NCBI GenBank assembly: GCA_021325515.1
Contig: JAJPHC010000010.1
Span: forward strand, 1-64,000
Source of the DNA: Acidobacteriota bacterium
GTDB taxonomy: Bacteria > Acidobacteriota > Thermoanaerobaculia > Gp7-AA8
Length of the DNA: 64,000 nt
Direction of reading: 5' to 3'
Position numbers and translations under genes: made by a program. This document shows, in pieces, positions 1-64,000 of this stretch (the stretch's first letter is position 1; each line of letters starts with the position of its first letter). The notes beneath the pieces were generated by a model. The model was not told the DNA's origin, ran no database searches, and saw nothing but the letters and a program-made list of their open reading frames with translations.

Positions 1-173
1 GATGAACATGGGACGAAGTGCTCCGTTTCTCCTCGTTCTCGTGCCTGTTCCCGTCGTTCAGGATGGAAACGATGAACGATGAACGATGAACGATGAACAT
101 GGGACGAGATCCCTGTTCCCCGTGGTTCCCCGTTCCCCGTTCATCGTTCATCGTTCATCGTTCATCGTGAATC
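1..173. repeat. Heptanucleotide inverted arrays (GATGAAC)4 / (GTTCATC)4
   Basis: Four perfect tandem copies of GATGAAC occupy 71-98. Four copies of the complementary heptamer GTTCATC occupy 139-166, so a transcript could fold into a 28-bp stem with a 40-nt loop. The first 16 bases of the window (GATGAACATGGGACGA) recur exactly at 92-107, and the loop is rich in GTTCCC/CGTTCCC words. No coding sequence is visible. The function is unknown; it looks like an intergenic satellite or palindromic repeat upstream of the nucleoside transporter gene. Confidence 0.85.
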
Positions 174-226
174 CTTTCTGATACCCTTCCCCGGTTCAAA
201 AATCGACGAAGTGAACGGAGCGGGCG

Positions 227-1654
227 ATGGAGCGTTTCTCGGCGCTGATCGGGTTTGTGCTGATTCTGGCGATTGCGTATCTGCTGTCGAACAACAAGCA
301 TGCAATCCGATGGAAGACGGTGTTCTGGGGCCTGTTGCTGCAGATCATCATTGCGATCTGCGTGCTGAAGGGGGAGGCGATCTCCGGGCTCATGAAGAGC
401 GTCTCGCCGGCGTTGTCGCGCGGTGTCGCCGCCCTGATCTTCGTCGGTCTCGCCGTCGCCGTGTACTTCGTGACGAGAGCTCTGCCGGAGAGCACGAAGC
501 GGCTCACCTGGTCCGTGTTCGGCGTGCTGACCGCGTATCTCTTCCTCTCCTACAACCTGCTGGCGTTCCTTTTCGAGAATCTGAAAGAGGTCGTCAACAA
601 GTTGATCGGTTACACCGGCGAGGGCTCGAAGTTCGTCTTCGGCGCGCTGGGTGATTCGGGGAACACGAACATCGGTTTCGTCTTCGCGACGATGGTGCTG
701 CCGACGATCATCTTCATCGCCTCGATCTTCGCGATCCTCTATTACATCGGCGTGATGCAGCTCGTGGTCAAGTTCTTCGCGAAGATCATGACGCGCTTCA
801 TGGGTGCGTCAGGCGCGGAGTCGACGTCCGTGGCGGCATCGATCTTCATGGGCCAGACCGAGGCGCCGCTGACGATCCGGCCGTTTCTGCCGGATATGAC
901 GATGTCCGAGCTCATGACGATCATGACCGCCGGCATGGCGCACATCTCGGGCGGCATCATGGCTGCCTACGTGCTCGTGGCGAAGGTGGACGTCATTCAT
1001 CTGCTCACAGCGGTCATCATGACGGCGCCGGGCGCGATCATGATGTCGAAGATCATCGTGCCGGAAGTCGATACGCCGAAGACGGGAGGCGATGTCGAAG
1101 TCGTCGTGCCGAAGCAGGATGTGAACATCATCGATGCGGCGGGTCGCGGTGCGATCGAAGGTCTGCATCTCTCGCTGAATGTGGCCGGCATGCTGATCGC
1201 GTTCATCGCGCTCGTCGCGCTGGTGAACGGCATGTTCAAGTACGCGCACACGATCGTCCCCTTCGTGCCGGAGTCACTCGACCTCGTCCTCGGCTACATC
1301 TTCCGTCCGATCGCATGGGCGATGGGTGTGGCGTGGAAGGACTCGATGGAGGTCGGCAATCTGCTCGGCACGAGGATGGTGCTCAACGAGTTCGTGGCCT
1401 TCGCGAAACTCGGCGACATGGTCAAGGCGCATCCGATCGGAACGCCGGGCTCGCTCGATCCGCGCAGCTTCGTGATCACGACGTATGCGCTCTGCGGCTT
1501 CGCGAACTTCTCTTCGATCGCGATCCAGATCGGCGGCATCGGCTCGCTCGCTCCGTCACGCCGCGGCGATCTCGCCCGCCTCGGCCTGCGAGCCATGCTC
1601 GCCGGCACACTGGCGAATTTTCTGACCGCGACGATCGCGGGGATGTTGTTGTAG
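227..1654 (+). CDS. nupC: NupC-type concentrative nucleoside transporter (CNT family)
   Basis: This 475-residue polytopic inner-membrane protein is expected to import nucleosides by cation symport. The N-terminal hydrophobic helices, the central stretch around residues 205-240 (GAESTSVAASIFMGQTEAP, then MTIMTAGMAHISGGIMAAYV) and the C-terminal part (GNLLGTRMVLNEFVAF, then YALCGFANFSSIAIQIGGIG) match the substrate- and cation-binding helices of CNT proteins. Length is close to bacterial CNTs, with a slightly long middle loop (residues ~285-300) rich in Val and Lys. The ATG is preceded by GGAG at 217-220 with a 6-nt gap. It stands alone, downstream of the heptanucleotide repeats. Ion specificity (H+ or Na+) cannot be read from the sequence. 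Confidence 0.9.
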   Translation: MERFSALIGFVLILAIAYLLSNNKHAIRWKTVFWGLLLQIIIAICVLKGEAISGLMKSVSPALSRGVAALIFVGLAVAVYFVTRALPESTKRLTWSVFGVLTAYLFLSYNLLAFLFENLKEVVNKLIGYTGEGSKFVFGALGDSGNTNIGFVFATMVLPTIIFIASIFAILYYIGVMQLVVKFFAKIMTRFMGASGAESTSVAASIFMGQTEAPLTIRPFLPDMTMSELMTIMTAGMAHISGGIMAAYVLVAKVDVIHLLTAVIMTAPGAIMMSKIIVPEVDTPKTGGDVEVVVPKQDVNIIDAAGRGAIEGLHLSLNVAGMLIAFIALVALVNGMFKYAHTIVPFVPESLDLVLGYIFRPIAWAMGVAWKDSMEVGNLLGTRMVLNEFVAFAKLGDMVKAHPIGTPGSLDPRSFVITTYALCGFANFSSIAIQIGGIGSLAPSRRGDLARLGLRAMLAGTLANFLTATIAGMLL

Positions 1655-1660
1655 TTGCTG

Positions 1661-1686
1661 GTTGCGCGGGCTCGCGGGCTCGCGGT
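1661..1686 (+). repeat. 26-bp inverted repeat, left copy (flanks four-helix-bundle gene)
   Basis: A GCGGGCTC-rich 26-mer that is the exact reverse complement of 2121-2146. It begins 6 bp after the nupC stop codon. The two copies bracket the four-helix-bundle gene in a 486-bp unit. A third copy (25 of 26 bases) lies at 5796-5821. A separate perfect 9-bp hairpin follows at 1692-1715 (CGGAGCCGG, 6-nt loop, CCGGCTCCG). Confidence 0.9.
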
Positions 1687-1751
1687 AAAGTCGGAGCCGG
1701 CTTCCTCCGGCTCCGCGATTTCCTTCCCGCCTTGCTCTTCGGCGCCACGCT

Positions 1752-2255
1752 ATGTGTATGCCGAAACTTGAAGACCTGGTCACGTTCCAACGCGCAGTCG
1801 ATCTCGTCGTCACGATCTACGACGTAACCGCGCCGTTTCCTCGACAGGAACTGTACGGACTCACTTCGCAGCTTCGACGCGCAGGAATCAGTCTCGCGAG
1901 CAACATCGCGGAAGGGCAGGGGCGGCTGACCCCGGGCGAGCGGCGGCAGTTTCTGAGTCAGGCCCGCGGTTCGTTGTCGGAGATCGAGGCTCAGGCGATC
2001 ATCGCCGAGCGTCTCGGATTCCTGACTCCCCAGAATCACGAAGCGATCAAGGCAGGTGTGCAGAAAACCGGTCGCGCGCTAACCGGCTTCATTCGATGGG
2101 TGAAGAGCCTGGATGACAAGACCGCGAGCCCGCGAGCCCGCGCAACCGCGAGCCCAACTCATCGAAGCGCTTCAATCAAAGCCCGCACATCCGGCGGCAC
2201 CGGCGCAGAAAACATCCCCACCGGCAACACCAACACCTCGGCGTGCAGCGCCTGA
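1752..2255 (+). CDS. Four-helix-bundle protein (23S rRNA intervening-sequence protein family)
   Basis: This 167-residue product resembles the S23/IVP four-helix-bundle family (TIGR02436-like): an N-terminal LEDLVTFQRAVDLVVTIYD, then FPRQELYGLTSQLRRAGISLASNIAEG, the family hallmark. Residues ~1-120 form the domain. The tail from ~residue 122 is Ala/Thr/Ser/Arg-rich, is translated through the right-hand 26-bp repeat and then overlaps the 3' end of the opposite-strand rluD gene by 97 bp, so it is probably not functional sequence. A second ATG lies at 1758; no good Shine-Dalgarno is seen for either. In Leptospira and Coxiella, relatives sit inside 23S rRNA insertions bounded by inverted repeats; here the gene is intergenic but similarly bounded. 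Role unknown. Confidence 0.8.
   Translation: MCMPKLEDLVTFQRAVDLVVTIYDVTAPFPRQELYGLTSQLRRAGISLASNIAEGQGRLTPGERRQFLSQARGSLSEIEAQAIIAERLGFLTPQNHEAIKAGVQKTGRALTGFIRWVKSLDDKTASPRARATASPTHRSASIKARTSGGTGAENIPTGNTNTSACSA
2121..2146 (-). repeat. 26-bp inverted repeat, right copy
   Basis: Perfect reverse complement of 1661-1686. It lies inside the 3' part of the four-helix-bundle open frame and ends 12 bp before the 3' end of rluD. The pair could form a long stem in RNA or mark the ends of a small mobile unit. Confidence 0.9.
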
Positions 2256-3082
2256 CGGGGGAACGACGAGAATACTTTCTGCAGCTTCTTGTCGGGGATT
2301 CCTTTCCATTGCGGGCCGGAGTAGATCGGGTCGCCGATGATCGGGTGGCCGAGGTGTTTGAGGTGGACGCGGATTTGATGAGTGCGGCCGGTGCGCAGCC
2401 GGCAGCGCAACACGGATGCGTAACGCAGGCGCTCGACGACTTCGTAGTCGGTGATTGCGGCGCGGCCGCTGGAGATCACGGCCATACGCTTGCGGTCGCG
2501 CGGGTCGCGGCCGATCGGTGCGTCGATCGTTCCCTTGTCGCGTGAAGGTGTGCCGTAGACGACCGCGATGTACTCCTTCCGGACTGCAGGTGTGTTCCAC
2601 GCTGCGGTGAGTGCGCGATGCGTCGCGTCGTTCTTCGCAATCACCATCACGCCGCTCGTTTCCTTGTCGAGCCGGTGCACGATTCCGGGACGAAGCTCGC
2701 CGCCGACTCCGCTGAGATCCTGTACGTGAAACGCGAGCGCGTTGACGAGAGTCCCGTCGTAGTGGCCGGCGGCGGGATGAACGACGAGTCCGGCAGGCTT
2801 GTCGATGACGACGAGGTTCTCATCCCCGAAGAGAATCGTCAGAGGGATGTCTTGTGACACGACTGTTGCCGGAATCGGCGCAGGAATGTCGATTGAGATT
2901 TCCTGACCGCGCATAATGCGGTGCGACGCTTTCGTGACGACGATTCCATCGATCGTGACGCGCGCGTCTTCAATCCAACGGGCGAGGGAACTGCGGCTGT
3001 GAGCAGGGAACAATTCGGCGAGTGCTCGATCAAGTCGCGATCCTTCCTGCTCAGGTCGAACGGCAGCAGCGAGGCGGGTCAC
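2159..3082 (-). CDS. rluD: RluD-family 23S rRNA pseudouridine synthase
   Basis: This 307-residue enzyme should isomerise specific uridines of 23S rRNA to pseudouridine. An S4 RNA-binding domain spans residues ~13-75 (GSRLDRALAELFPAHSRSSLARWIEDARV). The catalytic domain starts around residue 80 (LVVIDKPAGLVVHPA), and the nucleophile Asp lies in GIVHRLDKETSGVMVIAKN. The RTGRTHQIRVHLKHLGHPIIGD motif near residue 235 is typical of the RluA/C/D group, and S4 plus length favours RluD. Its 3' end overlaps the opposite-strand four-helix-bundle frame. The upstream region (3083-3259) is shared with a divergent secreted-protein gene. Confidence 0.9.
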   Translation of the reverse strand: MTRLAAAVRPEQEGSRLDRALAELFPAHSRSSLARWIEDARVTIDGIVVTKASHRIMRGQEISIDIPAPIPATVVSQDIPLTILFGDENLVVIDKPAGLVVHPAAGHYDGTLVNALAFHVQDLSGVGGELRPGIVHRLDKETSGVMVIAKNDATHRALTAAWNTPAVRKEYIAVVYGTPSRDKGTIDAPIGRDPRDRKRMAVISSGRAAITDYEVVERLRYASVLRCRLRTGRTHQIRVHLKHLGHPIIGDPIYSGPQWKGIPDKKLQKVFSSFPRQALHAEVLVLPVGMFSAPVPPDVRALIEALR

Positions 3083-3169
3083 GTTCCGAGTCTAACGTGC
3101 TACGATGCCCGGCGAACAAGTGACGAATGCAGTCGGAGATCCGTATAACTCTCGATCAATATTTTTCCG

Positions 3170-3196
3170 TTGATCGGTTTTGCTCTTCGCTAGAAT
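3170..3196 (+). promoter_or_regulatory. Possible promoter for the secreted protein gene
   Basis: TTGATC at 3170-3175 and TAGAAT at 3191-3196 are separated by 15 nt, shorter than the 17-nt optimum. A GATCAA...TTGATC inverted repeat (3154-3175) overlaps the -35 element. The start codon is 64 nt downstream of the -10, leaving a leader with a strong GGGGAG ribosome site. Tentative. Confidence 0.35.
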
Positions 3197-3259
3197 GTGC
3201 CGTAAGCAAATCCGGTCCTCGGGCGTCGAATACAAATACACAGTCGTAAAGGGGAGAAT

Positions 3260-4297
3260 ATGTTCAATTTGAAGAAGTTTGCTGTTGCAGCAGCGATGAC
3301 GCTCGTCGCTGGAAGTGCGTTTGCGACCAACTTCCGTGCTGCTGATCAGGTGTACGTGCCGATCGCAGGACACGTCGCGGGCGGCAGCGGTACGTTCATC
3401 TCCGATGTCTTCCTCTCGAACCTCAGCACCGATGCAGTCACGGTGACTGTGGTGTTCGTTCCGCTCGGCGCCTCAGGCTTGACCGGCGCGCCGGCGACAT
3501 TCCCCGCGATTCAGCTCGCCGCCGGCGAGCGCAAGGAGTACATCGACTTCTTCCAGTCGGCGCTCGGTCTTTCCAGCGGTATCGGCCAGCTCATCTTCAA
3601 TGCGTGCAAGCAGGGAGCGGATTGCGGCCCCGCGACGCAGGACGCGAACGGCGTCAGCCCGTTCTTCCGTCCGATCAGCGTCGAGAGCCGCATCTTCCAG
3701 ATTCCTCCCGGAACGACGCTCTCGGGCAACCCGCCGACCACCGGCCAGGCGTTCGCCGGCTTCCCGTGGTACAGCTTCGTTTCGTCTGACTCCGCTTCCG
3801 TCGGACTCGACAAGGTCTTCATCACCGGCATCCGCAACACCGGTACGGTCGGCCAGGCAGGCACCTACCGCGGCAACATCGGTCTCGTGAATGCGTCGCA
3901 GTACTCGACCACGACGCTCGCGGTCAAGCTGTTCGACGGCAAGACCGGCACGCAGATCGGTTCGACGGTTCAGCAGACGCTCGGACCTCTCGGCAACGTG
4001 CAGATTCAGCTGACGTCGTTCACGGGCTTCAGCGGTGCGACCGCGACCAACGCCTACGCGACGGTCGAGCAGGTCAGCAGCACGCCGACGAGCGATTCGC
4101 CGACCTCCTGCGGAACGAGCGGCTGCCCTGCGTTCTTCGCGTACGGTTCGGTGCTCGACAATGCGTCCGGCGACGCGACGACGCTCGAGCCGCAGTTCAC
4201 GAAGGCGCTCACGGACGCGGCCCTCTCCTGCATCTTCACTCCGGCAACGGCGTCCTGCAAAGCTGTGACTGGCTTCCGCCGCGCTGCCAAGCACTAA
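3260..4297 (+). CDS. Secreted protein of unknown function (345 aa)
   Basis: A clear Sec signal peptide (MFNLKKFAVAAAMTLVAGSAFA) is followed by a mature part rich in Gly, Thr and Ser that reads as beta-strand: VYVPIAGHVAGGSGTFISD, then repeated VTVTVVFVPLG-type strands. Six cysteines fall in three nearby pairs (NACKQGADC, SCGTSGC, and C...C near the C terminus), suggesting disulfides. No enzyme motif is visible. The start is supported by GGGGAG at 3251-3256. It is monocistronic, ending in a strong intrinsic terminator. Similar VYVPIAGHVAGG-type secreted proteins are, to my knowledge, common in Acidobacteriota; the role is unknown, with a surface or extracellular location inferred. Confidence 0.8.
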   Translation: MFNLKKFAVAAAMTLVAGSAFATNFRAADQVYVPIAGHVAGGSGTFISDVFLSNLSTDAVTVTVVFVPLGASGLTGAPATFPAIQLAAGERKEYIDFFQSALGLSSGIGQLIFNACKQGADCGPATQDANGVSPFFRPISVESRIFQIPPGTTLSGNPPTTGQAFAGFPWYSFVSSDSASVGLDKVFITGIRNTGTVGQAGTYRGNIGLVNASQYSTTTLAVKLFDGKTGTQIGSTVQQTLGPLGNVQIQLTSFTGFSGATATNAYATVEQVSSTPTSDSPTSCGTSGCPAFFAYGSVLDNASGDATTLEPQFTKALTDAALSCIFTPATASCKAVTGFRRAAKH

Positions 4298-4324
4298 AAG
4301 AAGTTCTCCGCATCGAATATGAAA

Positions 4325-4351
4325 GCCGCGCCGAAGGGCGCGGCTTTTTTT
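4325..4351 (+). terminator. Intrinsic terminator after the secreted protein gene
   Basis: GCCGCGCC (4325-4332), loop GAAG, GGCGCGGC (4337-4344), then seven T. A perfect 8-bp GC stem placed 28 nt after the stop codon. Confidence 0.93.
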
Positions 4352-4408
4352 GCTTCGCTCACGGCTCGGGGCGCGCAGAGTTGACGTTCTCGCGTTACGC
4401 TTGCGACG

Positions 4409-5125
4409 ATGGAACCGCTCACGCGTCGCGTACAGCGCATTCATCTTCCGCAGCCGGTTCCTGCCCGCCTTGGCACAGCGGAAGTCCTGCTCGTCGATCT
4501 CTCGATTCTCGGTGCAGGACTCGAGCATCACGTGCCGCTCTCGACCGGAACGCATGCTCGCATCGGGTTCCGATGGAATGACGAACTGATCGCCACGGAA
4601 TGCCGGATCGTTCGCTCGCGCATCGAGCGCTTCTCGACCTCAGGCAGCGGGTTGACCGTGTATCACTCCGGCGTGGAGTTTCAGAACATGGCGCAGCACG
4701 CTCTCTGCCGCCTCAAAGAGATGCTCGCGTCGTTCGTCAGCAAAGCCCTCGAAGAGCAGAAGCTGAACGCGCGCGGCATCATGCCGCTTCACGACGTTGC
4801 GCGCATGCCGATCTTTCGTTTCGGCGGACAACTGACCGCCAACGCGAAGGACATCCGCGAAGCGGCCGGCGGCAGCGTGCTTCCCTCGGCGCGGATCACC
4901 GCGGAAAAGGGTTACGTCTCGTATCTTCTGGAGAACAGCGGATGGCGGAAGAAGCGGACTCACGATCCGGTGCAGCCGCTCGAAGGCTTCACGATCCTGG
5001 CGAATGAGGATCCCGCTCAGGTCGAGATGTTATGCGAGACGTATCGCGAGGCGGACACCGAGGGACGGAGGATGATTCGCCTCCTCGCGGAGCTCAGCAT
5101 CGCCGAAGGGGAGGGGACCCAATAG
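4409..5125 (+). CDS. PilZ-like domain protein
   Basis: The 238-residue protein starts with RRVQRIHLPQPVPARL and continues VLLVDLSILGAGLEHHVPL. This is the Arg-rich N-terminal motif plus D-x-S-x-x-G pattern by which PilZ domains bind cyclic di-GMP (residues ~5-115). The C-terminal half (residues ~120-238) is mostly helical with no recognised domain, although MPIFRFGGQLTANAKDIREAA recalls helical linker segments. No signal peptide or membrane segment is visible, so it should be a cytoplasmic effector. A GGDEF-EAL protein at 41.1-43.8 kb could make or degrade its ligand. The call rests on motif spacing only. Confidence 0.65.
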   Translation: MEPLTRRVQRIHLPQPVPARLGTAEVLLVDLSILGAGLEHHVPLSTGTHARIGFRWNDELIATECRIVRSRIERFSTSGSGLTVYHSGVEFQNMAQHALCRLKEMLASFVSKALEEQKLNARGIMPLHDVARMPIFRFGGQLTANAKDIREAAGGSVLPSARITAEKGYVSYLLENSGWRKKRTHDPVQPLEGFTILANEDPAQVEMLCETYREADTEGRRMIRLLAELSIAEGEGTQ

Positions 5126-5186
5126 CGTCCCTCGCCAGCGGCCGGAAGGGCTGCTTTCCACAGGAACAACATCGAACCGGGCGCTG

Positions 5187-5215
5187 TTGTCCGCTGTCGT
5201 AGCAAGTGTTACAAT
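5187..5215 (+). promoter_or_regulatory. Sigma70-type promoter before rimP
   Basis: TTGTCC at 5187-5192 and TACAAT at 5210-5215 with an exact 17-nt spacer. Transcription should start near 5222, about 22 nt upstream of an intrinsic terminator hairpin, so this promoter drives a short attenuator-like leader before rimP-nusA-infB. Confidence 0.65.
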
Positions 5216-5243
5216 TCGACGGCTTTCGAGCAGCAAACTTTCG

Positions 5244-5269
5244 AAAGCGGCCGTTCGGCCGCTTTTTTT
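5244..5269 (+). terminator. Terminator hairpin in the rimP leader (attenuator candidate)
   Basis: AAAGCGGCC (5244-5252), loop GTTC, GGCCGCTTT (5257-5265), with a T run through 5269. It ends only 13 nt before the rimP start codon and lies downstream of the 5187-5215 promoter. It could also end transcripts of the PilZ-like gene. RimP operon transcription must read through it or begin after it. E. coli NusA is known to autoregulate through termination in the leader of its own operon, so attenuation is plausible. Confidence 0.8.
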
Positions 5270-5282
5270 GTTGATGGTGGGT

Positions 5283-5750
5283 ATGAGTTCGCTTCCTGAG
5301 AGGGTGGAACAGGAGATCGAGAAGATCGTCGCCTCCGAGGGACTCGAGCTGGTGCACATTGAGTACAAGAGGGAGGGACGGGGATTTCTCCTCCGCGTCG
5401 ATATCGACAAGGAGGGTGGGGTGACGCTGGATGACTGCCAGCTCGTCTCACAGCAGATCTCCACGTACCTCGATGTGGATGATGTGATTCCGGGGCAGTT
5501 CGATCTGCAGGTGTCCTCACCCGGACTCGACAGGAAATTTTACAGGAAGTCTGACTATCAGAAGTTCATAGGCCGTCTCGTTCGCGTGAAGACCTCGAAG
5601 GCAATTCGAGGGCTGCATGTGATCGTCGGCCGGTTGAAAGAGTACGACGGCGAAAAGATCGTGGTCACGGATCCGGTGATGAAGAAGAACCCGGACTACG
5701 AGATCGAGCTGGCGGACATCAAAGAGACACGGTTGGAAGTGGAGATTTGA
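5283..5750 (+). CDS. rimP: Ribosome maturation factor RimP
   Basis: The 155-residue product helps assemble the 30S subunit. The N-terminal domain (VEQEIEKIVASEGLELVHIEYKREG, then RVDIDKEGGVTLDDCQLVSQQIS) and the central SSPGLDRKFYRKSDYQKFIGRLVRV are RimP hallmarks, followed by an SH3-like C-terminal domain. An upstream in-frame ATG (5274) and a longer frame from 5187 exist, but family alignment places the start at MSSLPERVEQ (5283). The longer frame would be translated through the terminator stem. It is the first gene of the nusA-infB cluster; a repeat copy sits in the 97-bp gap to nusA. Confidence 0.92.
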   Translation: MSSLPERVEQEIEKIVASEGLELVHIEYKREGRGFLLRVDIDKEGGVTLDDCQLVSQQISTYLDVDDVIPGQFDLQVSSPGLDRKFYRKSDYQKFIGRLVRVKTSKAIRGLHVIVGRLKEYDGEKIVVTDPVMKKNPDYEIELADIKETRLEVEI

Positions 5751-5795
5751 GGGTGCGCGGTTACGCGGATACGCGGGCTACGGCGCGGTGGTTTC

Positions 5796-5821
5796 ACCGC
5801 GAGCCCGCGAGCCGGCGCAAC
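5796..5821 (-). repeat. Third copy of the 26-bp GC repeat, upstream of nusA
   Basis: It matches the 2121-2146 arm at 25 of 26 positions. It overlaps a hairpin: CGCGGTG (5784-5790), loop GTTT, CACCGCG (5795-5801), extendable with GCGGGCT/AGCCCGC. It lies 46 nt after rimP and 26 nt before the nusA start, so it is in the leader of nusA on the operon transcript. There is no four-helix-bundle gene here, so it is a solo repeat. Confidence 0.85.
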
Positions 5822-5847
5822 GGCGCGCCAAGAGGGAACTAGGACTG

Positions 5848-7371
5848 ATGTTCAACGACAAGGACATTAAGGCGCTGGCCTACGAGAAGTCGATCGATGT
5901 CGATCGCGTCTACAAGGCGCTCGAAGATGCGCTCTCGACGGCAGCACGCAAGTACTACAAGACTCGCGAGCCTCTCGAGGCCGAGCTCGATCGTACGACC
6001 GGCGGCATCACCATCTGGGTCATCAAGGAAATCGTCGAAGACGAGAACCAGATCGAAGACCCGCAGGCACAGTGGACTCTCGCCCAGGCGCACAAGGTCG
6101 ACCCCAACGCCGAAGTCGGCGGCCGGCTTCGCCTGACCTACATCACGAAGGAAGTCGTCGACGTCGTCCGCGATCCGCACACGCAGATCCGCACGTACGA
6201 AGCACAGAAGATCGACTCCGAAGTCGAGCAGGGCGACGAGGTCAAGATTCCTCTCACCAAACCGCCCGACGAGCTCGGACGCATCGCCGCGCAGAGCGCG
6301 AAGCAGGTGCTGTATCAGAAGGTCCGCGAAGCGGAGCGCGAGAAGGTCTACAAGGAATTCGCCGACAAGGTCGGTGAGCTCGAGCATGGTTATGTGAAGC
6401 GCTTCGAGCGCGGCGACATGATCGTGGAGCTGAACAACAAGACCGAGGGATCGATCCCGCGCTCGCAGCAGTCGCGGGCCGAGCGGTATTCGGCCGGCGA
6501 TCGCATCAAGGCGGTCATCGTCGATGTCCACACGCAGCCGAAGGGTCCGCAGGTCGTGCTGTCACGCACCGATCCGCGGCTGCTCATCAAGCTGTTCGAG
6601 ATGGAAGTTCCCGAGATCTACGACGGGACCGTCGTGATCAAGGGAGCGGTGCGCGAGCCGGGTGAGCGGGCGAAGATCGCGGTGATGTCGCGCGAGCGCG
6701 ACGTCGATCCGGTCGGTGCCTGCGTCGGCATGAAGGGCTCGCGCGTGCAGTCCATCATCCGCGAGCTGCGCGGCGAGAAGATCGACATCATCCCCTGGAA
6801 CGAAGACATCGTCGTCTTCGCCCAGAATGCGCTGGCGCCGGCGAAGATCACGCGCGTCTCCGTGACGAGCGATGAGATGGCGCATCGCCCGCACCTCGAT
6901 GTCATCGTCGACAACGATCAGCTCTCGCTGGCCATCGGCAAGCGCGGACTGAATGTCCGTCTCGCGGCCGAGCTGATCGGCGCGAAGATCGACATCAAGT
7001 CGGAAGAAGAAGTGAAGGGCGAAGTCGCAGACGCCCTCACCGCCATGCTGCAGGAAGCGATGGCCGAGTCGCGCGCGGCGACGAATGTCCACGACATCGA
7101 GAACATGCCCGCCGAATGGGCGGACAGGCTCGAGGACGCCGGCTACGACGATCTCGATTCGGTGATCAATGCGAGTGTCGATGATCTCACCGCGATCGAC
7201 GGCGTCGACGAAGAGATGGCTAAGCAGATGATCGAGCACGCGCAGCGGCACGAGCAGGTCGAAGAGACTGACAACACCGGACTCGCCGAAGAAGAAGGCG
7301 AAGAAGGCGAAGAAGGCGAAGGCGACGCCTCGGAAGAAGACGAGACGGCCGCGGAAGCATCCGTAGAGTAA
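5848..7371 (+). CDS. nusA: Transcription termination/antitermination factor NusA
   Basis: The 507-residue protein binds RNA polymerase and nascent RNA, controlling pausing, termination and antitermination. The N-terminal polymerase-binding domain covers residues ~1-125 ([21 protein letters not shown]). An S1 domain follows at ~135-200 ([20 protein letters not shown]). KH1 contains [21 protein letters not shown] and KH2 contains [21 protein letters not shown] helix-hairpin-helix-like acidic C-terminal domain ends in an E/D-rich tail with [11 protein letters not shown] repeats. An in-frame upstream ATG (5788) exists but reads through the repeat; the start at 5848 has AGGA at 5841-5844 and GAGGGA at 5832-5837 and matches the family N terminus. 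Confidence 0.95.
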
Positions 7372-7400
7372 GGTTTTTCGGTTACACCCAAGGAGATTGA

Positions 7401-10355
7401 ATGGCGGCAGCTAAGATCCGAGTGAGCGACATCGCAAAGAGGATGGGGAAGTCCGAGAAGGACGTCATCTTCCAGCTCCAGTCGCTCGGTGCGGAGGTTT
7501 CGGACGCGAACGCGGTGCTGGAGCCCGAAGTGATTCAGGCGCTCATCACCGGCAAGAAACTCGCGACACGTTCGCGTACGGTCATCCTTCGCGAGGATAA
7601 GCCGCAGGTCGAGAAGAAGAAGGAAGCCGTCCGGCCTCCTCGCCCGATCGTGCAGCCGCCGGTGCGGGCGAAGAAGGTGCAGCCGGTGGAAGAGCCGGCC
7701 AGCGCGACTCCTGCGCCGCCCGCCGTCATCATTCCGGAGTTCCAGGAGGCCGCGGAAGCCGAAGAGCGCGCCGCGAAGGAAGCGCCTCCGGCCGCCGAGA
7801 AGCCGCATCGTGCGCCAGCGCACGAGGAGCCGGCCGCAGCGGCCGAGCCGCAGGCAGCCCAACCAGCGGCTGCAGCCGAAGCTCCGGCAGGGGCCGCCAC
7901 TCCCGCGTCCCAACCAGCGGCTGCAGCACAGCATCCGCAGCCGCACTCCCATCCGCATCCCCAACCAGCGGCTGCACCCAACCGGCAGATCGGTCCTACG
8001 GGCCCGCGCGCACGTGCGCCGCAGGGTCCGCGTCCGAACTACGCGGGGCAGGCGCCCGTCATGCGCCCCGGCGGCGGCCCGCAGGGTCCGCGTCCTTCGG
8101 GACCGGGCGGCGGTCCGCGTCCTCCGATGAATGCACGTCCTTCCGGTCCCGGTGGCCCGCGTCCGATGGGACCGGGCGGTCCGCGTCCCGGTGGTCCCGG
8201 CGGCCCGCGCCCGATGGGTGGTCCGGGCGGCCCGCGTCCCGGCGGTCCCGGGCTTCGTCCCGGTGGACCGGGACGTCCGATGGGCGCTCCTCCTCCGCCG
8301 CCTCCCAGCGGTGGCCCGATGGCGCCCCGCCGCAAGAAAGTCAGCGAGGGCGAAGATCTCTCGCCCAAGAAAAAGACGACGGGAAAACGCGGCAAGTCCG
8401 AGCGCCCGCAGGAAGTCGACAACGAACTGTTCACCAAAGGACCGTTCAGCGGCACGCAGATCATCAATGACGATCTCGGGCCGGACATCGTGATGCCGGA
8501 GGCCGACGACGACAAGCCGAAGACTCCGTCATCGCGCCGTGACACGCGCAAGCAGGCCGCGCCGGTTTCGGCGAAGGTCCTCAACTTCCAGCGGCCGACC
8601 GGCAAGGTCGCGCTGACGGAAGGCGTGACGGTGAAAGAGCTCGCCGACAAGCTCGGCGTGAAGGCGAACGACCTCATGAAGCACCTTCTGATGAAGAAGG
8701 GACTCATGGTGTCGATCAACGCGCCGCTCGGTGCCGAGCTCGCGCTCGAGATCGCAAAGGACCTGCAGATCGATGCGGAAATCGTCTCCTTCGAAGAGGC
8801 CGTCGAGCTCGAGACGATGGAGAAGAACAGCGGCACCGGCACGGTGCCTCGCGGTCCGGTCATCACGGTCATGGGTCACGTCGACCACGGCAAGACGTCG
8901 CTGCTCGACGCGATCCGCGAGACGAATGTCGCGGAGGGTGAGGCGGGCGGCATCACGCAGCACATCGGCGCGTACCACGTCGAGAAGCGCGGCCGCAAGA
9001 TCGTCTTCCTCGACACGCCGGGTCACGAGGCATTCACGATGATGCGCGCGCGCGGCGCGAAGGTGACGGACATCGTCATCCTCGTGGTCGCGGCCGACGA
9101 CGGCGTGATGCCGCAGACGAAGGAAGCAATCGACCACGCTCGCGCGGCGAAGGTGCCGATGATCGTGGCCATCAACAAGATCGACAAGCCGAATGCGAAC
9201 GTCGAACGCGTGCGCCGCGAGCTCGCGGAGAACGGCGTGCAGGTCGAGCAGTGGGGCGGCGATGTCGTCTCCGTCGAGGTCTCGGCCAAGCAGCGCAAGG
9301 GGATCGACGATCTGCTGGACATGATCCTGCTCACCGCCGACATCCTCGATCTCAAAGCGAATCCCGAGCTGGCGGCCAAGGGCGTCGTGCTCGAGGCGAA
9401 GAAGGAAGTCGGACGCGGAATCGTCGCCACGGTGCTCGTGCAGGACGGTACGCTGAAAGTCGGCGATCCCTTCTTCTCCGGTTCCACATGGGGCCGCGTC
9501 CGCGCGATGTCGGACGAGCGCGGCGAGCGCATCAAGGATGCAGGTCCCGCGACTCCGCTGCAGCTCACAGGATTCGAGGATGTGCCGAATGCCGGCGACA
9601 TGCTGCAAGTGGTCGATGACGAAACGCAGGCACGCGTGATCGGCCAGATGCGCCAGGAGAAGGTGCGCGAAGCGGCGCAGACGAAGGCGTCGCGCATGTC
9701 GCTCGATCAGCTCTTCCAGAAGATGCAGAAGGGCGAGGTCAAGGAGCTCAACGTCATCCTCAAGGCCGACGTGCAGGGCTCGGTCGAAGTGCTGGCCGAC
9801 ACCGTGCGCAAGCTCTCGACCGAGACGGTCAAGGTCAATGTGATCCACTCGTCGGTCGGCGCCGTGTCGACGAACGACGTGCTGCTGGCAACGGCGTCGG
9901 ATGCAATCGTCGTCGGCTTCAACGTCCGGCCGGAGCGGAATGCTGCGGAGCTGGCGGAGAAGGAAGGCGTCGACATCCGCCTCTACACCGTCATCTACAC
10001 GCTGGTGGACGAGCTGAAGTCTGCAATGGTCGGACTGCTCGAGCCGAAGTTCCAGGAAGTCTTCCAGGGCCGCGCCGAAGTGCGGAACACGTTCAAGGTG
10101 CCGAAGGCTGGTCTCGTCGCCGGCTGCATGGTCGTCGACGGCATCATTCCCCGCACTGCGACCGTTCGCCTGCTGCGCGATAACCGCGTGATCTACGAAG
10201 GCAAGATCGCTTCGCTGCGTCACTTCAAGAACGACGTCTCCGAAGTACGCCAGGGCTTCGAGTGCGGTATCGCAATCGAGAGGTTCCAGGACATCAAGGT
10301 CGGCGACGTGATCGAAGGCTTCAAGGTCGAGAAACTCGAACCGGCACTCACATAA
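7401..10355 (+). CDS. infB: Translation initiation factor IF-2
   Basis: The 984-residue GTPase places initiator tRNA on the 30S subunit. An N-terminal IF2_N helical module ([24 protein letters not shown]) is followed by a very long Pro/Ala/Gly/Arg linker (residues ~75-315) with [14 protein letters not shown]-type repeats, then a second IF2_N module ([22 protein letters not shown]). The G domain carries [12 protein letters not shown] (G1), DTPGHE (G3) and NKID (G4), followed by domains II, III and C2. Within the linker DNA the 15-mer CAACCAGCGGCTGCA occurs three times (about 7860-7975). The ribosome site AAGGAG lies at 7390-7395. Third gene of the rimP-nusA cluster, 29 bp after nusA. Confidence 0.96.
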
Positions 10356-10370
10356 CTGCGTCCCCACGTC

Positions 10371-10399
10371 CCCCTCGCCCCGCTTCGCGGGGAGAGGGG
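10371..10399. repeat. GC palindrome between infB and ylxP
   Basis: CCCCTC-G-CCCCGC, loop TTC, GCGGGG-A-GAGGGG forms a 12-bp stem with one mismatch. It is followed by TTCAGGGGTGAGGGG up to 10414. From memory this resembles a CCTCGCCCCGC...GCGGGGAGAGGGG intergenic palindrome scattered in many genomes. It has no T tract, so it is more likely a dispersed repeat or mRNA-processing element than a terminator. Confidence 0.7.
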
Positions 10400-10423
10400 T
10401 TCAGGGGTGAGGGGCGGTTCTAA

Positions 10424-10732
10424 ATGCTCGTCGTCGTCGCACTCTTCGAGCTCTACATCGAATACGCGCAGTCTCTCAAGGAGAAGCGGATGGTGGTCAA
10501 AAGCCTCCGCGACAAGCTGCGCCATCGTTTCGAGATCTCGGCGGCGGAAGTCGGTCTGCAGGACGTTCACCAGCGTGCGAGGCTCGCCGTTTCCTTCGTC
10601 GTGACGGAACATGCGACTGCGGACGCGATGCTCGATAGAATCGTCGAGTTCATCGAGTCGAACACCGACGCGACGCTGACCGGCTTCACGAGCGAGAAGC
10701 TCGAATTCGACGAGACTGCATCATTGGGGTGA
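10424..10732 (+). CDS. ylxP: DUF503 family protein (YlxP-like)
   Basis: The 102-residue product matches the DUF503/YlxP family: an N-terminal hydrophobic strand (MLVVVALFELYIEYAQSLKEKRMVVKSLRDKL), followed by NISAAEVG-type EISAAEVGLQDVHQRARLAVSFV. The family commonly lies between infB and rbfA, as here, and is thought to act in ribosome assembly, though its biochemical role is not established. It ends 1 bp before rbfA (TGAAATG), so the two are probably translationally coupled. The ribosome site upstream is weak, lying in the GAGGGGCGG tail of the preceding palindrome. Confidence 0.88.
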   Translation: MLVVVALFELYIEYAQSLKEKRMVVKSLRDKLRHRFEISAAEVGLQDVHQRARLAVSFVVTEHATADAMLDRIVEFIESNTDATLTGFTSEKLEFDETASLG

Positions 10733-10733
10733 A

Positions 10734-11123
10734 ATGAAAAAGACAAGACGCACCTCCCGCGTGGGAGAGATGGTTCGCGACGCGCTCGTCGAAGTCTTCC
10801 GTCACGATCTGAAGACCGACCTCGGCTTCACGTCGATCACGGATGTGGAAGTGAGTCCCGACCTCCATTTCGCACGCGTCTACATCAGCGGGTTGAAGGA
10901 AGACGAGACGCGCGAGGTCGTCGAGCGGCTGCAGGATTTGCGCGGCCGCGTCCGCAAGTTCCTCGGCGCACGCATCCGCCTGCGCTACACGCCCGAGCTC
11001 GACTTCCGCTACGACGAGACGACGATGCGCGCCAGCCGCATCGAGGAAATTCTCATGCAGGTCGCGCCGAAGCCCGCGCCGGAGCCGGAAGGGGAGCCGG
11101 AGGGAGAGGATGACGAGTCCTGA
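10734..11123 (+). CDS. rbfA: Ribosome-binding factor A
   Basis: The 129-residue KH-like protein acts in late 30S maturation and 16S 5'-end processing. The characteristic segments are RRTSRVGEMVRDALVEVFRH near the N terminus, then VEVSPDLHFARVYISGL, and LGARIRLRYTPELDFRYDET toward the C terminus. An acidic Pro/Glu tail (PAPEPEGEPEGEDD) closes the protein. It starts 1 bp after the DUF503 stop and is the last forward gene of this block. orn converges on it with 6 bp between the two stops. Confidence 0.95.
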   Translation: MKKTRRTSRVGEMVRDALVEVFRHDLKTDLGFTSITDVEVSPDLHFARVYISGLKEDETREVVERLQDLRGRVRKFLGARIRLRYTPELDFRYDETTMRASRIEEILMQVAPKPAPEPEGEPEGEDDES

Positions 11124-11129
11124 GCCGCG

Positions 11130-11678
11130 TCAGCGCGGGACGAACACGTTGTCTCTGTAGAACCGCAGCTCCGCGATCGACTCCTCGATATCGTCCTGTG
11201 CGCGGTGCAGTTCCAGCTTCGCGGGCGGTTCGTACTTCCCGCCGTACCACTCCTTCGCCAGCAGCTTGATCGAGCTCACGTCGATTACCTTGTAGTGCAG
11301 GAACTCTTCGAGGCGGGGCATGTACTTCGCGATGAAGCGCTTGTCCTGGCCGATCGAGTTGCCGCAGAGCGGCGCGGTTTTCTTATAGCAATACTTCTTG
11401 ACGAACTTCAGCACCTGCTCCTCGGCGTCGGTGAGCCGGACGCCTTCGGACTCGATGCGGTCGAGCAGGCCGCTCCGTTTGTGCGTCCTCCGGTTCCAGG
11501 CGTCCATCATCGCCAGCTTTGCCTTGGGCTGGCGGATCGCCAGCACGGGCCCGCGCGCGATGATCTCGAGGTCGTAGTTTGTGATGATGACGGCGATCTC
11601 GATCAGAACGTTGCGGTCGGGGTCGAGCCCGGTCATCTCGCAATCGATCCAGACGAGGTTCTTCCTGCTCCGTGCCAT
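11130..11678 (-). CDS. orn: Oligoribonuclease
   Basis: The 182-residue DEDDh exonuclease degrades 2-5-nt RNAs and the cyclic di-GMP product pGpG. Exo I is LVWIDCEMTGLD (Asp12 and Glu14 region), Exo II follows in the middle (CGNSIGQDKRFIAKYMP) and Exo III is ELHRAQDDIEESIAELRFYR with the catalytic His and Asp. Length equals the E. coli enzyme. It is read opposite to the surrounding rbfA/truB block, downstream of a small Cys-rich gene (12-bp gap), so those two may share a transcript. Because it clears pGpG it could complete c-di-GMP turnover with the GGDEF-EAL protein in this window. Confidence 0.95.
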   Translation of the reverse strand: MARSRKNLVWIDCEMTGLDPDRNVLIEIAVIITNYDLEIIARGPVLAIRQPKAKLAMMDAWNRRTHKRSGLLDRIESEGVRLTDAEEQVLKFVKKYCYKKTAPLCGNSIGQDKRFIAKYMPRLEEFLHYKVIDVSSIKLLAKEWYGGKYEPPAKLELHRAQDDIEESIAELRFYRDNVFVPR

Positions 11679-11690
11679 GAGCCGGAATTC

Positions 11691-12011
11691 TTACACGAAG
11701 TTCGGTTCCCAGTCGTCGTCGAGAAGATCATCGAGGCCGGTGTTGTCCTCGTCCGGCATTTCGGGCTCGCCGCCGGTCGGCACCGGGAAGGGCCTGCCAT
11801 CGGAGTCCTCGTCGCCCGGCGCAGTGAGGAACACGCACGGCTTCACTCCGGCTCTTCGGGCGCCGGCGAAGAGCTTGCGGCGCTCGCGCTCCGTGAGCGA
11901 ATCGAGATTCGTGATCTCCCGGTCGCAGGTGGAGCAATGACGCCGTACGAGATCGGATCCGATGAGATCGTCCCACTTCTTCTCACACAAGAAGGTGAAC
12001 CGGATCTCCAT
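11691..12011 (-). CDS. Small cysteine-motif protein, unknown function
   Basis: A 106-residue product beginning MEIRFTFLCEKKWDDL. Cys9, Cys26 and Cys29 (C..., RRHCSTCDREITNLDSLTERE) resemble a small metal-binding module seen at the start of other proteins (a KxWDDL...R.C..C..EV..LS pattern). A fourth Cys is in KPCVFLTA. The C-terminal third is acidic and probably disordered, ending DDDWEPNFV. A much longer open frame extends upstream to 13130, but it is antisense to truB, so the first convincing Met is at 12011. It lies directly upstream of orn. Zinc binding is an inference. Confidence 0.6.
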   Translation of the reverse strand: MEIRFTFLCEKKWDDLIGSDLVRRHCSTCDREITNLDSLTERERRKLFAGARRAGVKPCVFLTAPGDEDSDGRPFPVPTGGEPEMPDEDNTGLDDLLDDDWEPNFV

Positions 12012-12104
12012 GCGATGAGTGTACGCCGGTTGAACGCGTTCGAAAAAAATGGCTGGTACTGCGGGCGAGGCGCTGCACTCCATCTGATATCCTCCGCGAC
12101 CAAA

Positions 12105-13049
12105 ATGCGCGACCGTGCCCCTCATCTCAAAGAACCACGCGCCGATGGCGTGCTCCTCGTCGACAAGAAATCCGGCATGACCTCTCATGATGTCGTGGAG
12201 GCGGTACGCCGTCGCTCCAACATCAAGAAGATCGGCCACACGGGTACGCTCGATCCGCTCGCGACGGGCCTGCTCGTCCTCTGTGTCGGCAAGGCGACGC
12301 GGCTGCAGAACTACCTCATGGGGATGGAGAAGACGTACGAGGGAACGATCCAGTTCGGCTGGGCGACCGACTCGTACGATGCGGAAGGGACGCCGGCAGG
12401 GGAGCCGGTTCCCGTCGACGTGACGCACATCGATTTCAAGCCGCTGCTGGCGAAGCTCACCGGCGAGCTCGAGCAGATGCCGCCGCAGTTCTCCGCGAAG
12501 AAAGTGCAGGGCGTTCGCGCCTATGAGCTTGCGCGCAAGGGCGAAGTCGCGAACCTGACTCCGAAGAAGGTCACGGTCTACGAATTCGAGATCACCAAAG
12601 TCGACGGATCGACTGCACAATTTCGTGTGCGGTCCTCGGCGGGCACGTACGTCCGCTCGCTCGCACACGAGCTCGGCGCCTCGGCCGGAGTGCCTGCGCA
12701 CCTCAAGGAACTGCGCCGCACGGTCATCGGGAACTTCGACGTCAGAGATGCGATCACCGTCGACCGCGTCATGGAAGCCACCGCCGACCAGATTCTCGCG
12801 AAGCCGCAATTCCAGAGCATGAACGACATCGACCTTCCGCTGCCGAAGCTCCGCATCGACTGGAGCCAGCAGGGGAAGATGATGCAGGGGCAGGGCGTGA
12901 TCATGACGCCGTCCGTCGCGGTCAGGCAGGGCGACCTCCTGGCACTCGGCAATCCGAGCGATCAGTTGGTCGTGATCGGCGAAGTCGCAAAGGTGCTGAG
13001 GGAGGGCGGCCCCGTCGAGGTCAAGCCGAAAGTCGTTCTGGCAGGGTAG
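12105..13049 (+). CDS. truB: tRNA pseudouridine(55) synthase TruB
   Basis: The 314-residue enzyme makes pseudouridine 55 in the T loop of tRNAs. The catalytic motif GHTGTLDPLATGLLVLCVGKATR (Asp nucleophile) is near residue 45, after GVLLVDKKSGMTSHDVV. YEGTIQFGWATDSYDAEG and the thumb-loop segment LTGELEQMPPQFSAKKVQG follow, then RVRSSAGTYVRSLAHELG. The C-terminal ~60 residues may be a PUA-like domain. A longer frame extends back to 11205 but is antisense to orn; Met at 12105 fits the family N terminus. Classic position before rpsO and pnp. Confidence 0.94.
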   Translation: MRDRAPHLKEPRADGVLLVDKKSGMTSHDVVEAVRRRSNIKKIGHTGTLDPLATGLLVLCVGKATRLQNYLMGMEKTYEGTIQFGWATDSYDAEGTPAGEPVPVDVTHIDFKPLLAKLTGELEQMPPQFSAKKVQGVRAYELARKGEVANLTPKKVTVYEFEITKVDGSTAQFRVRSSAGTYVRSLAHELGASAGVPAHLKELRRTVIGNFDVRDAITVDRVMEATADQILAKPQFQSMNDIDLPLPKLRIDWSQQGKMMQGQGVIMTPSVAVRQGDLLALGNPSDQLVVIGEVAKVLREGGPVEVKPKVVLAG

Positions 13050-13116
13050 CCAGGCAGGGCCGCCTTTTGGTTTCAACGAGATGCGAGTTGCCTGGCCAAA
13101 ACCCGACCTCTCGGGA

Positions 13117-13145
13117 TTGTTTTTCCCCACTCCCCCTGTTATGGT
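13117..13145 (+). promoter_or_regulatory. Probable promoter for rpsO-pnp
   Basis: TTGTTT at 13117-13122 and TATGGT at 13140-13145 with a 17-nt spacer, in the truB-rpsO gap. Transcription would begin near 13152, leaving about a 55-nt leader. Confidence 0.5.
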
Positions 13146-13182
13146 GTCGCGATTTCTAAGACTACGTGTATCTATAGGTACG

Positions 13183-13199
13183 CTTAACCGGTTAAGGAG
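13183..13199 (+). promoter_or_regulatory. Palindrome overlapping the rpsO ribosome-binding site
   Basis: CTTAACCGGTTAAG (13183-13196) is a perfect 14-bp palindrome whose right arm overlaps the Shine-Dalgarno AAGGAG (13194-13199), 8 nt before the TTG start. Folding would hide the ribosome site. S15 represses its own mRNA in several bacteria through different leader structures, so this is a candidate S15 operator, unproven here. Confidence 0.45.
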
Positions 13200-13207
13200 A
13201 CTGGATT

Positions 13208-13477
13208 TTGTCGACCACGAAAGAACAGAAGCATGACCTCATCAACCAGTTCGCCGTCCATGAGGGCGACACTGGCTCCCCGGAAGTGCAGATCGCACTT
13301 CTCTCGAACCGCATCACTTACCTCACCGAGCACTTCAAGACGCACGCGAAGGATCACCATAGCCGTCGCGGTCTGCTGAAGCTCGTCGGCCGCCGCCGCC
13401 GCCTTCTCGATTACCTCAAGAAGACCGACTCCGAGCGCTACCGCACGATCATCGACAAGCTCGGCATTCGCAAGTAA
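13208..13477 (+). CDS. rpsO: 30S ribosomal protein S15
   Basis: The 89-residue primary 16S rRNA-binding protein. Diagnostic segments are [38 protein letters not shown] and [13 protein letters not shown], with full family length. The start codon is TTG, preceded by a strong AAGGAG at 13194-13199; the next in-frame Met candidates lie too far inside. It is followed by a strong terminator, so much of its mRNA is probably monocistronic with pnp downstream. Confidence 0.96.
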
Positions 13478-13486
13478 TGCACGTGT

Positions 13487-13517
13487 AGGACAGGCGCCCT
13501 CGCCTGTCCTTTTTTTT
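13487..13517 (+). terminator. Intrinsic terminator after rpsO
   Basis: AGGACAGGCG (13487-13496), loop CCCT, CGCCTGTCCT (13501-13510), then a run of T to 13517. A perfect 10-bp stem, 9 nt after the rpsO stop. Confidence 0.92.
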
Positions 13518-13530
13518 ACCCGAAGTCGAC

Positions 13531-13554
13531 AGGACAGGCGAGGGCGCCTGTCCT
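13531..13554 (-). repeat. Inverted copy of the rpsO terminator palindrome
   Basis: The 24 bases at 13531-13554 are the exact reverse complement of 13487-13510 (stem AGGACAGGCG, loop AGGG, stem CGCCTGTCCT), lacking the T tract on this strand. The two copies could pair with each other over 24 bp as well as fold separately. This looks like a pair of dispersed intergenic palindromes in the rpsO-pnp gap. Confidence 0.85.
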
Positions 13555-13648
13555 GCACCCCTCCGGCCGGATCCCATCGTTCGGCCACAGCGGACAAATC
13601 ACAAAGCCCGAGGTGATGAGTGGCCTCGCGGCAACAACGAAGGGAAAC

Positions 13649-15949
13649 ATGGCTCACAAGAAAGAAATGCAGATCGGCGGGAAATCCCTGTCGCTCGAGA
13701 CGGGTGCGGTCGCACGCCAGGCCAATGGCGCATGCGTCGTCCGTTACGGCGATACGGTCGTTCTCGCAACCGCCTGCTACCGAGAGGGCAACGTCCTTGG
13801 GGACTTCATGCCTCTCACCGTCGACTACAAGGAGTACACGTACGCCGGCGGCCGCATCCCGGGCGGCTTCTTCAAGCGTGAAGGACGCCCGACCGAGAAG
13901 GAGATCCTGACCTCGCGTCTGATCGATCGTCCTCTCCGTCCTTCCTTCCAGAAGGGCTACCGGCAGGAAACGCAGATCATCGCGCTCGTCCTCTCCGCCG
14001 ATGGAGACAACGATCCCGATGTGCTCGCGATCAATGCCGCATCGGCGGCGCTCTTCATCTCCGAGATTCCGTTCCTCAATCCGATCGGTGCCGTCCGCGT
14101 CGGCTACATCGACGGCCAGATCGTCATCAACCCGACCAACGCGCAGCGCGATCTCTCCGACCTCGACCTCGTCGTCGCCGGTACGGATGACGCGATCGTG
14201 ATGGTCGAGGCGGGCGCGCGCGAAGTCAGCGAGAACGTCGTTCTCGACGCATTCGACGCAGCCCACGCCGAGATCCGCCGCATTTGCGACCTGCAGCGCG
14301 AGCTGCGCGCCGCGGCGGGCAAGGAAAAGATTCAGGTCACCTACACGCCGAAGTTCACCGACGAGCAGCTCAATGAGCTGATGTCGCAGTTCGCCGCGCC
14401 GCTGCGCGAGGCGATGCTGACGACCGGCAAGCATGCGCGCCGCGATGCGATGCGCAATGTGAAGGCGCAGGTCGTCGCGACCGTTCCCGCCGACGACGCC
14501 GAGAAGCTCGCTTCCGTCGAAGCCGCGTTCGCCGAGATGGAAGTGCACGTCTTCCGCAATGTGATGCTCAAGGAGAACATGCGCGTCGACGGCCGCAAGT
14601 TCGACGAGATCCGTCCGATCACGATCGACCTCAGCGTCCTGCCGCGTACGCATGGCTCCGCGATCTTCACGCGCGGCGAGACCCAGGCGCTCGTCACCGT
14701 CACCCTCGGCACTCCTCAGGAAGCGCAGAAGATCGAAGACTTCGAAGGCGAGACCTTCCAGCGCTTCATGTTGCATTACAACTTCCCGCCGTTCTCGGTC
14801 GGTGAAGTGAAGTTCCTCCGCGGTCCGGCGCGCCGCGAGATCGGCCACGGCAATCTCGCACGCCGCGCTCTGCAGCCGCTGCTTCCGTCCGAAGCGGAAT
14901 TCCCCTACACGATCCGCGTCGTCAGCGACATTCTCGAGTCGAACGGTTCGTCGTCGATGGCTTCGGTGTGCGGCGGTTCGCTCGCACTGATGGAAGCCGG
15001 CGTGCCGATGAAGGCCGCGGTTGCGGGCGTCGCGATGGGTCTGGTGACCGGTGAGAACCACACGGTCGTCCTCTCCGACATCGCCGGCATGGAAGATCAC
15101 GAAGGCGACATGGACTTCAAGGTCGCCGGCACGCGCAACGGCATCACGGCGCTGCAGATGGACATCAAGGTCGCCGGCCTCTCGCGTGCAGTGATGGCGC
15201 AGGCGCTGGCGCAGGCCAACGCCGGACGGATGCACATCCTCGACAAGATGGACGCGATGATCGCGCAGCCGAAGACGGAGCTCTCCGAGTTCGCGCCGCG
15301 CCTCTACACGATCATGGTGCCGAAGGATCGCATCCGCGACGTCATCGGCTCGGGCGGCAAGACGATCCGCTGGATCGTCGAAGAGACCGGAACGAAGATC
15401 GATGTCGATGATGACGGCAAGGTGACGATCGCCTCGATGGATGTCGCATCGGCGAATCGCGCGATCGAGATCATCAAGGGCCTCACGGCCTCGCCGGAGA
15501 TCGGCGCGAATTACAAAGGCACCGTCAAGCGCATCGAACCGTACGGAGCATTCGTCGAGATCCTGCCGGGTCAGGACGGACTGCTGCACATCTCCGAGAT
15601 GGCGCACACGCGCGTCGGCCAGGTGACCGATCTCTTCCAGATCGGCGACGAGGTCGAAGTGCAGGTCGTCGGCATCGAGCCGGATTCCGGCAAGATCCGT
15701 CTGTCGCGCAAGCCGTTGCTTCCACCTCCGACCGAGGAGGAGCTCGCGGCTGCACGCGAAGCGCGCGACCGCGCACCGCGCCGCGACGATCGCGGTGATC
15801 GCGGTCCGCGTCATGGCGGAGGTGGACATGGTGGCGGCGATCGCGATCGCCATCGCGGTCCGCGCCGTGATGACCGTGGCCCGCGCGGTCCGCGCCGCGA
15901 AGGCGGCGGCGGTGGCGGCGAAGGCCACAACAACAACAGCAACGACTAA
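13649..15949 (+). CDS. pnp: Polyribonucleotide nucleotidyltransferase (PNPase)
   Basis: The 766-residue phosphorolytic 3'-5' exoribonuclease. Two RNase PH-like domains (residues ~10-230 and ~315-545, the second with GVPMKAAVAGVAMGLV and DHEGDMDFKVAGT) flank an all-helical linker. KH (DVIGSGGKTIRWIVEETG) and S1 (GTVKRIEPYGAFVEILPGQDGLLHISEMA) domains follow. An unusual ~60-residue RGG/RDR-type tail (RDDRGDRGPRHGGGGHGG) ends the protein and probably adds RNA affinity. An in-frame upstream ATG exists at 13613, but AAGGGA at 13639-13644 and the family N terminus (MAHKKEMQIGGK) support 13649. Confidence 0.95.
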   Translation: MAHKKEMQIGGKSLSLETGAVARQANGACVVRYGDTVVLATACYREGNVLGDFMPLTVDYKEYTYAGGRIPGGFFKREGRPTEKEILTSRLIDRPLRPSFQKGYRQETQIIALVLSADGDNDPDVLAINAASAALFISEIPFLNPIGAVRVGYIDGQIVINPTNAQRDLSDLDLVVAGTDDAIVMVEAGAREVSENVVLDAFDAAHAEIRRICDLQRELRAAAGKEKIQVTYTPKFTDEQLNELMSQFAAPLREAMLTTGKHARRDAMRNVKAQVVATVPADDAEKLASVEAAFAEMEVHVFRNVMLKENMRVDGRKFDEIRPITIDLSVLPRTHGSAIFTRGETQALVTVTLGTPQEAQKIEDFEGETFQRFMLHYNFPPFSVGEVKFLRGPARREIGHGNLARRALQPLLPSEAEFPYTIRVVSDILESNGSSSMASVCGGSLALMEAGVPMKAAVAGVAMGLVTGENHTVVLSDIAGMEDHEGDMDFKVAGTRNGITALQMDIKVAGLSRAVMAQALAQANAGRMHILDKMDAMIAQPKTELSEFAPRLYTIMVPKDRIRDVIGSGGKTIRWIVEETGTKIDVDDDGKVTIASMDVASANRAIEIIKGLTASPEIGANYKGTVKRIEPYGAFVEILPGQDGLLHISEMAHTRVGQVTDLFQIGDEVEVQVVGIEPDSGKIRLSRKPLLPPPTEEELAAAREARDRAPRRDDRGDRGPRHGGGGHGGGDRDRHRGPRRDDRGPRGPRREGGGGGGEGHNNNSND

Positions 15950-15958
15950 CGAAGCAGA

Positions 15959-15992
15959 GAAGGCCGCCGGAAACGGCGGCCTTCTTGTTTTC
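15959..15992 (+). terminator. Intrinsic terminator after pnp
   Basis: GAAGGCCGCCG (15959-15969), loop GAAA, CGGCGGCCTTC (15974-15984), followed by TTGTTTTC. An 11-bp stem placed between convergent pnp and the oxidoreductase gene, so it may serve both. Confidence 0.9.
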
Positions 15993-16002
15993 GGGCGCGA
16001 GG

Positions 16003-16983
16003 CTACAGCTTGATCCAGCCTCCGCCGCTTTCGCTCGACCTTCGCGCTGCATCGAGGACCCGCTGCTGCGCGAGTCCGTCGCGGAATGTCGCTGCCGGTG
16101 CGAGGCCGCTGCGGTCTCCCTCTTCGAGTGCCTGCTTGAGCGCGCGCCCGAGCTCCAGCGTGCCGCTGCCGAATGCGCCGCCTGCCGAGTTGCCGGGGAG
16201 CTCCGGCATCTCTTCACCCGCCGCGCGCGCGAACGGCTCGCCGCGCTTTGCCATCAGCAGCTCCGCTCCGATGAACCGCATCGCCGCATTCTCGCCATGG
16301 ATCGTGATCACGGAGCGCTCATCGGGTCCGTTCGCGACCGCGCTGAGCTGCATGATGCAGCGGATGCCGCCGGCGATCTTCAGGTTCACCGACGCGAGAT
16401 CGTCGGACGTCACGCGCTTTCCGTCTCGCTCGCTGATGATCGTGTTGAGCGTTGCCTGAACCTCTTCGATCTCGCCGGCGAGATAGCGCATCGCATCGGC
16501 GAAGTGCGAGCCGACCGCGCCGAGGATGCCGCCGCCGCGCGAGGCGTCGCTCCACCAGTCCCACTTGCGGCTGCGATCGCCGCGCGCGGGACTCGAATAG
16601 CGGATCTCGACGTAGCGCACACCACCGAGCTCGCTCATCCGTTCTTTCGCCGTGCGCCACGCAGGGAGAAAGCGCAGCTCGTGATCGATGAGCGCGATCA
16701 ATTGCGGATGTCGCGCGGCCACTGCGACGAGCTCTTCCGCTTCTTCTGCGTTGCGCGCCGTCGGCTTCTCGCTGATGACATGTTTGCCACGCTCGAGAAA
16801 CGCGCGCGCCATCTCGAGATGCTCCGACGGAGGAGTCGTGATCGTGACGAGCTCGACATCCGACTCCAGCAGCGTCTGCCAGTCATGTCCACGCACGTTC
16901 ACCACATCAAAGCCAAGTTGCTGGAAGAGCGGATTTTGAACGCGTTTCGCCCAGCCGCTGCCGATCGTCCCGATTTTCTTCAT
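16003..16983 (-). CDS. Gfo/Idh/MocA-family NAD(P)-dependent oxidoreductase
   Basis: The 326-residue protein has an N-terminal Rossmann fold (MKKIGTIGSGWAKRVQNPLF; the nucleotide loop is GTIGSGWA), then VTITTPPSEHLEMARAFLERGKHVISEKPTA with the family EKP motif carrying the catalytic Lys. The C-terminal alpha/beta domain contains GGGILGAVGSHFADAMRYL, where GSH-type His residues usually sit in the active site. Substrate is probably a sugar or cyclitol derivative but cannot be named. It is divergent from the anchored protein gene (31-bp gap) and convergent with pnp. Confidence 0.85.
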   Translation of the reverse strand: MKKIGTIGSGWAKRVQNPLFQQLGFDVVNVRGHDWQTLLESDVELVTITTPPSEHLEMARAFLERGKHVISEKPTARNAEEAEELVAVAARHPQLIALIDHELRFLPAWRTAKERMSELGGVRYVEIRYSSPARGDRSRKWDWWSDASRGGGILGAVGSHFADAMRYLAGEIEEVQATLNTIISERDGKRVTSDDLASVNLKIAGGIRCIMQLSAVANGPDERSVITIHGENAAMRFIGAELLMAKRGEPFARAAGEEMPELPGNSAGGAFGSGTLELGRALKQALEEGDRSGLAPAATFRDGLAQQRVLDAARRSSESGGGWIKL

Positions 16984-17014
16984 TGTGGAATCGATATTGC
17001 CATTGAAAGGAGTT

Positions 17015-17470
17015 ATGGAGAACCGACTACCAGAACGGCGTCAACGAGTCAGGATCCTGACGCTGAAGAACTTTGCCCGCTTCGCGCTCCTGGCCATCGT
17101 CGCGCTCGTCGGCGTGAACCTCTGGTCCGAAATGCGCGGCAATCGCGCCAGGGAGTACGGACGTCTCTACAGCCATGAGCTGAAAAATGACACGGTACCT
17201 TTGAAGCCTCATGTCGAAGTCGTGCAGGAAGCGCAACCTGTGCCCGATCGCATCGGAAGCGATCCGCTGCTGCTCGCTCCCGCCGCGCGGGAAGCGCAGT
17301 ATCTGTCGCCCGAACCGCCCGAACCGCCCGCTGGCGTTCCCGCTCCCGTTCCTGCCCAGCCGGTTCAGGCCGCGGCGGCGACTGGCAATCGGATCGGGAT
17401 CACGAACGACGGCGGCGGCCTGATGGTCACAGGTGAGCACAGGCTCCTGCGCGGAGGTTTCGGGCGATAG
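17015..17470 (+). CDS. Single-pass membrane-anchored protein, unknown function
   Basis: A 151-residue product: an Arg-rich N-terminus (MENRLPERRQRVRILTLKN), one transmembrane helix (ARFALLAIVALVGVNLW, residues ~19-36), then a charged and Pro/Ala-rich periplasmic stretch (SPEPPEPPAGVPAPVPAQP), ending TGEHRLLRGGFGR. No domain is recognised. AAGGAG at 17006-17011 supports the ATG at 17015 over an upstream in-frame start. A phosphohexomutase gene follows after 70 bp. It might link an envelope complex to the membrane, which is speculation. Confidence 0.6.
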   Translation: MENRLPERRQRVRILTLKNFARFALLAIVALVGVNLWSEMRGNRAREYGRLYSHELKNDTVPLKPHVEVVQEAQPVPDRIGSDPLLLAPAAREAQYLSPEPPEPPAGVPAPVPAQPVQAAAATGNRIGITNDGGGLMVTGEHRLLRGGFGR

Positions 17471-17540
17471 CGTCCGGCAGCGCTCCGCGGATCCGACTGG
17501 CCCGCGAATCCCTCGCTTGGCTCGGGATAAACTGATGTGA

Positions 17541-18992
17541 ATGTCGGATCCAATCTCGTTCGGTACCGACGGCTGGCGAGCCGTCATTGCGGAAACCTAT
17601 ACATTCGAGAACGTGCGGCGTGTCGCGGCGGCGATCGCCGTTGCGGCGCGCGGACTCGAGCCGCCGCCCGGCATCGATCGAAACACGCTGATCGTCGGCT
17701 ATGACCGCCGCTTCCTGTCGCGCGAGTTCGCACTGCTCGTTGCCGATGTTCTGCGCGAGAGCGGCTATCAGGTCATCCTCTCCGATCGGCCCGTGCCCTC
17801 GCAATGCGTCTCCTTCACCGCATTTCACCGCAAGGTTCTCGGCGGCGTCATCGTGACGGCGAGCCACAATCCGGCGAAGTACAACGGCATCAAGTTCAAG
17901 GCGTGGTACGGCGGCTCGGCGCTGCCGGAGACCTACGCTCGAATCGCGGAATCGATCGGCAGAACGGATAAGCGCGACGGCGGGCGTGTGAGCGAGGAGA
18001 ACATCGTCGACGACTACGTCGACGCGCTGCGTGCGGAGCTCGACGTTCAGAAGATTCGCAACGCGCGCATCGCGATCCTTCACGATCCCATTCACGGCGT
18101 CGCGGCGCAGATCCCGTCACGCGTGCTCGGTCTCGACTATCTCGGCTCGCGGCGGATTCTGCAGCGAAGCATCACGCCGCTCACGGAGACGATCGTCGAC
18201 GGCATCCGCGGCGAGCTGAACCCTTCCTTCGGAGGCGTGAACCCCGAACCGATTCCCGAGAACCTCGGCGCCTCGCGCAACGTCATGCTGACCGGTGAAT
18301 ACGACCTCGCCATCTGCAACGACGGAGATGCCGATCGCCTCGGCATTCTCGACGATCGCGGCGAGTTCGTCTCTCCGCACAAGATCATCGCGCTGCTCGC
18401 GCTCTATCTCGTACGCGAGAAGAAGATGGAGGGCGAGATCGTGAAGACGTTCTCCACGACGCGCCTCATCGAGAAGATCACGAAATCGATCGGCGCGACA
18501 CTCCACGAGACGCCGATCGGCTTCAAGTACGTCGCGGACCTCATGCTCACGCGCAATGTCCTGATCGGCGGCGAGGAGAGCGGAGGCATCGCGTTCGGAC
18601 ACTTCCTGCCGGAGCGTGACGGAATCCTCTCGGGACTCTACGTTGCCGAATGCGTGGCGCATTTCGGCATTCCGTTGTCGGAGATCGTCGCGCGGATGGA
18701 AGAGGAATTCGGCGCGTTGCATTACGATCGCCGCGATCTCAGCCGCCCGATGCCGCAGTGCGCGCGGCTGATCGATCGCGTGCGCTCCGGCGAGCTCGAT
18801 CAGGAGTTCGGCCGCGACTTCGCGGGGCGCGAGGAAAAAGATGGCGTGAAGATGAACTTCGCAGAGGGTTCGTGGATCCTGTTCCGCAAATCAGGAACGG
18901 AGCCGATCATCCGCATCTATTGCGAGTCGCCGAGCAGGGATCGCGTGCAGGAGATGCTCGCCATCGCCACGGCGCAACTGGATCGAGTGTAG
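17541..18992 (+). CDS. Phosphoglucomutase/phosphomannomutase family enzyme
   Basis: The 483-residue alpha-D-phosphohexomutase interconverts hexose 1- and 6-phosphates. The substrate-entry loop GTDGWRAVIAE, the phosphoserine motif GGVIVTASHNPAKYNG (Ser near residue 111), the Mg2+-binding DGDADRLG near residue 268, the sugar-binding GEESGG near residue 340 and the C-terminal phosphate-binding FRKSGTEPIIRIYCES are all present, so it should be active. The subgroup (PgcA/ManB-like or PNGM-like) is uncertain. A GATGTGAATG start region has a weak ribosome site. It converges with the small membrane-protein gene, 6 bp apart. Confidence 0.92.
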   Translation: MSDPISFGTDGWRAVIAETYTFENVRRVAAAIAVAARGLEPPPGIDRNTLIVGYDRRFLSREFALLVADVLRESGYQVILSDRPVPSQCVSFTAFHRKVLGGVIVTASHNPAKYNGIKFKAWYGGSALPETYARIAESIGRTDKRDGGRVSEENIVDDYVDALRAELDVQKIRNARIAILHDPIHGVAAQIPSRVLGLDYLGSRRILQRSITPLTETIVDGIRGELNPSFGGVNPEPIPENLGASRNVMLTGEYDLAICNDGDADRLGILDDRGEFVSPHKIIALLALYLVREKKMEGEIVKTFSTTRLIEKITKSIGATLHETPIGFKYVADLMLTRNVLIGGEESGGIAFGHFLPERDGILSGLYVAECVAHFGIPLSEIVARMEEEFGALHYDRRDLSRPMPQCARLIDRVRSGELDQEFGRDFAGREEKDGVKMNFAEGSWILFRKSGTEPIIRIYCESPSRDRVQEMLAIATAQLDRV

Positions 18993-18998
18993 GACCTC

Positions 18999-19502
18999 TC
19001 AGGTTGCGCTGCGCGCGTCCCTGCGCGACGCGATCAATTTCGCCAGCTCCTCGGCATCCAGCCCGTACGTCTCCGGCACGAGCTCGTCGTACTTCGTGGC
19101 GCGCCGGTTCTGCGCGGCTCTCTTCGCGCTTTCCGGCGGCACCTGGCGGTAGTTGAAAGCCACCATGACGTTGCGGCGGAAGAGAATCACGCCGACGTCG
19201 CCGATGTTCGTCCATGGAACGTCGTACTGCCGGAACGTGGTGCGGACGCTGAGCTGGGCCGGCGTCAGGCGAAGGTAATTGCGTCCCGAGGCGAGGTGAA
19301 AGATGGCGAATCCGATGAAGGCGGCGGAGACGAAGAAGGCGACCCAACCCATCGGGTCGTGATCCTTGATCGCCATGACGGGCCCGACCACGACGCCGAG
19401 GGAGAAGAAGAGAATGATGAGAATCCACTTCAGCCGGCTCGGATAGAGGGTGGCCTCCTGCCCTGGATTCAGGCGCAGGGCCGCCAACTCGTTCGCGTCC
19501 AT
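18999..19502 (-). CDS. Two-helix membrane protein with PH-like domain (STM3941-like)
   Basis: The 167-residue protein has a short N-terminus ending LYPSRLKW, two adjacent transmembrane helices (ILIILFFSLGVVVGPVMAI and MGWVAFFVSAAFIGFAIFHLA), then a soluble part reading as beta-strands: YLRLTPAQLSVRTTFRQYDVPWTNIGDV. This layout resembles STM3941-type and other PH-like membrane proteins. The C-terminal segment (DELVPETYGLDAEELAKLIASRR) is helical. It is divergent from the E1 dehydrogenase gene, 57 bp apart. Function is unknown and the family call is by resemblance. Confidence 0.6.
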   Translation of the reverse strand: MDANELAALRLNPGQEATLYPSRLKWILIILFFSLGVVVGPVMAIKDHDPMGWVAFFVSAAFIGFAIFHLASGRNYLRLTPAQLSVRTTFRQYDVPWTNIGDVGVILFRRNVMVAFNYRQVPPESAKRAAQNRRATKYDELVPETYGLDAEELAKLIASRRDARSAT

Positions 19503-19559
19503 GATCCGAGAATCGTAACACCGCCTGTTTTGTTAGGATTCGCCTCCGGAGACTTCCAA

Positions 19560-21962
19560 GTGCCCACACCAGAGCAGACACACGATACCCGTACGCAGTT
19601 CACACGCGAGAGCATCATCGATGACTATCGTGTGGCGTACCGCAGCCGCCAGGCGAGCCTCATCGGCCGGAAAGAGGTTCTCACCGGCAAGGCGAAGTTC
19701 GGCATTTTCGGCGATGGCAAGGAAATCCCGCAGTTGGCGATGGCGCGCGCGTTCCGCAACGGTGATTTTCGCTCCGGCTATTACCGCGATCAGACCTTCA
19801 TGCTCGCCGCAGGTGCGGCGACGCTCGATGAATTTTTCGCGCAGCTCTACGCGGATGCCGATGTGACTCGCGATCCGTGGTCGGCGGGGCGCTCGATGAA
19901 CGCGCACTTCTCCACGCGCTCCCTCGATGCGGATGGGAACTGGAAAGATCTGACGGCCATGAACAACTCATCGGCGGACGGGTCGCCGACGGCGTCGCAG
20001 ATGCCGCGCCTGGTTGGGCTCGCGTGGGCGTCGCGGCTCTATCGCGAGGTGCCGGAGCTGAAGGATCTCTCGAAGTTCACGAGGAACGGCGACGAGATCG
20101 CGTGGGGCACGATCGGCAACGCCAGCTCCGCGGAAGGCATGTTCTGGGAGTCGATCAACGCCGGCGGCGTCCTCGGGATCCCGATGATCGTATCGATCTG
20201 GGATGACGGCTACGGCATCTCGGTGCCGAATGAATTTCAGATCACGAAGGGAAACCTCTCGGAACTGCTCAAGGGTTTCCAGCGCGAACGCGGCTCGAAG
20301 AACGGCTTCGACATCTACACCGTCAAGGCCTGGGACTATCCGGCCCTTTGCGAGACGTATCTCGCGGCGGCGTCGATCGTCCGGATGGAACATGTGCCGG
20401 CGATCATTCACGTCATCGAAGTCACGCAGCCGCAGGGTCATTCGACGTCGGGTTCACACGAGCGCTACAAGTCGAAAGAGCGGCTCGAGTGGGAGATCGA
20501 GTACGACGGCATTCGCAAGATGCGCGAGTGGATGATCGGGCAGGGAATCGCGTCGAGCGAAGAGCTCGATCAGTTCGAGCGCGAGGATCTGCAGGCGGTG
20601 AGGGAAGCCCAGCGGCGCGCGTGGGATGCGTACCGCGCGCCGATCGATGCCGATGTGAAGCGCGCGATCGAATTCATCGACGCGATGGCCGCCGGCTCGC
20701 CGCGCAAGAGCGAGCTCGAAGCGATTCGCAGCGAGCTCGCGCGGACGCAGTCTCCGTTCCGCCGCGATGCGATGCGCGCGCTGACCTCGGCCGTGATCCT
20801 CTCCGGTGGTGATGCCGCGGCAGCAGCGTGGCTGCGTGAGCAGCAGCGCGCCGGCGACGAGCGATATGCACAGCATCTTCACAGCGAAGGCGCGGAGGCG
20901 GCGATCCGTGTGCCGGAGGTGAAGGTCGAGTACGCGGATGACGCGCCGGTGCTGAACGGCTTCGAGATCCTCAATCATTGTTTCGATCACGCATTGCGGC
21001 GCGATCCGCGCGTCATCATCTTCGGTGAGGATGTCGGCAAGCTCGGCGATGTGAATCAGGGCTGCGCGGGACTGCAGGAGAAGTACGGCCTGCTGCGCGT
21101 CAGCGACACCGGCATTCGCGAGACCACCATCATGGGGCAGGCGATCGGTGCCGCGCTGCGCGGTCTCCGTCCGATTGCCGAGATTCAGTATCTCGATTAC
21201 ATCCTCTATGGATTGCAGATCCTGTCGGACGATCTCGCGACGACGCGCTGGCGCTCGGCGGGCGGGCAGAAGTGCCCGGCGATCATCCGCACGCGTGGGC
21301 ATCGGCTCGAGGGCATCTGGCATGCGGGCTCGCCGATGGCCGGCATCATCAGTCTCGTCCGCGGCATGTACGTATGCGTGCCGCGCAACATGACGCAGGC
21401 CGCGGGCTTCTACAACACGCTGCTGCAGGGCGACGATCCAGCGATTGTGGTCGAAGTGCTCAACGGGTATCGCACGAAGGAGAAGCTGCCTTCGAACATC
21501 GACCGCTTCACGCTGCCCCTCGGAGTGCCGGAGGTCGTGCGCGCCGGGAGCGATGTGACGCTGGTGTCGTATGGTGCGACGCTGCGGATCGTGCTCGAGG
21601 CGGCGGAGCTGCTGGCGGCGGTCGGCATCGACGCGGAAGTGATCGATGTGCAGACGCTGCTGCCTTTCGACGTGCGCGGCGTGATCGTCGAGTCGGTGAA
21701 GAAGACGAATCGCGTGGCGTTCATCGACGAGGATGTGCCCGGCGGCGCGACCGCCTACATGCTGCAGCAGGTTCTCGAGCGCGATCATGGTTACGACTGG
21801 CTCGACTCCGAGCCGCTGACGATCCCGGCGAAGGCGCATCGTCCCGCATACGGATCGGACGGCGATTACTGGTCGAAGCCGAACCGCGAATCGATCTTCG
21901 CCGCCATCTACGCCCTGCTGCGCGAAACCAACCCCCGCACCTACCCCGACCTCCTCCGTTAA
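19560..21962 (+). CDS. Fused 2-oxoacid dehydrogenase E1 alpha/beta subunit
   Basis: The 800-residue thiamin-diphosphate enzyme should decarboxylate a 2-oxoacid (branched-chain or pyruvate) and pass the acyl group to an E2 lipoyl protein. Residues ~15-370 match E1 alpha (GYYRDQTFMLAAG, then WGTIGNASSAEGMFWESINAGGVLGIP, WDDGYGIS and THE Q-P-Q-G-H-STSGSHERYKSKERL region). Residues ~455-800 match E1 beta (VIIFGEDVGKLGDVNQGC, RVSDTGIRETTIMGQAIGAAL). The Mg2+-ligand position of the ThDP motif is Asn (TIGNAS), where unfused enzymes have GDG. The GTG start has GGAG at 19548-19551; no upstream Met fits. No E2 or E3 gene is in the window. The stop codon is supplied by the adjoining palindrome. Confidence 0.88.
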   Translation: MPTPEQTHDTRTQFTRESIIDDYRVAYRSRQASLIGRKEVLTGKAKFGIFGDGKEIPQLAMARAFRNGDFRSGYYRDQTFMLAAGAATLDEFFAQLYADADVTRDPWSAGRSMNAHFSTRSLDADGNWKDLTAMNNSSADGSPTASQMPRLVGLAWASRLYREVPELKDLSKFTRNGDEIAWGTIGNASSAEGMFWESINAGGVLGIPMIVSIWDDGYGISVPNEFQITKGNLSELLKGFQRERGSKNGFDIYTVKAWDYPALCETYLAAASIVRMEHVPAIIHVIEVTQPQGHSTSGSHERYKSKERLEWEIEYDGIRKMREWMIGQGIASSEELDQFEREDLQAVREAQRRAWDAYRAPIDADVKRAIEFIDAMAAGSPRKSELEAIRSELARTQSPFRRDAMRALTSAVILSGGDAAAAAWLREQQRAGDERYAQHLHSEGAEAAIRVPEVKVEYADDAPVLNGFEILNHCFDHALRRDPRVIIFGEDVGKLGDVNQGCAGLQEKYGLLRVSDTGIRETTIMGQAIGAALRGLRPIAEIQYLDYILYGLQILSDDLATTRWRSAGGQKCPAIIRTRGHRLEGIWHAGSPMAGIISLVRGMYVCVPRNMTQAAGFYNTLLQGDDPAIVVEVLNGYRTKEKLPSNIDRFTLPLGVPEVVRAGSDVTLVSYGATLRIVLEAAELLAAVGIDAEVIDVQTLLPFDVRGVIVESVKKTNRVAFIDEDVPGGATAYMLQQVLERDHGYDWLDSEPLTIPAKAHRPAYGSDGDYWSKPNRESIFAAIYALLRETNPRTYPDLLR

Positions 21963-22062
21963 GTTGGTTTTCGGGGGTCACACCTGGAAAATCAACTTAA
22001 CTCGATGCCAACTTCTGTCGTTAAGTTGATTTTCCAGGTGTGACCCCCGAAAACCAACTTAA
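21959..22062. repeat. REPIN-like pair of inverted 42-bp palindromes
   Basis: 21959-22000 and 22021-22062 are perfect reverse complements, 42 bp each, with a 20-bp spacer. Each arm is itself an imperfect palindrome, starting TTAAGTTG and ending CAACTTAA, with GGGGTCACACC at the core. The whole is therefore two REP-like units facing each other. The TTAA at the left end supplies the TAA stop of the E1 gene, and the right end supplies the TAA stop of the PLD gene. GTGTGACCCC-type cores are, from memory, typical of REPs mobilised by TnpA-REP (RAYT) transposases; no such gene is in the window. Confidence 0.92.
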
Positions 22063-23300
22063 AGCTGGCGCTCGTAGACGGGGAGGAGGAGGCGTAGCAG
22101 CCAGGCGCGCATCCTTGATGCGGTGGACGGGCGGATCCGTTTTTCGATTGCGCCGACGGCCCACGAGTTCCGCGCGTGCGCGTCGATCGATGCGAGCAGC
22201 TCCTGCGCGCACGCGTCATCGTCGGTGACCGACATCGCTTCCGCGTTCAGATTCTCGGAGCGGGGGTCGACGTTGTAGGAGCCGATGAACGCGCGGCGGC
22301 CATCGATCACCATCGATTTGGCGTGCAGCATGTCCGGCCCTTTGAACTCGTGAAGCTCGATGCCGGCGCGCCTCATTCGCCGCCGGTACTTCAGGTAGCC
22401 GACGTAGGGAAGCAGCCCATCGCTCGATCGCAGCGAGTTGGTGACGATGCGCACGCGCACCCCCTCCGCGACTTTTCTTCGCAGCAGCGCAAGCACTCCA
22501 CCGGTCGGAACGAGATAGGGCGACTCGATCACGATCTCCGACTTCGCATTGGCGATCGCGTCTGCAAGCCGCACGACGAGGCGCGGCTCGTCCTGATCGG
22601 GCAGCGGGTCGTGGAGGAACTCGACCGTATCGACTTCGGCCGATGACCAGTCGTGATTCGCGGCGTCGATGATGCCGGTCTGCTCGAGACGGCAGACTGC
22701 GTCATCGAGAATCGCGGATGCCTTCGCCTTCTCGCGCGGCGACACGCTCACATCGAGCGCCGTGACCTCGGCGCTTTCCCACAGCTCGTCGAAGTGGCGA
22801 TCGGCGTCGATCGCCGACGATCCTTCCACGTAGACATCGCGATCGATGTAGTTGCGCTTTGCGAGTCCGAAGTACGACTCGGCGAGATTGCGGCCGCCGG
22901 TGATGTAGCGCGCGCTGTCGGCGACGACGACCTTCTCGTGCATGCGCCGGAAGATCCAGCTCGGATGGCGCAGCGTCAGCGGGTGATACACGCGCACGAG
23001 CACGCCCTCATCGCTGAGATGGGCGAGCACCGCCCTGGGGATGTGCTGGAAGTTCGCGTCGACGATCATCCGCACGCAGGGGACACCGCGGCGCTTCGCG
23101 TCGCGCATCAGCGCTAGTGCCGCCATCGTGATCCGGTCGTTGCGCGCGAGGAAGTAGAGCGCGTCGATCTCGTGCTTCGCCTGCCTGATGATATCGACGC
23201 GTGCCTGCGCTGCGTCGCGCGGATCATCGAGCAGACGAAAGACGTCCGCCTGCGCGGAGGCCGTCAGCAGCAGACACAGCAGGAGCGTCGCCCGGCGCAT
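22059..23300 (-). CDS. Secreted phospholipase D-family protein (two HKD motifs)
   Basis: The 413-residue protein has a signal peptide (MRRATLLLCLLLTASAQA), so it should act outside the cytoplasm. It has two HxK(x)4D motifs: HEKVVVADSARYITGGRN (residue ~120) and HAKSMVIDGRRAFIGSYN (residue ~335), with the typical downstream Asn. This two-motif layout and the FPKLVP-like SPYLVPTGGVLALLRR segment resemble cardiolipin-synthase/PLD enzymes; the substrate is probably a phospholipid or phosphodiester. A longer frame to 23786 exists but lies over the neighbour's promoter region. It is divergent from the L,D-transpeptidase gene (90 bp). Confidence 0.87.
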   Translation of the reverse strand: MRRATLLLCLLLTASAQADVFRLLDDPRDAAQARVDIIRQAKHEIDALYFLARNDRITMAALALMRDAKRRGVPCVRMIVDANFQHIPRAVLAHLSDEGVLVRVYHPLTLRHPSWIFRRMHEKVVVADSARYITGGRNLAESYFGLAKRNYIDRDVYVEGSSAIDADRHFDELWESAEVTALDVSVSPREKAKASAILDDAVCRLEQTGIIDAANHDWSSAEVDTVEFLHDPLPDQDEPRLVVRLADAIANAKSEIVIESPYLVPTGGVLALLRRKVAEGVRVRIVTNSLRSSDGLLPYVGYLKYRRRMRRAGIELHEFKGPDMLHAKSMVIDGRRAFIGSYNVDPRSENLNAEAMSVTDDDACAQELLASIDAHARNSWAVGAIEKRIRPSTASRMRAWLLRLLLPVYERQL

Positions 23301-23390
23301 CGTCCGTCCATCCTCCACATTGCAGGCCAAATTGGGAAATCGGTTTTCCGTGCCATTTGTTACCATTGCCCGGTCCGTAGCAAACAAGCT

Positions 23391-24047
23391 GTGAAACGAA
23401 TTCTTCTCCTCATTTCGCTGGTCACCGCGATCTCTGCGCCTGCGTTGCGCGCGGAGACGCCGGATCCAATGCTCGGTTCGCTCGCGCAGCAGGCTCCCGG
23501 TCTGAGCACCCAGGTGCTGAGCCTGGCATTGAAGGCGGTACACAAGGCTGCACAAAAAGGCCTCGTGAAACGCGACAACCTGCTGACGGTGATCGACTAT
23601 TCGATTCCGTCGACGCAGCCGCGCCTCTTCGTCTTCGATCTGGCGAGCAAGCGCCTGCTGTTTCGCGAGCTCTGCGCGCACGGGAAGAACAGCGGCGATG
23701 TCAAAACGCAATTCTTCTCCAACGATCCCGGCAGCCTCGCCACCAGCCTCGGGCTCTACGTGACGGAAGACACGTATTACGGCCACAACGGCTATTCACT
23801 TCGTCTGAAGGGGCTCGACGCCGGCTTCAACGATCTTGCGCTCGATCGCGCGATCGTCGTGCATGGCGCGGCGTATGTGAGCCAGGAAGCGATCAAAGCG
23901 CTCGGCCGTCTCGGCCGCAGTTGGGGCTGCCCTGCGGTGCGCCCCGAGATCGCGCAGAAACTGATCGACAGCATCCGCGGCGGCAGCGCGATCTTCGCCT
24001 ATTACCCGGAGAAGGACTGGCTCGATCACTCGGCGTTTCTCCACTAG
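23391..24047 (+). CDS. Murein L,D-transpeptidase catalytic-domain protein
   Basis: The 218-residue protein begins at GTG with a signal peptide (MKRILLLISLVTAISAPALRA) and is expected in the periplasm. The catalytic region includes RAIVVHGAAYVSQEA with the conserved His, then GRSWGCPAVRPEIAQKLIDSI with the nucleophilic Cys in SWGCPAV. This matches the PF13645-type murein L,D-transpeptidase catalytic family rather than classic YkuD. It may crosslink peptidoglycan or attach proteins to it. The GTG is preceded by GCAAACAAGCT and lacks a strong Shine-Dalgarno. It overlaps the convergent fdhD gene by 4 bp at the stop codons. Confidence 0.82.
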   Translation: MKRILLLISLVTAISAPALRAETPDPMLGSLAQQAPGLSTQVLSLALKAVHKAAQKGLVKRDNLLTVIDYSIPSTQPRLFVFDLASKRLLFRELCAHGKNSGDVKTQFFSNDPGSLATSLGLYVTEDTYYGHNGYSLRLKGLDAGFNDLALDRAIVVHGAAYVSQEAIKALGRLGRSWGCPAVRPEIAQKLIDSIRGGSAIFAYYPEKDWLDHSAFLH

Positions 24048-24817
24048 ACGACGCGCTGCTCACCCGAATAGACGTTGTAACGCCCGTCGCGCAGAAATCC
24101 GATCAGCGTGACGTTCATCTCGCGTGCGAGCTCGACCGCCAGTGATGACGGCGCTCCGACCGCGGCGACGATCGGGATTCGTGCGACGACGGCTTTCTGA
24201 ATCAGCTCGAAGCCTGCGCGGCCGCTCAGCATCATGACGGCAGGCGCGGCGCTGGATTCGCGGAGGAGCGACCCGATCACTTTGTCGACCGCGTTGTGCC
24301 GCCCGACGTCTTCGCGGGCCGAGAGCAGTTGACCATCGGCGGTGAAGGCGGCCGCGGCGTGCAGGCCTCCTGTGGCGTCGAACGTCTGCTGCTCCTCGCG
24401 CAGCCGGGCCGGCAATCCGATCAGCGTCTTCGCACTCAGACGCACGTCCGACGCGATGGCGCGGCTCTGCGTGCGAAGCGCGTCGATCGATGTCTTGCCG
24501 CAAACGCCGCACGATGATGTCGCGTAGAAGTGCCGCTGCAGCCTCTGCCAGTCGACACTGATGCCGTCCTTCAACGCGATGCGCACGACGTTGGGCGAGC
24601 CCCAGTGGCGCACCTCCGCGATGTCCGCATGGTTCTTCACGACCGATTCGGTGATGACGAATCCCGTTGCGAGCTCGGCGTCATCGCCCGGAGTGCGCAG
24701 CGTGACGGAGAGCGGACGATCGCCGACGCGAATCTCGAGCGGCTCTTCGACCGCGACTTCATCGCGGGTCTGTTCCGATGTGGATCGGATGATGTCGACG
24801 CGGGTGCTGCGAGTCAT
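24044..24817 (-). CDS. fdhD: Formate dehydrogenase sulfurtransferase FdhD
   Basis: The 257-residue protein transfers sulfur from a cysteine desulfurase to the molybdenum cofactor of formate dehydrogenase. The N-terminal domain has EEPLEIRVGDRPLSVTLRTPGDDAELATGFV. The sulfur-carrying cysteines are in the CxxC of SSCGVCGKTSID near residue 105. The C-terminal part has REDVGRHNAVDKVIG and SGRAGFELIQKAVVARIPIV. An in-frame longer start (24922) overlaps the upstream formate dehydrogenase region; MTRSTRV at 24817 is preferred, with GGAAGGA upstream. It is divergent from the FDH operon it serves. Confidence 0.95.
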   Translation of the reverse strand: MTRSTRVDIIRSTSEQTRDEVAVEEPLEIRVGDRPLSVTLRTPGDDAELATGFVITESVVKNHADIAEVRHWGSPNVVRIALKDGISVDWQRLQRHFYATSSCGVCGKTSIDALRTQSRAIASDVRLSAKTLIGLPARLREEQQTFDATGGLHAAAAFTADGQLLSAREDVGRHNAVDKVIGSLLRESSAAPAVMMLSGRAGFELIQKAVVARIPIVAAVGAPSSLAVELAREMNVTLIGFLRDGRYNVYSGEQRVV

Positions 24818-24924
24818 GAGGAGAGAGATCCTTCCCGTCGAGGCTGAGTCGTGCAAGATGCCTGCGCGGCTGCAAGTGTAGGGCATGCTCCGTTCGACAC
24901 CTTTTTTTGCATACACTCTCACTC

Positions 24925-27900
24925 GTGCTTGCAGAACTGTTGCTGAAGTGGCCGCTCATTCGTCAGCTTCGCGATCGCGCGGACGGCACCGGGCCGGAGT
25001 CGATGACCGGCCGCACGCTCGAGCTCGCCCCGAAAAACGAAGGGGCGAAGAGTGCGCGATCCATCTGTCCCTACTGCGGTGTCGGATGTGGTCAACTTGT
25101 TTACCATCGGGGCGGGAAGGTCGTCTCGATCGAGGGCGACCCGGAGTCTCCCGTTTCGCGCGGCCACCTCTGCCCCAAAGGTGCGGCGAGCTATGAGCTC
25201 GTCACTCATCCGGGACGCGCGAAGAAGGTTCGTTACCGCGCGCCATTCGCACGCGAATGGGTCGACCTCCCGCTGGAGCAGGCGATGGAGATGGTCGCGG
25301 AGCGCGTGTGGGAGACGCGCGCGCGGACCTTCGACCGCACGCACAATCACACGACCGGCATGGCCCACCTCGGCGGCGCCACTCTCGACAACGAAGAGAA
25401 CTACCTCATCAAGAAACTCTTCACAGGAGGTCTGGGCATGGTCTGCATCAGCAACCAGGCCCGGATATGACACAGCTCCACGGTGCCCGGTCTGGGCACC
25501 TCGTTCGGGCGCGGCGGAGCAACGACGGCTCCATCTGATCTGGTGAGTTCCGACGCGATTCTCATCATGGGATCGTCGATGGCGGAGAACCATCCCGTCG
25601 CGTTTCAGTGGGTGATCGAAGCGCGCGAGAAGAACGGCGCGAAGGTCATTCACGTCGATCCGCGCTTCAACCGCACGTCCGCGATGGCGGACTACTGGCT
25701 CCCTCTTCGCGCCGGCAGCGACATCGTCTTCCTCGGCGCGATGATCAACTACGTGCTGGCCAACCAGCGCGAGTTCCGCGAGTATGTCGTTCGCTATACG
25801 AACGCGGCGACGATCCTGAGAGAGGACTTCAAGGACACCGAAGATCTCGGCGGACTCTTCAGCGGATTCGATGGCAGGAAGTACGACCCTGAGTCCTGGC
25901 TCTACCAAGGGGCGGAGAGCAAGCACGTTCCCAAGACCGGCGGCGGGCATGGCAAGGACCGCGGCGGCGAAGCGCAGGACGTCCACCAGCCGATTCGCGA
26001 TGAGACGCTGCAGCACCCGCGCTGCGTCTTCCAGGTGCTGAAGCGCCATTTCGCGCGCTACACGCCGGAGATGGTGGAGCGCAACTGCGGCATTCCGCGC
26101 GAGAAGTTCCTCCAGATCGCGGACATCTTCACCAGCGCTTCGGGCCGCGAGAAGACCGGCGCGATCTGTTACGCAGTCGGCTGGACGCAGCACTCGAGCG
26201 GCGTCCAGACCATCCGCAGTGCCTGCATCCTGCAGCTCCTGCTGGGGAACATCGGACGTCCCGGCGGCGGCATCCTCGCTCTGCGCGGACATGCATCGAT
26301 TCAGGGATCGACGGACATCCCGACGCTCTACGACATTCTCCCCGGCTATCTGCCGATGCCGACGTATGAGGAAAAGGACCTCCGTAACTACATTCAGAAG
26401 CACAAGTCGCCGAAGGGGTGGTGGTACAACCTCGACAAGTACATCGTCTCGCTTCTGAAGGCGTACTACGGCGATGCGGCGGTGGAGAACAACGACTTCG
26501 GCTTCCAGTGGCTGCCGCGTCTTACGGGCGATCATTCGCACTTCGGCTACTGGACCGACATGAAGGACGGCAAGCTGGAAGGTCTGTTCGTGATGGGACA
26601 GAACCCCGCGGTCGGTGCGCCGAACGCGCGTTTCGAGCGCGAGGCACTCGCCCGCTTGAAGTGGCTCGTCGTCCGCGACATGGTCGAAACCGAAACGGCA
26701 ACCTTCTGGCGCGACGACTTCGAGCCGTCCGAGGTGGGAACGGAAGTGTTTTTCTTTCCGGCCGCATCGCACGTGGAAAAGGCGGGGACGTTCACGAACA
26801 CACAGCGCCTGCTGCAATGGCGGGAGAAGGCCGTCGAGCCGCCCGGCGACTGCCGCAGTGAAACGGAGTTCGTGGTTCGCCTCGGGCGCATGCTGAAGGC
26901 CCGCGCGACCGACGATCCTCGCGATGCGGGACTTCGTGCTCTGACCTGGTCTTATGCGGACGACGACAACGATCAGGTCCTGCGCGAGATTCATGGATGG
27001 CACATCGGCGGTGAGCCGCTCAGACACTTTGGCGAATTGAAGAACGACGGCTCGACGGCATGCGGATGCTGGATCTACTCCGGCGTGTATGACGGCGAGA
27101 ACAAGGCGCTGAAGCGCGAGCCGCATGGACGCTACGGTCATGGCTGGGGATACGCGTGGCCGCTCGATCGCCGCATCCTCTACAACCGCGCGTCTGCTGC
27201 ACCTGACGGCTCTCCATGGAGCGAGCGGAAGAAGCTCGTCTGGTGGGACGAGGCGAAAGGCGAGTGGTGCGGCGACGACGTGCCCGACTTCACGCGCGGC
27301 AAACGCCCCGACTACAAAGGCGACGAAGATCGAGGCGGCGACGAAGCGCTGCCCGGCGACGCCCCGTTCATCATGCATCCCGATGGTGCCGGCTGGTTGT
27401 GGGTTCCGTCCGGCCTGAAGGATGGCCCGCTGCCCGCGCATTACGAGCCGCTCGAGTCCAATCTCGAGAACGAGCTGTATCCGCAGCAGAAGACGAATCC
27501 CGTCGCGAACCGGATGGAGCGCCCCGACAATCCGTACGCTGCCTCGCCCGACGAACGATTCCCGTACATCCTGACGACCTACCGGCTCACGGAGCATCAC
27601 ACCGCCGGCGGGATGAGCCGCACGCTGTCGCATCTCGCGGAGCTGCAGCCGGCGCTATTCGCCGAGATCTCGCCGGAGCTCGCGAAGGAAATCGAAGTCG
27701 GGAACGGCGAGTGGATCACCATCTCGACCGCGCGCGGCTCGATCCAGGCGCGTGCGCTCGTGACGCAGCGCATGCCCTCGCTCGATGTGCAGGGCCGCCG
27801 CGTTCACCAGGTCGGCATGCCCTATCACTTCGGGCGCAATGGACTCGTGACGGGAGACATCGTCAACGATCTGCTGGCGATCTCCGAAGAGCCCAACGTG

Positions 27901-27966
27901 AAGATCTTCGAGTCGAAGGCTCTCACCTGCAATGTGACGAAGAGCGACATCTGGCCTGGAGTGTAA
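24925..27966 (+). CDS. fdnG: Formate dehydrogenase catalytic subunit, selenocysteine-containing
   Basis: A molybdopterin formate dehydrogenase read through an in-frame TGA at 25468-25470. The frames before and after are the same; the junction reads NQARI-Sec-HSSTVPGLGTSFGRG, where relatives have Sec. Total length is 1,013 residues. The Fe4S4 site is CPYCGVGC...LCPKG (residues ~50-90). The molybdopterin dinucleotide region is C-terminal (EITIST-like WITISTARGSIQARAL). No twin-arginine motif is visible, so the enzyme may face the cytoplasm. The start is GTG (24925); a TTG at 24907 or ATG at 25003 are alternatives. If Sec decoding fails, a truncated 181-residue product results. Confidence 0.9.
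25468..25500 (+). promoter_or_regulatory. UGA codon and bacterial SECIS hairpin
   Basis: Eleven nucleotides after the TGA, GGTGCCC (25482-25488) pairs perfectly with GGGCACC (25494-25500) around the pentaloop GGTCT. E. coli fdhF and fdnG SECIS stems carry the same AGGUCU-type apical loop, which binds SelB. Stem length, loop and spacing all fit the known bacterial SECIS design. Confidence 0.88.
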
Positions 27967-27969
27967 TGA

Positions 27970-28752
27970 ATGGCGATCACCGGTTTTCTCACGGACTCGA
28001 CGCTCTGCATCGGCTGCAAGGCGTGCGAAGTCGCGTGCAAGGAGTGGAACGAAGTCCCGTCCGACGGCTTCGTCTTCACGGCGCTCTCGTACGACAACAC
28101 CGCGGCTCTCGGCCACTCCACGTGGCGCCATGTGAAGTTCGTCGAGCGCGAGCCGCACGCGGGACACGGCGGCAATTCTCCGTCGCACGTGACGTGGGAG
28201 TTCTCGTCCGATGTCTGCAAGCATTGCGAGAATGCGGGATGCCTGGAGGCCTGTCCGACGGGCTCCATCGTCCGGACCGAATTCGGCGGCGTCTATGTGC
28301 AACCGGATGTGTGCAACGGCTGCGGCTATTGCGTCGTGACGTGCCCGTTCGGCGTCGTCGATCGCCGGCCCGATGACGGCCGCGCGTTCAAGTGCACGTT
28401 CTGTTACGACCGGCAGAAATTCGGAGAGCAGCCGGCGTGTGCGAAGGCGTGTCCCACGAGCTCGATTCTCTTCGGTGATCTCGAGCAGTTGCAGCAGCTC
28501 GCCGATCAGCGCATCGCGAAGCTGCACGGCGAAGGAATGACCGATGCGAAGCTGTATGACGCGCGCGACACCAGCGTCGGCGGCACGCACGCGATGTTCG
28601 TCATCCGCGGCGATGAGCGCGCGTACAACCTTCCGCCGAATCCCGAAGTGCCGACGGTGCATCTGCGCAAGGCGTGGACATCGGCGGCGGTTGCCGCAGG
28701 CGTGATCGCGCTGACGACACTGGCGGCATTCGCGATGGAGCGCCGTTCATGA
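27970..28752 (+). CDS. fdnH: Formate dehydrogenase iron-sulfur subunit
   Basis: The 260-residue electron-transfer subunit carries four Fe4S4 clusters: CIGCKACEVACKEWNE (N-terminal), CKHCENAGCLEACP, CNGCGYCVVTCPFG and CTFCYDRQKFGEQPACAKACP. A C-terminal transmembrane helix (SAAVAAGVIALTTLAAFAME) anchors it. It starts 3 bp after the catalytic subunit stop and ends overlapping the membrane subunit by 4 bp (ATGA), so the three are translationally coupled. It passes electrons from the selenoprotein to the NrfD-like subunit. Confidence 0.93.
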   Translation: MAITGFLTDSTLCIGCKACEVACKEWNEVPSDGFVFTALSYDNTAALGHSTWRHVKFVEREPHAGHGGNSPSHVTWEFSSDVCKHCENAGCLEACPTGSIVRTEFGGVYVQPDVCNGCGYCVVTCPFGVVDRRPDDGRAFKCTFCYDRQKFGEQPACAKACPTSSILFGDLEQLQQLADQRIAKLHGEGMTDAKLYDARDTSVGGTHAMFVIRGDERAYNLPPNPEVPTVHLRKAWTSAAVAAGVIALTTLAAFAMERRS

Positions 28753-29786
28753 AGGAACGCATTCCTACCGCGGCATCGGAAGCACAACTCGAGCAACTGC
28801 GCAAAGAGGCGGAGCTCAACGGGCGCGTCGATCGTCCCGGCATTCGTCCTTCCGGTTCTCCATTTCCGCAGGCGACCGCTGAGAACGGCTACTACGGATT
28901 GCCGCTGCTGAAGCCGCCCGTCTGGACCTGGGAAGTGCCGCTGTATTTCTTCGTCGGAGGTGCCGGCGGTGCTGCGGCGGTCATCGGTTTCACGGCACGC
29001 ATTGCGGGCGCGAGTCCGAAGCTCGTGCGCGATGCACGCTGGGTCGCTGCGGCAGCGGCGAATCTCTCGACTCCGCTGCTGATCGCCGATCTCGGACGGC
29101 CGAAGCGTTTCCTCAACATGCTGCGGATCTTCAAGCCGCAGTCGCCGATGTCCGTCGGCGCCTGGATCGTCGCCGCGTTCGGTGGTGCATCGACTGCCAC
29201 GTTGATCGCGCCACCCGTCCTCGCCGACATCACCGCCGCCGGCTCTGCGGCTCTCGGCCTCGGGATGGCGACCTACACCGGCGTCCTGATCGGAGCGACC
29301 GCGATTCCCGTCTGGTCGCGCCACGCACATCTTCTCCCTGCGCACTTCGGCGCCTCGGCACTCGCATCCGCGGCGTCCACGCTGGAGTTGATGGGCAACG
29401 ATCAGCGTGCGTTGAACCGCCTGGCCATGGGTGCCGCTGCGTTCGAAACGTACATGGGGTTCAACATCGAGCGCCACCGTGAAGACCTCGCCTCGGAGCC
29501 GCTTCGTCACGGCCACAGCGGCAGACTCATTCGCATCGGCGGAACGCTTTCGGGGCCATTGCCGCTCGCGCTTCGGCTGATCGGCGGCAGGTCGAAGCGC
29601 GTGCGCCGCGTCGCGGCATTCGCCTCGCTCGCAGGTTCGCTGATCACGCGCTTCGCGTGGGTCGCAGCAGGGAAGGCGAGCGCGAAAGATCCGCGCGTCC
29701 CGCTGTCATTGCGCGGCGATGGATCGCGTTCCGGAGAGCCGGTCCGGCAGCGAGAAGAGAAATCCGATCCCGCACGTCAGCAGTGA
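28749..29786 (+). CDS. NrfD/PsrC-like membrane subunit of formate dehydrogenase
   Basis: The 345-residue polytopic protein follows the Fe-S subunit with a 4-bp ATGA overlap. It reads GLPLLKPPVWTWEVPLYFFVGGAGGAAAVIGF, a pattern typical of NrfD quinone-interacting subunits, then ~7-8 hydrophobic segments (WIVAAFGGASTATL, LGLGMATYTGVLIG and others). E. coli FDH-N uses a cytochrome b556 subunit instead; no haem-ligand pattern is evident here, so this replaces it. It should transfer electrons to the quinone pool. The last 81 bases overlap the opposite-strand RDD gene, and the C-terminal ~30 residues (SGEPVRQREEK) are not membrane-like. Confidence 0.85.
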   Translation: MKERIPTAASEAQLEQLRKEAELNGRVDRPGIRPSGSPFPQATAENGYYGLPLLKPPVWTWEVPLYFFVGGAGGAAAVIGFTARIAGASPKLVRDARWVAAAAANLSTPLLIADLGRPKRFLNMLRIFKPQSPMSVGAWIVAAFGGASTATLIAPPVLADITAAGSAALGLGMATYTGVLIGATAIPVWSRHAHLLPAHFGASALASAASTLELMGNDQRALNRLAMGAAAFETYMGFNIERHREDLASEPLRHGHSGRLIRIGGTLSGPLPLALRLIGGRSKRVRRVAAFASLAGSLITRFAWVAAGKASAKDPRVPLSLRGDGSRSGEPVRQREEKSDPARQQ

Positions 29787-30155
29787 GAGGTAGAGCGCAC
29801 CCCAACGCTTCGTTGCACTCGTGAGCGACATCGCATCCGTGCCGCTCGACACCACGCGCACGTCGAAGATCGCGCCGCCGATCGTTTTCCCCCACAGCAG
29901 CCACGTGCCGACGAAATAGTGGTAGGAGACGACGACGATGAACCCCGCGAGCGCGGCGATCGACGGCCAGTGATTCGGACGCAGCAGCGGCAGAAGTGCG
30001 AGGACCAGTGCGCCGAAAAGCGAGAGGTCGGTGAGCAGCGCGATGAGGCGTCTGAACCAGGGAGCGGGGCGCTCTTCGCCGGTGTCGTCCGGAAGTGCCG
30101 CCACGGTCGCCTCGATCCCCGGCACTGCCTCCAACTCCACCTCATCGAATCGCAT
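29706..30155 (-). CDS. RDD family membrane protein
   Basis: The 149-residue protein has the RDD pattern: PWFRRLIALLTDLSLFGALVLALL with Arg and Asp in the first helix, a second helix (IAALAGFIVVVSYHYFVGTWLLW), KTIGGAIFDVRVVSS with the characteristic Gly-Lys-Thr-X-Gly and Asp, and a third helix. RDD proteins are often ion or small-molecule transport related, but the specific role is unknown. ATG at 30155 has GGGAGG upstream; the preceding GTG is not needed. The 3' end overlaps the FDH membrane subunit antisense by 81 bp. Confidence 0.8.
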   Translation of the reverse strand: MRFDEVELEAVPGIEATVAALPDDTGEERPAPWFRRLIALLTDLSLFGALVLALLPLLRPNHWPSIAALAGFIVVVSYHYFVGTWLLWGKTIGGAIFDVRVVSSGTDAMSLTSATKRWGALYLSLLTCGIGFLFSLPDRLSGTRSIAAQ

Positions 30156-30202
30156 CACACCCTCCCATGGTCAGCCAGCAGGTGCGGCCCTGCTGCCTGT
30201 TC

Positions 30203-32497
30203 TCAGCCCGCCTGCCGCATCGGCAGATATTTTACGTAGATCTTGTAGAGAAGATCCTTTGCCTGATTTCCCTGCGCGTAGCGAAGAGCCAGCTCCCGGC
30301 TGCGTTTTGCGAGCTCGTCATTCGGATCGATCTTCAGCACCTCATCAAACTGTGTGACGGCTTCCTGCAGATTTTCGTTCTGCAGCGCGACGGCGCCGAG
30401 GTTGAAGTGGGCGTCCTCGATGAGGCGCTGAATGTTCTTGTTCTGCGGATCGGCCTGCGCGAGCTGCTGTAGATTCGAGAGCGCATCGGCGTACTTGCGT
30501 TCGTTGAAGAGCGACTTCGCGCTGTCGAGTTTCGCGACCTGCGCCGTGGCGGTGTCGTACATCGTCTTCATGTCGGGCGGCAGCGGCTTCACCCGCATCG
30601 CCGACTCGAACGCTTTCTTCGCACCGTCGTAGTCGTGGCTGTCGAACAGCGTCTTGCCGTTGGCGATGCTCTCCTGGAAAACGAGCGCCGCGGGACGGCC
30701 GTCGATCATTTCCGATGCGGTCGCTTTCTTCTTCTGGAAATCGGAGATCAGCAACAGCGCTTTGTCGTGCTGCGGATCATCCGGCTTGATGTCCTGCAGC
30801 ATCAGGATCGCCTGATCGTATTTTCCCTTCGCGGCGAGCGCCTGCGCTTCCTTGAGGGTGACCGTGGTCGATGCGACATCGGTTGCGGGCTTGGAGAACT
30901 TCGACCATGCGAACCAGCCACCGCCGAGGAGCACGACTGCGCCGAGGACGGCGGCGATGAGCCCGATGGGCATCGACTTCTTCGGAGGTGGTGCGGGTGC
31001 GGCCTTCGGTTTCGCGGCCGGTGCTTTTTTCGCAGCGCCTTTCGCAGCGGGCGCCGGCGCCTGCGTGTCGATCTCGTCTTCATCCGCCGACGGTGCGCCG
31101 ATCCCGATCGTTCCTTCGGAGATCGGCTCCTCGGCGAAGATGTCGAACTTCTGCGAGCTTGGCGGGTTGTAGGGCAACTCGATCCCGGCCGCTCCACCCT
31201 CGGTAACGCTGTCGGTGAGGCGATCCATATAGTCCTGCGCCGTTGCGTTGCCCGGATCGCTGCGCAGCACCTCGGAGAATTTCGCGCGCGCGGTTTCATG
31301 GTCCCCGCGGTCGAATGCCGCGATCGCAGAGGCGAGCACCGACTCGCTCTGCGCCTCGATCTCTTTCTTCTTTTTCTTGGCGCGCTCGATGCGCTCCGAC
31401 GCCTGCTCGTTCGTGACGTCGATGAGGAAGATGCGCGACCAGAGGTCGATCGCCTTTTGATAATCGGATGCCTCGAACGCGCGATCGCCATCCGTCAGGT
31501 ACTGCTGAATCTTCTGCTGATCTTCGGCGCTCGTCTCGATCGATGCAGTCGCAAAGTCGAAGTCGCCGGATACGGGAGCTTTCACCGGAGCAGGCGAGTC
31601 GAAGCTGAATCCGCCGGCGGCAGGTGTCGGTGCGGGCGTCGGATTGTCAAAGGAGAAGCCGGAGAAGCCGCTGTCGCTCGCAGGCGTCGGCGAGCCGAAG
31701 GAGAATCCGCCTGGTTCCGGAGCCGGCGCGGCGGGTGCCGCAGGTGCAGGTGCGGCCGGTGCCGCCGGCGGGTCGAACGAGAAGCCGCCGAAGCCTGCGT
31801 CTGCAGGCGGCGCTGCTGCGGGTTTCTCTTCTTCGAATGTGAATCCGAAGTCGGTGGCCTGCGCGGTGCCGCGGCCCGGGATCGATGGTTGCTGCGGCGT
31901 ATCGACGACGAAGGACGTGCCGAAGTCGAACGAGGCGGGAGCCGCAGGCGCGGGTGCGCCGCCGCTCCGCGCATTGATCATCTGCTCCATCTTCAGGACG
32001 GAGGGATGTTCGGGATCGAGGGCACGCGCTTTCTCGAGCGCGGTCTTCGCACCGGCAACGTCGCCGCCCTGCAGGCTCTTCTCGCATTTCGCGGCGAACT
32101 GCTCGACGAAAGGAGCAGCTTCCATCTTGTCGCGCGCTTCATCGGCGAGGATGCGCGCCGCATCGTTCATCAGATCGTTCGTCAGAATCTCCGTCGTGAT
32201 CTGCAGTACGCGGGAGAAATCGCGGTTGGCCATCGCAGTGCGGGCTTCGCGCAGCGCGGCATCGTCATTAGAAGGTATTAGTGAGTCCACGTCGATCGCT
32301 GCCCCCGGATTTCTCGTTTTTTCGGCCAGTTGCTTTGCCGGCTCGAACATCGGATCCATCTGAAGCATGAGAGTGCAGCCCGCGAGCACTTCGCCGGTGC
32401 GGCCCTGCTTGTAGAGGCCGAGCGTTTGTTGGAACGTGCTGAGGACGCGTTCCTTCACCGCATTCGAAAGGGATGGGTTCCCGATGTAGGTTGGCAT
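30203..32497 (-). CDS. Large TPR-repeat protein with one transmembrane helix
   Basis: A 764-residue protein. Residues ~15-180 are TPR-like (TFQQTLGLYKQGRTGEVLAGCTLMLQMDP, ALREARTAMANRDFSRVLQITTEIL). A Pro/Ala/Gly/Phe-rich disordered tract spans ~180-320 with repeated GFSFDSP/GGFSFGSPTP motifs. More TPR-like helices cover ~325-450, and an Ala/Lys/Pro linker precedes a transmembrane helix (IGLIAAVLGAVVLLGGGWFAW, ~residue 520). C-terminal TPRs follow (LKEAQALAAKGKYDQAILMLQD, FNERKYADALSNLQQLAQADPQN). No catalytic domain is visible. It is likely a scaffold for envelope assembly; the FGSP-type repeats may bind partners. The neighbouring ridA gene is divergent. Confidence 0.75.
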   Translation of the reverse strand: MPTYIGNPSLSNAVKERVLSTFQQTLGLYKQGRTGEVLAGCTLMLQMDPMFEPAKQLAEKTRNPGAAIDVDSLIPSNDDAALREARTAMANRDFSRVLQITTEILTNDLMNDAARILADEARDKMEAAPFVEQFAAKCEKSLQGGDVAGAKTALEKARALDPEHPSVLKMEQMINARSGGAPAPAAPASFDFGTSFVVDTPQQPSIPGRGTAQATDFGFTFEEEKPAAAPPADAGFGGFSFDPPAAPAAPAPAAPAAPAPEPGGFSFGSPTPASDSGFSGFSFDNPTPAPTPAAGGFSFDSPAPVKAPVSGDFDFATASIETSAEDQQKIQQYLTDGDRAFEASDYQKAIDLWSRIFLIDVTNEQASERIERAKKKKKEIEAQSESVLASAIAAFDRGDHETARAKFSEVLRSDPGNATAQDYMDRLTDSVTEGGAAGIELPYNPPSSQKFDIFAEEPISEGTIGIGAPSADEDEIDTQAPAPAAKGAAKKAPAAKPKAAPAPPPKKSMPIGLIAAVLGAVVLLGGGWFAWSKFSKPATDVASTTVTLKEAQALAAKGKYDQAILMLQDIKPDDPQHDKALLLISDFQKKKATASEMIDGRPAALVFQESIANGKTLFDSHDYDGAKKAFESAMRVKPLPPDMKTMYDTATAQVAKLDSAKSLFNERKYADALSNLQQLAQADPQNKNIQRLIEDAHFNLGAVALQNENLQEAVTQFDEVLKIDPNDELAKRSRELALRYAQGNQAKDLLYKIYVKYLPMRQAG

Positions 32498-32577
32498 CCA
32501 GAGTAACTGTCTCCGATTGCGGGCGATTATAACAACCGCGTCCGCGTATACTGCGCCGCCAGAAAGGATTGATGGCT

Positions 32578-32952
32578 ATGGACTATATCGCCACCGAGGG
32601 CGCGCCGAAGGCGATCGGCCCGTATTCGCAGGCTGTTCGCGCCAACGGAATGCTGTACACGTCAGGTCAGATTTCCCTCGATCCGAAGTCAGGAGAGATC
32701 GTGCAGGGCGATTTCGCTGCGCAGGCGAATCGCGTGTTCGACAACCTGGCCGCGGTCCTGAAAGAGGGTGGAAGCGACTTCAGCCGCGTGCTGAAGGCAA
32801 CCGTCTATCTCACCGATCTCGCGAATTTTCAGACCCTCAACTCGATCTACGCCGAACGCTTCGGCGATCACCGGCCGGCACGTACGACCGTGCAGGTCTC
32901 TGCGCTGCCGAAGGGCTCGCTGGTGGAAATCGATCTCGTAGCGGTCTGCTGA
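32578..32952 (+). CDS. ridA: RidA family (YjgF/UK114) enamine/imine deaminase
   Basis: The 124-residue protein hydrolyses reactive enamine/imine intermediates from PLP enzymes. It has GAPKAIGPYSQAVRANGMLYTSGQISLDP and the catalytic-pocket Arg in RPARTTVQVSALPKGSLVEIDLVAVC, matching the family through its last residues. AAAGGA at 32563-32568 gives a 9-nt gap to 32578; an upstream ATG at 32572 and a TTG at 32569 are alternatives. A small hairpin follows the stop. Confidence 0.93.
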   Translation: MDYIATEGAPKAIGPYSQAVRANGMLYTSGQISLDPKSGEIVQGDFAAQANRVFDNLAAVLKEGGSDFSRVLKATVYLTDLANFQTLNSIYAERFGDHRPARTTVQVSALPKGSLVEIDLVAVC

Positions 32953-32955
32953 GGC

Positions 32956-32988
32956 TTCAGGCTGCAGGCATGTCGCCTGTTGCCTGAA
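32956..32988 (+). terminator. Hairpin after ridA (no T tract)
   Basis: TTCAGGC (32956-32962) pairs with GCCTGAA (32982-32988), with an inner GCAGGC/GCCTGT helix (32964-32969, 32975-32980). It lacks a T run, so it is a weak or Rho-aided terminator at best. Confidence 0.4.
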
Positions 32989-33017
32989 CTGGTTCCCCGT
33001 TTGCACTTCATGGCGGC

Positions 33018-34268
33018 ATGCAACGGGCCCTGCTTGCCACGATCGCACTCGCCGTCAGCGCACCGCTTTACGCGGCATCGGCGTTGACCTACTCGCTGCC
33101 GGGAGGACCGCAGGCGGTCTCCTGGCCTTCGTCCTCGTTCCCCGTTCACTATCAGATTGAACGGCGTGTCACGACCGTGATCCCTGACGGCGATGCGGTC
33201 GTGGACCGCGCATTCGGCGAATGGGCATCGATTCCCCAGGTCAGCCTCAGCTTCGTCGATGACGGTGTCGTCGATCATGCCACCGCGGGCAGGGATGGCC
33301 ACAACACGATCTCGATCGCAGACGATCTCTTCGCGAATCAGAACTACGTCGCGGTCACGACGAACTGGTGGGACGACTCCGGCCGCATGCTCGAAGCCGA
33401 TATTCAGATCGATCCATCGGTGCAGTCCAGCGGCTTCAACCCGCAGCAGGTCGTCGCTCATGAGGCCGGTCACTTCCTCGGTCTCGATCACTCGGCGGTG
33501 ATCTCGTCCGTCATGTTTCCGTACGTGACGAAGGGGACGAACATCCCGCTCGACAGCGATGAGCGCGTGGCGATCGCGTCGATCTATCCTCGCGCGGATC
33601 CAACCCTCTCATCGGCAACGCTGAGCGGGCGTGTCCTCGATGATGGCGGCGCCATTTTCGGCGCGCACGTCGTCGCCGCCGACATGAAGGGAACTCCGGT
33701 TGCGAGCACGCTGACGAATGAAAACGGAGAATTTCTGCTGCGCGGCGTTCCGGCCGGAACCTACCGGTTGTACGCCGAGCCGCTCGACGGTCCCGTCGAA
33801 GCGGCGAACCTCGCCGGCGTCTATCGAACTGCGGCGAACAAAGACTTCCCGACGCAATTCCTGCCGCCCATGCAGGTGGAGAACGGCAAGGTGTACGGCA
33901 GCCTGGTGATCAACGCGAATGGAGTTGCGCGGCTGAATCCGATGTGGATCGGCAGTTGCGGTTTGAACGGCATCGACGCCTCGCTCAGCTCGAAGCCGCT
34001 GGTCGTCCATGGCGGACAGTCGATCACGATCGCCGTCGCAGGCGAGGGCTTCATCGGCGGCCTCACGAAGTTCGAGGTGATGAACCCCGCATTCAAACGC
34101 GTCACGGACTTCAAGTACGCGGGCAACTACGTGGCGGCTACGTTTGCCATCGATCCCGCTGTCGGCAGCGGCTCGGCGACGATCCTCGTCTCCAACAGTC
34201 CGAGTGAACAGGCGACGCTCACCGGAGCGCTGCGGATCGAAGATGCGGTCAGGAGACGAGCGAAGTAG
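33018..34268 (+). CDS. Secreted matrixin-like zinc metalloprotease with a Cna-B-like domain
   Basis: The 416-residue protein has a signal peptide (MQRALLATIALAVSAPLYA). The catalytic domain (~40-195) contains VVAHEAGHFLGLDHS, an HExxHxxGxxH zinc site, and a Met-turn-like SSVMFPYV 10 residues after. The C-terminal part starts LSGRVLDDGGAIFGAHVVAADMKGTPVAST, a carboxypeptidase-regulatory/Cna-B-like beta-sandwich (~200-275), with further beta-rich segments to the end. No propeptide Cys-switch is obvious. It is expected to be secreted and to cleave extracellular proteins; the substrate is unknown. Confidence 0.85.
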   Translation: MQRALLATIALAVSAPLYAASALTYSLPGGPQAVSWPSSSFPVHYQIERRVTTVIPDGDAVVDRAFGEWASIPQVSLSFVDDGVVDHATAGRDGHNTISIADDLFANQNYVAVTTNWWDDSGRMLEADIQIDPSVQSSGFNPQQVVAHEAGHFLGLDHSAVISSVMFPYVTKGTNIPLDSDERVAIASIYPRADPTLSSATLSGRVLDDGGAIFGAHVVAADMKGTPVASTLTNENGEFLLRGVPAGTYRLYAEPLDGPVEAANLAGVYRTAANKDFPTQFLPPMQVENGKVYGSLVINANGVARLNPMWIGSCGLNGIDASLSSKPLVVHGGQSITIAVAGEGFIGGLTKFEVMNPAFKRVTDFKYAGNYVAATFAIDPAVGSGSATILVSNSPSEQATLTGALRIEDAVRRRAK

Positions 34269-34301
34269 CAGGCTGGCCGATGAAATCTCGATCAGCCTGC
34301 T
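34267..34301. terminator. Bidirectional hairpin between convergent genes
   Basis: AGCAGGCTG (34267-34275) pairs with CAGCCTGCT (34293-34301) around a 17-nt loop. It lies between the stops of the metalloprotease and the permease. No T tract on either strand. Confidence 0.4.
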
Positions 34302-34307
34302 GACCGC

Positions 34308-36278
34308 TTAACTCTCCAACACGCGGATCGGCAGCACGATGGCCTGCAGCCCGTCGAACTGCAGTCTCCGCTGAATCGCGTTGGGCGTCTCGTTGTGCAG
34401 GATGCGGTAGTACCACTTCTCTTCCTTGAAGATCAGCTTGCCCATGAAGAAGATCGCGCGCGGATACTCCTCCGCGATCTCTTTGCACATCTGCGTGATG
34501 TTCTCGACCGCTTCGGTGCCGATGCTCATCCGGTAATCGGCATTCATTCCCTGGCTGCGCGCCCACGCCGCATACCGCTCCAGATTTGCGCGCGTTTCCT
34601 CCTCGAGACTCTCGACCTCGGTTGCGCCCTTGAAGGAGCCGGAGTCGACGACTGCGGCGGAAACGAAGATGAAGTTCTTGAACGTGCGGGGGAAGAGGCG
34701 ATGAATCGACAGGACCTCATGGATGCCGAACCCCGAGAAGGACTTCACCATGATGACCGCCGTCGGCACGTTGCGGTCCATCTCGCTCCGGGTTTCCGAC
34801 GCGTTCTGGTCGGCCGGCAGGTTCGTCAGCACATCGTCGAGCGAGCGCATCCCCGCGCGCACCGTCGTGTAGTGCTGATGAATCGCGAACGAGATCAGGA
34901 TGAGACCTCCGGTGATCGCGATGGTGATCCACCCGCCGGAGAGAAATTTCTCGAAGACGGTCACGACGAGAATGCAGAAGCAGAGGATGAAGCCGATGCC
35001 GTGCACCATCAGGCGGCCGAACCACCGCGGCTCCTTGTCGCGATCCTGAATCCAGTGCTTCGACATGCCGAGCAGCGACAGCGAGAAGGTGATGAAGACG
35101 TTGATCGAATACATGACGACGAGCGTTGCCACGTCGCCGTGCGTGTAGATCAGCGCAGCAAATGCCGCGAGGCCCATCATCAGAATTCCGTCCTGCGTGA
35201 CGAGCCGGTCGGAGAGCTGAGAGAAGCGATGCGGCATCCAGGAGTCGATCGCCATGTTCGACAGAATGCGCGGTCCGTCGAGGAAGCCGGCCTGCGCCGC
35301 GACGATCAGCAACGCGCCTTCCGTGATCAGCGTGAAGACGACGATCCAGGTTCCGATCGACAGTCCGTGCCACTTCCACATGCCGAACACGTTGTGCAGG
35401 AGCACGGCGTTCATGGTCTTGCCGAACTGCGGCCGCGAGTTCGTCAGGAGGTAACCGAAGATGATGCCGCCGGCCGTGAACGCGAGTGACGACGCCATCA
35501 GCAGCATCGTCTTCTTCGCCGTGACGACGCGCGGCTCGCGCAGCATCGACACGCCGTTCGACACCGCTTCGATTCCTGTGTACGTGCCGCCGCCCAGCGA
35601 ATACGCCCGGAGGATCAGCAGAATCACCGGCAGCCAGCCGAGCGTGGAAACCGACGCGCGGAAATCGCGGGTCGCGTCGTGTACGACGGTGGGCAGCACG
35701 TTGAAGTGCATGCCGATCGAATATGTGATCAGCCCGATGTGCATGATGACGAACGCGATGAAGATCGGCGTCAGCAGCGTCACCGACTCCTTCACGCCGC
35801 GCAGGTTCAGCACCACCAGGAACAGCAGGATCAGCACCTCGGCGACCATCTTCCAGTGGTGCATGTGCAGCGGCAGAAACGAGAAGAACTGATCGCAGGC
35901 AGAAGCGATCGAGATCGTGATCGTCAGCACGTAGTCGACGAGCAGCGCGCATCCCGAGATGACTCCGACGCGGCTGCCGAGGAGTTTCGTCGCGACGAGG
36001 TAACCACCGCCGCCGCCGGGGAAATACTCGATCAGATTTGCGTAGGCCATCGAGATGACCCCGATGGTGATCGCCGTCATCAGCGCGAGGATGATCGCGA
36101 GATGGTTGTGCGGTCCGAGCGCTTTGTAGGCTTCTTCCGGTCCGTAGGCCGACGACGAGAGCCCGTCGGCGCCGAGTCCGACCCATGCGAGAAACGCGAT
36201 CAGCGACGTGTGGTGGAAGATCTCCGGGTCGCTGACGTCCCGCGCCTTCCCGATGAAGATGCGTCTTAGCTTGTTCAT
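34308..36278 (-). CDS. APC-family permease, KimA-like potassium importer
   Basis: The 656-residue membrane protein has an N-terminal RIFIGKARDVSD..., then FLAWVGLGADGLSSSAYGPEEAYKALG and AYANLIEYFPGGGGGYLVATKLLG, resembling KimA/YdaO K+ importers of the APC superfamily. About 12 transmembrane helices precede a C-terminal soluble domain (residues ~485-656, LDDVLTNLPADQNASETRSE..., then VPTAVIMVKSFSGFGIHEVLSIHRLFPRTFKNFIFV). Its start overlaps the kup stop by 4 bp (ATGA), so the two are coupled. B. subtilis KimA is repressed by cyclic di-AMP; no c-di-AMP gene is visible here. Substrate is inferred from kup linkage and resemblance. Confidence 0.75.
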   Translation of the reverse strand: MNKLRRIFIGKARDVSDPEIFHHTSLIAFLAWVGLGADGLSSSAYGPEEAYKALGPHNHLAIILALMTAITIGVISMAYANLIEYFPGGGGGYLVATKLLGSRVGVISGCALLVDYVLTITISIASACDQFFSFLPLHMHHWKMVAEVLILLFLVVLNLRGVKESVTLLTPIFIAFVIMHIGLITYSIGMHFNVLPTVVHDATRDFRASVSTLGWLPVILLILRAYSLGGGTYTGIEAVSNGVSMLREPRVVTAKKTMLLMASSLAFTAGGIIFGYLLTNSRPQFGKTMNAVLLHNVFGMWKWHGLSIGTWIVVFTLITEGALLIVAAQAGFLDGPRILSNMAIDSWMPHRFSQLSDRLVTQDGILMMGLAAFAALIYTHGDVATLVVMYSINVFITFSLSLLGMSKHWIQDRDKEPRWFGRLMVHGIGFILCFCILVVTVFEKFLSGGWITIAITGGLILISFAIHQHYTTVRAGMRSLDDVLTNLPADQNASETRSEMDRNVPTAVIMVKSFSGFGIHEVLSIHRLFPRTFKNFIFVSAAVVDSGSFKGATEVESLEEETRANLERYAAWARSQGMNADYRMSIGTEAVENITQMCKEIAEEYPRAIFFMGKLIFKEEKWYYRILHNETPNAIQRRLQFDGLQAIVLPIRVLES

Positions 36279-38158
36279 AACTCGATCTGCGCGCCGAGCT
36301 CGATCACCTGGTTCGCAGGCAGACAGAAGAACTGCGAGGCGCTCGAGGAGTTACGCGTCATCCAGGCGAAAAGCTTCTCGCGCCAGAGCGCCATGCCGGG
36401 ACGCCTCGTGGGAATGAGCGTCTCCCGGCCGAGGAAGTAACTGGTGGTCATCGGCTGGAACGTGACCGGGCCTTCGACCGCGGCGAGAACGTCGGGAATG
36501 TTCGGGTCATCCATGTAGCCAAAGCGAATCATCAGACGGTGAACGCCCTGTCCGAGATCCTCCCACGAGTAGCGCTCGCCGTCGGCGAGATGGGCAGTTT
36601 CTTCGATGAGCACCGTCAGGAGCACCACGCGCTGATGCACGACCTTATTGTGCTTCAGATTGTGGAGGAGTTGCGTCGGAACCCCACTCTGATAACGCGA
36701 CATGAAGACGGCGGTCCCGGCGACGCGCGGGATCTGTCCGCGGCTGAGATCCGCCAGAAAGTCTTCGACCGACAGCACGGTCTCGGACAGCCGCTGCGCG
36801 AGCAGCTCGCGTCCCGAGCGCCACGTCGTCATGACGGTGAACACCGCGAGACCGACGGCAAGAGGGAACCATCCGCCTTCGGTGACCTTGATGATATTCG
36901 CGCCGAAGAATGCGAGGTCGATGAAGAGAATCGGAATCGTCAGCCCGAGCATCGCACCCATCGACCAACCCCACCGCTCGCGCTCGACGACTGCGAGAAG
37001 GAGAGTGGTGATGCCCATCGTCGCCGTGACCGCCACACCGTAGGCGGCGGCCAGCGCGCTCGACTCCCGGAACGCGACGACGAGTCCGATCGCGGAAAAC
37101 ATCAGCAGCCAGTTGATCGATGGGATGTAGATCTGCCCGATCTCGCGCGCCGACGTGTGGCGGATCTGGATGCGCGGCGCATATCCGAGCTGCACTGCCT
37201 GGCGTGTCAGCGAGAAGGCGCCGCTGATCACCGCCTGCGACGCGATGACGGTGGCTACGGTCGCCAGCACGACGAGAGGCACGCGTGCCCACGCCGGAGC
37301 CATCTCGAAGAACGGATGCTCGGTGGAGTGTGGTGCGGCGAGGAGCAGCGCTCCCTGGCCGAAGTAGTTCAGCAGCAGCGAGGGGAACACGAGGACGAAC
37401 CAGGCAATCCGAATCGGTTTCGCTCCGAAGTGCCCCATGTCCGCATAAAGAGCTTCGCCTCCGGTGACCGCGAGGAACACGGCGCCGAGCACAAGGAAGC
37501 CATGAAGACGATTGCGGATGAAGAACGAGATGGCGTTCGTCGGATCGACGGCGACCAGGACGTGCGGCTCGCGGATGATCTGCGCGACGCCGAGGATGGC
37601 GATGAGCGCGAACCAGACGAGCATCACGGGCCCGAACATCGCGCCGACCTTCGCCGTGCCGGCGCGCTGGACGACGAACAGCACGATGAGCACCGCGATC
37701 GTCAGCGGGACGATGTAAGGAGTGAACAGCGGCGTCGCGATCTCCAGACCTTCCATCGCGCTGAGCACCGAGATCGCGGGTGTGATCATGCCGTCGCCAT
37801 AGAGCAGGGCCGCGCCGAAGATGCCGAACGCGATCAGCGTGGCGCGGCGGACGGAACGCGGCCCGCTGCGCGCGCGCACGAGCGACATCAGCGCGAGGAT
37901 GCCTCCCTCTCCGCGGTTGTCGGCGCGCATGACGAAGACGAGATACTTGAACGAGATGACGATCGTCAGCGACCAGAGGATCAGCGAGAGGATGCCGATG
38001 ACGTTCTCGCGAGTCGCCGGTACGCCATGGTGTGGATTGAAGCACTCACGCAGCGCGTACAGCGGGCTCGTGCCGATGTCGCCGTAGACCACTCCCAGCG
38101 CCGCGAGAGAGAGCGTGAAGAGATACCCGCGGCTGTGCTGCTGATTCGAGGAATCCAT
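36275..38158 (-). CDS. kup: Kup-type potassium uptake protein
   Basis: The 627-residue H+/K+ symporter starts RGYLFTLSLAALGVVYGDIGTSPLYALRECF, the signature of Kup/HAK transporters, and continues GILSLILWSLTIVISFKYLVFVMRADNRGEGGILAL. Twelve hydrophobic segments span residues ~15-440. A C-terminal cytosolic domain has IPRVAGTAVFMSRYQSGVPTQLLHNLKHNKVVHQRVVLLTV and ends LPANQVIELGAQIEL. It is followed, with a 4-bp overlap, by the KimA-like permease, forming a two-gene potassium unit. A membrane protein of unknown function lies upstream, 21 bp away, and may share the transcript. Confidence 0.94.
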   Translation of the reverse strand: MDSSNQQHSRGYLFTLSLAALGVVYGDIGTSPLYALRECFNPHHGVPATRENVIGILSLILWSLTIVISFKYLVFVMRADNRGEGGILALMSLVRARSGPRSVRRATLIAFGIFGAALLYGDGMITPAISVLSAMEGLEIATPLFTPYIVPLTIAVLIVLFVVQRAGTAKVGAMFGPVMLVWFALIAILGVAQIIREPHVLVAVDPTNAISFFIRNRLHGFLVLGAVFLAVTGGEALYADMGHFGAKPIRIAWFVLVFPSLLLNYFGQGALLLAAPHSTEHPFFEMAPAWARVPLVVLATVATVIASQAVISGAFSLTRQAVQLGYAPRIQIRHTSAREIGQIYIPSINWLLMFSAIGLVVAFRESSALAAAYGVAVTATMGITTLLLAVVERERWGWSMGAMLGLTIPILFIDLAFFGANIIKVTEGGWFPLAVGLAVFTVMTTWRSGRELLAQRLSETVLSVEDFLADLSRGQIPRVAGTAVFMSRYQSGVPTQLLHNLKHNKVVHQRVVLLTVLIEETAHLADGERYSWEDLGQGVHRLMIRFGYMDDPNIPDVLAAVEGPVTFQPMTTSYFLGRETLIPTRRPGMALWREKLFAWMTRNSSSASQFFCLPANQVIELGAQIEL

Positions 38159-38179
38159 CGGGCGCGAAGGAGCGCGATT

Positions 38180-39130
38180 CTAGCACCGGCCGGTGACTCG
38201 CCGGAACGCCTCCATGTCATCGGGCAGAACGGCGATCGCGTCGACCGTCCGGCGGATGCCGGCGATCCCGATCGCGACGACGGGCTCATGCAGACGGATC
38301 ATCACGGCCGGCTCGTCGAGCATCGCCATCTTCAACACGCCCTTGCGCTTCCAGTCCGCCTCCCCCTGAGGCTCGTCGATGCCGGCGATATTCGTGAGGG
38401 GAGTCGTCAGCGTCCAGCGCATTCCGTAACGGAGATGAACGATGCCATCCTCGGTGAAGGAGGGGCGAAGACGCAGCGCGTGATAATCGCCGATCAGCCA
38501 GAGCATGCCGTAGACATCGAGTGCGGTGACGATCCACGCGGCCTTCGCGCTCCAGTGCAGGACGAGGAAGTGCATGCCGATCGATTCGAAGACGAGCAAC
38601 GTGAGGAAGCAGACGACGATCGAGCCCCAGCCGCAGCGCTCATGAATCGTGAAGCCTCGTTCCTTCGGCTCCTCGCGCCAGGCGAAGAGCGCGTACCACA
38701 GGATGCCGATCTCGCACTCGACGAACGACGCGAGGCGTGTCTCGCCGAAGAGAGCCCGCGTCGCCGCGGAGAGGTCGCGGACCCGCCTGAGGCGGCGGAC
38801 GACGAGAACGGTCGTCACCAGCTCGAGCGGTGCCGAGATGAAGCGGAGATCGTGGACGAACTGCTGCTGCCCGCGCGGCACGACGAAGGCCGCGAGTGCC
38901 ATGCAGACGACGAAGAGCGGAATGAGTGTGAGTGGCCGCGCCGCGCCGGAGCGCACGACCACGAGGTAATAGACCAGCGGAATCGTCAGCGTCAGATCGA
39001 ACGTGACGCCCCATGCCGCGACATCGATGTTCGCCGCCCCGAGATGCGAGCGCGTGATGAGCACGCAAACCGTGACGATCGAGAGCGCAGCGAGCGCGAA
39101 GAGCCGGGTGGGGGAGAGCGCGCGAGTCAC
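38180..39130 (-). CDS. Polytopic membrane protein, unknown function
   Basis: The 316-residue protein has hydrophobic segments at the N terminus (LFALAALSIVTVCVLIT), then FDLTLTIPLVYYLVVV, LTLIPLFVVCMALAAFVV, and two around residues 178-220 (GSIVVCFLTLLVFESIGMHFLVLHW, AAWIVTALDVYGMLWLIGDY). The C-terminal ~100 residues read as a beta-rich, PH-like soluble domain (DGIVHLRYGMRWTLTTPLTNIAGIDEP, MLDEPAVMIRLHEPVVAIG). It is co-directional with kup and could belong to that unit. No family is recognised. Confidence 0.65.
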   Translation of the reverse strand: MTRALSPTRLFALAALSIVTVCVLITRSHLGAANIDVAAWGVTFDLTLTIPLVYYLVVVRSGAARPLTLIPLFVVCMALAAFVVPRGQQQFVHDLRFISAPLELVTTVLVVRRLRRVRDLSAATRALFGETRLASFVECEIGILWYALFAWREEPKERGFTIHERCGWGSIVVCFLTLLVFESIGMHFLVLHWSAKAAWIVTALDVYGMLWLIGDYHALRLRPSFTEDGIVHLRYGMRWTLTTPLTNIAGIDEPQGEADWKRKGVLKMAMLDEPAVMIRLHEPVVAIGIAGIRRTVDAIAVLPDDMEAFRRVTGRC

Positions 39131-39193
39131 TGATTCATTCTACGCAGAAACCATGACGAGGTTGCCCGCAGGCGCCCCGCGTCCTCCTGCTGC

Positions 39194-41062
39194 CTATTTC
39201 ATGTATTCATCGAACCATCCGACCACGCGCTTCTCGATATCCGTCTTGTGCTCCGCTTTCATGACACGGTGTCCTTCATCCGCATAGACCACGAGCTGCG
39301 TCGGAACGCCGAGGGTTTTGAGCGCGTGCCAGAACTCGAATGACTGCGGTGCGGGAACCTCGGAGTCGCGCTCGCCGGTGAGCATCAGCGTCGGAGTCTT
39401 CACCTGCTTGATGAAGGTGATCGGCGAGCTCTTCGCATACACCGCGGGATCGTCGTACACCGATGCGCCGAAGTAGGGGATCATCCAGCGGTCGATGTCG
39501 TTCTGCCCGTAGTAGCTCTGCCAGTTCGCGATGCCTGCGCCGGCGACCGCGGCCGCGAAGCGGTTCGTCTGCGTGACCGCGAACATCGACATGTAGCCGC
39601 CGTAGCTCCAGCCCCAGATTCCGATCCGATGCTCGTCGATCGGTGCGCTCTTCACGACTTCGTCGACGCCGCTGAGAATGTCGCGGAGATCGCCGTAGCC
39701 GAAGTCCTTCACATTGGCGCGCGTGAATGCTTCGCCGGCGCCGAAGCTGCCGCGCGGATTCGGGAAGAAGATGAAATAGCCGTGCTTCAGCAGCGCGATC
39801 GCCTCGTCGCGCAGCCAGCGATTCAACGACTGGCTCGCCGGTCCTCCGTGTACCCAGACGACCAGCGGATGTTTCTTCGATGCGTCGGCGCCCATCGGCG
39901 CGACCAGCCAGCCGTAAGGATGAAATTGATCGCTCGACCACTCGATCTTCTTCACCTCGCCCGCTGGCGAGGTGACGGTTGCGTTCGCGTGTGAGACCTG
40001 CGTCCACTGGCCGTTCTTTCCGGCCCAGACTTCGGCGGGCTGGGCGAACGAAGTCCGGATGACGGCACTCTGCGAGCCATCGCGTGAAAACGATGCGCCG
40101 ATCGTGTCGCCGTTCGAAAGATATTCCGCTGCGCGGAACACGATCTCCGGATCGCCGCCGCCGGCCGGCACGATGGCGATCGCCGAATCGCCCGCCATGT
40201 TTGCGCAGAAGGTGATGTCGTCCGCGCCGCTCCATTGAAACGACGTGACGGAGAACGGAGCGCTCGGTGTGATGTTGCGCGCCGGGCCGCCATCCGCGCC
40301 GATGATGAAGAGATCGCCGCCGGTCACACCCTGATCGCTCATCAGCCCTTCGATGAAGGCGATGCGCTTTCCATCAGGCGACCAGCGCGGCGACGCGATC
40401 TGCAGCGCCGGCTTGTAGACGGGTGTGATCGTCTCCGCCGCGACGTCGACGCGCTGCAGCGTCGCGATCCACCAGTTGTTGTTTCCCGATCCCGGTGCGC
40501 TGACCACAGCGAGTTGCTTCGAGTCGGGGGACCAGTCGTATTCGTAGATGTAGAGATCCGCCGGCGTGACGATGCGGACCTTGCCCGTCGCCACGTCGAC
40601 GATCGCGACGCGCTGTTCCTCGATGTGCTCTTCGATCTGGCCGACCGTGCGGCTGCGCGCGACGAGCGGGCCGGCCGCATGCTCCGCGCTCTCCGTGAAG
40701 AGCAGGGCAATCGAATTGCCGTCCGGCGACCACGAAGGCGTCGAGAGATAGCCGTGAAGCTCCGTCAGCTTTTTGGGAATCCTTCCCGGGGTCACGATGT
40801 AGAGCTGCCGCTGACCGGCTTTCGCAGCGTCCGACAGGAACGCGATGCGCTTCGAGTCGGGCGACCAGGCGAGCTCGCGCTCGTCGAGCTGCTTCTTCTC
40901 CGGTGCCGCGGAGACGCGCTTCGCGTCGACGAAGATGCCTCGATCATCGGCCCACGCGACGGATTTGCCATCGGGCGACATCGCGACCGATTCGAACCCG
41001 ATCACCTCGGCGTGCGCGTTGATGACGTAGAGGAGCAGGAGTGCAGGCAGCAGGCGGCGCAT
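39194..41062 (-). CDS. Secreted S9-family peptidase (prolyl oligopeptidase-like)
   Basis: The 622-residue serine peptidase has a signal peptide (MRRLLPALLLLYVINAHA). The N-terminal ~350 residues form a TolB/WD-like beta-propeller (VAMSPDGKSVAWADDRG, ELAWSPDSKRIAFLSD, PSWSPDGNSIALLF, PRWSPDGKRIAFIEG). The C-terminal alpha/beta-hydrolase domain has the nucleophile in GIWGWSYGGYMSMF, the Asp in LTGERDSEVPAPQSFEFW and the His in DEGHRVMKAEH. It should hydrolyse small peptides in the periplasm or outside. A longer frame reaches 41455 but is antisense to the GGDEF-EAL gene; the signal peptide Met at 41062 is preferred. Confidence 0.9.
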   Translation of the reverse strand: MRRLLPALLLLYVINAHAEVIGFESVAMSPDGKSVAWADDRGIFVDAKRVSAAPEKKQLDERELAWSPDSKRIAFLSDAAKAGQRQLYIVTPGRIPKKLTELHGYLSTPSWSPDGNSIALLFTESAEHAAGPLVARSRTVGQIEEHIEEQRVAIVDVATGKVRIVTPADLYIYEYDWSPDSKQLAVVSAPGSGNNNWWIATLQRVDVAAETITPVYKPALQIASPRWSPDGKRIAFIEGLMSDQGVTGGDLFIIGADGGPARNITPSAPFSVTSFQWSGADDITFCANMAGDSAIAIVPAGGGDPEIVFRAAEYLSNGDTIGASFSRDGSQSAVIRTSFAQPAEVWAGKNGQWTQVSHANATVTSPAGEVKKIEWSSDQFHPYGWLVAPMGADASKKHPLVVWVHGGPASQSLNRWLRDEAIALLKHGYFIFFPNPRGSFGAGEAFTRANVKDFGYGDLRDILSGVDEVVKSAPIDEHRIGIWGWSYGGYMSMFAVTQTNRFAAAVAGAGIANWQSYYGQNDIDRWMIPYFGASVYDDPAVYAKSSPITFIKQVKTPTLMLTGERDSEVPAPQSFEFWHALKTLGVPTQLVVYADEGHRVMKAEHKTDIEKRVVGWFDEYMK

Positions 41063-41120
41063 AGACCGCGCAGATTGCCATGACACGCCGCCGGATTTCC
41101 AGCGCGGGCAGGAGAGGGGC

Positions 41121-43808
41121 TTATGCCTGGTGCATGACTTCGAGCGTGAGAGGCCGCGAGGCCAGTTCGTGGACGAAAGGCCTGATCGCGGCTGCATCCA
41201 GCGGACGGCTGAACAGATATCCCTGCATGCGATCACACGCGTAGTAGCGGAGCAGCGAGTACTGCTCTTCCGTTTCAACGCCTTCGGCGACGACCGAGAG
41301 CCGCATCGTGTGAGCGAGATTGATGACGCTCGACACGATCGCTGCCGCCGTATCGTCGGTGGCCAGATCGCGCAGGAACTCCTTGTCGATCTTGATCGTG
41401 TCGATCGGGAACTGCTTGAGGTAGACGAGCGACGACTGGCCCGTGCCGAAATCATCGATCGCGATCTCGATGCCTTTCTCGCGCAGTACGCGCAGCACTT
41501 TCATCGACACGTCGATGTTCTGGATTGCAACCGTCTCCGTCACCTCCAGCTCGATCATCGACGGCGCGACTCCGCACTCCTGGATGATCTGCAGAACGGT
41601 GTCGACGAATCCCGGCTGCTGCAGTTGAACCGCGGAGATGTTGACTGCGGCGTGCAGCCAGACGAGGCCGTCCTGATGCCACTTCGCGAGTTGCTGGCAG
41701 GTCCGCCGCAGAACGAATTCGCCGATTGCGACGATCATCCCCGTTTCTTCGGCCATGCCGATGAACTCCGACGGCTCGACCATGCCGCGCACGGGATCGT
41801 TCCAGCGCACGAGTGCTTCGACGGAACCGATGCGACGCCGCGCGCGGTCGTACACCGGCTGATAGAGCACGTCGAGCTGGCCGCGCTCGATTGCGTGATG
41901 CAGGTTCTGTTCGAGCGTGAGCCGGCGCGAGTAGCGCTCGTTCATGCTCTGCGTGAAGATCTGTGCGCGATTCCGCCCCAGCTCTTTCGCGCGATACATC
42001 GCGGCATCCGCGCACTTGAGGAGCGTCTCGCAGTCATCGCCGTCGGCGGGATAGAAGCTGACGCCGATGCTGGCGGTGATGAACAGCTCGTGCCCGCCGA
42101 TCGCAAACGGCTGCGCGAGACTGTCGAGCACTTTGCGCGCAATGCCGGCGACGGCGTCGGTCGCCGTGAGCTCGTTGATGAGCACGGCGAATTCGTCGCC
42201 GCCGATCCGCGACACCGTATCGGAAGCGCGCAGACAGCTTCGCAGGCGGCTCGCGACATCGGCGAGCAGCAGATCGCCGATCGAGTGCCCGAGCGCATCG
42301 TTGACGAGCTTGAAGTGATCGAGGTCGAGATACATGATCGCCAGCCCGACTCGATTGCGCCTCGCCGCGGGAAGCGCATTCACGATGCGATCGCGGAAGA
42401 GGAGACGGTTCGGCAATCCGGTCAGCGTGTCGAAGTACGCCTGATACTCGAGCTGCCGCTCCGTCTCTTTTCTCTGCGAGACGTCGCGGTAGTTCAGCAC
42501 GATCGCGCCGACGCTCGGCTCGCCCAGCATGTCCTGCGCGAATCCCTCCAGCCAGATCCAGCGCCCGTTGCGATGGCGGAAGCGCACCTCGCTGTGCAGA
42601 TCGCTGTGCGTGCGATCGACGAGCGTCCGGAGGCCGGTGCGCATCTCGGAGACGTCGTGCGGATGGATGTAGGAGAAGATCGACTTGCCGATGAGATCCT
42701 GCTCGCTGTAGCCGAGCAGGTGCAGAGTCGACGAGCCGGCGAACTGAATCTCCAGCTCGCGGTCGAGCAGCACCACACCACTCCAGCTCTTCTCGACGAT
42801 CGAGCGGAAGCGCTTCTCGCGAGCCTCGAGCTCCTGCTGCGCGCGCTTCCGTTCCGAGATGTCACGGATGAAGGCGGTGAAGGTCTGGTCCGTGCCGCTG
42901 CCCACCGGCTCGATCGTGATCTCGACAGGAAAGGCTTCGCCGCTCGCACGCCGCGCCGTCGCTTCGACACGCCGCCGGACCAGTCCCGATGTTCCGCCGC
43001 GCCGATAGCGCTCGAGCATCTGCAGCATCAGCACGTACTGGCGCTCGGGAACGATCGTCGGTGGCAGCGGCCGGCCGATGACGTCGCGCGCCGCGAGTCC
43101 GAATGCCGTTTCGGCCTGCGGGTTCCATTCGATCACGTGGCCGTCCCGGTCGAGCGTCACGACCGCGTCGAGCGTCGAATGAATCAGTTGGCGCAGCCTC
43201 GCTTCCGATTTGCGGAGAGCCTGCTCCGTCTGCGCGCGCGTGAAGGCCTGGCCAACGATATTCGCCGTCGACTTGAGAAAGGCAAGCTCGTAATCCTCGA
43301 AGGCCCTCTGCTCGTTCGAATAGACGAGCAGCGCGCCAAACGGCCGGTGCTGCGTCCGGATCGCAACTCCCGCACCGCTGCGGATCTGGTGGTAACCGAC
43401 GAGGTGCGAGGACTTGAAGCGCGTCTCGGCAGCGAGATCGCCGAACATCACAGGCGCTTCGGCGAGCGCGACGAACATGCAGAGCGACTCGTTCTCGTCG
43501 CCGTCGCTTTCGCAGTGCAGGAAGGTCTTGTTCGTGCCGACCGATGCGCGGACGACCACGAGCCCTGCCGGCGTCAGCTCCAGAGCGCGGCAGTGGCTCA
43601 CGCTGAGGATCGATTCGACGAGCGCACAGGCCTGCCCCAGAAGGATGTGTGGATCGACGCCGGTCAGCGCCGCCTGTCCCAGCTCCGCGATCGCATGCTC
43701 CTGCCGGTTGTGTGCAGCGATCTCTTCGCGGAGTCTTGCGATCTCCTTCTCCGCTCCCGGGGCATTTGTGCCGCCGATGACATGCAGCGGCTGCCGGTTC
43801 GCAGACAT
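41121..43808 (-). CDS. GAF-PAS-PAS-GGDEF-EAL cyclic di-GMP signalling protein
   Basis: The 895-residue sensor protein should make and/or degrade cyclic di-GMP. The order is a short coiled-coil N-terminus (~20-40), GAF (~45-195; ALTGVDPHILLGQACALVESIL), PAS1 (~205-325), PAS2 (~330-450, with a PAC-like FRHRNGRWIWLEGFAQDM), GGDEF (~465-625) with intact SRIGGDEFAVL, and EAL (~640-885) with VEALVRW, ELEVTETVA and IDDFGTGQSSLVYLKQFPIDTIKIDKEFL. Both catalytic sites look intact. No transmembrane helix is seen, so the GAF and PAS domains should sense cytosolic signals. A CRP-like palindrome lies in the 98-bp gap to the divergent 43.9-kb gene. Confidence 0.93.
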   Translation of the reverse strand: MSANRQPLHVIGGTNAPGAEKEIARLREEIAAHNRQEHAIAELGQAALTGVDPHILLGQACALVESILSVSHCRALELTPAGLVVVRASVGTNKTFLHCESDGDENESLCMFVALAEAPVMFGDLAAETRFKSSHLVGYHQIRSGAGVAIRTQHRPFGALLVYSNEQRAFEDYELAFLKSTANIVGQAFTRAQTEQALRKSEARLRQLIHSTLDAVVTLDRDGHVIEWNPQAETAFGLAARDVIGRPLPPTIVPERQYVLMLQMLERYRRGGTSGLVRRRVEATARRASGEAFPVEITIEPVGSGTDQTFTAFIRDISERKRAQQELEAREKRFRSIVEKSWSGVVLLDRELEIQFAGSSTLHLLGYSEQDLIGKSIFSYIHPHDVSEMRTGLRTLVDRTHSDLHSEVRFRHRNGRWIWLEGFAQDMLGEPSVGAIVLNYRDVSQRKETERQLEYQAYFDTLTGLPNRLLFRDRIVNALPAARRNRVGLAIMYLDLDHFKLVNDALGHSIGDLLLADVASRLRSCLRASDTVSRIGGDEFAVLINELTATDAVAGIARKVLDSLAQPFAIGGHELFITASIGVSFYPADGDDCETLLKCADAAMYRAKELGRNRAQIFTQSMNERYSRRLTLEQNLHHAIERGQLDVLYQPVYDRARRRIGSVEALVRWNDPVRGMVEPSEFIGMAEETGMIVAIGEFVLRRTCQQLAKWHQDGLVWLHAAVNISAVQLQQPGFVDTVLQIIQECGVAPSMIELEVTETVAIQNIDVSMKVLRVLREKGIEIAIDDFGTGQSSLVYLKQFPIDTIKIDKEFLRDLATDDTAAAIVSSVINLAHTMRLSVVAEGVETEEQYSLLRYYACDRMQGYLFSRPLDAAAIRPFVHELASRPLTLEVMHQA

Positions 43809-43848
43809 GGGATGTAGCAGCCAATATTGTCGCTGATCTTTGCAGGAA

Positions 43849-43884
43849 ACGTGATCGAACTCACAAAATCATTTTCTGATTTTG
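43849..43884. promoter_or_regulatory. CRP-like operator plus adjacent inverted repeat
   Basis: CGTGA-TCGAAC-TCACA (43850-43865) matches the TGTGA-N6-TCACA CRP consensus at 9 of 10 positions. Immediately overlapping is CAAAATCA (43864-43871), TTTTC, TGATTTTG (43877-43884), a perfect 8-bp inverted repeat. Both lie between the divergent GGDEF-EAL gene and the 43907 gene. Confidence 0.5.
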
Positions 43885-43906
43885 CAAGAGGCGTATCTTC
43901 GATGCC

Positions 43907-45391
43907 GTGCGGATCCGGCGATGGAGTGTCGTTGTACCTCTCGCAATGACGGCGCTTCTCGTCGTCGCTCTGCTCGCGATCGCTGCGGAATCCGGCGTGC
44001 CCCTCGATCGAGTCATCTGCCACGATTGCTTCTGGCAGTTCCAGACTCCTGCTCTGAAGAAAGAGATCGTCGAGAGCTATCGAACGATGAAGTGCCGCGA
44101 CGATCTCTGCCGCGGCGAAGTCTCCTTCCTCCTCGGCAATGTGACCGGCGACGCGAACGCGCTTCGCAATGCAGTGACTGCGTACGCGACCGCTTCGGCG
44201 GCCGAGAGGGATCCGCGGCGCGCCCTGCTGCTCGAAATGATCCTCGGCACCGCCGGCGCGCGCGCCGGCATCGATGAGAAGACGCATCTCGCGAAGGCCG
44301 CGCAGCTCGCCGCGCAGCAGGGGAGGCCTGCGGCTTCGTCGCTGCTGCGCGACATGGCGGCGAACACGCCTCCGCGTTTCGGCGACGCTCCGATTCGCGC
44401 GAAGCTCGTCGTTCCTGCCGGTGCGAAGTACTTCATTCTCGGCGCGAGCGCGGTCCGTCTGCCGCAGGGCGCGCGAGTCGCCGTGCAACTCGAGCGGACC
44501 TACCGCGACTGGCTCTCGCATCAATTCGATTTCGATTTTCGCGACGCGTCGCTCGGCGTCGATCACGTGCTCGATTATCACGAAGGCGCAAGGCTGAGAG
44601 ACATCATCACGCTGGCGCACGCGAAGCCGATTCCCATCGTCGGCACGATCGTCGCGAAAAAAGGTGAGAAGTGGTTCGGCCCCGATGAAACGGGCGTGTT
44701 CCGCTATCAGATTCTCGACGACAAGATCGAGTATCCGACGACGAAGCGCCGCGGCGACTACGCGCTGATCACCGACACGCATGGCATCTCCGCGCTCGTC
44801 GAACAGTCGGTCGCCGCGAAGCCCGATCTCGTGATCGGCTGCGGCGACAATCCCGGAAAAATGCAGGCCGCGTTTCACCTCGCGGAGAAGGGGATCAACG
44901 TCTATTTCCCCTGCGATCGCCAGGTCGCGATGCTTCTCGGCTACGACGCGCCCGGCGTGCTGCTCGGCAGTGCACCGGTTCATGTCGAGAAGGGCACCGT
45001 CGTGATTGGCGATCAGCCCGTGCGATTCCGGATCGGCGAGAAGATCGTCGTGACCGACATCAAGGCCGATTCCGTCGCGCGCTACTACGATTCGGGCGCG
45101 CGCTACTTCCGCGCATTGAGCGAGTTCGTGCCGCTGCAGATCTTTCCCGTCTACGTGGGCGTGAAAGAGGATGCGAAAGCAGTCGCCGAGGCGAAGCGCG
45201 TCGGCGCTGACGTCCTCGGCATTCGCGTCCGCTATCAGGAAGACTACGTGCCGGTGCGCGCATGGCTCGCCGAATCACCGAATCACCGCGTCGTGCTCTT
45301 CCACTCCGCTCCCTACGCGCCCGGCAACCGGCTCTTCACCGAGTTCCCATCGCAGGTGACGTTCGGAGATCCGCACCCGCGATTCGAATAG
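43907..45391 (+). CDS. Membrane-anchored or secreted protein, unknown function (494 aa)
   Basis: The N-terminal hydrophobic segment (VVVPLAMTALLVVALLAIAAESG) is a signal peptide or anchor. Cys residues follow early (VICHDCFWQFQTP, MKCRDDLCRGE). Residues ~60-165 are helical, with TPR-like or Ala-rich segments. The C-terminal part (~170-494) has a Rossmann-like flavour: YALITDTHGISALVEQSVAAKPDLVIGCGDNPGKMQAAFHLAEKGINVYFPCDRQVAMLLGYDAPG. No family is recognised. The start codon is GTG, with AGAGG 15 nt upstream; ATG at 43946 is an alternative. It is divergent from the GGDEF-EAL gene across a CRP-like site. Confidence 0.65.
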   Translation: MRIRRWSVVVPLAMTALLVVALLAIAAESGVPLDRVICHDCFWQFQTPALKKEIVESYRTMKCRDDLCRGEVSFLLGNVTGDANALRNAVTAYATASAAERDPRRALLLEMILGTAGARAGIDEKTHLAKAAQLAAQQGRPAASSLLRDMAANTPPRFGDAPIRAKLVVPAGAKYFILGASAVRLPQGARVAVQLERTYRDWLSHQFDFDFRDASLGVDHVLDYHEGARLRDIITLAHAKPIPIVGTIVAKKGEKWFGPDETGVFRYQILDDKIEYPTTKRRGDYALITDTHGISALVEQSVAAKPDLVIGCGDNPGKMQAAFHLAEKGINVYFPCDRQVAMLLGYDAPGVLLGSAPVHVEKGTVVIGDQPVRFRIGEKIVVTDIKADSVARYYDSGARYFRALSEFVPLQIFPVYVGVKEDAKAVAEAKRVGADVLGIRVRYQEDYVPVRAWLAESPNHRVVLFHSAPYAPGNRLFTEFPSQVTFGDPHPRFE

Positions 45392-45638
45392 CGCCTTCGG
45401 CGCTGGCGCTGGGCGCCTCTGGCGCTGGCGCGAGGCGCTGGGCGCGAGGCGCATGGCGCAGGGTGCGAGGAACATATTACGCAAGGTGCGAGGAACATAT
45501 TACGAAGCGCAATTCGCGCGAGACGCAAGGCTCAAGGAAACTCCGCCCAACGTCCACCAGCGCCCAGCGCCTAGCGCCTAGCGCCGTAGGCGCCCCTGCG
45601 CCCCGCGCCTAGCGCCCCGCGCCGGCGCCGTAGGCGCC
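45392..45638. repeat. GGCGCC-rich low-complexity intergenic region with a direct repeat
   Basis: The 247-bp gap is built from degenerate GGCGC(T/C)-type words on the left and GCGCCTAG/GCGCCCAG words on the right, so the two ends are roughly complementary and can fold into a long imperfect stem. In the middle the 20-mer GGTGCGAGGAACATATTACG occurs at 45462-45481 and 45485-45504 (period 23), unusually AT-rich here. No coding potential is seen. It separates two convergent genes. Confidence 0.8.
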
Positions 45639-46838
45639 CTAGTAATCGAATCCCAGTTCGTGGATCACGCGCGACACCGGCTCGACGGCCGCCTTCTTCT
45701 GATAGAGCGTGTCGATGATCTGCGAGAACTGCGGCTCGGGGTATTGCGTGTCGTACTGAGCCTTGACGTTCGCCGGCTCGATGCGATGGAAGACGAGGAT
45801 CAGCCAGTCGCGATTGCGGAGCGCTTCGTCGATCTTCGCTGCGACATCGGCGACCGAGGTCGTGTTGAGGACGAGAAAGACCCGCAGCCGCCACGGATCT
45901 CCGACCGGCAGCGTTTCCATCGGGCCATCGATCAGCCGCGCCGAGCGATAGAGATAGCGAACCTGCGTCCGCACTTCCTCCGCGTCGAACCCTCCAAACG
46001 GAAACGCGACATGCTCGGCTCCCCTCCGGAAGCCATGGTTCAGCAGCCAGATCTTCGATTCGCGGAGCTGCTTGATGATCTGCGCCTGAGGCAGCGACGA
46101 CACGTCTTCGTGGTCGACCATGTGCGAAGCGATGTCCCAGCCGTGGACGTCCTGCAGCTTCAGGAGTTGCGGCAGCGACATGTGCTTGTCGGTGCCCACG
46201 AGGCCCGTCGTGATGTACGCGGTGCCGGCGTAGTGATAGCGATCCATGATCGGCCGCGCGGCGTGATAGACCGAGACCCAGCCGTCGTCGAACGTGATGC
46301 TGACGATGCCGTGATCGATCGTCTTCGGCATCGCCGCCACTCGCCCGATCCAGACCGTCGCAGGATGTCCGGTGTCGCGGATCGTGATCTGCACCTCGGA
46401 CACGGGCGTCGATCCCTGCGGTGTGAACGTCACTGCGCTCCAGTCGTTGCGGCGGATCATGCGCAGCGCAATCCTGTTGCCCTGGAAATAGTGGCGCTCC
46501 CAGTCGTTGCCGCGCTTCAGATCCACGGTCAGCTCTCCGACCGCCTCGAGGTCCGTGATGCGCAGCCACGTGGTGACGACATGATGATCGAGCGTCAACG
46601 GCGCGGGGAGGACGCGCCGCAGCGTGACCGTCTCCTTCTTTCCGCGCGTCGATACCTTGTAGGCGCAGTAGCCGAATGCGGCGTTGGGCTCGTCGCGCAG
46701 CAGATCGGCGTTCTTCAGTTCGATCTTCTCGGCTGCGTCACAGCTCAGAAGGACTCGCGGCACTTCATCGGCGTGCAACGGCAGCGCGAGCGCGGCGGCG
46801 ACGAGCAGTGTCGCGCGAAGAGTGCAGTTCTTGATCAT
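45639..46838 (-). CDS. Secreted polysaccharide deacetylase family protein
   Basis: The 399-residue protein has a signal peptide (MIKNCTLRATLLVAAALALPLHA). Residues ~25-165 read as a beta-rich carbohydrate-binding-like region (VTTWLRITDLEAVGELTVDLKRG). The NodB domain (~175-395) starts HGIVSITFDDGWVSVYHAARPIMDRY with the catalytic TFDDG, then SHMVDHEDVSSL with the two metal His, and ILVFHRIEP. It should remove N- or O-acetyl groups from a polysaccharide at the cell surface. Its start overlaps the upstream DUF5009 gene by 4 bp (ATGA), so the two are coupled. Confidence 0.87.
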   Translation of the reverse strand: MIKNCTLRATLLVAAALALPLHADEVPRVLLSCDAAEKIELKNADLLRDEPNAAFGYCAYKVSTRGKKETVTLRRVLPAPLTLDHHVVTTWLRITDLEAVGELTVDLKRGNDWERHYFQGNRIALRMIRRNDWSAVTFTPQGSTPVSEVQITIRDTGHPATVWIGRVAAMPKTIDHGIVSITFDDGWVSVYHAARPIMDRYHYAGTAYITTGLVGTDKHMSLPQLLKLQDVHGWDIASHMVDHEDVSSLPQAQIIKQLRESKIWLLNHGFRRGAEHVAFPFGGFDAEEVRTQVRYLYRSARLIDGPMETLPVGDPWRLRVFLVLNTTSVADVAAKIDEALRNRDWLILVFHRIEPANVKAQYDTQYPEPQFSQIIDTLYQKKAAVEPVSRVIHELGFDY

Positions 46839-48307
46839 GTCCTCCAGAAAATCTTTCTACGGCTGAAGAAGCCGGTGAACGCGGCAACCACGCACATCAT
46901 CAGCGCGCCGCGGATGATTGCGGCCGCAGGCGTCTTGACGCCGTGCACGTACAGATTCGCGGTGCTGAGAATCGGAATGACGAACATCGGAAGGAGCATG
47001 TAGCCCATCATCGAGTTCTGTCCCACCTCGACGAATGGCTTGATGATCCTGCGTCCGGTGTGAAGGATGTCGAACACGATCGCGAATGCGGCGAGGAGGC
47101 ACATCGCGTTTCCTGCCATCGTCAGGTAGTAGCTCATCGTCCCGGGGATCTTCTTGATGCCGCCGCCGAGCGGCTCGATCAGCAGTCCGATGAAGACCCA
47201 GAACGCCGCGTACTGCAGCATGCCGGAGACGAATCGCTCTGTCGCCGTGAACGGATTGCGCACGAGCAGCGCGCCGATGATGCAGAGGCCCGCGAACGCG
47301 AGCGTGGTCCCGAGGATCCAGCGGTTGTAGAGGCCGGCGACGAGCAGTGGCTCGACACAGATGGCGAGGAGAGCAAGAGCCACGAGCCGCATCCGCGACC
47401 ACTGCGGCGTCTCGTCTTTCGGCGACTTCATCCACTGCACGAGCAGATCACCGGCAAGCAGGCCGGGGATGACGACGAGCAGCGTGTCGACGAACATCCA
47501 CTCGAAGAGCCAGGGGAGAGGCGACTTGCTCCACATCACGTGCGCCCATCCTTCCTCGCGCGACGCGACATGCACGGCGATGACGATCGCCAGCAGAGCC
47601 AGCCGGCCGAGGGGCTTCGTGCGTGTGGCGGTCCAGATCAGAATTCCGGAGACCGCGCCGAACATGATGATCGCGATGACATCGTCGCGGCGCGCGATCG
47701 AGAACATCTGACCGAAGAGCTTCGGTGAGATCGCGAAGAGAGTCAGCACCCCGATCCATCCTGCGATCGGCAGCCCGAGCCGCACCGCTTTCGGCCACTC
47801 GCTCCGCGGACGGGTGAAGACGAGAAAACAGAGGAGGTAGCCGCAGATGGCCGTGATGTTTCCGCGCGCCGTGTAGTCATTCGTCCAGAACGGATTCGAA
47901 TGGCCGATGATCAGCGCGAAGAGGTAGAGAAAGAATCCGCGGCGCAGACCGGTGAGGATGACGCCTTTCCATGTCATGCCGCGATCCATGCGCGCGGTCA
48001 TCGTGACGGGAATCGCTGCGGCCATCGTGAAGAGAAACGATGCGAACGTGACGTCGCGCCAGGCGATGCCTGCAATCGCGTGGTATTCGCCGCCGCCGGA
48101 CGAGGGATATTGGCGGTGGTACATCCAGTCGGGGAACACGCCGAGCGGAATCGTGAAGCCGAGGTTCATCAGCAGGATGAAGAGGCCGCGCAGGGCGTCG
48201 AGGGAGAGCGCCCGGTCGATGCGTGGGGCGGATCGCTCCGGTCGCGCGACGCTCTCGGCCGGCGATGCAGGCAACTTCGCCGGTGCCACTGCACTGTACT
48301 CGGCCAC
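46835..48307 (-). CDS. DUF5009 / NagX-like polytopic acyltransferase family protein
   Basis: The 490-residue membrane protein starts with GTG at 48307, with AGGAGG 7 nt upstream. After a Pro/Arg-rich N-terminus it reads DRALSLDALRGLFILLMNLGFTIPLGVFPDW, then about 11 hydrophobic segments. DALRG and HRQYPSSGGGEYHAI are typical of DUF5009/heparan-alpha-glucosaminide N-acetyltransferase-like proteins. It may move acetyl groups across the membrane onto sugars. The downstream gene encodes a deacetylase, so the pair may remodel acetylation of an exported polysaccharide. A CRP-like site lies upstream. Confidence 0.82.
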   Translation of the reverse strand: MAEYSAVAPAKLPASPAESVARPERSAPRIDRALSLDALRGLFILLMNLGFTIPLGVFPDWMYHRQYPSSGGGEYHAIAGIAWRDVTFASFLFTMAAAIPVTMTARMDRGMTWKGVILTGLRRGFFLYLFALIIGHSNPFWTNDYTARGNITAICGYLLCFLVFTRPRSEWPKAVRLGLPIAGWIGVLTLFAISPKLFGQMFSIARRDDVIAIIMFGAVSGILIWTATRTKPLGRLALLAIVIAVHVASREEGWAHVMWSKSPLPWLFEWMFVDTLLVVIPGLLAGDLLVQWMKSPKDETPQWSRMRLVALALLAICVEPLLVAGLYNRWILGTTLAFAGLCIIGALLVRNPFTATERFVSGMLQYAAFWVFIGLLIEPLGGGIKKIPGTMSYYLTMAGNAMCLLAAFAIVFDILHTGRRIIKPFVEVGQNSMMGYMLLPMFVIPILSTANLYVHGVKTPAAAIIRGALMMCVVAAFTGFFSRRKIFWRT

Positions 48308-48352
48308 GCTTCGCCTCCTGCTTGTTGCAAGGACCGGCGACAAGTCTACAGG

Positions 48353-48370
48353 TTGTGATCTGCCTCACAA
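48353..48370. promoter_or_regulatory. Perfect CRP-like operator palindrome
   Basis: TTGTGATCTGCCTCACAA contains TGTGA-N6-TCACA, the full CRP consensus half-sites (10 of 10), extended to TTGTGA/TCACAA. It is 46 bp upstream of the DUF5009 start and 100 bp upstream of the DUF5666 start, in the divergent region. Confidence 0.65.
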
Positions 48371-48428
48371 AAAAAGAGAGGCGTCTAATGCCACAATCTC
48401 CCCACCAAACAGAGTTCGCTGTATTCGA

Positions 48429-48451
48429 AAAGGGGGCGTAACGCCCCCTTT
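48429..48451 (+). promoter_or_regulatory. Leader hairpin before the DUF5666 gene
   Basis: AAAGGGGGCG (48429-48438), loop TAA, CGCCCCCTTT (48442-48451), followed by CTGTTTCTGG. A perfect 10-bp stem 18 nt upstream of the ATG, with no co-directional gene above it, so it is part of the leader. It carries TTCGAAA before the stem, as does the rimP leader hairpin. Confidence 0.7.
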
Positions 48452-48469
48452 CTGTTTCTGGAGAAACCG

Positions 48470-49339
48470 ATGAAGATCGCGAAGATGGTTGTGGTGGCAA
48501 TTTCGTTGTTGATGTGCGCGTGCAACGGTCGCGAGAACACGCTTACCGGACCGTCGAACGGTGCCATGCTCGCTGTCGCCGGAGCGAGCAGCACGAGCAG
48601 TACGAGCAGCACTAGCAGTGGTCGTGGCCGTACTCGCAGCGCACCTTCTACGCCGGAGCTTCAGGCCGAGGGACAGGTGAAGTCGGTGAGTGCAACCTCT
48701 CTGACGATCACGGACTCACGCCGGGGAGATATGACCTTCGTGCTCACACCGTCGACGATCATCCGCAAAGGACAGCAGCCTGTCGCTGCGACGGCTCTCG
48801 TCGCCGGGGACCGTGTCCACGTCAAAGGGACGAAGGATGGCGACACTCTCACTGCGCGCCTCGTGATCGTGGAGGACACGGAAGGGGAGAACGAGCCCTC
48901 CGAGTTCGAAGGAATCGTCAAGGCGATCGCGGCGGATTCGCTGACGCTCACCACGCCGGGTGGAGAGATCGTGCTGACGCTGAACGTGAAGACGCAGTTC
49001 GTTCCCGCCGCGCCGGTCGCTGGCGACCGCGTGCATGTGCGCGCCGATCGTGTGAGCGGCTCGCTCGTTGCGCTGATCGTGGTGGTGCAGGGGCAGGAAG
49101 ACCACGGTCAGCAGCGAGTGGAGGTCAACGGAATCGTGAGCGCGATCAGCTCGAGCTCCATGACTGTGCGGACGTCGTCGAAAGGCGATGTCGCCCTGAA
49201 GATCGACGCAAAGACGGTCTTCCATCCTGCTGCACCGAAATCAGGCGACCGGGTGGAAGTCAAGGCAGTGATGAAAGATGGGTCGCTCCTCGCGGTGGAC
49301 GTCAAGGTCGAAGAGGAGAACAGCAGCGACCGGCACTGA
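48470..49339 (+). CDS. DUF5666-type repeat lipoprotein
   Basis: The 289-residue protein has a lipoprotein-type signal (MKIAKMVVVAISLLMCAC, lipobox LLMC), then a Ser/Thr-rich linker (AGASSTSSTSSTSSGRGR). Three similar ~65-residue beta modules follow: GQVKSVSATSLTITDSRRGDMTFVLTP, GIVKAIAADSLTLTTPGGEIVLTLNVKTQF and GIVSAISSSSMTVRTSSKGDVALKIDAKTVFHP, each ending GDRVHVK/VEVKA. This is the DUF5666 OB-like pattern. It should be anchored to a membrane. GGAGAAACCG upstream is a good ribosome site. It is followed by a strong terminator. Function is unknown. Confidence 0.82.
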   Translation: MKIAKMVVVAISLLMCACNGRENTLTGPSNGAMLAVAGASSTSSTSSTSSGRGRTRSAPSTPELQAEGQVKSVSATSLTITDSRRGDMTFVLTPSTIIRKGQQPVAATALVAGDRVHVKGTKDGDTLTARLVIVEDTEGENEPSEFEGIVKAIAADSLTLTTPGGEIVLTLNVKTQFVPAAPVAGDRVHVRADRVSGSLVALIVVVQGQEDHGQQRVEVNGIVSAISSSSMTVRTSSKGDVALKIDAKTVFHPAAPKSGDRVEVKAVMKDGSLLAVDVKVEEENSSDRH

Positions 49340-49403
49340 CAAGCGTATTTGACGCTGTGGCGCTGCTCTTTTTTCGGACGGCGCAGGGTGGACGGGTGTT
49401 TCG

Positions 49404-49430
49404 AACGGCGGCGCGAGCCGCCGTTTTTTT
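49404..49430 (+). terminator. Intrinsic terminator after the DUF5666 gene
   Basis: AACGGCGGC (49404-49412), loop GCGA, GCCGCCGTT (49417-49425), then T to 49430. A 9-bp stem, 65 nt after the stop and 90 nt before the giant gene. Confidence 0.92.
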
Positions 49431-49520
49431 GTTTCGCTGGTAATATCTCTCCCTTCGTCGTGTCGGATTGGGCGTGGTCCGCTGGTCCCTGGTCTGTAAA
49501 AACTTGGAGCGAGGTCAAAC

Positions 49521-52500
49521 ATGCGTCGTGTGAGCAGCACCGTTTTCCAAATTCTAGCGGTACTGGTTGCTCTGATTCCGTTGACCGCTCGAGCGGCAAC
49601 GACTGAGTTCCGGGTGCTGCTCGACACCGACAACAACGCATCGACCGGATGTTCGTACGCGACGCCGGCCGGGACGTTCGCCGGTGCAGAGCAAGTGCTC
49701 ATCACGACCGTCGACGTTCAGCCGACGAGCGCGCAAGTCACCTCGCTCACCCGTCAGGTCTGCAGCAGCGGGACGTTCGGTGCGCCGATTCCTGTCGCTT
49801 CCACAGGCTGGCCGGTCGGTTTTTCAGGGGATAGTGGCAACGCCGTCGTCGAGACGGTGATGCCGACCGCGCTGCTCGGCGGTACGGCTCCTCAGATTCG
49901 CGTCGGCTTCGTGGCGACCGCCGGAAGCTCCGTGGATACGATTCTCACGACGCCCTCGTCGGCTCCCCTGATGTGGCCGCCGTCGCTCGACCCGCTTCGC
50001 CGGCGCGCGATGGGGCCGGGAGGGCAGCCGCAGGTGATCACGCTGGACGGACAGACCGGCGACTGGGGCTCGATCCCGCCGTTCGTTGCGGGCGGATCGG
50101 GCGGTCCGAGCACGCCTCGGTTCCAGAAGGTCTACCTCTTCCAGGACACGACCAGTCTCTGGTTCCGCTTCGATGCGAAGCTCGGCGGAAGCGCGCCGAC
50201 GGCAAATGACGACACCTACACGGTGCGGCAAGGCAAGACGCTCAACGTGATCGCGCCGGGCGTCCTCGGCAACGACACAGACCCGAACGGAGCCCCACTC
50301 AGCGCTGCAGCAACGAACAACCCGCAGCACGGCACGCTGATCCTCGATCCGACGGGCGCGTTCACCTATTCGAACGACGGCTCGAACGCGCCGGTTGATT
50401 CATTCAAGTACAAGGCCTCGAACGGGAGCGCGACGTCGAACGAAGCGACGGCGACGATCAACATCACGCCCGACAAGAAGCCGATCGGCATCGCCGACTC
50501 GTACAACGTGGCGCACGGCGGGACGCTGACGGTGCCGCCTCCGGGCGTCCTGAGCAATGACAGCGATCCTGACGGCGATCATCTGTCGGCGGCGCTCCAG
50601 TCCGGCCCGCAGCACGGCACGCTGAGCCTGTTGCCGAACGGCGGCTTCACCTACACGCACGACGGCTCGAACACGATCGCGGATAGCTTCACCTATCGCG
50701 CGTTCGATGGTGTGCTCTATTCGGCGACCGTGACGGTGTCGCTGACGATCGGCCCGCTGGCGCCGTCGTTCACCAGCGCGAACAGCACGCGGATGACGGC
50801 CGGCACCTCGACGCCGTTCACGATCACGACGACGGGCTTCCCGTATCCCGCGATCACCGAGAGCGGCGCACTGCCGAGCGGCATCACCTTCACCGACAAC
50901 GGCAACGGGACGGCGACTCTCGGTGGCACGCCGGCGCCCGGCTCGGGCGGCGTCTATACGCTCAACCTCACGGCGACGAACAGCGGCGGAACCGCCAATC
51001 AGACCTTCACGCTGACTGTGTGCAACGTGATCGTGGTGACCCCGCCGGCGACGAACACCGCGACCGCGGGTGCAGCATTCAGTCAGACCTTCACACAGAC
51101 GGGTGCAGTCGGCGGCGCAACGTTCACGACGGCGAGCCCGCTCCCCAACGGACTAACGCTCAGCAGCAGCGGCACGCTCAGCGGCACACCGACGGTGACG
51201 GGAACCTTCCCGATGACCGTCACGGTGACGGATGCGAACGGCTGCACGGGCTCGGCGAACTACACGCTGACGATCGGCTGCCAGACGATCACCGTCACGA
51301 ACCCGGCAACGAACACGGCGACGGCGGGTGCAGCGTTCAGTCAGACCTTCACGCAGTCCAACGCGATCGGCACCGCGACGTTCTCCACCACGAGCGCGCT
51401 GCCCGCGGGCCTCACGCTCGCAAGCAACGGAACCTTGAGCGGGACGCCGACGGTGGTCGGCTCGTTCCCGATCGTGGTGAAGGTGACCGACAGCAACGGC
51501 TGCACCGGTACCGGCGCGACCTACACGCTGACGATCAGTTGCCAGACGATCAATGTGACGAACCCTGCGACGACGACGGGAACGGCGGGTGCAGCATTCA
51601 GCCAGACGTTCACGCAGGCGAATGCGATCGGCACGGCGACGTTCTCGATCAATAGCGGTTCGCTACCGGCAGGCCTCACGCTGTCGGCGGCGGGAGTGCT
51701 CAGCGGCACCCCGACGGTGACGGGCTCGTTCCCGATCACGGTGAAAGTGACGGACAGCAACGGCTGCACCGGCACGAGCGCGACGTACAACCTCGTGATC
51801 AACTGCCAGACGATCACGGTCACGAACCCGGCGACGAACACGGGAACGGTGAGCGCACCGTTCAGCCAGACGTTCACGCAGAGCGGGGCAATCGGCGGCT
51901 CGACCTTCTCGACGGCGAGCACGCTTCCGACGGGGCTAACGCTCAGCAGCAGCGGCACGCTCTCTGGCACGCCGACGCAGCCCGGCTCGTTCCCGATCGT
52001 AGTCACGGTGACGGACGGCAACGGCTGCACCGGCACGAGCGCGACGTACACGCTGACGATCGCCTGCCAGACGATCACGGTCACGAACCCGACCTCGAAC
52101 AGCGATCCGGCGGGAACACCGCTGACGGCGGCGAACTTCACCTTCACGCAGAGTGGCGCCGTAGGCGGCGCGACGTTCACGACGGCCAGCACGCTGCCGA
52201 CCGGCGTCACGCTGACGACCGCCGGCGTCCTCAGTGGTACCCCAACGCAGGGCGGCACCTTCCCGATCACGGTAACGGTGACCGATGGCAACGGCTGCAC
52301 GGGGACGAGCAGTGGCTACACGCTGACGATCGTCTGCCCGACGATCAACGTGACCAACCCCGGCGTCAACAGCGGCACCTCAGGCGTCGCGTTCAGCCAG
52401 ACCTTCACGCAGAGCGGCGGACAGGGAACGATCACCTGGAGTGAGACGGGCGCGCTGCCGAGCGGCATCACGCTCAACTCTTCGACCGGTGTCCTCTCCG

Positions 52501-55500
52501 GCACGACCAACGCGGCCGGCACGTTCCCGATCACGGTGACGGCGACGGACCAGAACGGCTGCCAGGGCACGGGCGCGACCTACACGCTGACCATCAACTG
52601 CCAGACGATCACGGTGACGAACCCGGGAGTGAACACGGGAACCGTGGATGCAGCGTTCAGTCAGACCTTCACCCAGTCCGGTGTCCTCGGCACCGTGACC
52701 TGGAGCGAGACGGGCGCGCTGCCGGCGGGCATCACCCTCGACAGCAGCACGGGTGTGCTCAGCGGCACGCCGACGGTCAACGGCGTCTTCCCGATCACGG
52801 TGAAGGCGACCGATAGCAACGGCTGCTTCGGAACCTCGAATTACACGCTGACGATCAACTGCCAGACGATCACGGTGACCAACCCCGGAGTCAACACTGG
52901 AACCGTGGATGCAGCGTTCAGTCAGACGTTCACGCAGAGTGGCGCGCACGGCACGGCGACGTTCACGCTGGCCAGCGGCTCGCTGCCGGCAGGCCTGTCG
53001 CTGTCGACGGCGGGAGTGCTCAGCGGCACGCCGACGGTGAACGGGACCTTCCCGATCACGGTGCTGGTGACCGACAGCAACGGCTGCACCGGCACGAGCG
53101 CGACGTACAACCTCACGATCAACTGCCAGACGATCACGGTCACCAACCCGGGTGTGAACACGGGAACCGTGGATGCAGCATTCAGTCAGACCTTCACGCA
53201 GAGTGGCGCACACGGCACGGCGACGTTCTCGACAGCGAGCACGCTGCCGGCCGGCCTCACGCTTTCGACCGCAGGAGTGCTCAGCGGCACGCCGACGGTG
53301 AACGGCACATTCCCGATCGTGGTGACGGTGACCGACAGCAACGGCTGCACCGGCACGAGCGCAACCTACAACCTCGTGATCAACTGCCAGACGATTACGG
53401 TCACGAACCCGGCCAATACGCCGGGAACCGTGAATGTGCCCTACAGCGTGACGTTCACGCAGAGCGGAGCACACGGCACGGCAACGTTCTCAACAGCGAG
53501 CACGCTCCCCACGGGCATCACGCTCTCGACGGGCGGCGTGCTCAGTGGCACACCGACACAGCCCGGCACGTTCCCGATCGTAGTCACGGTCACGGACAGC
53601 AACGGCTGCACGGGAACCGGTGCGAACTACACGCTGGTCATCGGCTGCCAGACGATCACGGTCACGAACCCGAGCTCGAACAGCGACGCGGCCGGCACGC
53701 CGCTCGTCGCGGCGAACTTCACCTTCACGCAGACAGGCGCCGTAGGCGGCGCGACCTTCACGACCGCGAGCACTCTGCCGAACGGCGTCTCCCTGACGAC
53801 GGGCGGCGTTCTCTCCGGCACGCCGACCCAGGGCGGCTCGTTCCCGATCACGGTGACCGTGACCGACGGCAACGGCTGCACCGGCACGAGCAGCGGCTAC
53901 ACGCTGACGATCACCTGCCCGACGATCACCGTGACCAACCCCGGAGTCAACACCGGCACCGCGGGCGTCGCATTCGGCCAGACGTTCACGCAGAGCGGCG
54001 GACAGGGGACGATCACCTGGAGTGAGACCGGCACTTTGCCGAGCGGCATCACGCTCAACACGGCAACCGGCGTTCTCTCCGGCACGACGAGCCAGGCGGG
54101 GACGTTCCCCATCACCGTCACCGCAACCGATCAGAACGGCTGCCAGGGAACGGGAGCAACGTACAACCTAACCATCAACTGCAACACGATCACGGTGACG
54201 AACCCCGGCGTCAACACCGGCACCCGCGGCACGGCCTTCAGCCAGACCTTCACCGTGAGCGGCAATCTCGGTACCGTCACCTGGAGCGAAACGGGCGCGC
54301 TGCCTGTGGGTATCACGCTCAACTCCGCGACGGGTGTTCTGTCCGGCACACCGACGACGCACGGCTCCTTCCCGATCACGGTGAAGGCGACCGACACGAA
54401 CGGCTGCTTCGGCACGAGCTCCTACACGCTCACGATCAATTGCCAGACGATCAGCGTCACCAATCCGGCGACGACGAGCGGCAGCATCAACACGGCCTTC
54501 AGCCAGCAGTTCACACAGACGGGGGCGATCGGCGGCGCGACCTTCTCCACCGCGAGCACGCTGCCCAATGGTCTCTCGCTGGCCGCCGATGGCACGCTCT
54601 CCGGCACTCCGACGCAGAGCGGCAGCTTCCCGATCGTTGTCACCGTGACCGACGGCGACGGATGCACGGGCACCTCGACCACGTACAACCTCTATATCTG
54701 CCCGGTGATCACCGTGACGAACCCCGGCGTCAACACCGGCACGGCGGGTCAGGCCTTCAGTCAGATGTTCACGCAGTCGAACGGCATCGGCACGATCACC
54801 TGGAGTGAGACGGGCGCATTGCCCGCCGGCATCACGCTCAACTCCGGCACCGGCGTGCTGTCGGGCACGACCTCACAGACAGGCTCGTTCCCCATCACGG
54901 TCACGGCGACCGACCAGAACGGCTGCAGCGGCACCGGCGCGACCTACACGCTCGTGATCAGCTGCCAGACGATCAGCATCACGAACGCCACGTCGAACAG
55001 CGCGCAGGCCGGCACGAGCCTAACGCCCGCCAGCAACTGGACCTTCACGGCGACCGGCATCCTCGGCACCCCGACGTGGAGCGAGACCGGTTCGCTGCCG
55101 AGCGGCATCACACTGAACTCGGGCACCGGCGTTCTCTCCGGCAGCAGCAACGCGATCGGTTCTTATCCGATCACGGTCAAAGTCACCGACACGAACGGCT
55201 GCTTCGGCACGTCGAGCTACACGCTGACGATTACTTGCCCGACGATCACGCCGGCACGCACGGGCGGCGGCTCGTTCCCGAATGGCACGATCGGTACCGC
55301 GTATGCAGGCCAGAGCTTCACGGCCTCGGGCGGCAGCGGCACCTACACGTTCGCTGTCACGGGCGGCGCACTCCCCACCGGTCTCTCGCTCTCGGGCGCC
55401 GGTGCGATCAGCGGCACGCCATCGGCGACTGGCACCTTCAGCTTCACGGTCACCGCAACCGACTCGAGCACGAGCTGCACCGGCAGCGCGGTCTTCTCGA

Positions 55501-58500
55501 TCGCGATCCGGCCGGCCGCGGCGGGTGACTCGTACAGCAATCTCGTGAACAACACCGAGGCGTATGTGACGGGTGGGACGACGACGGCACCGGCGACACC
55601 GGCCGTGCAGTTGTCGGGCTCGATCCTCGCCAACGATCTCCCGAGCGGCGGAGTCAGCGTCGTCGCCGGAACGTTCGCAACGACCCAGAGTGGCAGCGTC
55701 ACGATCGCCGCGGACGGCACGTTCAAGTACACGCCGCCGGTGACCGCGAGTGCACTCACGACTGACAGCTTCACGTACACGATCTCGAGCGACACAGGCA
55801 CCACGGGTACGCCGACAACGGCAACCGGCACGGTCACGCTGAATCTCTCCGGACGCGTCTGGTACGTGAAGAACAACGGCGCGAACGGCAACGGCCAGTC
55901 GCAGTCGCCCTTCAACTCGCTGTCGAGCTTCACGAATGGAGCGCGCGTCACTCCCGACGCGAGCGGCGACATCATCTATGTCTACAACGGTGACGGCACG
56001 ACGACGAATCAGAACGCCGGTGTCGCGCTGCTTGCCAACGAGCAACTGATCGGCGAGGGTGTGGCCCTCGTTGTCAACGGCAACACGCTCGTGGCCGCGG
56101 GAACGAAACCGCAGATTACGAACGCCACGGCGTCCAGCGACGCGGTCACGCTCAACGACGGCAACACGATCAAGGGTGTGACCATCACCGGCGCGACGCG
56201 CGACGGCGTTGCCGGTGCATCGCACGCGGGGCTGACGATGGACGTCGTCAACATTCAGAGCAACGTCACCGCCGGCCTGCACCTTACGAGCATGACCGGG
56301 ACCATCACGGTGACGAACACACAGATCACTGGCAACGGCGTCGGTCTGGCTGTCGGCTCGCCTGCAACGCCGGGGGGTGGTGCAGCGGGAGACGGCGGTA
56401 CGGCAGCGATCACGCTCGACAACACTAACCAGATCACTTCTGGTGTAGCCGGACGGACGATCCTGATTCAGAACCGTCCCAACGGTGCGGGCATCATCAC
56501 CCTTGGCACGAACATCAATGACGCCGGCCTCGGTATGTACGTGAACGCCAACGCCGGCGGCACGATCAACTTCACCGGCTCGCACACCGTGAACGTCGGT
56601 GGCACCAATCAGGGTGTCACGTTGACGAACAACACGGGCGCCACCATGAGCTTCAGCGGCACGCTGAACGTCACGACCGCAACCGGTGGCGGATTCGGAG
56701 CGAGCGGCGGCGGAACACTGAACGTAACCGGCACGGCGAATGTCACGACAGGCGCGGCGGCGGACGGGCTGAACATCAACGGCATGACCATCGGCGGTTC
56801 GGGCGTGACCTTCACCAGCGTGAGCACGACCGGAGCAACGAGAGGCATCAACCTGGCGAACTTCGTCACGGCCGGCACGGTCACGGTCAACGGCGGCACG
56901 ATTACGAACGGAACGACCGGCATTCTGCTGCAGGGCTCGAACACGAGCCTGACGCTGGCCGGTGTGACGATCACCGGTCCGGCGACGGGCATCACGAACA
57001 CGACGAACTTCGGCACTCTAACCATCGGCAGCAGCGTGAACGTGAGCGCGGCGACGGCCCTGAATCTGACGACCGGCGCCATCAGTGGCACGTTCGCCAA
57101 CGTCAGCTCCACAGGCGGCACGAACGGCGTCAACCTCAATGCTGTAACGGGTACGTGGGGCGTGACCGCAGGCACTCTGACCGGTGCCAGCGGATCGACG
57201 TTCAACGCGACTGGAACGAGCACAGGAACGGTGAGCTGGGGCGGCGTGATCAATCAGGCCAATGCGGCCAATGTGGTCACCATCTCCGGCAGCCACACCG
57301 GCACGATCAACTTCAGCGGCAACGTGACCACCAGCGGCACGAGCACGGGCATCAGCATCAGTGCCAGCACCGGCACCTACAACTTCACCGGCGCCACGAG
57401 CACGATCGCTGGCAGCGGCGGCGGCATCACGATCTTCAATGAGGCGTCGGGCACGATCTCGTTCGGCTCGGGCTACAACATCTCCGCGGCGACGACCTCG
57501 TTCAAGATCGGCGGCTCGGCCACGAACGTCGGCGCCACGATCACCTACAGCGGCGTCATCACGAACAACAACAACGGCGGCGTGCTGCTCGACATCAACT
57601 CCGCGTCGGGCACGTTCAACGGGACGCTGACGATGAATGGCACGTCGCTGAGCGGCAGCGTGAACGGGCTGAATGGCGTGATCTCCGTCATCAAGAACAT
57701 GACGGGAACACTCACCGTCAACAATTTGAGCCTGACGTCCAGCAACAACAATTTCAACAACACGCTGGTCGCGATCAGCGGCACGAACACGGCCGGCAAC
57801 TTCACGTTCAATCACCTGACGCTGTCGGCCACCGGCACCAACCACACCGGCAAGGGGTTGACGATGTCGGGCGGCGGGACGCTCACCATCACCGCCACCG
57901 GCGGCAACAGCAGCATCGACGTCAGCAGCACCGCACTCGACCTGAACGGCATCGCGCTCGGCGCGTCGGCCATCCAGACGCTCAACTCGACGGGAGGCGT
58001 CAACGGCGTCAAGCTAACCTCCGTTACGGGGGGAACGCTCACGATCAGCGGCGGCGCGATCTCGGCGAATACCGGCGCCAGCTTCCTCATCAGCGGAGGC
58101 ACCGTCACGGTTTCCGATGCGGGCACGATCACGCAGAACACCGCGGGTCAGCGCGCCGTCGACATCCAGAGCATGACCAGTGGAACGGTTACGTTCTCCG
58201 GCGCCATCGGCAGCAATGGTGGTGCAGGCATCTTCCTGAACAGCAACACCGGCGCGACCATCGACTTCACGGGAGTGCTCACACTCTCAACCGGCGCGAA
58301 CCCTGCCTTCACGGCAACCGCTGGAGGTACCGTGAGCGCGAGCAGCACAACGAGTACGCTGACCACGACGACGGCTACTGCGCTCAACGTGGCCAACACG
58401 ACCATCGGTGTGAATGGCCTCAAGTTCCAGAGCATCACGGCCGGAACAGCCGCTTCAGGTCCGGCCAACGGCATCATCCTCAACAATACCGGCGCGAGCG

Positions 58501-59813
58501 GAGGGCTCACTGTGTCCGGAACCGGCGGCGCCGCCTCCGGAGGCACGATCCAGAAGACCACCGGGGCAGGCATTTCGCTGACGACCACGAAGGGTGTCAG
58601 CCTCTCGTTCATGAGCGTCACCACAAGCAGCGTGGAAGGGATCCTCGGTAGCGGCGTCGATGGCTTCACGCTCATCAGCAGCTCGGTCACCAACAACAGC
58701 ACCGCCGGGAACAACCGCGACGGCATCAAGCTCACTGACACCGTCAACGCAGTGACGTTGACCAGCAATACGGTTACTGGAAACTTCAACTCCAACTTCC
58801 AGCTTACGACCTCGCCCTCATCGACGGCGGTGGTTACCACTCTGACCGTCACCGGCGGTACCTACAGCAGCAGCACGCAGAATGCCGGCTTCCTCGTCGA
58901 CCTGCACGGCTCGGCCGCGCTGAACACGGCGTCCGTCACAGGCGCCACGTTCTCGAACAACTTCTCCAAGGGCATCCAGTTCCAGGAGAACGACAACGCC
59001 ACGATGGGCAACGGGGTTGGCGCCCCGGCCACCGGTACGATCACCGTCAGCGGCTGCACGTTCAACGCGAACGACACCCACGCCAGCTTCGAGAGCGGTG
59101 GCACCAACGGCTCGGGCAGCTCGTACTACCGCTTCGTGAACAACGTGAACATGACGAACGCCGCCAACGGCGCCATCAACTTTGCCAGTGGTTCGAACGT
59201 CGGCCCCGGAACATTCAAGGCCTTCTGCAGCGGAAACGTCGTGGGCACCAATGGTGTCCCCAACTCCGGTTCCGCCAACGGTGAAGGGATTCGCGTCTTT
59301 ATGCAGGGCCGAAAGACTGCCATCGCAACGATTATCAATAACACGATCACCAATCTCGCCAACGGTGCCGGTTCCTTCGGAGCGCGCGGCATCGACGTCG
59401 AACAGCTCGGAGACACGGGCGCCAACACCGGCCAGACGCCGCTTGACGTGAAGATCACGGGAAATTCCGTGACCCAGCTCATCGCCTCGTTCCCGCAGTA
59501 CGCTATCTACGTGGCGGCCGACGCTCAGGGAACGGGAACGTCGGGTTCAAACGTTCATGCGGAGATTCATGGCAACACGGTTCCGGCAGTCGACGGCTGC
59601 GATTCGCAGTGCGGCGCGGGGACCGGCATGATCTTCTTCGAGACCGTGAACTCCACCGGCACCCGCGCCGGCACGCTCTTCCAGACCGGTGCGGGCGGTT
59701 CGGTCAGCAACGAGATCGCAACCACGAATACCGGCACGGCCGGCAAGACGTGCAGCTTTGTCAATGGCGGAACGCTCACATTGACGGCGACACCGGTGAA
59801 TACTGTGAACTAA
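49521..59813 (+). CDS. Giant secreted multi-domain adhesin-like protein (3,430 aa)
   Basis: A signal peptide (MRRVSSTVFQILAVLVALIPLTARA) leads a 3,430-residue protein. Residues ~27-225 are beta-rich. Two cadherin-like domains follow (~225-415; GVLGNDTDPNGAPLS, GVLSNDSDPDGDHLS). A first He_PIG-like Ig domain (~415-500) precedes about 17 tandem Ig-like repeats of ~86 residues (~500-2000). Most share FSQTFTQSG, GTLSGTPT and FPITVTVTDSNGCTG and a conserved Cys pair (NGC... and INCQ). A third cadherin-like segment (~2000-2110) leads to a long right-handed beta-helix region (~2112-3430; WYVKNNGANGNGQSQSPFNSL, then many GTINFSG/GTLNVTG turns). No sortase signal, outer-membrane barrel or protease is seen. 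GAGG at 49510-49513 supports the start. Likely a cell-surface adhesin or matrix protein; the secretion route is not evident. Confidence 0.82.
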   Translation: MRRVSSTVFQILAVLVALIPLTARAATTEFRVLLDTDNNASTGCSYATPAGTFAGAEQVLITTVDVQPTSAQVTSLTRQVCSSGTFGAPIPVASTGWPVGFSGDSGNAVVETVMPTALLGGTAPQIRVGFVATAGSSVDTILTTPSSAPLMWPPSLDPLRRRAMGPGGQPQVITLDGQTGDWGSIPPFVAGGSGGPSTPRFQKVYLFQDTTSLWFRFDAKLGGSAPTANDDTYTVRQGKTLNVIAPGVLGNDTDPNGAPLSAAATNNPQHGTLILDPTGAFTYSNDGSNAPVDSFKYKASNGSATSNEATATINITPDKKPIGIADSYNVAHGGTLTVPPPGVLSNDSDPDGDHLSAALQSGPQHGTLSLLPNGGFTYTHDGSNTIADSFTYRAFDGVLYSATVTVSLTIGPLAPSFTSANSTRMTAGTSTPFTITTTGFPYPAITESGALPSGITFTDNGNGTATLGGTPAPGSGGVYTLNLTATNSGGTANQTFTLTVCNVIVVTPPATNTATAGAAFSQTFTQTGAVGGATFTTASPLPNGLTLSSSGTLSGTPTVTGTFPMTVTVTDANGCTGSANYTLTIGCQTITVTNPATNTATAGAAFSQTFTQSNAIGTATFSTTSALPAGLTLASNGTLSGTPTVVGSFPIVVKVTDSNGCTGTGATYTLTISCQTINVTNPATTTGTAGAAFSQTFTQANAIGTATFSINSGSLPAGLTLSAAGVLSGTPTVTGSFPITVKVTDSNGCTGTSATYNLVINCQTITVTNPATNTGTVSAPFSQTFTQSGAIGGSTFSTASTLPTGLTLSSSGTLSGTPTQPGSFPIVVTVTDGNGCTGTSATYTLTIACQTITVTNPTSNSDPAGTPLTAANFTFTQSGAVGGATFTTASTLPTGVTLTTAGVLSGTPTQGGTFPITVTVTDGNGCTGTSSGYTLTIVCPTINVTNPGVNSGTSGVAFSQTFTQSGGQGTITWSETGALPSGITLNSSTGVLSGTTNAAGTFPITVTATDQNGCQGTGATYTLTINCQTITVTNPGVNTGTVDAAFSQTFTQSGVLGTVTWSETGALPAGITLDSSTGVLSGTPTVNGVFPITVKATDSNGCFGTSNYTLTINCQTITVTNPGVNTGTVDAAFSQTFTQSGAHGTATFTLASGSLPAGLSLSTAGVLSGTPTVNGTFPITVLVTDSNGCTGTSATYNLTINCQTITVTNPGVNTGTVDAAFSQTFTQSGAHGTATFSTASTLPAGLTLSTAGVLSGTPTVNGTFPIVVTVTDSNGCTGTSATYNLVINCQTITVTNPANTPGTVNVPYSVTFTQSGAHGTATFSTASTLPTGITLSTGGVLSGTPTQPGTFPIVVTVTDSNGCTGTGANYTLVIGCQTITVTNPSSNSDAAGTPLVAANFTFTQTGAVGGATFTTASTLPNGVSLTTGGVLSGTPTQGGSFPITVTVTDGNGCTGTSSGYTLTITCPTITVTNPGVNTGTAGVAFGQTFTQSGGQGTITWSETGTLPSGITLNTATGVLSGTTSQAGTFPITVTATDQNGCQGTGATYNLTINCNTITVTNPGVNTGTRGTAFSQTFTVSGNLGTVTWSETGALPVGITLNSATGVLSGTPTTHGSFPITVKATDTNGCFGTSSYTLTINCQTISVTNPATTSGSINTAFSQQFTQTGAIGGATFSTASTLPNGLSLAADGTLSGTPTQSGSFPIVVTVTDGDGCTGTSTTYNLYICPVITVTNPGVNTGTAGQAFSQMFTQSNGIGTITWSETGALPAGITLNSGTGVLSGTTSQTGSFPITVTATDQNGCSGTGATYTLVISCQTISITNATSNSAQAGTSLTPASNWTFTATGILGTPTWSETGSLPSGITLNSGTGVLSGSSNAIGSYPITVKVTDTNGCFGTSSYTLTITCPTITPARTGGGSFPNGTIGTAYAGQSFTASGGSGTYTFAVTGGALPTGLSLSGAGAISGTPSATGTFSFTVTATDSSTSCTGSAVFSIAIRPAAAGDSYSNLVNNTEAYVTGGTTTAPATPAVQLSGSILANDLPSGGVSVVAGTFATTQSGSVTIAADGTFKYTPPVTASALTTDSFTYTISSDTGTTGTPTTATGTVTLNLSGRVWYVKNNGANGNGQSQSPFNSLSSFTNGARVTPDASGDIIYVYNGDGTTTNQNAGVALLANEQLIGEGVALVVNGNTLVAAGTKPQITNATASSDAVTLNDGNTIKGVTITGATRDGVAGASHAGLTMDVVNIQSNVTAGLHLTSMTGTITVTNTQITGNGVGLAVGSPATPGGGAAGDGGTAAITLDNTNQITSGVAGRTILIQNRPNGAGIITLGTNINDAGLGMYVNANAGGTINFTGSHTVNVGGTNQGVTLTNNTGATMSFSGTLNVTTATGGGFGASGGGTLNVTGTANVTTGAAADGLNINGMTIGGSGVTFTSVSTTGATRGINLANFVTAGTVTVNGGTITNGTTGILLQGSNTSLTLAGVTITGPATGITNTTNFGTLTIGSSVNVSAATALNLTTGAISGTFANVSSTGGTNGVNLNAVTGTWGVTAGTLTGASGSTFNATGTSTGTVSWGGVINQANAANVVTISGSHTGTINFSGNVTTSGTSTGISISASTGTYNFTGATSTIAGSGGGITIFNEASGTISFGSGYNISAATTSFKIGGSATNVGATITYSGVITNNNNGGVLLDINSASGTFNGTLTMNGTSLSGSVNGLNGVISVIKNMTGTLTVNNLSLTSSNNNFNNTLVAISGTNTAGNFTFNHLTLSATGTNHTGKGLTMSGGGTLTITATGGNSSIDVSSTALDLNGIALGASAIQTLNSTGGVNGVKLTSVTGGTLTISGGAISANTGASFLISGGTVTVSDAGTITQNTAGQRAVDIQSMTSGTVTFSGAIGSNGGAGIFLNSNTGATIDFTGVLTLSTGANPAFTATAGGTVSASSTTSTLTTTTATALNVANTTIGVNGLKFQSITAGTAASGPANGIILNNTGASGGLTVSGTGGAASGGTIQKTTGAGISLTTTKGVSLSFMSVTTSSVEGILGSGVDGFTLISSSVTNNSTAGNNRDGIKLTDTVNAVTLTSNTVTGNFNSNFQLTTSPSSTAVVTTLTVTGGTYSSSTQNAGFLVDLHGSAALNTASVTGATFSNNFSKGIQFQENDNATMGNGVGAPATGTITVSGCTFNANDTHASFESGGTNGSGSSYYRFVNNVNMTNAANGAINFASGSNVGPGTFKAFCSGNVVGTNGVPNSGSANGEGIRVFMQGRKTAIATIINNTITNLANGAGSFGARGIDVEQLGDTGANTGQTPLDVKITGNSVTQLIASFPQYAIYVAADAQGTGTSGSNVHAEIHGNTVPAVDGCDSQCGAGTGMIFFETVNSTGTRAGTLFQTGAGGSVSNEIATTNTGTAGKTCSFVNGGTLTLTATPVNTVN
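51025..55515 (+). repeat. Tandem ~260-bp Ig-repeat array within the giant gene
   Basis: About 17 in-frame ~86-codon units. Higher-order order is visible: four-unit blocks (ATFSTAS type, NSD-AGTPL type, GGQGTITWSETG type with NGCQG, and TVTWSETG type with NGCFG) occur as units 4-7, again as 10-13, and in shorter form as 14-16. Units 7-9 share GVNTGTVDAAFSQTF almost exactly. The DNA is near-identical in places, indicating recent block duplication and possible repeat-number variation. Confidence 0.8.
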
Positions 59814-59825
59814 GATTTTCGCAAA

Positions 59826-59854
59826 GGCACGGACGCGTTTGGTGCGTCCGTGCC
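59826..59854 (+). terminator. Hairpin after the giant gene (no T tract)
   Basis: GGCACGGACGC (59826-59836), loop GTTTGGT, GCGTCCGTGCC (59844-59854): a perfect 11-bp stem 12 nt after the stop. No T run follows, so it may only stabilise the mRNA end or allow read-through to the collar genes. Confidence 0.6.
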
Positions 59855-59958
59855 CATGAGTGCAAATGCACAGCGATTCTAAGAAAGTGCCTTGTTTGCG
59901 GAACACGTGGTCCCGTTTCTGTTCCCCTATCACCTGAACAATTGCATGTGGAGGAGTC

Positions 59959-60462
59959 ATGGCAGAACCATTCTTAAGTGAGATCAGGATCATGAGTTTC
60001 GGCTTCCCGCCCAAAGGTTGGGCGCTTTGCGACGGACAGCTGCTGCCCATCAATCAGAACCAGGGGCTTTTTTCACTTCTCGGAACCACATATGGCGGCG
60101 ACGGGCGCGTCAATTTTGGCCTGCCTGACCTGCGCAGCAGAGCGCCCATTCACATGGGTGGCGGACACACGCTGGGCGAGCGGGGCGGCGAGCAAGCGCA
60201 CACTCTTTCCATCTCCGAGATCCCTACGCATGTTCACGCGGCCGTGGCCACTAGCTCCACTGGGAACCAGCCCATCCCACCGGGGGCCTTGTATGGTGTT
60301 TCTCCCGCGCAGCCCTACCTTCCGCCCGATAACAACATGGGTGCCCTGAATCCGGCAACGGTGGGCAATACCGGCGGGAGTCAGGCTCACCTCAATATGC
60401 AGCCCTTCCTGGTCCTGAACTTCAGCATCGCCCTTCAGGGCATTTTTCCGTCGCAGACATAA
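59959..60462 (+). CDS. Phage tail-collar domain protein, copy 1
   Basis: The 167-residue protein reads FLSEIRIMSFGFPPKGWALCDGQLLPINQNQGLFSLLGTTYGGDGRVNFGLPDLRSRAPIHMG, the tail-collar fold (Collar domain, MdpB or microcystin-dependent-protein family). ISEIPTHVHAAV and a C-terminal MQPFLVLNFSIALQGIFPSQT complete the pattern. No signal peptide is visible. GGAGGAG at 59949-59955 gives a strong ribosome site. It is the first of three tandem paralogs with 14-17 bp gaps. The gap to the giant gene is 145 bp with a hairpin. The domain is known from phage tail fibres but no other phage genes are nearby. Confidence 0.9.
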   Translation: MAEPFLSEIRIMSFGFPPKGWALCDGQLLPINQNQGLFSLLGTTYGGDGRVNFGLPDLRSRAPIHMGGGHTLGERGGEQAHTLSISEIPTHVHAAVATSSTGNQPIPPGALYGVSPAQPYLPPDNNMGALNPATVGNTGGSQAHLNMQPFLVLNFSIALQGIFPSQT

Positions 60463-60479
60463 GAAAGGAGGACGAAGAC

Positions 60480-60986
60480 ATGGCACAACCATACGTTGGA
60501 GAAATCCGCATGTTCGCCGGGAACTTCGCCCCCGCAGGCTGGATGTTCTGCGAAGGGCAGTTGCTTCCCATCTCTGAGTACGAGACCCTGTTCAATCTCA
60601 TCGGAACGACCTATGGCGGCGACGGACAATCGACCTTCGCTCTTCCTGACCTTCGCGGACGCATTCCCCTGCATTTCGGCAATGGGTTCACACTCGCCGA
60701 GACAGGTGGCGTGGAAACGGTTACGCTGACGGTCTCGCAAATTCCCCAGCACAGCCATGCTTTTCTGGGCACCTCGGGAACTGCCAACCAGACCAATCCG
60801 TCCGGCAACGTCGTCGCGCAATCGCTTGGTGGCGCCACTCTGTTCAACTCGGCCAATCCGACCGCGGCGATGGCCGCCAACTCCACCTCACAGGTCGGCG
60901 GCAGCCAGCCCCACAACAACTTTCAGCCGTATCTTTGCGTCGACTTCATCATTTCGTTATTCGGGATTTTCCCGAGCCAGACCTAG
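60480..60986 (+). CDS. Phage tail-collar domain protein, copy 2
   Basis: The 168-residue paralog of the preceding gene reads YVGEIRMFAGNFAPAGWMFCEGQLLPISEYETLFNLIGTTYGGDGQSTFALPDLRGRIPLHFGNG, then ISQIPQHSHAFLGTS and a C-terminal NFQPYLCVDFIISLFGIFPSQT. The collar core GTTYGGDG is identical across all three. Sequence divergence in the GNQIP-type middle loop suggests separate binding roles. AGGAGG upstream at 60466-60471 is strong, so all three copies are probably well translated from one mRNA. Confidence 0.9.
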   Translation: MAQPYVGEIRMFAGNFAPAGWMFCEGQLLPISEYETLFNLIGTTYGGDGQSTFALPDLRGRIPLHFGNGFTLAETGGVETVTLTVSQIPQHSHAFLGTSGTANQTNPSGNVVAQSLGGATLFNSANPTAAMAANSTSQVGGSQPHNNFQPYLCVDFIISLFGIFPSQT

Positions 60987-61000
60987 GAGGAGAGAAAGAC

Positions 61001-61525
61001 ATGGATCCATTCGTTGCTGAAATCCGCATCTTTCCATTCAACTTTGCCCCCAAGGGTTGGGCGTTCTGCGACGGCCAGATTCTTCCACTTTCGCAGAACA
61101 CCGCTCTCTTCTCGCTCCTCGGTACCACATACGGCGGCGATGGGAAGTCAAATTTTGCCCTGCCGAACATGCAGGGCAATGTGCCAATGCATCCGGGACA
61201 GGGACCTGGTCTCTCACTTCATGACCTCGGCGAGACCGGGGGCTCCGAGACTGTGTCGCTGCTCGAGTCCGAGATTCCCGCCCACAACCACGCCGTTATG
61301 GCCGTAAACTCCAATGGCAACCGCACCACGCCGATCGGTAACTCCATCTCCCGTGCCGTCAACGCTACGCCCTACTTTCCGGGAACACCAACGCCTCCGC
61401 TCGTGAATCTTAACGACGCCACCATTGCACCTGCTGGAGGCGATCAGCCACACAACAACATGCAGCCCTACTTGACCCTCAACTTCTGCATCGCGCTGCA
61501 GGGCGTCTATCCGCCGCGTACCTAG
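61001..61525 (+). CDS. Phage tail-collar domain protein, copy 3
   Basis: The 174-residue paralog begins MDPFVAEIRIFPFNFAPKGWAFCDGQILPLSQNTALFSLLGTTYGGDGKSNFALPNMQGNVPMHPG and ends MQPYLTLNFCIALQGVYPPRT. The start is ATG at 61001 with AGGAGGAGAG at 60986-60995; a longer in-frame start at 60935 overlaps copy 2 and is not favoured. The conserved block is followed by ESEIPAHNHAVM, as in the other two. A GNAT gene starts 1 bp after its stop. Confidence 0.9.
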   Translation: MDPFVAEIRIFPFNFAPKGWAFCDGQILPLSQNTALFSLLGTTYGGDGKSNFALPNMQGNVPMHPGQGPGLSLHDLGETGGSETVSLLESEIPAHNHAVMAVNSNGNRTTPIGNSISRAVNATPYFPGTPTPPLVNLNDATIAPAGGDQPHNNMQPYLTLNFCIALQGVYPPRT

Positions 61526-61526
61526 T

Positions 61527-61994
61527 GTGATCACACTTCGTCCCGCAATCGACGAAGACTACGACTTCATGCGTCGTCTCTACGCTTCCACAAGAGAAGA
61601 GGAGATGACGCATTTTCCTTTTGATGAAGCGCAGAAGCGCGCGTTCCTCGATCAGCAGTTCGCAGCGCAATTTGAACACTACGGGATTCATTACCCGACG
61701 GTTGAACGGAACATCATTGAGAAAGATGGCGTGCCTGTCGGTCGTCTCTGGATCGATGAGTGGCGCGAGCAGATCCGCCTCGTCGATATTGCGCTGATGC
61801 CTGAGGCGCGCGGGGCGGGCATCGGCTCACGTCTTCTGCGCGATGTGCTCGATCGCGGCCAGCGCGCGGGAAAGCCGGTGACGATTCACGTCGAAGCCTT
61901 CAACCCGGCGTTGCGTCTCTATCAACGGCTCGGCTTCGAGAAGGTCGACACGAACGGCGTCTACTTCCTCATGCGATGGACCCCGCAAGCTTGA
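61527..61994 (+). CDS. GNAT family N-acetyltransferase
   Basis: The 155-residue acetyl-CoA-dependent transferase reads MITLRPAIDEDYDFMRRLYAST at the N terminus. RLVDIALMPEARGAGIGSRLLRDVLDRGQ contains the R/Q-x-x-G-x-G/A acetyl-CoA loop (RGAGIG), and the C-terminus has EAFNPALRLYQRLGFEKVDTNGVYFLMRW. The GTG start (61527) lies 1 bp after the third collar gene stop, so the gene is probably coupled to that block. The substrate is unknown; it may modify the collar proteins, the giant protein or a small molecule. The order collar-collar-collar-GNAT is a pattern I recall from other genomes. Confidence 0.88.
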   Translation: MITLRPAIDEDYDFMRRLYASTREEEMTHFPFDEAQKRAFLDQQFAAQFEHYGIHYPTVERNIIEKDGVPVGRLWIDEWREQIRLVDIALMPEARGAGIGSRLLRDVLDRGQRAGKPVTIHVEAFNPALRLYQRLGFEKVDTNGVYFLMRWTPQA

Positions 61995-62036
61995 GCTCCA
62001 GCGCCCGCCGAGGTACCCTCGCTTTGAGAGTTGGTC

Positions 62037-62246
62037 ATGAAAGAGCACAAAGTCAAAGTCGTCGTGCTTGCCGATGGGCGCGTGGTGGTTGAGGGCGTCC
62101 CTGTCACTCGGGGACAGCAGGTCGAAGTGACGATCCGGATCGATGATCCGGTTCAGCCTCGCTTCCCGCTTCGAGGGTTGCCCGTCCGCTATGACGAGCC
62201 GTACCAGGCTGTCGTCGATGAATCGGAGTGGGACGCGTCCAGGTGA
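62037..62246 (+). CDS. Antitoxin-like protein of a decayed VapBC locus
   Basis: The 69-residue product (MKEHKVKVVVLADGRVVVEGVPVTRGQQVEVTIRI) begins with a beta-rich pattern and ends PVRYDEPYQAVVDESEWDASR, a WDAxR tail seen in antitoxins placed just before PIN toxins. It ends where the degraded PIN remnant begins, as expected for a toxin-antitoxin pair. The start ATG has only weak GAGAG upstream. It may now be free of its partner. Confidence 0.6.
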   Translation: MKEHKVKVVVLADGRVVVEGVPVTRGQQVEVTIRIDDPVQPRFPLRGLPVRYDEPYQAVVDESEWDASR

Positions 62247-62681
62247 AACACGCACGTCTGGGTCTGGTGGGTCCACGACGAGCGGATGCCGGAGCGGATG
62301 CGGGAGACCCTGGAAACGAGCGCGAACGAACCGGTTGGAGTAAGCGCGATTTCGTGCTGGGAAGTGGCGAAGCTCGTGGAGCGCGGAAGACTCGAGCTTT
62401 CGATGGAGCTTTCCGGCTGGCTTGGTCTCGCGCTCGAGCCTTCCGGGATCACCGTCCTTCCCCTGACTCCGCTCATCGCAATCGCGAGTACGAGACTGCC
62501 ATGAGAGTTTCATCGCGATCCAGCCGATCAGATCATCGTGGCCACGCCACGCGTTCACGATCTGACACTCGCAACGTGTGACGAGAAGATCCGGCGATAT
62601 GCGCACGTGCGCCTGCTCGAACGATCAGCGGATTCACGATCGGTAGCCAATTCGATCCATGCATCAGGTCTCTGCTCGTAG
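62243..62681 (+). pseudogene. Decayed VapC-type PIN toxin
   Basis: The frame from 62247 reads NTHVWVWWVHDERMPERMRETL, then VSAISCWEVAKLVERGRLEL, LEPSGITVLPLTP, then a TGA at 62502-62504, then EFHRDPADQIIVATPRVHDLTLATCDEKI, ending TAG at 62681. The pattern is a PIN domain with a Gly-to-stop change (relatives have LPG-FHxDPAD) in the conserved LPxxFHxDPADR segment. The N-terminal LLLD carrying the first catalytic Asp is missing: GTGAAAC joins ACGCACGTCTGG out of frame, consistent with a deletion. So the toxin should be inactive. Nothing else is coded in 62505-62730. Confidence 0.75.
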
Positions 62682-62730
62682 CGTGCACCATCATTGATGC
62701 AGTGATGATGACACTGTATGCTGGAGCATC

Positions 62731-62988
62731 ATGCGCACGACGATCACCATCGACGACCAGATTCTCGAGCAGCTCAAGAAAAGGGCGGCACACGAGGGCA
62801 CGACGGTGAGCAGACTGATCGAGGATTCGGTTCGCGTGGCGTGGGGTGCTAAAAGGAAGGTTGTCGGGAAGCAGTCGTTCCGGCTCGTTACCTTTGGCAA
62901 AGGGGGACATTTCACGAGTTTGAACGTCGATCGAACGTCCGAACTCATCGAAATGGACGACGTGGCTCGCCATGCACGGCGCCGGTGA
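62731..62988 (+). CDS. VapB-type ribbon-helix-helix antitoxin
   Basis: The 85-residue product has a MRTTITIDDQILEQLKKRAAHEGTTVSRLIEDSVR start, the ribbon-helix-helix DNA-binding fold of VapB-type antitoxins. The C-terminal half (LVTFGKGGHFTSLNVDRTSELIEMDD) should wrap the toxin. It ends 3 bp before the toxin ATG. It likely autoregulates the pair; CATTGATGCAGTGATGATGACA upstream contains short TGATG repeats that might be an operator. Confidence 0.88.
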   Translation: MRTTITIDDQILEQLKKRAAHEGTTVSRLIEDSVRVAWGAKRKVVGKQSFRLVTFGKGGHFTSLNVDRTSELIEMDDVARHARRR

Positions 62989-62991
62989 CCC

Positions 62992-63423
62992 ATGCTGCTA
63001 CCGGACATCAACGCTCTGATTTACGCGCATCGAGAAGATGCGCCGGAACACGATCGGTACGCGGAGTGGCTGGAGGGTCTTGCCGGTGGGCCAGCCCCCT
63101 TCGCGCTTTCGTCCGTTACGCTGGCCGGCTTTCTGCGGATCGTCACCAACTCCCGAATCTTTCAGCCGCCGACGCCGATGAAGGTAGCACTGGCCTTCTG
63201 TCATCAACTGATCGCATTGCCGACAGCGGTTTTCATTCAGCCCGGGGAACGCCACTGGAGCATCATGGTGGATCTCATCGAGCGCGCGAATGTGCGCGGC
63301 GCAATGGTCAGTGACGCGTACCTCGCCGCACTCGCGATCGAGCACGGCTGCGAGCTCGTGACGACCGATGGCGACTTCGCACGTTTTCCGTCGCTTCGCT
63401 GGCGCCACCCCCTTGCCTCCTGA
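62992..63423 (+). CDS. vapC: VapC-type PIN-domain toxin
   Basis: The 143-residue PIN ribonuclease reads MLLPDINALIYAHREDAPEHDRYAEWLEGL with the first catalytic Asp (Asp5), then LSSVTLAGFLRIVTNSRIF, VSDAYLAALAIEHGCELVTTDGDFARFPSLRW with the further acidic residues. The pattern SSVTLAGFLRIVTN is typical of the TA PIN family. It directly follows its antitoxin and converges with the beta-helix protein (stops 0 bp apart). This copy looks intact, in contrast to the preceding decayed one. Confidence 0.92.
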   Translation: MLLPDINALIYAHREDAPEHDRYAEWLEGLAGGPAPFALSSVTLAGFLRIVTNSRIFQPPTPMKVALAFCHQLIALPTAVFIQPGERHWSIMVDLIERANVRGAMVSDAYLAALAIEHGCELVTTDGDFARFPSLRWRHPLAS

Positions 63424-64000
63424 TCAACGGCGCCGATGGTATTCGCGCATCTGCTCGTAGCGCGGGGTGAGCGAACGAATCTCGCACGACGTCGCAGTGA
63501 TGTCGTACGTCGTGTCGAAGTCTTCGTAGCTGCGCGCGCGCCACAGGCGTCCGGCTGGATCGATCACGAGCGAATGACCGACGCCTCCGCGAAAAATCTT
63601 CGAGCCATCGGTCCCTTCGAAGATCCTGCACGTCCATGGCCTCTCCTCGGGATGCGCAGCCATGAACGTCTCGATCTCGCTGACGAGTTGTGCAAACAAC
63701 CGCGGCCGATGTTCTTTGTCCGCCTCCAACGTTTTTTGGATCGCGTTCGACAAGAGCGCGTCGGCGGGGGAGGTTAGGATGCCTGACTGAAGCTGCGGCG
63801 TCTCTCTCCACACCACATCATCCGGAGAGTTCTGCCGGATCACCGTATTGCTGTAGATTTCGACCGCGTCCCGACGTCCAGCGACGAATACGCCGCTGCC
63901 GGAAGAATTGCCGGAGATCACGCAACCTCCGAGTTGCACGGCTTCCGCATCGGCGATGTAGATCCCGCCGCCTTCAGCATTGCCGGCGACGATGCAGTTC
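63424..64000 (-). CDS. Right-handed beta-helix protein, C-terminal part (partial)
   Basis: The frame is open to the window edge, so the N-terminal part lies beyond. The visible 192 residues begin NCIVAGNAEGGGIYIADAEAVQLGGCVISGNSSGSGVFVAGRRDAVEIYSNTVIRQN, parallel-beta-helix turns with GGGIYI/SGVFVA steps. A helical segment then follows (NAIQKTLEADKEHRPRLFAQLVSEIETFMAAHPE), and it ends with a beta-rich region (GGVGHSLVIDPAGRLWRARSYEDFDTTYDITATSCEIRSLTPRYEQMREYHRRR). No function can be assigned from this portion; an extracellular or cell-surface role is likely. Confidence 0.75.
   Translation of the reverse strand, partial: NCIVAGNAEGGGIYIADAEAVQLGGCVISGNSSGSGVFVAGRRDAVEIYSNTVIRQNSPDDVVWRETPQLQSGILTSPADALLSNAIQKTLEADKEHRPRLFAQLVSEIETFMAAHPEERPWTCRIFEGTDGSKIFRGGVGHSLVIDPAGRLWRARSYEDFDTTYDITATSCEIRSLTPRYEQMREYHRRR

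Follow-up and report, generated by a model that had tools for sequence, protein, structure and literature searches.

The window analysed here, a 64-kb stretch (64,000 nucleotides) of an Acidobacteriota genome, almost certainly encodes a selenocysteine (Sec)-containing formate dehydrogenase (FDH) alpha subunit, FdhA, in which Sec would be inserted at an in-frame UGA by means of a downstream hairpin and which would form part of an fdhABC complex. Gene content, conservation of the codon among homologues and covariation within the hairpin, all observed directly, carry this reading.

The fdhA gene and its neighbours

The fdhA gene, for the alpha (molybdopterin) subunit, occupies positions 24925-27966 of the + strand and encodes 1013 amino acids with Sec included. 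It most likely starts at GTG 24925, because close relatives begin with (M/V)LAELLLKWP there, and stops at 27966. The sole interruption of this frame is a TGA at 25468-25470 (context ...CISNQARI-U-HSSTVPGLGTSF...), which is read as Sec, residue 182, in the motif NQARI-U-HSS, from the comparison of homologue codons. The read-through protein scores 1514.7 bits against NF041513 and 916.3 bits against TIGR01553, exceeding the curated cut-offs of 1400 and 814.2 respectively, and has the three domains expected of a molybdopterin enzyme (Molybdop_Fe4S4, Molybdopterin and Molydop_binding). The ratio dN/dS is about 0.2 on both sides of the UGA (three relatives compared) and protein conservation carries on past it; by this sequence measure FdhA is under purifying selection both upstream and downstream of the TGA.

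The original prediction held that gene callers would split this gene in two, and the ORF lister indeed broke it at the UGA, giving ORFs at 24907-25470 and 25483-27966. The further claim that a real selenoprotein is thereby hidden stands as far as the selenoprotein is concerned, but the hiding is overstated: the NCBIfam models recognise the read-through protein, which belongs to the best-known bacterial selenoprotein family. On the opposite strand a 904-aa open frame (24919-27633, - strand) runs antisense to fdhA and stays open across the whole UGA and SECIS region; it is without a Pfam match and was treated as a GC-rich shadow, not as a real gene.

Downstream on the + strand lies fdhB (27970-28752), for an Fe-S subunit with 4Fe-4S dicluster domains (Fer4_11, 78.5 bits; TIGR01582, 200.8 bits, below the cut-off of 334.7), followed by fdhC, for an NrfD-like membrane subunit (NrfD_2, 50.5 bits; NrfD, 40.6 bits). 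The ORF listed for fdhC spans 28674-29786, and its true start is probably ATG 28749, which overlaps the fdhB stop (junction sequence GCCGTTCATGAAGGAACG). Divergent to fdhA, on the - strand, is fdhD (24044-24922), for the sulfurtransferase of FDH maturation (NF001943, 298.6 bits; TIGR00129, 165 bits; both above cut-off). Elsewhere in the window, at 19296-21962 on the + strand, a single 888-aa chain combines an alpha-like with a beta-like half of 2-oxoacid dehydrogenase E1, its NCBIfam matches being below the curated cut-offs.

The SECIS hairpin

The perfect stem-loop proposed in the original prediction was confirmed to the base. It lies at 25482-25500 on the + strand and consists of GGTGCCC (25482-25488), the loop GGTCT (25489-25493) and GGGCACC (25494-25500), i.e. 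a perfect 7-bp stem, GGUGCCC/GGGCACC, closing the loop GGUCU. It begins 11 nt after the UGA, so that the spacer from UGA to loop is 18 nt (25471-25488), and the folding energy of the 19-base stem-loop is -13.4 kcal/mol. The bacterial SECIS constraints used are those of the published model/consensus quoted in PMC13188914, namely an apical loop of 3-9 nt on an upper stem of 4-16 bp, G at loop positions 1 and 2 and then usually G or U, 16-37 nt from the UGA to the apical loop, and a minimum free energy of -7.5 kcal/mol or lower. The fdhA hairpin agrees with all four, having a 5-nt loop on a 7-bp stem, GGUCU, 18 nt and -13.4 kcal/mol.

Folding energy was not taken as proof of the hairpin, because the 43-nt stretch, taken on its own, has an unremarkable folding z-score (-0.71), and energy by itself does not single the hairpin out. 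When synonymous codons were resampled from fdhA, a perfect 7-bp stem arose here in 8% of trials and a stem together with an RGUYU loop in just 0.6%. The + strand of the window has no other hairpin with 7 bp and an RGUYU loop, and an Rfam search of the window gave no match at the gathering thresholds. With a covariance model of the hairpin the only significant match in the source genome was this site (E 1.5e-12), the next having an E of 0.19, and thus no further SECIS of this class was found there. The decisive evidence for the hairpin is comparative: in the sequences of relatives its offset and loop are conserved and its stem covaries.

Sec and Cys forms of the homologues

The TGA at 25468 had been placed at the position where FDHs carry Sec or Cys, and it is both in frame and aligned there: among 69 non-redundant homologues the codon is TGA in 62 and a Cys codon (TGC/TGT) in 7, and the codon that follows is CAC or CAT (His) in all 69. 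The same offset carries an RGUYU loop in 61 of the 62 TGA forms and in none of the seven Cys forms (Fisher p = 7e-9, which is indicative only, the sequences being related, the sample uneven and relatedness uncorrected for); the comparison of Sec and Cys FDHs suggested in the original prediction thus places the loop with the Sec forms alone. At the loop position the Cys forms have a similar peptide, V-x-G/A-L-G, in different codons, and therefore the protein sequence does not explain the RGUYU loop.

Across 50 distinct TGA sequences, 95.1% of the stem pairs are standard and four of the seven pairs have changed on both sides, whereas sliding the partner by 1-3 columns as a control leaves 39-55% paired (52-55% for one column). 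The hairpins of relatives have seven continuous pairs without a bulge, except that the lowest pair is often lost. Left out of the covariation alignment was a distant homologue (39% identity) from Desulfatitalea sp. BRH_c12 (L056), which has TGA at the same codon and lacks a hairpin at the offset seen here; if it has a SECIS at all, the element must be differently placed or shaped.

Within the same family, orthologues from genomes that were assembled separately have one TGA, at the same codon, and the full-length ones are 76-80% identical; the same holds for the TGA in every same-order and same-class orthologue readable there. Beyond Acidobacteriota the closest sequences share about 55-57% identity, most of them belonging to Actinomycetota or to bins of myxobacterial or deltaproteobacterial origin.

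Sec-decoding genes

The source genome is a 63-contig assembly, 99.84% complete by tool estimate, in which the sel genes were searched family by family. The original prediction expected selA, selB, selC and selD, and saw in a lack of selC or selB an argument against Sec; all four genes were found, scattered on separate contigs. The tRNA-Sec (selC, contig C9) has anticodon TCA and scores 69.8 bits, SelB (C54) scores 373.6 bits, above the curated cut-off, with its winged-helix C-terminus present, and selA (C36) and selD (C2) score 473.6 and 375.8 bits. On C10 a second tRNA-Sec match above cut-off (48.4 bits) proved to be a tRNA-Ser, its anticodon being TGA. The second-best SelB match (C4, 200.7 bits), which falls short of the cut-off, has a length of 399 aa and lies near a 713-aa translation-factor match, was taken to be EF-Tu and not SelB.

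The selD gene has an in-frame UGA of its own (L018 1521-1580), in the motif GGUACK, followed by a candidate hairpin, TGGGTC-AGGAT-GACCTG, with 16 nt from UGA to loop. Because of this UGA and hairpin the genome appears to have at least two selenoprotein genes, selD being the second, as a candidate. It is a different protein on a different contig from fdhA and serves as supporting evidence only.

The presence of selA and selB was surveyed in 17 outside genomes, 11 sampled for the Sec form, five for the Cys form and one holding both. Both genes are present in 11/11 Sec-form genomes, in 0/5 Cys-form genomes and in the one genome with both forms. This last, the sixth Cys genome, is that of Paenarthrobacter sp. 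DKR-5 (G061; L105, L106), in which two similarly related FDH copies occur, a Cys form (L037) and a form with an in-frame TGA. The Cys copy keeps 6/7 of the stem pairs, but the loop is gone (GGGCT), as in a remnant of a SECIS.

Alternative readings of the UGA

In a draft assembly, and with Cys forms of the enzyme in existence, a TGA might be a sequencing or assembly error for TGC or TGT, or a genuine nonsense mutation in an enzyme of the Cys type. We regard this as so improbable as to be negligible: TGA stands at the same codon in every readable orthologue within the family, the order and the class, the hairpin resembles that of Sec forms and not Cys forms, purifying selection persists beyond the TGA, and the genome has a full sel set. 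As independent relatives in separately assembled genomes share the TGA, the sequencing error at 25468-25470 that the original prediction had raised is excluded for practical purposes. Equally hard to credit is SelB-independent decoding of the UGA as another amino acid, such as Cys or Trp, whether by genome recoding or by a suppressor tRNA. The inserted residue cannot be told from an in-frame UGA as such; however, this genome has a true tRNA-Sec and SelB, its other genes are normal under table 11, and the RGUYU hairpin accompanies TGA forms only.

The two listed ORFs would also fit a UGA that ends a short protein, or a downstream part made separately from GTG 25483, so that two polypeptides result. 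This is very improbable, given that the break lands within one enzyme, at its active-site residue, that GTG 25483 sits within the hairpin, and that the compared homologues keep the UGA or have it swapped only for Cys codons.

Proposed mechanism and relation to known systems

With the UGA read as Sec, insertion of the residue, its metal ligation and the catalytic direction of the enzyme would be those of the characterised families. SelA, with selenophosphate from SelD, would form Sec-tRNA(UCA), and SelB would bind the hairpin at 25482-25500 and bring this tRNA to ribosomes at UGA 25468. Sec would be expected to act as ligand at the Mo/W bis-pterin site, in a complex of catalytic, Fe-S and NrfD-like membrane subunits (fdhABC) for which FdhD would act as maturation factor.

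The protein resembles the FDHs of NF041513 (formate_DH_Act) and TIGR01553 (FDH-N alpha) in its full-length match, in Sec at the Mo-ligand position, in a similar beta subunit and in having FdhD nearby, but by reading of its N-terminus it is without a twin-arginine signal. The locus also differs from FDH-N in its NrfD-like membrane subunit, the gamma subunit of FDH-N being a cytochrome b.

The likeness to the E. coli SECIS claimed in the original prediction applies to the loop and its distance, since in fdhF the UGA is likewise followed by 18 nt and then GGUCU, an identical offset; it does not extend to the stem. The fdhF stem, GGUUGCA/GCACCAA, is not a perfect 7-bp one, whereas the window hairpin has seven continuous pairs and no bulge. 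In the E. coli SECIS a bulged U is needed by E. coli SelB for binding. It is possible, though rather doubtful, that in this FDH branch, whose hairpins have an unbroken stem and an RGUYU loop and lack the bulged U, SelB recognises the element in another way than in the E. coli pair, with the result that the two are not interchangeable.

The finding of a Sec-containing FdhA is well founded but ordinary: among bacterial selenoproteins this kind is the commonest, FdhA being the most widespread of them (PMC5029168, PMC13188914; 822 organisms in PMC5029168). Sec/Cys switches, including Sec-to-Cys, are known in the FDH alpha subunit (PMC1794560), and a Sec-using acidobacterium has already been listed (PMC12013277). 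One gene annotation is corrected by the analysis: genes of this kind ought to be predicted as a single full-length protein. The sequence comparisons point to Sec use in this Acidobacteriota family. The comparison of Sec and Cys forms is a clean natural control, in which loop and stem go with the UGA, and repeats established knowledge.

The family motif is listed as UHxP (PMC13188914), which is typical, not obligatory, and is not matched by the UHSS of the window FdhA; close homologues have UHS- or UHSA-. We take the difference to be one between subfamilies, because the curated models accept the protein regardless. Many genomes of the same class have a different Sec-FDH (L080-L092), about 45% identical, with the motif UHGP and the hairpin GGTGGCC-AGTYT-GGCCGCC, and in some genomes from the family (G004, G013) the two kinds occur together.
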